Assembly (NCBI GenBank): GCA_016867675.1
Contig: VGIZ01000008.1
Location: 1 to 12,301 of the forward strand
Length of the DNA: 12,301 bases
Direction: 5' to 3'
Source: Candidatus Aenigmatarchaeota archaeon
GTDB taxonomy: Archaea; Aenigmatarchaeota; Aenigmatarchaeia; QMZP01
The notes under the pieces: generated by a model
Told to the model about the DNA's origin: nothing
Seen by the model: the letters and a program-made list of their open reading frames with translations, nothing else
Databases searched by the model: none
Position numbers and translations under genes: made by a program
Part shown: in pieces, positions 1-12,301 of the stretch
How positions within the stretch are numbered: the stretch's first letter is position 1
Layout: every line of letters begins with the position of its first letter

Positions 1-1
1 C

Positions 2-958
2 AGCATCTTCAAGAAGTCAGGCAAAGCCGAAGGCGCGCCCATCATGGGCGTGGATTTCAACCAGGCCATCGACCTGAAGGGCCTGCTGAAGGGTTTCGGC
101 AGCACAGGCGCGCAGGCAAGCGAGCTGGCAAAGGCTATAGACATCGTGAAGAGGATGCGCGCGGACAAGGTCAGGATATTCCTCGGCTACACGTCGAATA
201 TGGTCACCACAGGCAACCGCGAGTTGATACGCTACCTGGTGGAGCACAGGCTCGTGGATGTGCTTGTGACAACAGCAGGCGGGGTTGAGGAGGACTTCAT
301 CAAGACCTTCGGCCCGTTCGTGCTCGGAGACTTCGGCGCAGACGGCGCGAAGCTGCGCGAGAGCGGCATCAACCGCGCAGGCAACATTTTCATCCCGAAC
401 GACCGCTACATAGCCTTTGAGAAGTTCTTCCAGCCCGTGCTGCAGCATTTCATGGAGAGGCAGAAGAGGGAAGGCGGAACCGCCACACCGTCGGAAATCA
501 TTGACCACATGGGCAGCATAATCAACAGCAAGGATTCCATCTACCACTGGGCGCACAAGAACAAAACCCCTGTGTTCTGCCCGGCTTTCATGGACGGAGC
601 GATAGGCGACAACGTGTATTTCTTCAACTTCAACCTCAAGGACAAGCTGAAGATTGACATGGCAGCCGACAACCACAGGCTCATAGAGTTCGCCATGGGC
701 GCGGACGAGACAGGCATAATAATCCTCGGCGGCGGGGTTGTCAAGCACACCATCTGCAACGCCAACATGTTCCGCGAGGGCGCGAAGTACGCTGTCTATG
801 TCAACACCGCGCAGGAATACGATGCCAGCGACAGCGGCGCGATGCCCGACGAGGCCAGGTCATGGGGCAAGATTGCCGCGAAGGCGAATACCGTGAAGGT
901 CTTCTGCGACGCGACGATTGCATTCCCGCTGATTGTGGCTGGGGCTTTTGTGGATTAG
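2..958 (+). CDS. dys: Deoxyhypusine synthase, 5'-truncated by the window edge
   Basis: The enzyme transfers the aminobutyl group of spermidine, NAD-dependently, to a lysine of aIF5A as the first step of hypusine formation in the cytoplasm. The frame is open to the left edge, and an ATG at 44 is internal: the upstream residues KKSGKAEGAPI run into the conserved GVDFN motif, which in this family lies well inside the protein. Visible family motifs are IFLGYTSNM, VDVLVTTAGGVEED, GINRAGNIFIPN, and GGGVVKH with the catalytic lysine codon at 743-745. Later come YVNTAQEYDASDSGA and PDEARSWGKI. The stop is TAG 956-958. From memory the motifs read close to eukaryotic deoxyhypusine synthases; this is an impression, not an alignment. 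The N-terminal part lies outside the window. Confidence 0.95.
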   Translation, partial: SIFKKSGKAEGAPIMGVDFNQAIDLKGLLKGFGSTGAQASELAKAIDIVKRMRADKVRIFLGYTSNMVTTGNRELIRYLVEHRLVDVLVTTAGGVEEDFIKTFGPFVLGDFGADGAKLRESGINRAGNIFIPNDRYIAFEKFFQPVLQHFMERQKREGGTATPSEIIDHMGSIINSKDSIYHWAHKNKTPVFCPAFMDGAIGDNVYFFNFNLKDKLKIDMAADNHRLIEFAMGADETGIIILGGGVVKHTICNANMFREGAKYAVYVNTAQEYDASDSGAMPDEARSWGKIAAKANTVKVFCDATIAFPLIVAGAFVD

Positions 959-1027
959 AAATAATCCAGTCTGCCGCAATTTTCTTCCATGCATTCCTGC
1001 CGTTCTGCTGTTGAAATCATGCAAATC

Positions 1028-1066
1028 TTTAAATATGTGAAATCACATATATTCACATAGAGGTGG
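1028..1066 (+). promoter_or_regulatory. vapBC promoter, palindromic operator and Shine-Dalgarno
   Basis: A TATA box TTTAAATAT (1028-1036) overlaps a perfect inverted repeat, ATATGTGA-AA-TCACATAT (1033-1050). A third half-site TCACATA follows at 1053-1059, 10 bp (one helical turn) after the TCACATA at 1043-1049. GAGGTGG (1060-1066) is a strong Shine-Dalgarno 4 nt before the vapB ATG. The layout fits autorepression by a VapB antitoxin dimer bound over the TATA box. Repression is inferred from known VapBC regulation. Confidence 0.75.
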
Positions 1067-1070
1067 AAAT

Positions 1071-1295
1071 ATGGCAAACCTGACATTGGCGATACCCGAC
1101 GAGCTTCAGGAGAAGCTGCGCGAGCACAGCGAGATAAGGTGGAGCGAGGTCGCTAGGCGGGCTTTGGAAAAGAAGGTGGATGACTTGGAAATGATGGAAA
1201 AAATTCTGTCCAAAAGCAAGCTTACCCAGAAGGATGCGGATGAAATAAGCTCAAAAATCAACAAGGCCGTGGCGAAGAAGCTGGGGTTTGGATGA
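1071..1295 (+). CDS. vapB: VapB-type antitoxin
   Basis: A 74-residue acidic-basic protein. The N-terminal stretch NLTLAIPDELQEKLREH followed by IRWSEVARRALEKKVDDLE has the beta-strand/helix/helix pattern of a ribbon-helix-helix DNA-binding domain. The C-terminal part (about residues 40-74) is helical and charged, as expected for a toxin-wrapping tail. Its stop overlaps the next start in an ATGA junction (1292-1295), the usual coupling of antitoxin and toxin genes. In the family it neutralises the PIN toxin and represses its own promoter. The operator palindrome just upstream supports that role here. Start choice is supported by the Shine-Dalgarno 4 nt upstream. Confidence 0.88.
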   Translation: MANLTLAIPDELQEKLREHSEIRWSEVARRALEKKVDDLEMMEKILSKSKLTQKDADEISSKINKAVAKKLGFG

Positions 1296-1711
1296 TCATA
1301 GTCGTAGACACAAACGTGCTGGTATCAGCGCTCATACGGGATTCGGCTACAAGAAGAGTACTGATGTATTCTGGCATGAATTTCGTGTGCCCGGAAGCCA
1401 CTGCGCTTGAACTCAGGCGCAACCGAGGGGAAATACTGGCCAAGTCTGGTTTGGCCGCACCGGATTTTGATTTTGTTTTTGAGATGATTCTTGGAAATGT
1501 TGCGATCATACCAGACAGAGACATCGAAGCTTGCCGGCGCGAGGCAGAAGAAATAATGTCGATAATAGACATTGCAGACGCTCCTTTCATCGCCGCTGCG
1601 CTAGACATACCCGACGCAATAATATGGAGCGACGACAAGCACTTTGAGAAACAGAAAAGGGTAAGGGTCGTGAAAACAGAACAAATCCTCAGGATGCTTT
1701 TCAAGGGATAA
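1292..1711 (+). CDS. vapC: VapC-type PIN-domain ribonuclease toxin
   Basis: A 139-residue single PIN domain. The family's acidic metal-binding residues are visible: D6 in VVDTNVLVSAL, E40 in ATALEL, D93/D96 in IDIADAPFIAAAL, and D113/D114 in IWSDDKHF. PIN toxins of this type cut tRNA or rRNA when freed from the antitoxin; the target here cannot be read from sequence. It is translationally coupled to vapB. The TAA (1709-1711) directly abuts the stop codon of the convergent rpl18 gene (1712-1714), leaving no intergenic DNA or obvious terminator between them. It looks intact and potentially active. Confidence 0.9.
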   Translation: MIIVVDTNVLVSALIRDSATRRVLMYSGMNFVCPEATALELRRNRGEILAKSGLAAPDFDFVFEMILGNVAIIPDRDIEACRREAEEIMSIIDIADAPFIAAALDIPDAIIWSDDKHFEKQKRVRVVKTEQILRMLFKG

Positions 1712-2221
1712 TCATTTCCCTATCTTCTTCCTGACTTCGTCGAACTCCTTCTGGACCTTCGCGCCAGCGGGCTCGGGTATGTGCCTGCCTGCGATGCGCT
1801 CTTCCGAAGGGAAGGCTTCCTTTGAGTGCGGGATGCTGAGCCCGCCGTCAACGGCGCCCTTGAGCGCGGCGAACAGCCTGTTTCCCTTCGTCGCGCGGAA
1901 AAGCCCGATGTCAAGGATGGCCTCCCTGACCTTCTTCTCCGCTGCCTTCTTGGCGCAGAGCATGCCCGTGAGGTAGGCAGCTGGTATGTTTCCCGTCGGC
2001 CCTGTCCAGCCCAGCGCCTTCAGGTCGAATGATGTGACCGTCAGAAGGGTTTTGTCGCCTGTGTGGTCGTATTCCACAATCTGGCATATCACGGACTGGT
2101 TGGTCTTCCTGACAACGAAGCGCAGCTTCTTTGACTTGACGAGGGCCAGCCGCCTTCGATAGTCGGTCTTGCCCTCGCGTCTGCGCCTGTGCGGCACGAT
2201 GTGAGTCCTTCCGCGAGCCAT
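1712..2221 (-). CDS. rpl18: 50S ribosomal protein L18 (uL18)
   Basis: The protein binds 5S rRNA in the large-subunit central protuberance. The N-terminus ARGRTHIVPHRRRREGKTDYRRRLALVKS, followed by RFVVRKTNQSVICQIVEY and later GNRLFAALKGAVDGGL, is the archaeal/eukaryotic L18/L5 family pattern. The spliced length is 169 residues. An in-frame GTG at 2230 is rejected as start because GTGAT (2226-2230) is a Shine-Dalgarno sitting 4 nt before ATG 2221. That site also overlaps the rpl19e TGA, so the two genes are probably translationally coupled. In many archaea rpl18 is followed by rps5, rpl30 and rpl15. Here it is followed directly by the convergent vapC, so the operon fragment ends abruptly. Confidence 0.95.
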   Translation of the reverse strand: MARGRTHIVPHRRRREGKTDYRRRLALVKSKKLRFVVRKTNQSVICQIVEYDHTGDKTLLTVTSFDLKALGWTGPTGNIPAAYLTGMLCAKKAAEKKVREAILDIGLFRATKGNRLFAALKGAVDGGLSIPHSKEAFPSEERIAGRHIPEPAGAKVQKEFDEVRKKIGK

Positions 2222-2226
2222 AATTA

Positions 2227-2808
2227 TCACTGCTTAATCTCCTCTTTGCTTGAAATCTTTGCTTTTGGTGACGAGGTGCTCCCGTCAGATTTTCTGGGCG
2301 CCGCCTTCTTCGGTTTCGTAACCCTCTCCTTCTTGGGCGCTACCTTCTTCTCCTGCTGGGCCGCGCCCCTGTTGAGCAGCTCCTCCTCCCTGATGTGGAG
2401 CATCATATGCTTCCTGCTCCTGAACGCGCCGCCCTTGGCCATGCCGTAGAGCGTCCTGTAGTCCTTCCTTGTCAGCTGACCCGAGTCCCTGAGCTCTGCG
2501 AGCAGGCGGCGCAGCGGCCTGATGGTGTTTATCCACTGAGCCTTGGACGGGTTTCTGCTGCCCCACTTGCCCTTCACGCTGCCGGGCCCGCGCCTCCTGC
2601 CACGTTTCTTCTGGCGGAGTATCTCCCGCGCGCGGCCGCGCGAGGTGCCCTGCTTCTGCAGCTTGTATATGACGCCGCGGACTATGAGCTTTCTGATGTC
2701 GTCGCGCGTCAGGGCGTCGGCAACCTCTGTCTCCGACGCGAACCGAACCCTGGACGTTCCGCACTTCATCAGTTCGGCTGCGATTGCCCTTTGCTGTTTA
2801 AGAGGCAT
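2227..2808 (-). CDS. rpl19e: 50S ribosomal protein L19e (eL19)
   Basis: An archaeal/eukaryotic-specific large-subunit protein. The start PLKQQRAIAAELMKCG matches the family's opening pattern. KGVIYK-like (RGVIYKLQKQGTSRGRAREIL), RRRGPGSVKG and the basic core RPLRRLLAELRDSGQLTRKDYRTLYGMAKGG follow. The 193-residue product has a long Lys/Ala/Ser/Pro-rich tail after about residue 145, beyond the compact domain. ATG 2808 is preferred over ATG 2817, because GGATGAT just upstream can act as Shine-Dalgarno for 2808. The gene is 5 nt upstream of rpl18 in one transcript and about 70 nt downstream of rps2, with its own TATA-like box. Confidence 0.95.
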   Translation of the reverse strand: MPLKQQRAIAAELMKCGTSRVRFASETEVADALTRDDIRKLIVRGVIYKLQKQGTSRGRAREILRQKKRGRRRGPGSVKGKWGSRNPSKAQWINTIRPLRRLLAELRDSGQLTRKDYRTLYGMAKGGAFRSRKHMMLHIREEELLNRGAAQQEKKVAPKKERVTKPKKAAPRKSDGSTSSPKAKISSKEEIKQ

Positions 2809-2847
2809 ACTTATCATCCTTTTGGCTTGAAACCGCGTGTTTCACTT

Positions 2848-2875
2848 GGTTAACGCGGTGGTTAAATTTATATCA
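2848..2875 (-). promoter_or_regulatory. Probable rpl19e promoter with TTAACC direct repeat
   Basis: Read on the minus strand, TTGATATAAATTTAACC provides a TATA-like box at about 2866-2874. Transcription would then begin near 2842, giving a leader of about 34 nt. Two TTAACC copies (2848-2853 and 2860-2865 as GGTTAA on plus) are spaced 12 bp apart, centre to centre, immediately downstream. They could be a factor site or chance. rps2 may also read through. Confidence 0.4.
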
Positions 2876-2878
2876 ACT

Positions 2879-3556
2879 TCACTGCTCCTTTCCGTATTCC
2901 CTTCTCTCCCTCTTCTTAGGACCTTCGGGCTCAGCCCCGTCATCTCCCTCCGCAGGCCCTGTCTCGCCGCCGAAGTCCTCAATCTTCATCTTGAACTTCT
3001 CCTTGCTGCCGCGCGCCTTGAGCGTCTCCCTTGAGAGTATCCAGAACGCCAGCGCCAGCGACTTCTTGCCGTTGTTGTTCATGGGAATGACGAGGTCAAT
3101 GTCCCTCGCCGTGTTGAAGGTGTTGCATATCGCCACTATGGGTATGCGCTTCTTCTTTGCCTCCCTCACAGCCTGCTCGTCCACCAGCGGGTCAGCGACA
3201 ACCACGAGGTCGGGCTCGTAGAACTCCTTGAAGCTGGGGTTGGTCAGCGTGCCCGGCGGGAAGCGGCCTGCTATGGCCTTGGCGCCGATGAGCCTTGCGA
3301 AGACAGTTATCGCCCTGCCCGCAGCCTCCTTCCTTGACACCACCATTATCTTGGAAAAGCCTGAAATGAACTTAGCCGCGGTCAGCAGCCGCTCGTCAAG
3401 CATCTTCAGGTTGAAGACGGACACCCCGTCCTCCCTGACCTTGTAGACAAACCTGCGCATGAACGGCGTGCAGGACTTCATTCCTATGTGTATCCCTGCC
3501 GTCAGGTACTCGGTCTTGTCCACGAGCATGTTGTCTTCTGTCGTTTCAGCCATCAT
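2879..3556 (-). CDS. rps2: 30S ribosomal protein S2 (uS2)
   Basis: A small-subunit protein at the head-body junction. Archaeal S2 features are clear: YLTAGIHIGMKSCTPFMRRFVYKVREDGVSVFNLKMLDERL, then RFPPGTLTNPSF, PDLVVVADPLVDEQAVREAKKKRIPIVAICNT, and the acidic DLVIPMNNNGKKSLALAFWIL. A charged, acidic then basic extension occupies about the last 30 residues. Two consecutive ATGs (3556 and 3553) are possible starts; GGGCTGAG lies just upstream and spacing slightly favours 3553. rpoK upstream and rps2 downstream on the same strand is a common archaeal order. Confidence 0.95.
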   Translation of the reverse strand: MMAETTEDNMLVDKTEYLTAGIHIGMKSCTPFMRRFVYKVREDGVSVFNLKMLDERLLTAAKFISGFSKIMVVSRKEAAGRAITVFARLIGAKAIAGRFPPGTLTNPSFKEFYEPDLVVVADPLVDEQAVREAKKKRIPIVAICNTFNTARDIDLVIPMNNNGKKSLALAFWILSRETLKARGSKEKFKMKIEDFGGETGPAEGDDGAEPEGPKKRERREYGKEQ

Positions 3557-3750
3557 CTCAGCCCTTGATCCTCTGCTCGCTTTGTTCTATGGGCGAATGC
3601 GAGGGTTTAATCTATATTAACAGACACCATTCATCTGCGGCGCGAAACGGGCAGTTGGGGACCCTCGTCGCATCAATCCAACTTGGCATCTATAAAACCA
3701 CCATCGCTGATGGTTCAATCCCTAATAGTGTGGATAGGTATTTAAAGCAG
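3557..3750 (-). other. rpoK-rps2 gap with two TATA-like boxes and hairpins
   Basis: This 193-nt gap has no convincing coding frame. On the minus strand CTTTAAATA (3739-3747) is a good TATA box right after the rpoK stop. A second box, TTAATATAGATTAAACC (3604-3620), lies about 30 nt from a plausible rps2 transcript start. Between them are ACCATC-AGC-GATGGT (hairpin) and AGTTGG...CCAACT pairing. The stretch is either a long rps2 leader or a small RNA; neither is established. Confidence 0.3.
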
Positions 3751-3948
3751 CTACGCCTTCTTCGGTTTGCGCTCCTTGATGTCAATGGGTATCATGCCCG
3801 CATCCCACTCAAGCCTGGCTACCTCAAAGGGGTCTATGACGCCCCTCGGCACGTCAACGAGGACGGGCGAGCCCTGCGCTATCTGCAGCGCGCGGGCTGA
3901 CAGGATCCTGGTCTTCTCGTAGCGCGAGTAGCTTTCCTTGGCTTTCAT
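3751..3948 (-). CDS. rpoK: DNA-directed RNA polymerase subunit K (Rpb6/omega homologue)
   Basis: A 65-residue polymerase assembly subunit that clamps the largest subunit. The sequence YSRYEKTRILSARALQIAQGSPVLVDV and the tail IDPFEVARLEWDAGMIPIDIKERKP are diagnostic for RpoK/Rpb6. The start ATG 3948 is chosen because the conserved RYEK motif begins at about residue 9. A longer upstream frame would only add unrelated residues and run through the divergent SemiSWEET gene. It heads the minus-strand information cluster, with rps2 next, and diverges from the membrane protein gene at 4002 across 53 bp. Confidence 0.95.
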   Translation of the reverse strand: MKAKESYSRYEKTRILSARALQIAQGSPVLVDVPRGVIDPFEVARLEWDAGMIPIDIKERKPKKA

Positions 3949-3973
3949 GGAGAACACCGATAACAACCCTTTT

Positions 3974-3993
3974 CTATTAATCGGATATATAAG
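3974..3993. promoter_or_regulatory. Divergent promoter region, rpoK and SemiSWEET-like gene
   Basis: CTATTAATC (3974-3982) lies about 25 bp from both start codons (3948 and 4002), so it could direct near-leaderless transcription both ways. GATATATAAG (3984-3993) is the better TATA match, but suits only rpoK, with a leader of about 14 nt. It is too close to ATG 4002 to serve the plus-strand gene. Confidence 0.4.
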
Positions 3994-4001
3994 TATTTCA
4001 T

Positions 4002-4274
4002 ATGGGCGGAACGAAAAACGACAGGCTCTGGGAGGCCGCGGGCACGATAGTCGGCTTTGCTGCATGCACCGCGATAGCCGTCCAGATAGTCCATTTGTTT
4101 GCCGTAAGGACATCGGTTTCCCTGTCGCTGCCTTATACCGCCATGTATGTTGTTGTCTTCCTCTTCTGGGTCTTTTACGGGCTCAGGTTCAAGCGCATAG
4201 CCGTCTGGCTCACGAACATAGTAGGGCTCATGCTGCAGATGATTCTGCTCATCGGCTACTTCATGTTCCTTTAG
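4002..4274 (+). CDS. SemiSWEET-like (MtN3/PQ-loop) small membrane protein
   Basis: A 90-residue protein with three predicted membrane segments, at about residues 12-34, 43-61 and 66-89. This is the size and topology of a SemiSWEET half-transporter, which dimerises to carry sugars. The third-helix region LFWVFYGLRFKRIAVWLTNI resembles the family's LWxxYG...P...AN motif in layout. In the first helix the usual PQ is replaced by VQ (IAVQIVHLF), and the family Pro before the third helix and the Asn region are only partly kept (TNIVG). The fold assignment is reasonable; sugar transport is inferred and not secure. It diverges from rpoK and converges on the PAC2 gene. Confidence 0.6.
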   Translation: MGGTKNDRLWEAAGTIVGFAACTAIAVQIVHLFAVRTSVSLSLPYTAMYVVVFLFWVFYGLRFKRIAVWLTNIVGLMLQMILLIGYFMFL

Positions 4275-4280
4275 AAAAAT

Positions 4281-4322
4281 CAGCATGCAACATGCTACCA
4301 TGCTGCATGTCTCTCGACATGC
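4281..4322. repeat. Intergenic CATGC hairpin element (copy 1)
   Basis: In the gap between the convergent SemiSWEET and PAC2 genes, CAGCATG (4281-4287) pairs with CATGCTG (4299-4305). Immediately after, GCATGTC (4305-4311) and GACATGC (4316-4322) form a 7-bp hairpin with loop TCTC. It may end transcription from either side. Similar words recur at 7776-7866, 8551-8568 and 11426-11472. Confidence 0.5.
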
Positions 4323-4364
4323 ACTGCCTGCACTCTCAAGCGGACATGTCAAGATCTATTGTGA

Positions 4365-5159
4365 CTAGCCGATATACCTCAGCTGCTCCTTGCCCTCGAC
4401 GGGCGCGCGCTCGTGCTTCTGGATGTCCTCTATGGCCTTCTTCTGCAGCGCCTCCACCTTCTTGATGAAGCCCTCCATCTCCTTGACGCTGCTGTCCAGC
4501 CTCGCCATGTTTATCTTTATCTTGATTATCTTCGTCAGCACGTTCAGCACGGCCTCGGCCGCCTTGGGGTCTGTCACGATTGGGAAGCCCGTTGTCTCGC
4601 CAAGTATGCACAGCCCGTCCATGCCGCGCTCCTTGCTCAGCCCTGGTATCAGCCCTGCCGCGCCGACGATGTAGCCGACCTTGTCGCCAGCGTTGAAGTT
4701 TACGCCGAACTTCGCGTACCTGTCCTTCACCTTCTCGCTGGTTGCAGCGCCGAGCACGCCCGCCCTCTTTTCCAGCTCGCCTGTCGCCAGCCCGCCTATG
4801 GTGAAGACCTCCCTGACGCCGAGCTTCTGCGCGAACTCCAGTATGGCGTCCGCAACCTCGTAGTGGCCGTGGGGCGACAGCGACTGGCAGTCTCCGATGA
4901 GAAGTATTAGGTCCCGCTGCCCCGCGCCCTTAGCCTTGTAGTAATAGAACTCATTCTTGAGCAGGCGGATGTTGTAGCCCTCCTGCAGCATGACGAAGGG
5001 GAAGAAATGCTCGGAATAAAGGTCAGCGAACTTCTTGGCGCCCAGCTCCTTTATCATGTAGCCCACGGCTACGCGGCCGATGTTGCCGACGCCAGGCAGC
5101 CCCTCAATGAGGAGGGGATTCCTCAGCTTCGGGCTTTCGAGGACGTTGATTTTGGTCAT
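4365..5159 (-). CDS. PAC2-family proteasome assembly chaperone-like protein
   Basis: A 264-residue protein starting INVLESPKLRNPLLIEGLPGVGNIGRVA, the hallmark opening of archaeal PAC2 (PbaA/PbaB-type, PF09754) proteins. Further family stretches are LLIGDCQSLSPHGHYEVADAILEFA, FTIGGLATGE, VGAAGLIPGLSKERGMDGLCILGETTGFP and VTDPKAAEAVLNVLTKI. After about residue 215 there is a Lys/Glu-rich, probably coiled-coil tail ending LRYIG. Relatives help assemble 20S proteasomes or bind the alpha ring; the exact role here is unknown. Start ATG 5159 is the first Met of the conserved region, with CGATT just upstream. It diverges from the tRNA cluster. Confidence 0.88.
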   Translation of the reverse strand: MTKINVLESPKLRNPLLIEGLPGVGNIGRVAVGYMIKELGAKKFADLYSEHFFPFVMLQEGYNIRLLKNEFYYYKAKGAGQRDLILLIGDCQSLSPHGHYEVADAILEFAQKLGVREVFTIGGLATGELEKRAGVLGAATSEKVKDRYAKFGVNFNAGDKVGYIVGAAGLIPGLSKERGMDGLCILGETTGFPIVTDPKAAEAVLNVLTKIIKIKINMARLDSSVKEMEGFIKKVEALQKKAIEDIQKHERAPVEGKEQLRYIG

Positions 5160-5188
5160 AATCGCACTGATATCTATTGTAAAGGCGG

Positions 5189-5204
5189 CTTATAATATAT
5201 ATAG
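5189..5204. promoter_or_regulatory. AT-rich divergent promoter, PAC2 gene and tRNA cluster
   Basis: CTTATAATATATATAG reads as a TATA element on both strands. On minus it sits about 30-45 bp before ATG 5159, giving a short leader. On plus it would start transcription near 5220, about 80 nt before tRNA-Glu. No better TATA box lies at -26 of the tRNA at 5301. Confidence 0.45.
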
Positions 5205-5270
5205 AGAAAGATTTGATATAACTGATACGCCGCATAGGCCAAAAGCGGCAAGCGGCTCGTCAGGAAACAC

Positions 5271-5291
5271 CTGCAGGTCATAGACCTGCAG
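5271..5291 (+). repeat. Perfect inverted repeat in the tRNA leader
   Basis: CTGCAGGTC (5271-5279), a 3-nt loop and GACCTGCAG (5283-5291) form a perfect 9-bp hairpin ending 9 nt before tRNA-Glu. A second potential hairpin, GCCGC (5229-5233) with GCGGC (5245-5249), lies upstream. It could be a leader processing structure or a protein site; function unknown. Confidence 0.6.
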
Positions 5292-5300
5292 CAGTTGGTT

Positions 5301-5488
5301 GCCCCCGTAGTGTAGCGGCCAAGCACACGAGCTTCTCGCAAGCTCTTTGGGAAATGCGCCGAGAGCCAGAAGCTCTCGGGCATGCCATGAGACGGATGTC
5401 TCATGAGCAGAGCTTGAGCAGAAAGTGCTCAAGTTTCAAATGAGCTTGGAAACAGCTTGTAACCTGGGTTCAAATCCCAGCGGGGGTG
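5301..5488 (+). tRNA. tRNA-Glu (CTC), with a 115-nt intron
   Basis: Acceptor GCCCCCG (5301-5307) pairs with CGGGGGT (5481-5487), with G1-U72 wobble and discriminator G73. The D-stem is GTGT/GCAC. Anticodon stem CGAGC (5328-5332) pairs with GCTTG (5455-5459). The mature loop is TTCTCGA, giving anticodon CTC (5335-5337). The T-arm is CTGGG-TTCAAAT-CCCAG. No CCA is encoded. The spliced RNA is a complete cloverleaf, and the intron sits at the usual 37/38 site. It is the first of three tRNA genes, with a 2-nt spacer (TC) to the next. Confidence 0.93.
5339..5453 (+). other. tRNA-Glu intron with structured three-way-junction module
   Basis: Splice sites fit a canonical bulge-helix-bulge. TTCT (5333-5336) pairs with GGAA (5448-5451), with bulges C-G-C (5337-5339) and A-C-A (5452-5454). 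The inner helix is AAGCTC (5340-5345) with GAGCTT (5442-5447). Inside are three hairpins. ATGC-CCGAGAGC pairs with GCTCTCGG-GCAT (5354-5383, one bulged G). CATGAGAC pairs with GTCTCATG (5386-5405, loop GGAT). CTTGAGCA pairs with TGCTCAAG (5413-5433). Positions 5339-5429 match 5616-5706 of the Ala D-loop intron at 85 of 91 sites. An alternative closing stem is CAAGCTC (5339-5345) with GAGCTTG (5410-5416). I see no C/D, H/ACA or open reading frame. Confidence 0.9.
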
Positions 5489-5490
5489 TC

Positions 5491-5593
5491 GGACCGGTGG
5501 CTTAGTGGTAAAGCACCCGACTGATAATCGGGAGATCGAGAGAAGCCTTTAGGGAAACTTACTGGCTCTCGAATCCGATTCTCTCCCGGTCCA
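5491..5593 (+). tRNA. tRNA-Ile (GAT), with a 31-nt T-arm intron
   Basis: Acceptor GGACCGG (5491-5497) pairs with CCGGTCC (5586-5592), and A73 follows. The D-arm is GCTT-AGTGGTA-AAGC. Anticodon stem CCCGA/TCGGG encloses CTGATAA, so the anticodon is GAT. Variable loop AGATC; T-stem GAGAG (5538-5542) pairs with CTCTC (5581-5585). Between the T-stem strands are 38 nt instead of 7, explained by an intron at 5543-5573. The mature T-loop would be TCCGATT, with C instead of the near-universal U at position 55. No CCA is encoded. It is flanked by 2-nt spacers. Confidence 0.9.
5543..5573 (+). other. Noncanonical intron in tRNA-Ile T-arm (position 53/54)
   Basis: The boundaries rest on a bulge-helix-bulge. 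CGAG (5537-5540) pairs perfectly with CTCG (5568-5571), with bulges A-G-A (5541-5543) and A-A-T (5572-5574). The inner helix is AGCC (5544-5547) with GGCT (5564-5567). I see no good outer helix, so this is the relaxed form. The intron starts AAGCCTTTAGGGAAAC, resembling the AAGCTCTTTGGGAAAT start of the Glu intron. It may be a shortened relative. Confidence 0.75.
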
Positions 5594-5614
5594 TCGGGCT
5601 GGTAGATCAACGGT

Positions 5615-5715
5615 ACAAGCTCTTTAAGAAATGCGCCGAGAGTCAGAAACTCTCGGGCATGCCATGAGACGGATGTCTCATGAGCAGAGCTTGAGCAGAA
5701 AACGCTATGCGTTAA
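5615..5715 (+). other. D-loop intron of tRNA-Ala (position 20/21) carrying the shared module
   Basis: Splice sites follow from AACG (5609-5612) pairing with CGTT (5710-5713), bulges G-T-A (5613-5615) and A-A-A (5714-5716). The inner helix is CAAGC (5616-5620) with GCTATG (5704-5709), one A bulged. Positions 5616-5706 align without gaps to the Glu intron. The T5643-A5649 pair replaces C5366-G5372, keeping the hairpin. CAAGCTC (5616-5622) can instead pair with GAGCTTG (5687-5693). The CGTT strand can also pair within the intron (AACGC-TAT-GCGTT, 5701-5713). Boundaries are inferred from pairing and the mature cloverleaf. Confidence 0.85.
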
Positions 5716-5732
5716 AGATCGCTTGCCTCGCA

Positions 5733-5747
5733 TGCGCGAGCAGAGAC
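5733..5747 (+). other. Minimal 15-nt anticodon-loop intron of tRNA-Ala
   Basis: Splicing at 37/38 removes 15 nt. The helix is CTCG (5727-5730) with AGAG (5742-5745), one G-A mismatch. The inner helix is GC (5734-5735) with GC (5740-5741), loop GCGA. Because TGC occurs at both ends, the boundary could shift by up to 3 nt without changing the mature tRNA; 37/38 is chosen because it fits the bulge geometry. Confidence 0.75.
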
Positions 5748-5822
5748 TGCAAGAGGTTCGGGGTTCAAATCCCCGCCAGTCCATTTAAGCAGGAGTGCTA
5801 CAATTAGTTAAAAAGTGGGTCA

Positions 5823-6368
5823 ATGGTCTTCGACATATTCACGCTGGTTGAGGCAGTGTTTTTCATCTTGCCGGCATACGCAGCGAACGGGCTCGCGCCG
5901 TTGTTCAGGGGAAAGCATGCGATTGACGGCGGCAAGACCATCAGGAAGCAGCCTATCCTAGGCGCGGGCAAGACCTGGGAGGGCCTGATTGGCGGCATCG
6001 TTGTCGCAGGCGTCATCGGGCTGGTGGAGCAGCTGGCCTTCCCCTTCCTTCCGTGGAGCCTGTCCCCGCAGCCGCTGGTAATTGTCCCCATGACTCTGGT
6101 GCTCGGGCTCATCATAGGCGCGGGCGCCATGTTCGGCGACCTGTGCGGCGCGTTCATCAAGCGCAGGTGCGGCATTGAGAGGGGCAGGCCCGCGCCGCTG
6201 CTGGACCAGGAGGACTTCCTTGTCGGAGCGTTCGCATTCGCGTGGCTGATTGGCGGTGCGGCACTGCAGAGCGGCTGGTTCGTGCTGCTGTTCGTGCTCA
6301 CGCCGGCGCTTCATGTCGTCGCGAATGTCATCGGCTTCCTGCTGAAGGTCAAGAAAGAGCCGTGGTAA
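5823..6368 (+). CDS. carS: CDP-archaeol synthase
   Basis: The integral membrane enzyme joins CTP and unsaturated archaetidic acid to make CDP-archaeol, the activated precursor of archaeal polar lipids. The 181-residue protein has about five hydrophobic segments. The CarS (DUF46) motifs are FILPAYAANGLAPLF (residues 14-28), the cytoplasmic DGGK...GAGKTWEG (35-54), GAMFGDLCGAFIKRRCGI (101-118) and LLDQEDF (126-132). The length is usual for the family. The start ATG 5823 is preceded by GTGGGT, a weak Shine-Dalgarno. The gene is 39 nt after tRNA-Ala, with TTTAAG at 5784-5789 as a possible weak TATA box, so it may partly depend on tRNA cluster transcription. Confidence 0.93.
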   Translation: MVFDIFTLVEAVFFILPAYAANGLAPLFRGKHAIDGGKTIRKQPILGAGKTWEGLIGGIVVAGVIGLVEQLAFPFLPWSLSPQPLVIVPMTLVLGLIIGAGAMFGDLCGAFIKRRCGIERGRPAPLLDQEDFLVGAFAFAWLIGGAALQSGWFVLLFVLTPALHVVANVIGFLLKVKKEPW

Positions 6369-6371
6369 CTG

Positions 6372-6941
6372 CTATAAATTTGTAGACCATCTTTTTTCCT
6401 TCAAGAAGAAAAGTATAATCGCGGAGATAAATGACGTTATTCCTACAAACCAAAATATAACACTAAAACCGAATTTGCTGACTACAAACCCTCCCAACAT
6501 TAGTGCAACAGCAGAGATTATGCCCAGAACCATATTATAGAACCCCAAGACCCTGCCTCTTGTTTTTCTGTGTGTTATATCGGCCATAAACGTGTTTTCT
6601 GAAATCTGCCATATTGCAGTATTGATGCCGTTGGCTGCCTGCAAAATATATAGCTGGGATAGATTTTGAACGTACAAATAAAGGATAATTATCAGAGAGC
6701 TGAGGAAAGAACTCACCAGAAGAAAGGGCTTTCTTCCGAATTTGTCAGAAAATCTTCCCACCAGATACGTTGTCACGGAACTGGCCAAAACGCTCACGCC
6801 ATACAGCATGCCCAGGTTTTCTATGCTGCCGCCTATTTGGTTTATGAACAGGACGAAGAAAGGTCCGATTAGGCTGAATGCAAAGTATGCTATCCCGTTG
6901 GAAGACAGCATCAGCCTGTAATTCAGGGTTTCTCTTTTCAT
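6372..6941 (-). CDS. Half-length MFS-like transporter protein (6 membrane segments)
   Basis: A 189-residue hydrophobic protein with about six transmembrane helices, half of the normal 12-helix MFS fold. The MFS loop 2-3 signature is GRFSDKFGRKP (residues 62-72). A conserved-looking DITHRKTRGRVLGFYN follows at 121-136. The C-terminus (FFLKEKRWSTNL) ends as an MFS N-domain would at the central loop. No second half exists downstream, where carS converges 3 nt away. The composition is clearly AT-richer than the neighbouring genes, suggesting separate origin. It may be a truncated remnant or a protein that works as a dimer; the substrate is unknown. Confidence 0.8.
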   Translation of the reverse strand: MKRETLNYRLMLSSNGIAYFAFSLIGPFFVLFINQIGGSIENLGMLYGVSVLASSVTTYLVGRFSDKFGRKPFLLVSSFLSSLIIILYLYVQNLSQLYILQAANGINTAIWQISENTFMADITHRKTRGRVLGFYNMVLGIISAVALMLGGFVVSKFGFSVIFWFVGITSFISAIILFFLKEKRWSTNL

Positions 6942-6960
6942 GATAAACTAAGGGAAAGAG

Positions 6961-6970
6961 GATATAATAA
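6961..6970 (-). promoter_or_regulatory. TATA box for the half-MFS gene
   Basis: On the minus strand TTATTATATC lies about 25 bp before ATG 6941, predicting a leaderless transcript. No Shine-Dalgarno is visible before the start, in agreement. Confidence 0.5.
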
Positions 6971-7004
6971 TCCCGCTGATTTTTCAGCGCCTGCGAAACA
7001 AAAA

Positions 7005-7610
7005 CTAAAATCCAAGTACCCTCTTCACGTCCTCAAAGACCTTGCTTATGGGCTTCTCGCCATCGACAACGACCCATCTGCAGAAGACGTCTTTTTCAGC
7101 CATCTCTTCATAGCGCGCGCCGACCTTGGCGAGCAGCTGCAGGTCCGACTCAATCCTGTCCAGCCTGCCCTTCTCCTTCAGCTTGCGTTTCTTGGAGGTT
7201 TCGGGCTTTATCTTTAGGTAGACCGCGATGTCAGGCACAGGGAATCCCATGACCTTCAAGTATTCCAGCGCCTTCTGCGCGTCAAAGCCCTCGACTACCT
7301 GGTATGCCAGCGCTGTCGTCACGTACCTGTTGGCTATCACTATCTTTCCGTCGGAGAGCGCCTGCTCCACCCCCTCCTTGTCCTTGAGCATGTCCGCTGT
7401 GTAAAGCACCAGCCTGACCGCCACGGGTATGTGGTCGCTGCCGTTCAGGTAGTTGTGTATGAAGTTGCCTATCGGGTTCTGGTAGTCGGGGTAATTGACG
7501 ACCAGGCATTGCATTCCCTTTTCAGCCAGAAATTCCGACAGCAGCCTGCTCTGCGTCTCAGAGCCCGCGCCGTCAATGCCGTCAAACACAATCAGTTTGC
7601 CCTTGGGCAT
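7005..7610 (-). CDS. tmk: Thymidylate kinase family protein with altered P-loop
   Basis: By family, it phosphorylates dTMP to dTDP. The 201-residue protein has the dTMP kinase layout: P-loop region FDGIDGAGSETQ (residues 9-20), VVNYPDY (37-43), VRLVLYTADM (65-74), ANRYVTTALAYQ (93-104), GFPVPDIAVYL (122-132) and a basic LID-like KKRKLKEKGRLDRIE. Two key positions are changed: Walker A lysine is Ser17, followed by Glu18, and the DR(Y/H) aspartate is Asn94. Both were re-read from the DNA. Start ATG 7610 is preferred over ATG 7617-7619, since TGATAAT then serves as Shine-Dalgarno. An AAATAAAAA box near 7640 is a plausible promoter. Activity is uncertain. Confidence 0.85.
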   Translation of the reverse strand: MPKGKLIVFDGIDGAGSETQSRLLSEFLAEKGMQCLVVNYPDYQNPIGNFIHNYLNGSDHIPVAVRLVLYTADMLKDKEGVEQALSDGKIVIANRYVTTALAYQVVEGFDAQKALEYLKVMGFPVPDIAVYLKIKPETSKKRKLKEKGRLDRIESDLQLLAKVGARYEEMAEKDVFCRWVVVDGEKPISKVFEDVKRVLGF

Positions 7611-7643
7611 GATTATCATTCACGCTCTGGTTTTTATTTGGCT

Positions 7644-7740
7644 GGAACCCGCGTTTGCCTGAAAAGGCACTTCATATCCCAGATGGTGATTTAGGTCAAG
7701 CGCATTGTGCTTGGTTCCGTGTCGCTGCCGTCATGGACGG
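7644..7740. other. Hairpin-rich gap between tmk and adk
   Basis: GGAACC (7644-7649) can pair with GGTTCC (7713-7718), enclosing TGCCT-GAAA-AGGCA (7656-7669) and CAAGCGC-ATT-GTGCTTG (7697-7713). CCGTC-ATG-GACGG follows (7728-7740). It could be a structured RNA or the tail of the adk transcript. No coding frame or known RNA motif was recognised. Confidence 0.3.
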
Positions 7741-7775
7741 GGCATGAGAAGAGGGGTTCATTTGCTTTGCATCAG

Positions 7776-7866
7776 CATGTGTTTGATGACACATGGCTTG
7801 CAGCTTGGCTGCAAGAACTTGCAAGCCATGCTTGCAAGATGTCTGTCAAAACGACCTCATTTTGAC
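7776..7866. repeat. Intergenic hairpin array downstream of adk (copy 2)
   Basis: Four successive hairpins: CATGTGT/ACACATG (7776-7795), CTTGCAGC/GCTGCAAG (7797-7815), TTGCAAG/CTTGCAA (7819-7837) and GTCAAAA/TTTTGAC (7845-7866, over the adk stop). An alternative 11-bp stem, CATGGCTTGCA (7792-7802) with TGCAAGCCATG (7820-7830), excludes the middle two. It is probably a transcript 3' end or regulatory structure. Confidence 0.5.
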
Positions 7867-8516
7867 ATGGCTCTTGTCACAATCGGCACCATGACCTCAG
7901 GACCGCCGATGACCCTGACGTCTTTCAGGACACCCTTCTTCCTGTAATAAGCGATGAGCGGCTCGGTCTGCTGCCTGAAGACCGCGAACCTGCCGCGGAT
8001 GACCTTCTCGTTCTCGTCCTCGCGCTGGTAGAGCCCGCCGCCGCACCTGTCGCAGACGCCTGGCTTCTTCGGCAGTATGGGCGGCATCCTTATGCCGTCC
8101 CTGTTGATGTCCGCGAGGTTGTATATGTTGCCGCATTTCCTGCACGTCCTGCGCGCGAGCATCTTCTCAAGAAGTATGTCCTCTGCCAGCAGAAGGTTGA
8201 TGACGACGTCAACCTTCAGGCCCCTTTCCAGCGCCTCTGCCTGCGGCACGGTGCGCGGGAACCCGTCAAGGATGAAGCCCTTCCTGCAGTCAGGCTGCTT
8301 CAGCCTCTTCAGCAGCATGTCTATGACAAGCTGGTCAGGCACGAGCCCGCCCTTGTCCATGAACTCCCTAGCTTTTTTGCCGAGAGGCGAGGCTGCTTTC
8401 ACCTCATCCCTGAGAAGGTCTCCTGTGGAGATGTGCGCGATACCCAGCTGCGGCGATATGCGCGATGCGTATGTGCCCTTGCCGACGCCGGGCGGGCCGA
8501 GGAAGATGGCTTTCAT
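7857..8516 (-). CDS. adk: Adenylate kinase with zinc-binding LID
   Basis: Catalyses ATP + AMP to 2 ADP in the cytoplasm. The 219-residue protein starts KAIFLGPPGVGKGTYA (P-loop at 7-14). It has the AMP-binding STGDLLRDEV (30-39) and DGFPRT (84-89), and a long LID with four cysteines (C125, C128, C155, C158) as a zinc site. Then RGRF (174-177) and RQQTEPLIAYY follow. It is the long bacterial-type adenylate kinase rather than the short archaeal trimeric type. ATG 8516 is the start: the upstream in-frame GTG belongs to GTGATT, a Shine-Dalgarno 4 nt away. A TATA-like box at 8598-8605 predicts a leader of about 60 nt. Confidence 0.95.
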   Translation of the reverse strand: MKAIFLGPPGVGKGTYASRISPQLGIAHISTGDLLRDEVKAASPLGKKAREFMDKGGLVPDQLVIDMLLKRLKQPDCRKGFILDGFPRTVPQAEALERGLKVDVVINLLLAEDILLEKMLARRTCRKCGNIYNLADINRDGIRMPPILPKKPGVCDRCGGGLYQREDENEKVIRGRFAVFRQQTEPLIAYYRKKGVLKDVRVIGGPEVMVPIVTRAMSK

Positions 8517-8550
8517 GTCAATCACATGCCTCTGAATCTGTTCGCATGTC

Positions 8551-8568
8551 TTGCAAGCAAGCTTGCAA
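8551..8568 (-). repeat. Hairpin in the adk leader (copy 3)
   Basis: TTGCAAG (8551-8557) and CTTGCAA (8562-8568) form a 7-bp hairpin with loop of 4, the same stem as at 7819-7837 downstream of adk. It sits between the promoter CTTAAATA (minus, 8598-8605) and the start codon, so it would be transcribed in the leader. Confidence 0.5.
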
Positions 8569-8600
8569 TCAACTTGGTTAGAATTGGTGGCGGATAGTAT

Positions 8601-10883
8601 TTAAGTTTGCTTGGCCTTCGCCGCCCCGAACTGCGCGAGCAGGGCTTCCAGCTGGATGTCGTCGGAGCCGCCCTGGTTGAGGCGGAACTCAAACTCGCCC
8701 GTCTTCTCCAGCAGGCGGGCGCGCCCGCTTTCGCTGATGTCAAGGCTGAAAATCTGCTTATGGATTTCCCTTATGATGTCCTCGCCGCTCAGCCCCTGCC
8801 TGAACAGCATGTCAAGGAGAAGCTTCCGCGCCTCGGCAAACTTGCCTCCGACAGCGAGGTTGAGCATCTTCGCAACGTCGCCAGGTTTTGCCTGCGAGAC
8901 GACCTCATAGACGACCTCGCGCGTTATCTTTCCCATGGCCGCGGCTGTCTGCAGGATGTTCGTCGCCTTCCTCAGGTCGCCCTCCGACACCTCGTGGATG
9001 GCTTCCATGGCGTCGGCGTCGGCGTGAAGCTTCTCGCCGCTGACTATCCTGTCCAGATACTCGCTCACATGCTCCTTGGAGAAGCCGTGGAACCTGAAGA
9101 CCGCGCAGCGGCTCTGTATGGGCTCTATTATCCTGCCGGAAAAGTTGACCGAAAAAATAAATCTGCACACGCTGGAGAACTTCTCGATTGTGCGCCTGAG
9201 CGCCTGCTGCGCCTCGGGCGTCAGGGCGTCAGCCTCGTCAAGGAATACTATCTTGAAGTCGGCTCCGAGCGGCTTCATCATGGCGTAGTCCTTTATCCTG
9301 CCGCGCACCACATCGATGCCCCGTTCGTCGCTGTTATGCAACAGAATAGGTGTGGTGCCTCCCCAGAACATTTCTGTGCCCGGAACTGAAACATCATAGA
9401 CATAGTCTGAATACTCTTCTTTTTGTATACCTGTTATTTTGACAACAGAAAGTGATGATTCTATGAATCTGAGTATATTAGCCTTTATCTTATCAGTCGT
9501 TTCAAAACTATTGAGCAACGCCTTGGCCGCTTGCTTGGATATCCTTGGGCATTTCTTCGAATACATCTGATGTCTGAGGGCATATCGCGGGTTGTTTTTG
9601 CTTATTCTTTTTGTCTTTATCATTTCTATAATCGGTTCAACTGGGACAAAATCTGTTTTGAGCCAAGAGAAAGATGGCATTTTCCATATTATCCTAGCTT
9701 CTGTCCCGAACAGGGATGTATCAAGGCCTGATATTCTTCCCAGCCATGCTATATCTATCAGGTTATCAAGAGAGCGTGAAGAATACCTGACATAGCTGCC
9801 CCACTCGCCGCAGGCATCTCCCATGTATCCCTTCAGGAACGACTCCTTGTTGTTGAAGTCGGAGCTGAACATGAAATCCGGGACCCTCTTTGTGGTGGCG
9901 TCTCTTAACCCCATGCCGCCATAGAAGTTGTTATAAAAGAATCTGGAGAATTGTGTATTGCAGGTCCTCACTTGAATGGATGTCATCCTGCTTCTGTCAA
10001 ATCCGGAAGATGCCTTATTTATAGAGTACTGGAGGCCGAATTTATCTTCAAGTATACCCCCTATCCGCTCAGCGACCTCCCTTTCCTCGTGGGATACCGT
10101 GAAAATAACAACACCACTTGTTCCGCTCGACCTTATGCTTGTACAGCCTTCTGCCAAATACATGCCCATAAGCCAGGAAATATCACTATTTAATTCCGTG
10201 TTTTTTATGCTGGTCTTTATCTTGGGGTTTCTGAATGTGCTGTTATGCCATACAACCATGGGCTTTTCAAGCTGCTCAAATTCAAGAACCGGGGGCTTCC
10301 CTGCAATGTCGTCTCTGAATGTTATCAACAAATCGCCTTTCCTCAGATTTCCCGCTTCCTTTGAGGTGAGCTTGCCTTCTCTGTCTACGACTATGACGGA
10401 ATGATTCAGGCTTGTCCGTATTGAACCGCCTTCATATTTTATATTGACCACGTTCTTGACTCTGTGCCTGGATATAAGGCTTACTGGCTTGAATTTTACC
10501 CTATAGTTTTCATCAAGCGAAAGGACTTCCAAGTCATCTGCTTTCACGTATTTTTCGTTCCCCCTAAAGTAGCCATTTGCAAGCCTCCCAAAATTAGTCC
10601 TGGATATTCTCCCGTTTTTTCTTACAAGGATAGGAGTGTCGGGGGTTACGCTCGCGTTGAACTCGGAAAAGTTCTCGCGCCAGTGGCTGCCGAAGAGGTC
10701 GCGGGCGAGGCACACCGCCATGGTGGTCTTTCCCACGCCTGCAGGACCTGCAAAAAGCATGTTCGGTATGTTGCCTGACTTCGTCCATGCTTTCAGCCTT
10801 TCGGTGACGTGCTTCTGGTTTATTACTTCGCTGAGCGACTTGGGCCTGTACTTCTCTGTCCAGACCTGCGCATCCCCTGCCAT
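8601..10883 (-). CDS. rfcS: Replication factor C small subunit, intein-containing precursor
   Basis: The clamp loader opens and loads the PCNA ring with ATP during DNA replication. The 760-residue precursor splits into a 77-residue N-extein (VWTEKYRPKSLSEVINQ; Walker A GPAGVGKTT at 46-54), a 440-residue intein (78-517) and a 243-residue C-extein. The C-extein holds SDERGIDVVRGRIK, Walker B VFLDEADAL, sensor-1 region FIFSVNFSGRIIEPIQSRC with the SRC arginine finger, and GDLRKATNILQ. The spliced protein is 320 residues, normal for RfcS. ATG 10883 lies about 24 bp from the TATA box, so the transcript is probably leaderless. The large subunit is not in the window. Confidence 0.96.
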   Translation of the reverse strand: MAGDAQVWTEKYRPKSLSEVINQKHVTERLKAWTKSGNIPNMLFAGPAGVGKTTMAVCLARDLFGSHWRENFSEFNASVTPDTPILVRKNGRISRTNFGRLANGYFRGNEKYVKADDLEVLSLDENYRVKFKPVSLISRHRVKNVVNIKYEGGSIRTSLNHSVIVVDREGKLTSKEAGNLRKGDLLITFRDDIAGKPPVLEFEQLEKPMVVWHNSTFRNPKIKTSIKNTELNSDISWLMGMYLAEGCTSIRSSGTSGVVIFTVSHEEREVAERIGGILEDKFGLQYSINKASSGFDRSRMTSIQVRTCNTQFSRFFYNNFYGGMGLRDATTKRVPDFMFSSDFNNKESFLKGYMGDACGEWGSYVRYSSRSLDNLIDIAWLGRISGLDTSLFGTEARIIWKMPSFSWLKTDFVPVEPIIEMIKTKRISKNNPRYALRHQMYSKKCPRISKQAAKALLNSFETTDKIKANILRFIESSLSVVKITGIQKEEYSDYVYDVSVPGTEMFWGGTTPILLHNSDERGIDVVRGRIKDYAMMKPLGADFKIVFLDEADALTPEAQQALRRTIEKFSSVCRFIFSVNFSGRIIEPIQSRCAVFRFHGFSKEHVSEYLDRIVSGEKLHADADAMEAIHEVSEGDLRKATNILQTAAAMGKITREVVYEVVSQAKPGDVAKMLNLAVGGKFAEARKLLLDMLFRQGLSGEDIIREIHKQIFSLDISESGRARLLEKTGEFEFRLNQGGSDDIQLEALLAQFGAAKAKQT
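9333..10652 (-). mobile_element. RFC intein with LAGLIDADG homing endonuclease
   Basis: A 440-residue in-frame insertion between Ala77 and the Ser of SDERG. Intein block A is SVTPDTPILV (Ser1 as first nucleophile). A block-B-like SLNH lies at 81-84. Two dodecapeptides, LMGMYLAEG (161-169) and FLKGYMGDA (272-280), keep the acidic residues E168 and D279, so the endonuclease may be active. Block F is YVYDVSVPG (417-425), block G is PILLHN (435-440) with H439-N440, and +1 Ser follows. Its DNA is AT-richer than the exteins. All splicing residues look present, so self-excision is expected. Confidence 0.95.
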
Positions 10884-10901
10884 AGATGAAATAGTGAAGA
10901 A

Positions 10902-10912
10902 CTTTATTTAAA
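10902..10912. promoter_or_regulatory. Shared bidirectional TATA element for rfcS and the AK6 gene
   Basis: TTTATTTAAAC (TTTAAATAAA on minus) is centred near 10907. That is about 24 bp from ATG 10883 and 26 bp from ATG 10933, the spacing expected for leaderless transcripts in both directions. No Shine-Dalgarno precedes either ATG. Confidence 0.6.
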
Positions 10913-10932
10913 CATGTTTTGCAATCTGTTAT

Positions 10933-11424
10933 ATGACCGTGATATGCATCTCAGGCACGCCCGGCACAGGCAAGAGCGAGGTCGCGAAGGCGCTCTCAAA
11001 GAAGCTGGGGTGGATGCTCGTCTCCCTGAACGACCTTGCCGAGAGCAAGAACCTCTACGCCGGCTATGATGACGAGCGGGACTGCAGGATAGTTGATGAG
11101 GAAAGGGTGAAGGCAGAGCTCGACAGGAGCGCGGAGATGCACAACATAATCGCCGAGTCGCACTACGCGCATGACATGAACTGCGACTGGGTGGTCATCC
11201 TGCGCGCCAATCCCGCGGAACTCAGGGAGCGGCTCAAGGATAAGGGCTGGAAGCCCAAGAAGATAGAGGAGAATGTCCTGTCCGAGATAATGGAGGTCTG
11301 CAAGTCCGAGGCCATGGAGCGCGGCAGGAAGGTGCTGGAGTTTGACACGACAGGCAAGGCGGCTGACAAGGTCGCCGATGAGATAATAAGCGAGCTGAAA
11401 AGGAAGAAAGTGATTGAGGTGTAG
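10933..11424 (+). CDS. Fap7/AK6-type adenylate kinase
   Basis: A 163-residue P-loop NTPase. GTPGTGKSEVAKAL (residues 8-21) is the Walker A, GYDDERDCRIVDEERV (44-59) is the family hallmark, and IIAESHYAHDM (72-82) is the Walker B-like motif. A LID with RLKDKGWKPKKIEENVLSEIMEVC follows. Eukaryotic and archaeal homologues combine adenylate kinase/ATPase activity with small-subunit rRNA maturation through uS11; that role is inferred here. It coexists with the zinc-lid adenylate kinase at 7857, so the two likely divide metabolic and ribosome-assembly work. The leaderless start is supported by the shared TATA box. Confidence 0.9.
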   Translation: MTVICISGTPGTGKSEVAKALSKKLGWMLVSLNDLAESKNLYAGYDDERDCRIVDEERVKAELDRSAEMHNIIAESHYAHDMNCDWVVILRANPAELRERLKDKGWKPKKIEENVLSEIMEVCKSEAMERGRKVLEFDTTGKAADKVADEIISELKRKKVIEV

Positions 11425-11425
11425 T

Positions 11426-11472
11426 TGATGTGCATGTGCACTGCAACATGCATTTATGCTGCAGGCACATCA
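11426..11472. repeat. Intergenic hairpin element between the AK6 gene and htpX (copy 4)
   Basis: TGATGTGC (11426-11433) pairs with GCACATCA (11465-11472). Inside, CTGCA (11441-11445) pairs with TGCAG (11460-11464) and GCAT (11450-11453) with ATGC (11456-11459). The words GCAACATGC and ATGCTGCA appear in the same order as in the 4281-4322 copy. It may be a terminator or leader structure. Confidence 0.5.
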
Positions 11473-11495
11473 AAGGCTGTTATATTGGTGGTTTG

Positions 11496-12301
11496 ATGTT
11501 CAATACGGCGCTGCTGATGGGTGTTCTGTTCGCGATATTCTTAGTAGTGGGTTTCCTGATAGGCGGAACAGGTGGCATGACAATAGCCTTCGTGCTGGCG
11601 CTGCTGATAAACCTTGCAAGCTACTGGTTCTCGGACAGGCTCGTGCTCGGCATGTACCGCGCGAAGCCGAGCGACAACGCCAAGCTGAAAGGTATGGTCG
11701 CGGAACTGGTGAAGGAGGCTAGGCTGCCCATGCCGAAGCTGTATGAAGTTGACAGCAAGGTGCCCAATGCATTCGCAACAGGCAGGAATGCGAAGCATGC
11801 GGCTGTGGCTGTCACGAAGGGCCTGCTGGAGATGGACGACGACGAGACGGAGGGCGTGCTGGCGCACGAAATCTCCCACATAAAAAACCATGACATGCTT
11901 GTTGCGACAATGGCCGCGACCATCGGCGGCGCAATAGCGTGGCTGGCCCAGATGGGCTATTTTATGATGTTTTCAAGGGACAGGCAGGGGCAGGGAAACC
12001 TGCTGGCGCTTGTCATGATAGCCGTATTCGCGCCGCTGGCTGCGCTGCTGGTAAGGCTTGCCATATCAAGGGGCAGGGAATACGGCGCGGACAAGGGCGG
12101 GGCGCTGCTCACGAAGAAGCCGAAGGCGCTGGCATCCGCACTCAGGAGGATATCGGAAGCAAGCGCAAGGAATCCCATGCGCGGCCCGAGCGCGACAGCG
12201 AACCTGTGGATAGTCAATCCTTTCAGCGCTGACTGGTTCACGAGGCTGTTCAGCACGCACCCGCCCATGCAGAAGCGCATAGAGCGGCTCGAGGAGATGG
12301 C
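11496..12301 (+). CDS. htpX: HtpX-type membrane zinc metalloprotease, 3'-truncated
   Basis: An M48-family protease that degrades damaged membrane proteins, with its active site on the cytoplasmic side. 268 residues are visible before the window end. Two N-terminal membrane segments (about 5-24 and 28-46) precede the conserved LPMPKLYEVDSKVPNAFATGR (77-97). The catalytic HEISH (124-128) follows, then two more hydrophobic segments (135-155 and 168-190). The third zinc ligand is in SRGREYGAD (E195), and STHPPMQKRIERL is near the end. Start ATG 11496 has a strong Shine-Dalgarno (GGTGGTTTG) just upstream. The typical C-terminus would need only a short further stretch, so most of the protein is here. 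Confidence 0.95.
   Translation, partial: MFNTALLMGVLFAIFLVVGFLIGGTGGMTIAFVLALLINLASYWFSDRLVLGMYRAKPSDNAKLKGMVAELVKEARLPMPKLYEVDSKVPNAFATGRNAKHAAVAVTKGLLEMDDDETEGVLAHEISHIKNHDMLVATMAATIGGAIAWLAQMGYFMMFSRDRQGQGNLLALVMIAVFAPLAALLVRLAISRGREYGADKGGALLTKKPKALASALRRISEASARNPMRGPSATANLWIVNPFSADWFTRLFSTHPPMQKRIERLEEM

Follow-up and report, generated by a model that had tools for sequence, protein, structure and literature searches.

A palindromic double-hairpin element in the tRNA introns of an Aenigmatarchaeota genome, a predicted non-autonomous mobile DNA

In bacteria, REPINs are described as two inverted imperfect palindromes that form one dispersed unit, with compensatory changes and a putative trans-acting transposase (PMC3116915), and a GTAG or CGTC tag at one end is given as a criterion for REP and REPIN sequences (PMC3733652). 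Rickettsia palindromic elements are described as palindromic repeats in frame within protein genes (PMC10969869, PMC3733652), of about 150 bp and with a conserved peptide (PMC10969869). In fungal mitochondria, double-hairpin elements made of two adjoining stem-loops are considered mobile (PMC5910586, PMC4618339). As for archaea, tRNA intron transposition is described in Thermoproteales, where distinct tRNAs share highly similar introns, both at the canonical position and elsewhere (PMC4090602). Among titles and abstract beginnings in the literature on palindromic elements, REPINs, tRNA introns and DPANN or archaeal repeats, no published report of an archaeal element of such kind was found.

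The element analysed here shares with REPINs a plan in which a pair of imperfect palindromes, inverted relative to each other, forms the dispersed unit. Unlike REPINs, which are mainly extragenic, it is also present in genes and tRNA introns, it has another foot and no consistent Y1 transposase, and it is archaeal. Like Rickettsia palindromic elements it is inserted in frame in proteins (ABCE1 and Bud32), but one copy breaks the frame, and it differs from them in its length of about 54 nt, against about 150 bp with a conserved peptide, and in its presence in tRNA introns. In plan, the two-hairpin architecture resembles that of the fungal mitochondrial elements, reportedly the subject of Paquin et al. 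2000, which belong to organelle genomes. In Thermoproteales the described unit is the intron, whereas what recurs here is smaller than an intron, an element within introns that is also found outside tRNA genes. In its behaviour the element resembles REPINs and Rickettsia palindromic elements, but it is assigned to neither group.

The window, the whole stretch of 12,301 nucleotides analysed from a Candidatus Aenigmatarchaeota archaeon, contains two tRNA introns that share a 91-nt module. This module is probably a splicing-endonuclease tRNA intron copied between neighbouring tRNA genes, with a non-autonomous mobile DNA element of about 54 nt carried in its loop. The features are as follows (R1 and R2 are covariance models described below).

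5301..5338, plus strand: tRNA-Glu(CTC) 5' exon (in-silico splicing, ARAGORN)
5339..5453, plus strand: tRNA-Glu intron, site 37/38, canonical bulge-helix-bulge (splicing in silico, junction pairing)
5355..5409, plus strand: double-hairpin element, copy 1, with unit 1 at 5355-5382 and unit 2 at 5383-5409 (R1 52.9 bits, R2 60.3 bits; in both training sets)
5410..5416, plus strand: GAGCTTG, potential partner of CAAGCTC at 5339-5345, giving an intron hairpin with the element in its loop (sequence, fold)
5454..5488, plus strand: tRNA-Glu 3' exon (in-silico splicing)
5491..5593, plus strand: tRNA-Ile(GAT) with a T-loop insert of about 30 nt (cut inexact) and no double-hairpin element (Rfam tRNA 56.5 bits; ARAGORN, 31 different trial excisions)
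5596..5614, plus strand: tRNA-Ala(CGC) first exon (in-silico splicing)
5615..5715, plus strand: first intron of tRNA-Ala, in the D-loop, with a relaxed splice motif and an ambiguity of one A at the boundary (splicing in silico, junction pairing)
5632..5686, plus strand: double-hairpin element, copy 2, with unit 1 at 5632-5659 and unit 2 at 5660-5686 (R1 52.3 bits, R2 58.3 bits; in both training sets)
5716..5732, plus strand: tRNA-Ala second exon (in-silico splicing)
5733..5747, plus strand: tRNA-Ala intron 2, 15 nt, site 37/38 (in-silico splicing)
5748..5783, plus strand: tRNA-Ala third exon (in-silico splicing)

A repeat search of the window returned positions 5339-5429 and 5616-5706 as an ungapped 91-nt pair with six mismatches and a spacing of 277, in agreement with the 85 of 91 identical positions of the preliminary description, and the double change from C5366-G5372 to T5643-A5649 that it reported is present. 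Chance matches to the 37-nt core with up to three mismatches averaged 0.00 over 200 shuffles. The module folds at -47.4 kcal/mol (z -5.9), a value reached in 0 of 200 shuffles. The assignment of the introns to tRNA-Glu(CTC) and tRNA-Ala(CGC) holds as well: ARAGORN calls the exons joined in silico tRNA-Glu(ctc) and tRNA-Ala(cgc). It called no tRNA in the unspliced window, where the sole Rfam match at gathering score is tRNA-Ile.

In terms of splicing, the junctions of the tRNA-Glu intron fit a complete bulge-helix-bulge, with 5/5, 4/4 and 6/6 pairs around the bulges CGC and ACA, and those of the D-loop intron of tRNA-Ala a relaxed one (4/4, 4/4, then 2/3 pairs), and both are predicted from these motifs to be archaeal splicing-endonuclease introns. 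The 15-nt intron of tRNA-Ala and the T-loop insert of tRNA-Ile, located between tRNA-Glu and tRNA-Ala, are additional to what had been described. The two large introns are alike from the 5' splice site onwards (in tRNA-Ala, from one base inside it) and their 3' ends differ, a pattern to be expected if an intron was copied and then fitted to another tRNA. Genes of the window are of archaeal type, e.g. CDP-archaeol synthase, archaeal-type uS2 and eL19. Elsewhere in the window, two adjoining perfect hairpins of 8-9 bp lie next to an adenylate kinase ORF (7797-7838) and are absent among the R2 matches, and a 760-residue ORF on the minus strand (8601-10883) resembles, by eye, the small subunit of replication factor C carrying a large insert of intein-like appearance.

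The element is about 54 nt long and is built from two hairpins arranged head to head, each with a bulge that usually measures one or two bases: TGC-n-[8-9 bp]-GCA and, immediately after it, TGC-[8-9 bp]-n-GCA. Since the two inverted units abut, it is near-identical to its own reverse complement. This near-perfect palindromy is kept by double changes. In alignment A3 (89 matches from 46 sources, often both strands of one place) double changes are found at 22 of 22 pairs, and 97.6% of 1890 cells are paired compared to 70.2% in shuffled alignments; this covariation of stem pairs leans on an alignment fitted to the same pairs, among which the feet in their present form were not included. An earlier MAFFT alignment (A1), with misplaced loops, was discarded.

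The feet were evaluated on 53 parsed elements, positioned by sequence with pairing ignored. The unit-2 foot has 25 double-changed cells against 9.8 expected, a count reached in 0 of 2000 shuffles, and the unit-1 foot, with 2 such cells matched by 130 of 2000 shuffles, is too uniform to judge. The inner trinucleotides GCA/TGC show weak covariation, with 6 cells compared to 1.8 in shuffles and the count reached in 5 of 2000 of them, and with signal only in the window's own genome. A foot linking both ends, as in a three-way junction, has 0 double-changed cells in the same 53 elements. Because this foot, part of model R1, was without covariation, R2 was built as two hairpins. Of the three-way junction previously predicted, both arms are real, with arm 2 owning a TGC/GCA foot; the enclosing CAAGCTC/GAGCTTG stem is invariant between the two copies, so covariation is silent on it, and in tRNA-Glu AAGCTC has an alternative partner in the splice-site helix.

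The element is dispersed in its own genome (G000), whose assembly is 64% complete. A search with the whole module returned 11 matches to E 10, of which two are the window copies and the only near-full-length ones; the other nine span 16 to 34 bases and, read by eye, show the same plan at unrelated places. The sequence GGCATGCC was tried as a lone marker and occurs at 38 sites compared to 5 in a reversed control, yet, read by eye, hairpins are present at no more than nine or ten of these sites, and for this reason a covariance model took its place. R1, from nine members of this genome only, gives 48 matches there to E 10, with rough E-values: C5:5024, in a long ORF (E 2.8e-5), and C10:10775 (E 0.048) look like chance by eye, and both are absent from the R2 matches. 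R2 gives 66 matches to E 1, at 37 distinct places with E<=0.01 and 33 with E<=1e-4, from 150 of 274 candidates scored and with training members matching by construction. Two further places lie outside these counts, C6:8828 (R1) and one in C2 near a tRNA at 10,099 (by eye). Many R2 places score on both strands.

The preliminary description recognised no known RNA family, and in agreement with it no family of Rfam 15 matches the element at gathering score. Matches touching the elements within 5200-5850, searched to E 10, are far under gathering scores, and 20 loci of other bearing genomes contain two tRNAs as the only matches. A group I intron or small ribozyme is without Rfam support. In a phage collection, short matches were found in 28 records and, among the matches listed (20), all fall on tRNA exon parts of the query. 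No target duplication is evident at the sites read. Loci L063 and L074 present four-hairpin arrays, with a like order in the tRNA-Arg intron and at C22 and with stem changes on both sides.

tRNA introns account for 6 of the 33 places: Glu, Ala, Thr(TGT) in the D-loop, Arg(TCG) and Asp(GTC) in the T-loop, and Leu(CAA). ARAGORN accepts Thr, Arg and Asp after one or more of several trial cuts (many for Asp), and Leu was assigned by eye, ARAGORN not recognising it with one intron removed. A copy in the T-loop of a tRNA-Gly was also seen by eye (15 bits). The tRNA-Thr(TGT) at L075 100-390 apparently has three introns. Outside tRNA genes, nine copies occur in one shared gene leader, some of them before uS5, Rrp4, uS19 and L37ae, one copy lies 30 nt upstream of uL24, and others are in intergenic DNA. 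The nine leader copies could have a regulatory role.

Protein genes carry the element as well. In ABCE1 it forms an 18-residue in-frame insert, absent from all 28 other sequences that cover the site (30 loci fetched out of 92 genomes with a match, one without coverage of the site). The 27-residue insert of Bud32 holds the element and exceeds it in length, and is absent in 21 of 21 aligned family members (22 others matched, one unaligned). The same Bud32 (L211, G000:C34:4460-5257) has another insert, of about 30 residues, after HGDFTTSNMILK, where a few relatives have shorter inserts. The element is also found in a 135-residue ORF with no Pfam match. Insertion is not always in frame: the 53-nt copy at C21 disrupts the reading frame of a gene with a CxxCxxCC domain, for which the scores are 33.2 bits for the part upstream of the copy, 38.5 for the reading including it and 44.8 for the joined flanks.

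Empty counterparts are also seen within this genome. In a second tRNA-intron family, CAACCCTTTTC...AAAAAGCGTTGACGGAAAAAC, the element is absent in putative tRNA-Pro and tRNA-Gln introns and present in tRNA-Leu (by eye), and two intergenic copies of this family carry it. The gene leader around GTCCGTTGACAAG...AAGGCGAAA.ATATG has the element at some loci and lacks it at L042 and L112. Loci of the second intron family are L106, L113, L112, L101 near 1400 and L184 near 1501; the family extends beyond tRNA genes, and at C13 its flanks are an 18-nt near-repeat, GGGTTCRRGCTGTTCTAG. A repeated promoter and 5' leader around GTCCGTTGACAAGAGCAAGGCGAAANGTATG precedes several genes, many for translation, with the element present or absent; leader examples in this genome are L042 and L112 (minus strand) and L070 near 1501.

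Across 156 genomes of the phylum, R2 finds the element at E<=1e-4 in 24, namely G000 and 23 others from families f7, f20, f21, f22 and f28 of the same class, with 36 candidates scored per genome and 15 of the 24 having contributed no sequence to R2. None of the 23 other genomes of its own family (f1) has a match at this threshold. R1 gave weak single matches in 8 of 40 relatives (E 0.0015-0.085) and, among the 156 genomes, 11 at E<=1e-3 including G000, that of G115 being weak and within an ORF. The nearest sequence to the element-carrying ABCE1 of G000 is from an f1 genome (64%), so misbinning is an unlikely explanation of the G000 copies. The contrast with its family mates may stem from gain by horizontal transfer or from losses in other lineages. 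Near-identical copies with unrelated outer flanks are found in G118 (4 aligned) and in G102 (3 aligned), and there the repeated unit is somewhat longer than the element. The earlier suggestion that the module is mobile is supported, on sequence grounds, by a core at 33 places of its own genome, in 23 other genomes and with empty counterparts.

The preliminary description also suggested selection on RNA structure and a functional RNA that might outlast splicing. A structured regulatory or functional RNA, either a leader motif or intron-derived, that was copied into several genes and is maintained by selection for RNA pairing would account for the strong covariation and for the leader copies shortly upstream of uS5, uS19, L37ae, Rrp4 and uL24. 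Base pairs, sites and strands speak against it. Among 414 cells of the 19 elements with known transcribed strand, 382 are Watson-Crick, 3 G-U, 10 A-C (an upper bound inflated by the parse, some arising from bulge register) and 19 other, 13 of the latter from the badly parsed rows C54:3700 and C60:4663. Stems of the 53 elements contain 11 G-U among 841 standard pairs, compared to 15.8% in column shuffles of the first hairpin. This rarity favours a palindrome kept at the DNA level over a selected RNA fold, and suggests that the arms are matched as DNA, via hairpin recognition or arm-to-arm copying. Together with the copies inside protein genes and intergenic DNA and the scores on both strands, it leaves the RNA claim unsupported, and we regard such an RNA as rather unlikely.

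That the element is a true REP/REPIN moved by a RAYT/Y1 tyrosine transposase is quite improbable, even though the inverted doublet of imperfect palindromes, the compensatory changes and the dispersal are as described for REPINs (PMC3116915). The foot is TGC/GCA with covarying variants, and a GTAG tag is not general, being readable on one strand only where the bulge is TA. The Y1 domain (Y1_Tnp, PF01797) is present in 3 of 10 bearing genomes tested and in 1 of 6 others, several assemblies, including G000, being incomplete; the 7 bearing genomes without it include G106 and G104 (90% completeness), and none was found in the 64% complete assembly of G000. Around Y1_Tnp matches, eight loci had no R1 match to E 1.

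Local gene conversion or duplication between the adjacent tRNA genes fits two copies 277 nt apart, 93% alike and unique in their near-full length, but as the whole account it is refuted, and very improbable, by a 54-nt core that recurs on other contigs and in other genomes. It can account for no more than the CAAGCTC...GAGCTTG shell and the pair's recent likeness, and for these it stays as one part of our preferred explanation.

The preferred reading is thus an intron copied between tRNA genes and loaded with an element that we predict to be a REPIN- or RPE-like non-autonomous mobile DNA; what is directly observed is its anatomy, its scattering over its own genome and class, matching sites that lack it, and a near-perfect palindrome maintained through double changes. 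By likeness to REPINs, the element would move as folded single-stranded DNA, driven by a trans-acting enzyme as proposed for them. Its perfect stems could result from copying of one arm from the other, or from a requirement for hairpin recognition. Copies would survive where the harm is small: inside introns that are spliced out, in leaders, in spacers, and within protein loops where the frame is kept. A wider proposal, which we consider unlikely, is a class-wide archaeal mobile element with its own spreading route without Y1 transposase, which seeds or enlarges tRNA introns as a safe harbour and is removable from, or skipped in, mRNA. If mRNA removal or skipping were true, the frame-breaking copy at C21 would be silent; BHB-like mRNA splicing and ribosome bypassing would be candidate routes for it.

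Lastly, since sites with and without the element, numerous copies and a model for searching are available, its mobility and the enzyme behind it can be tested in small archaeal genomes. For archaea, the element would be the equivalent of REPINs, Rickettsia palindromic elements and the double-hairpin elements of mitochondria, and it would connect mobile DNA with the question of where archaeal tRNA introns come from and how they enlarge and move.
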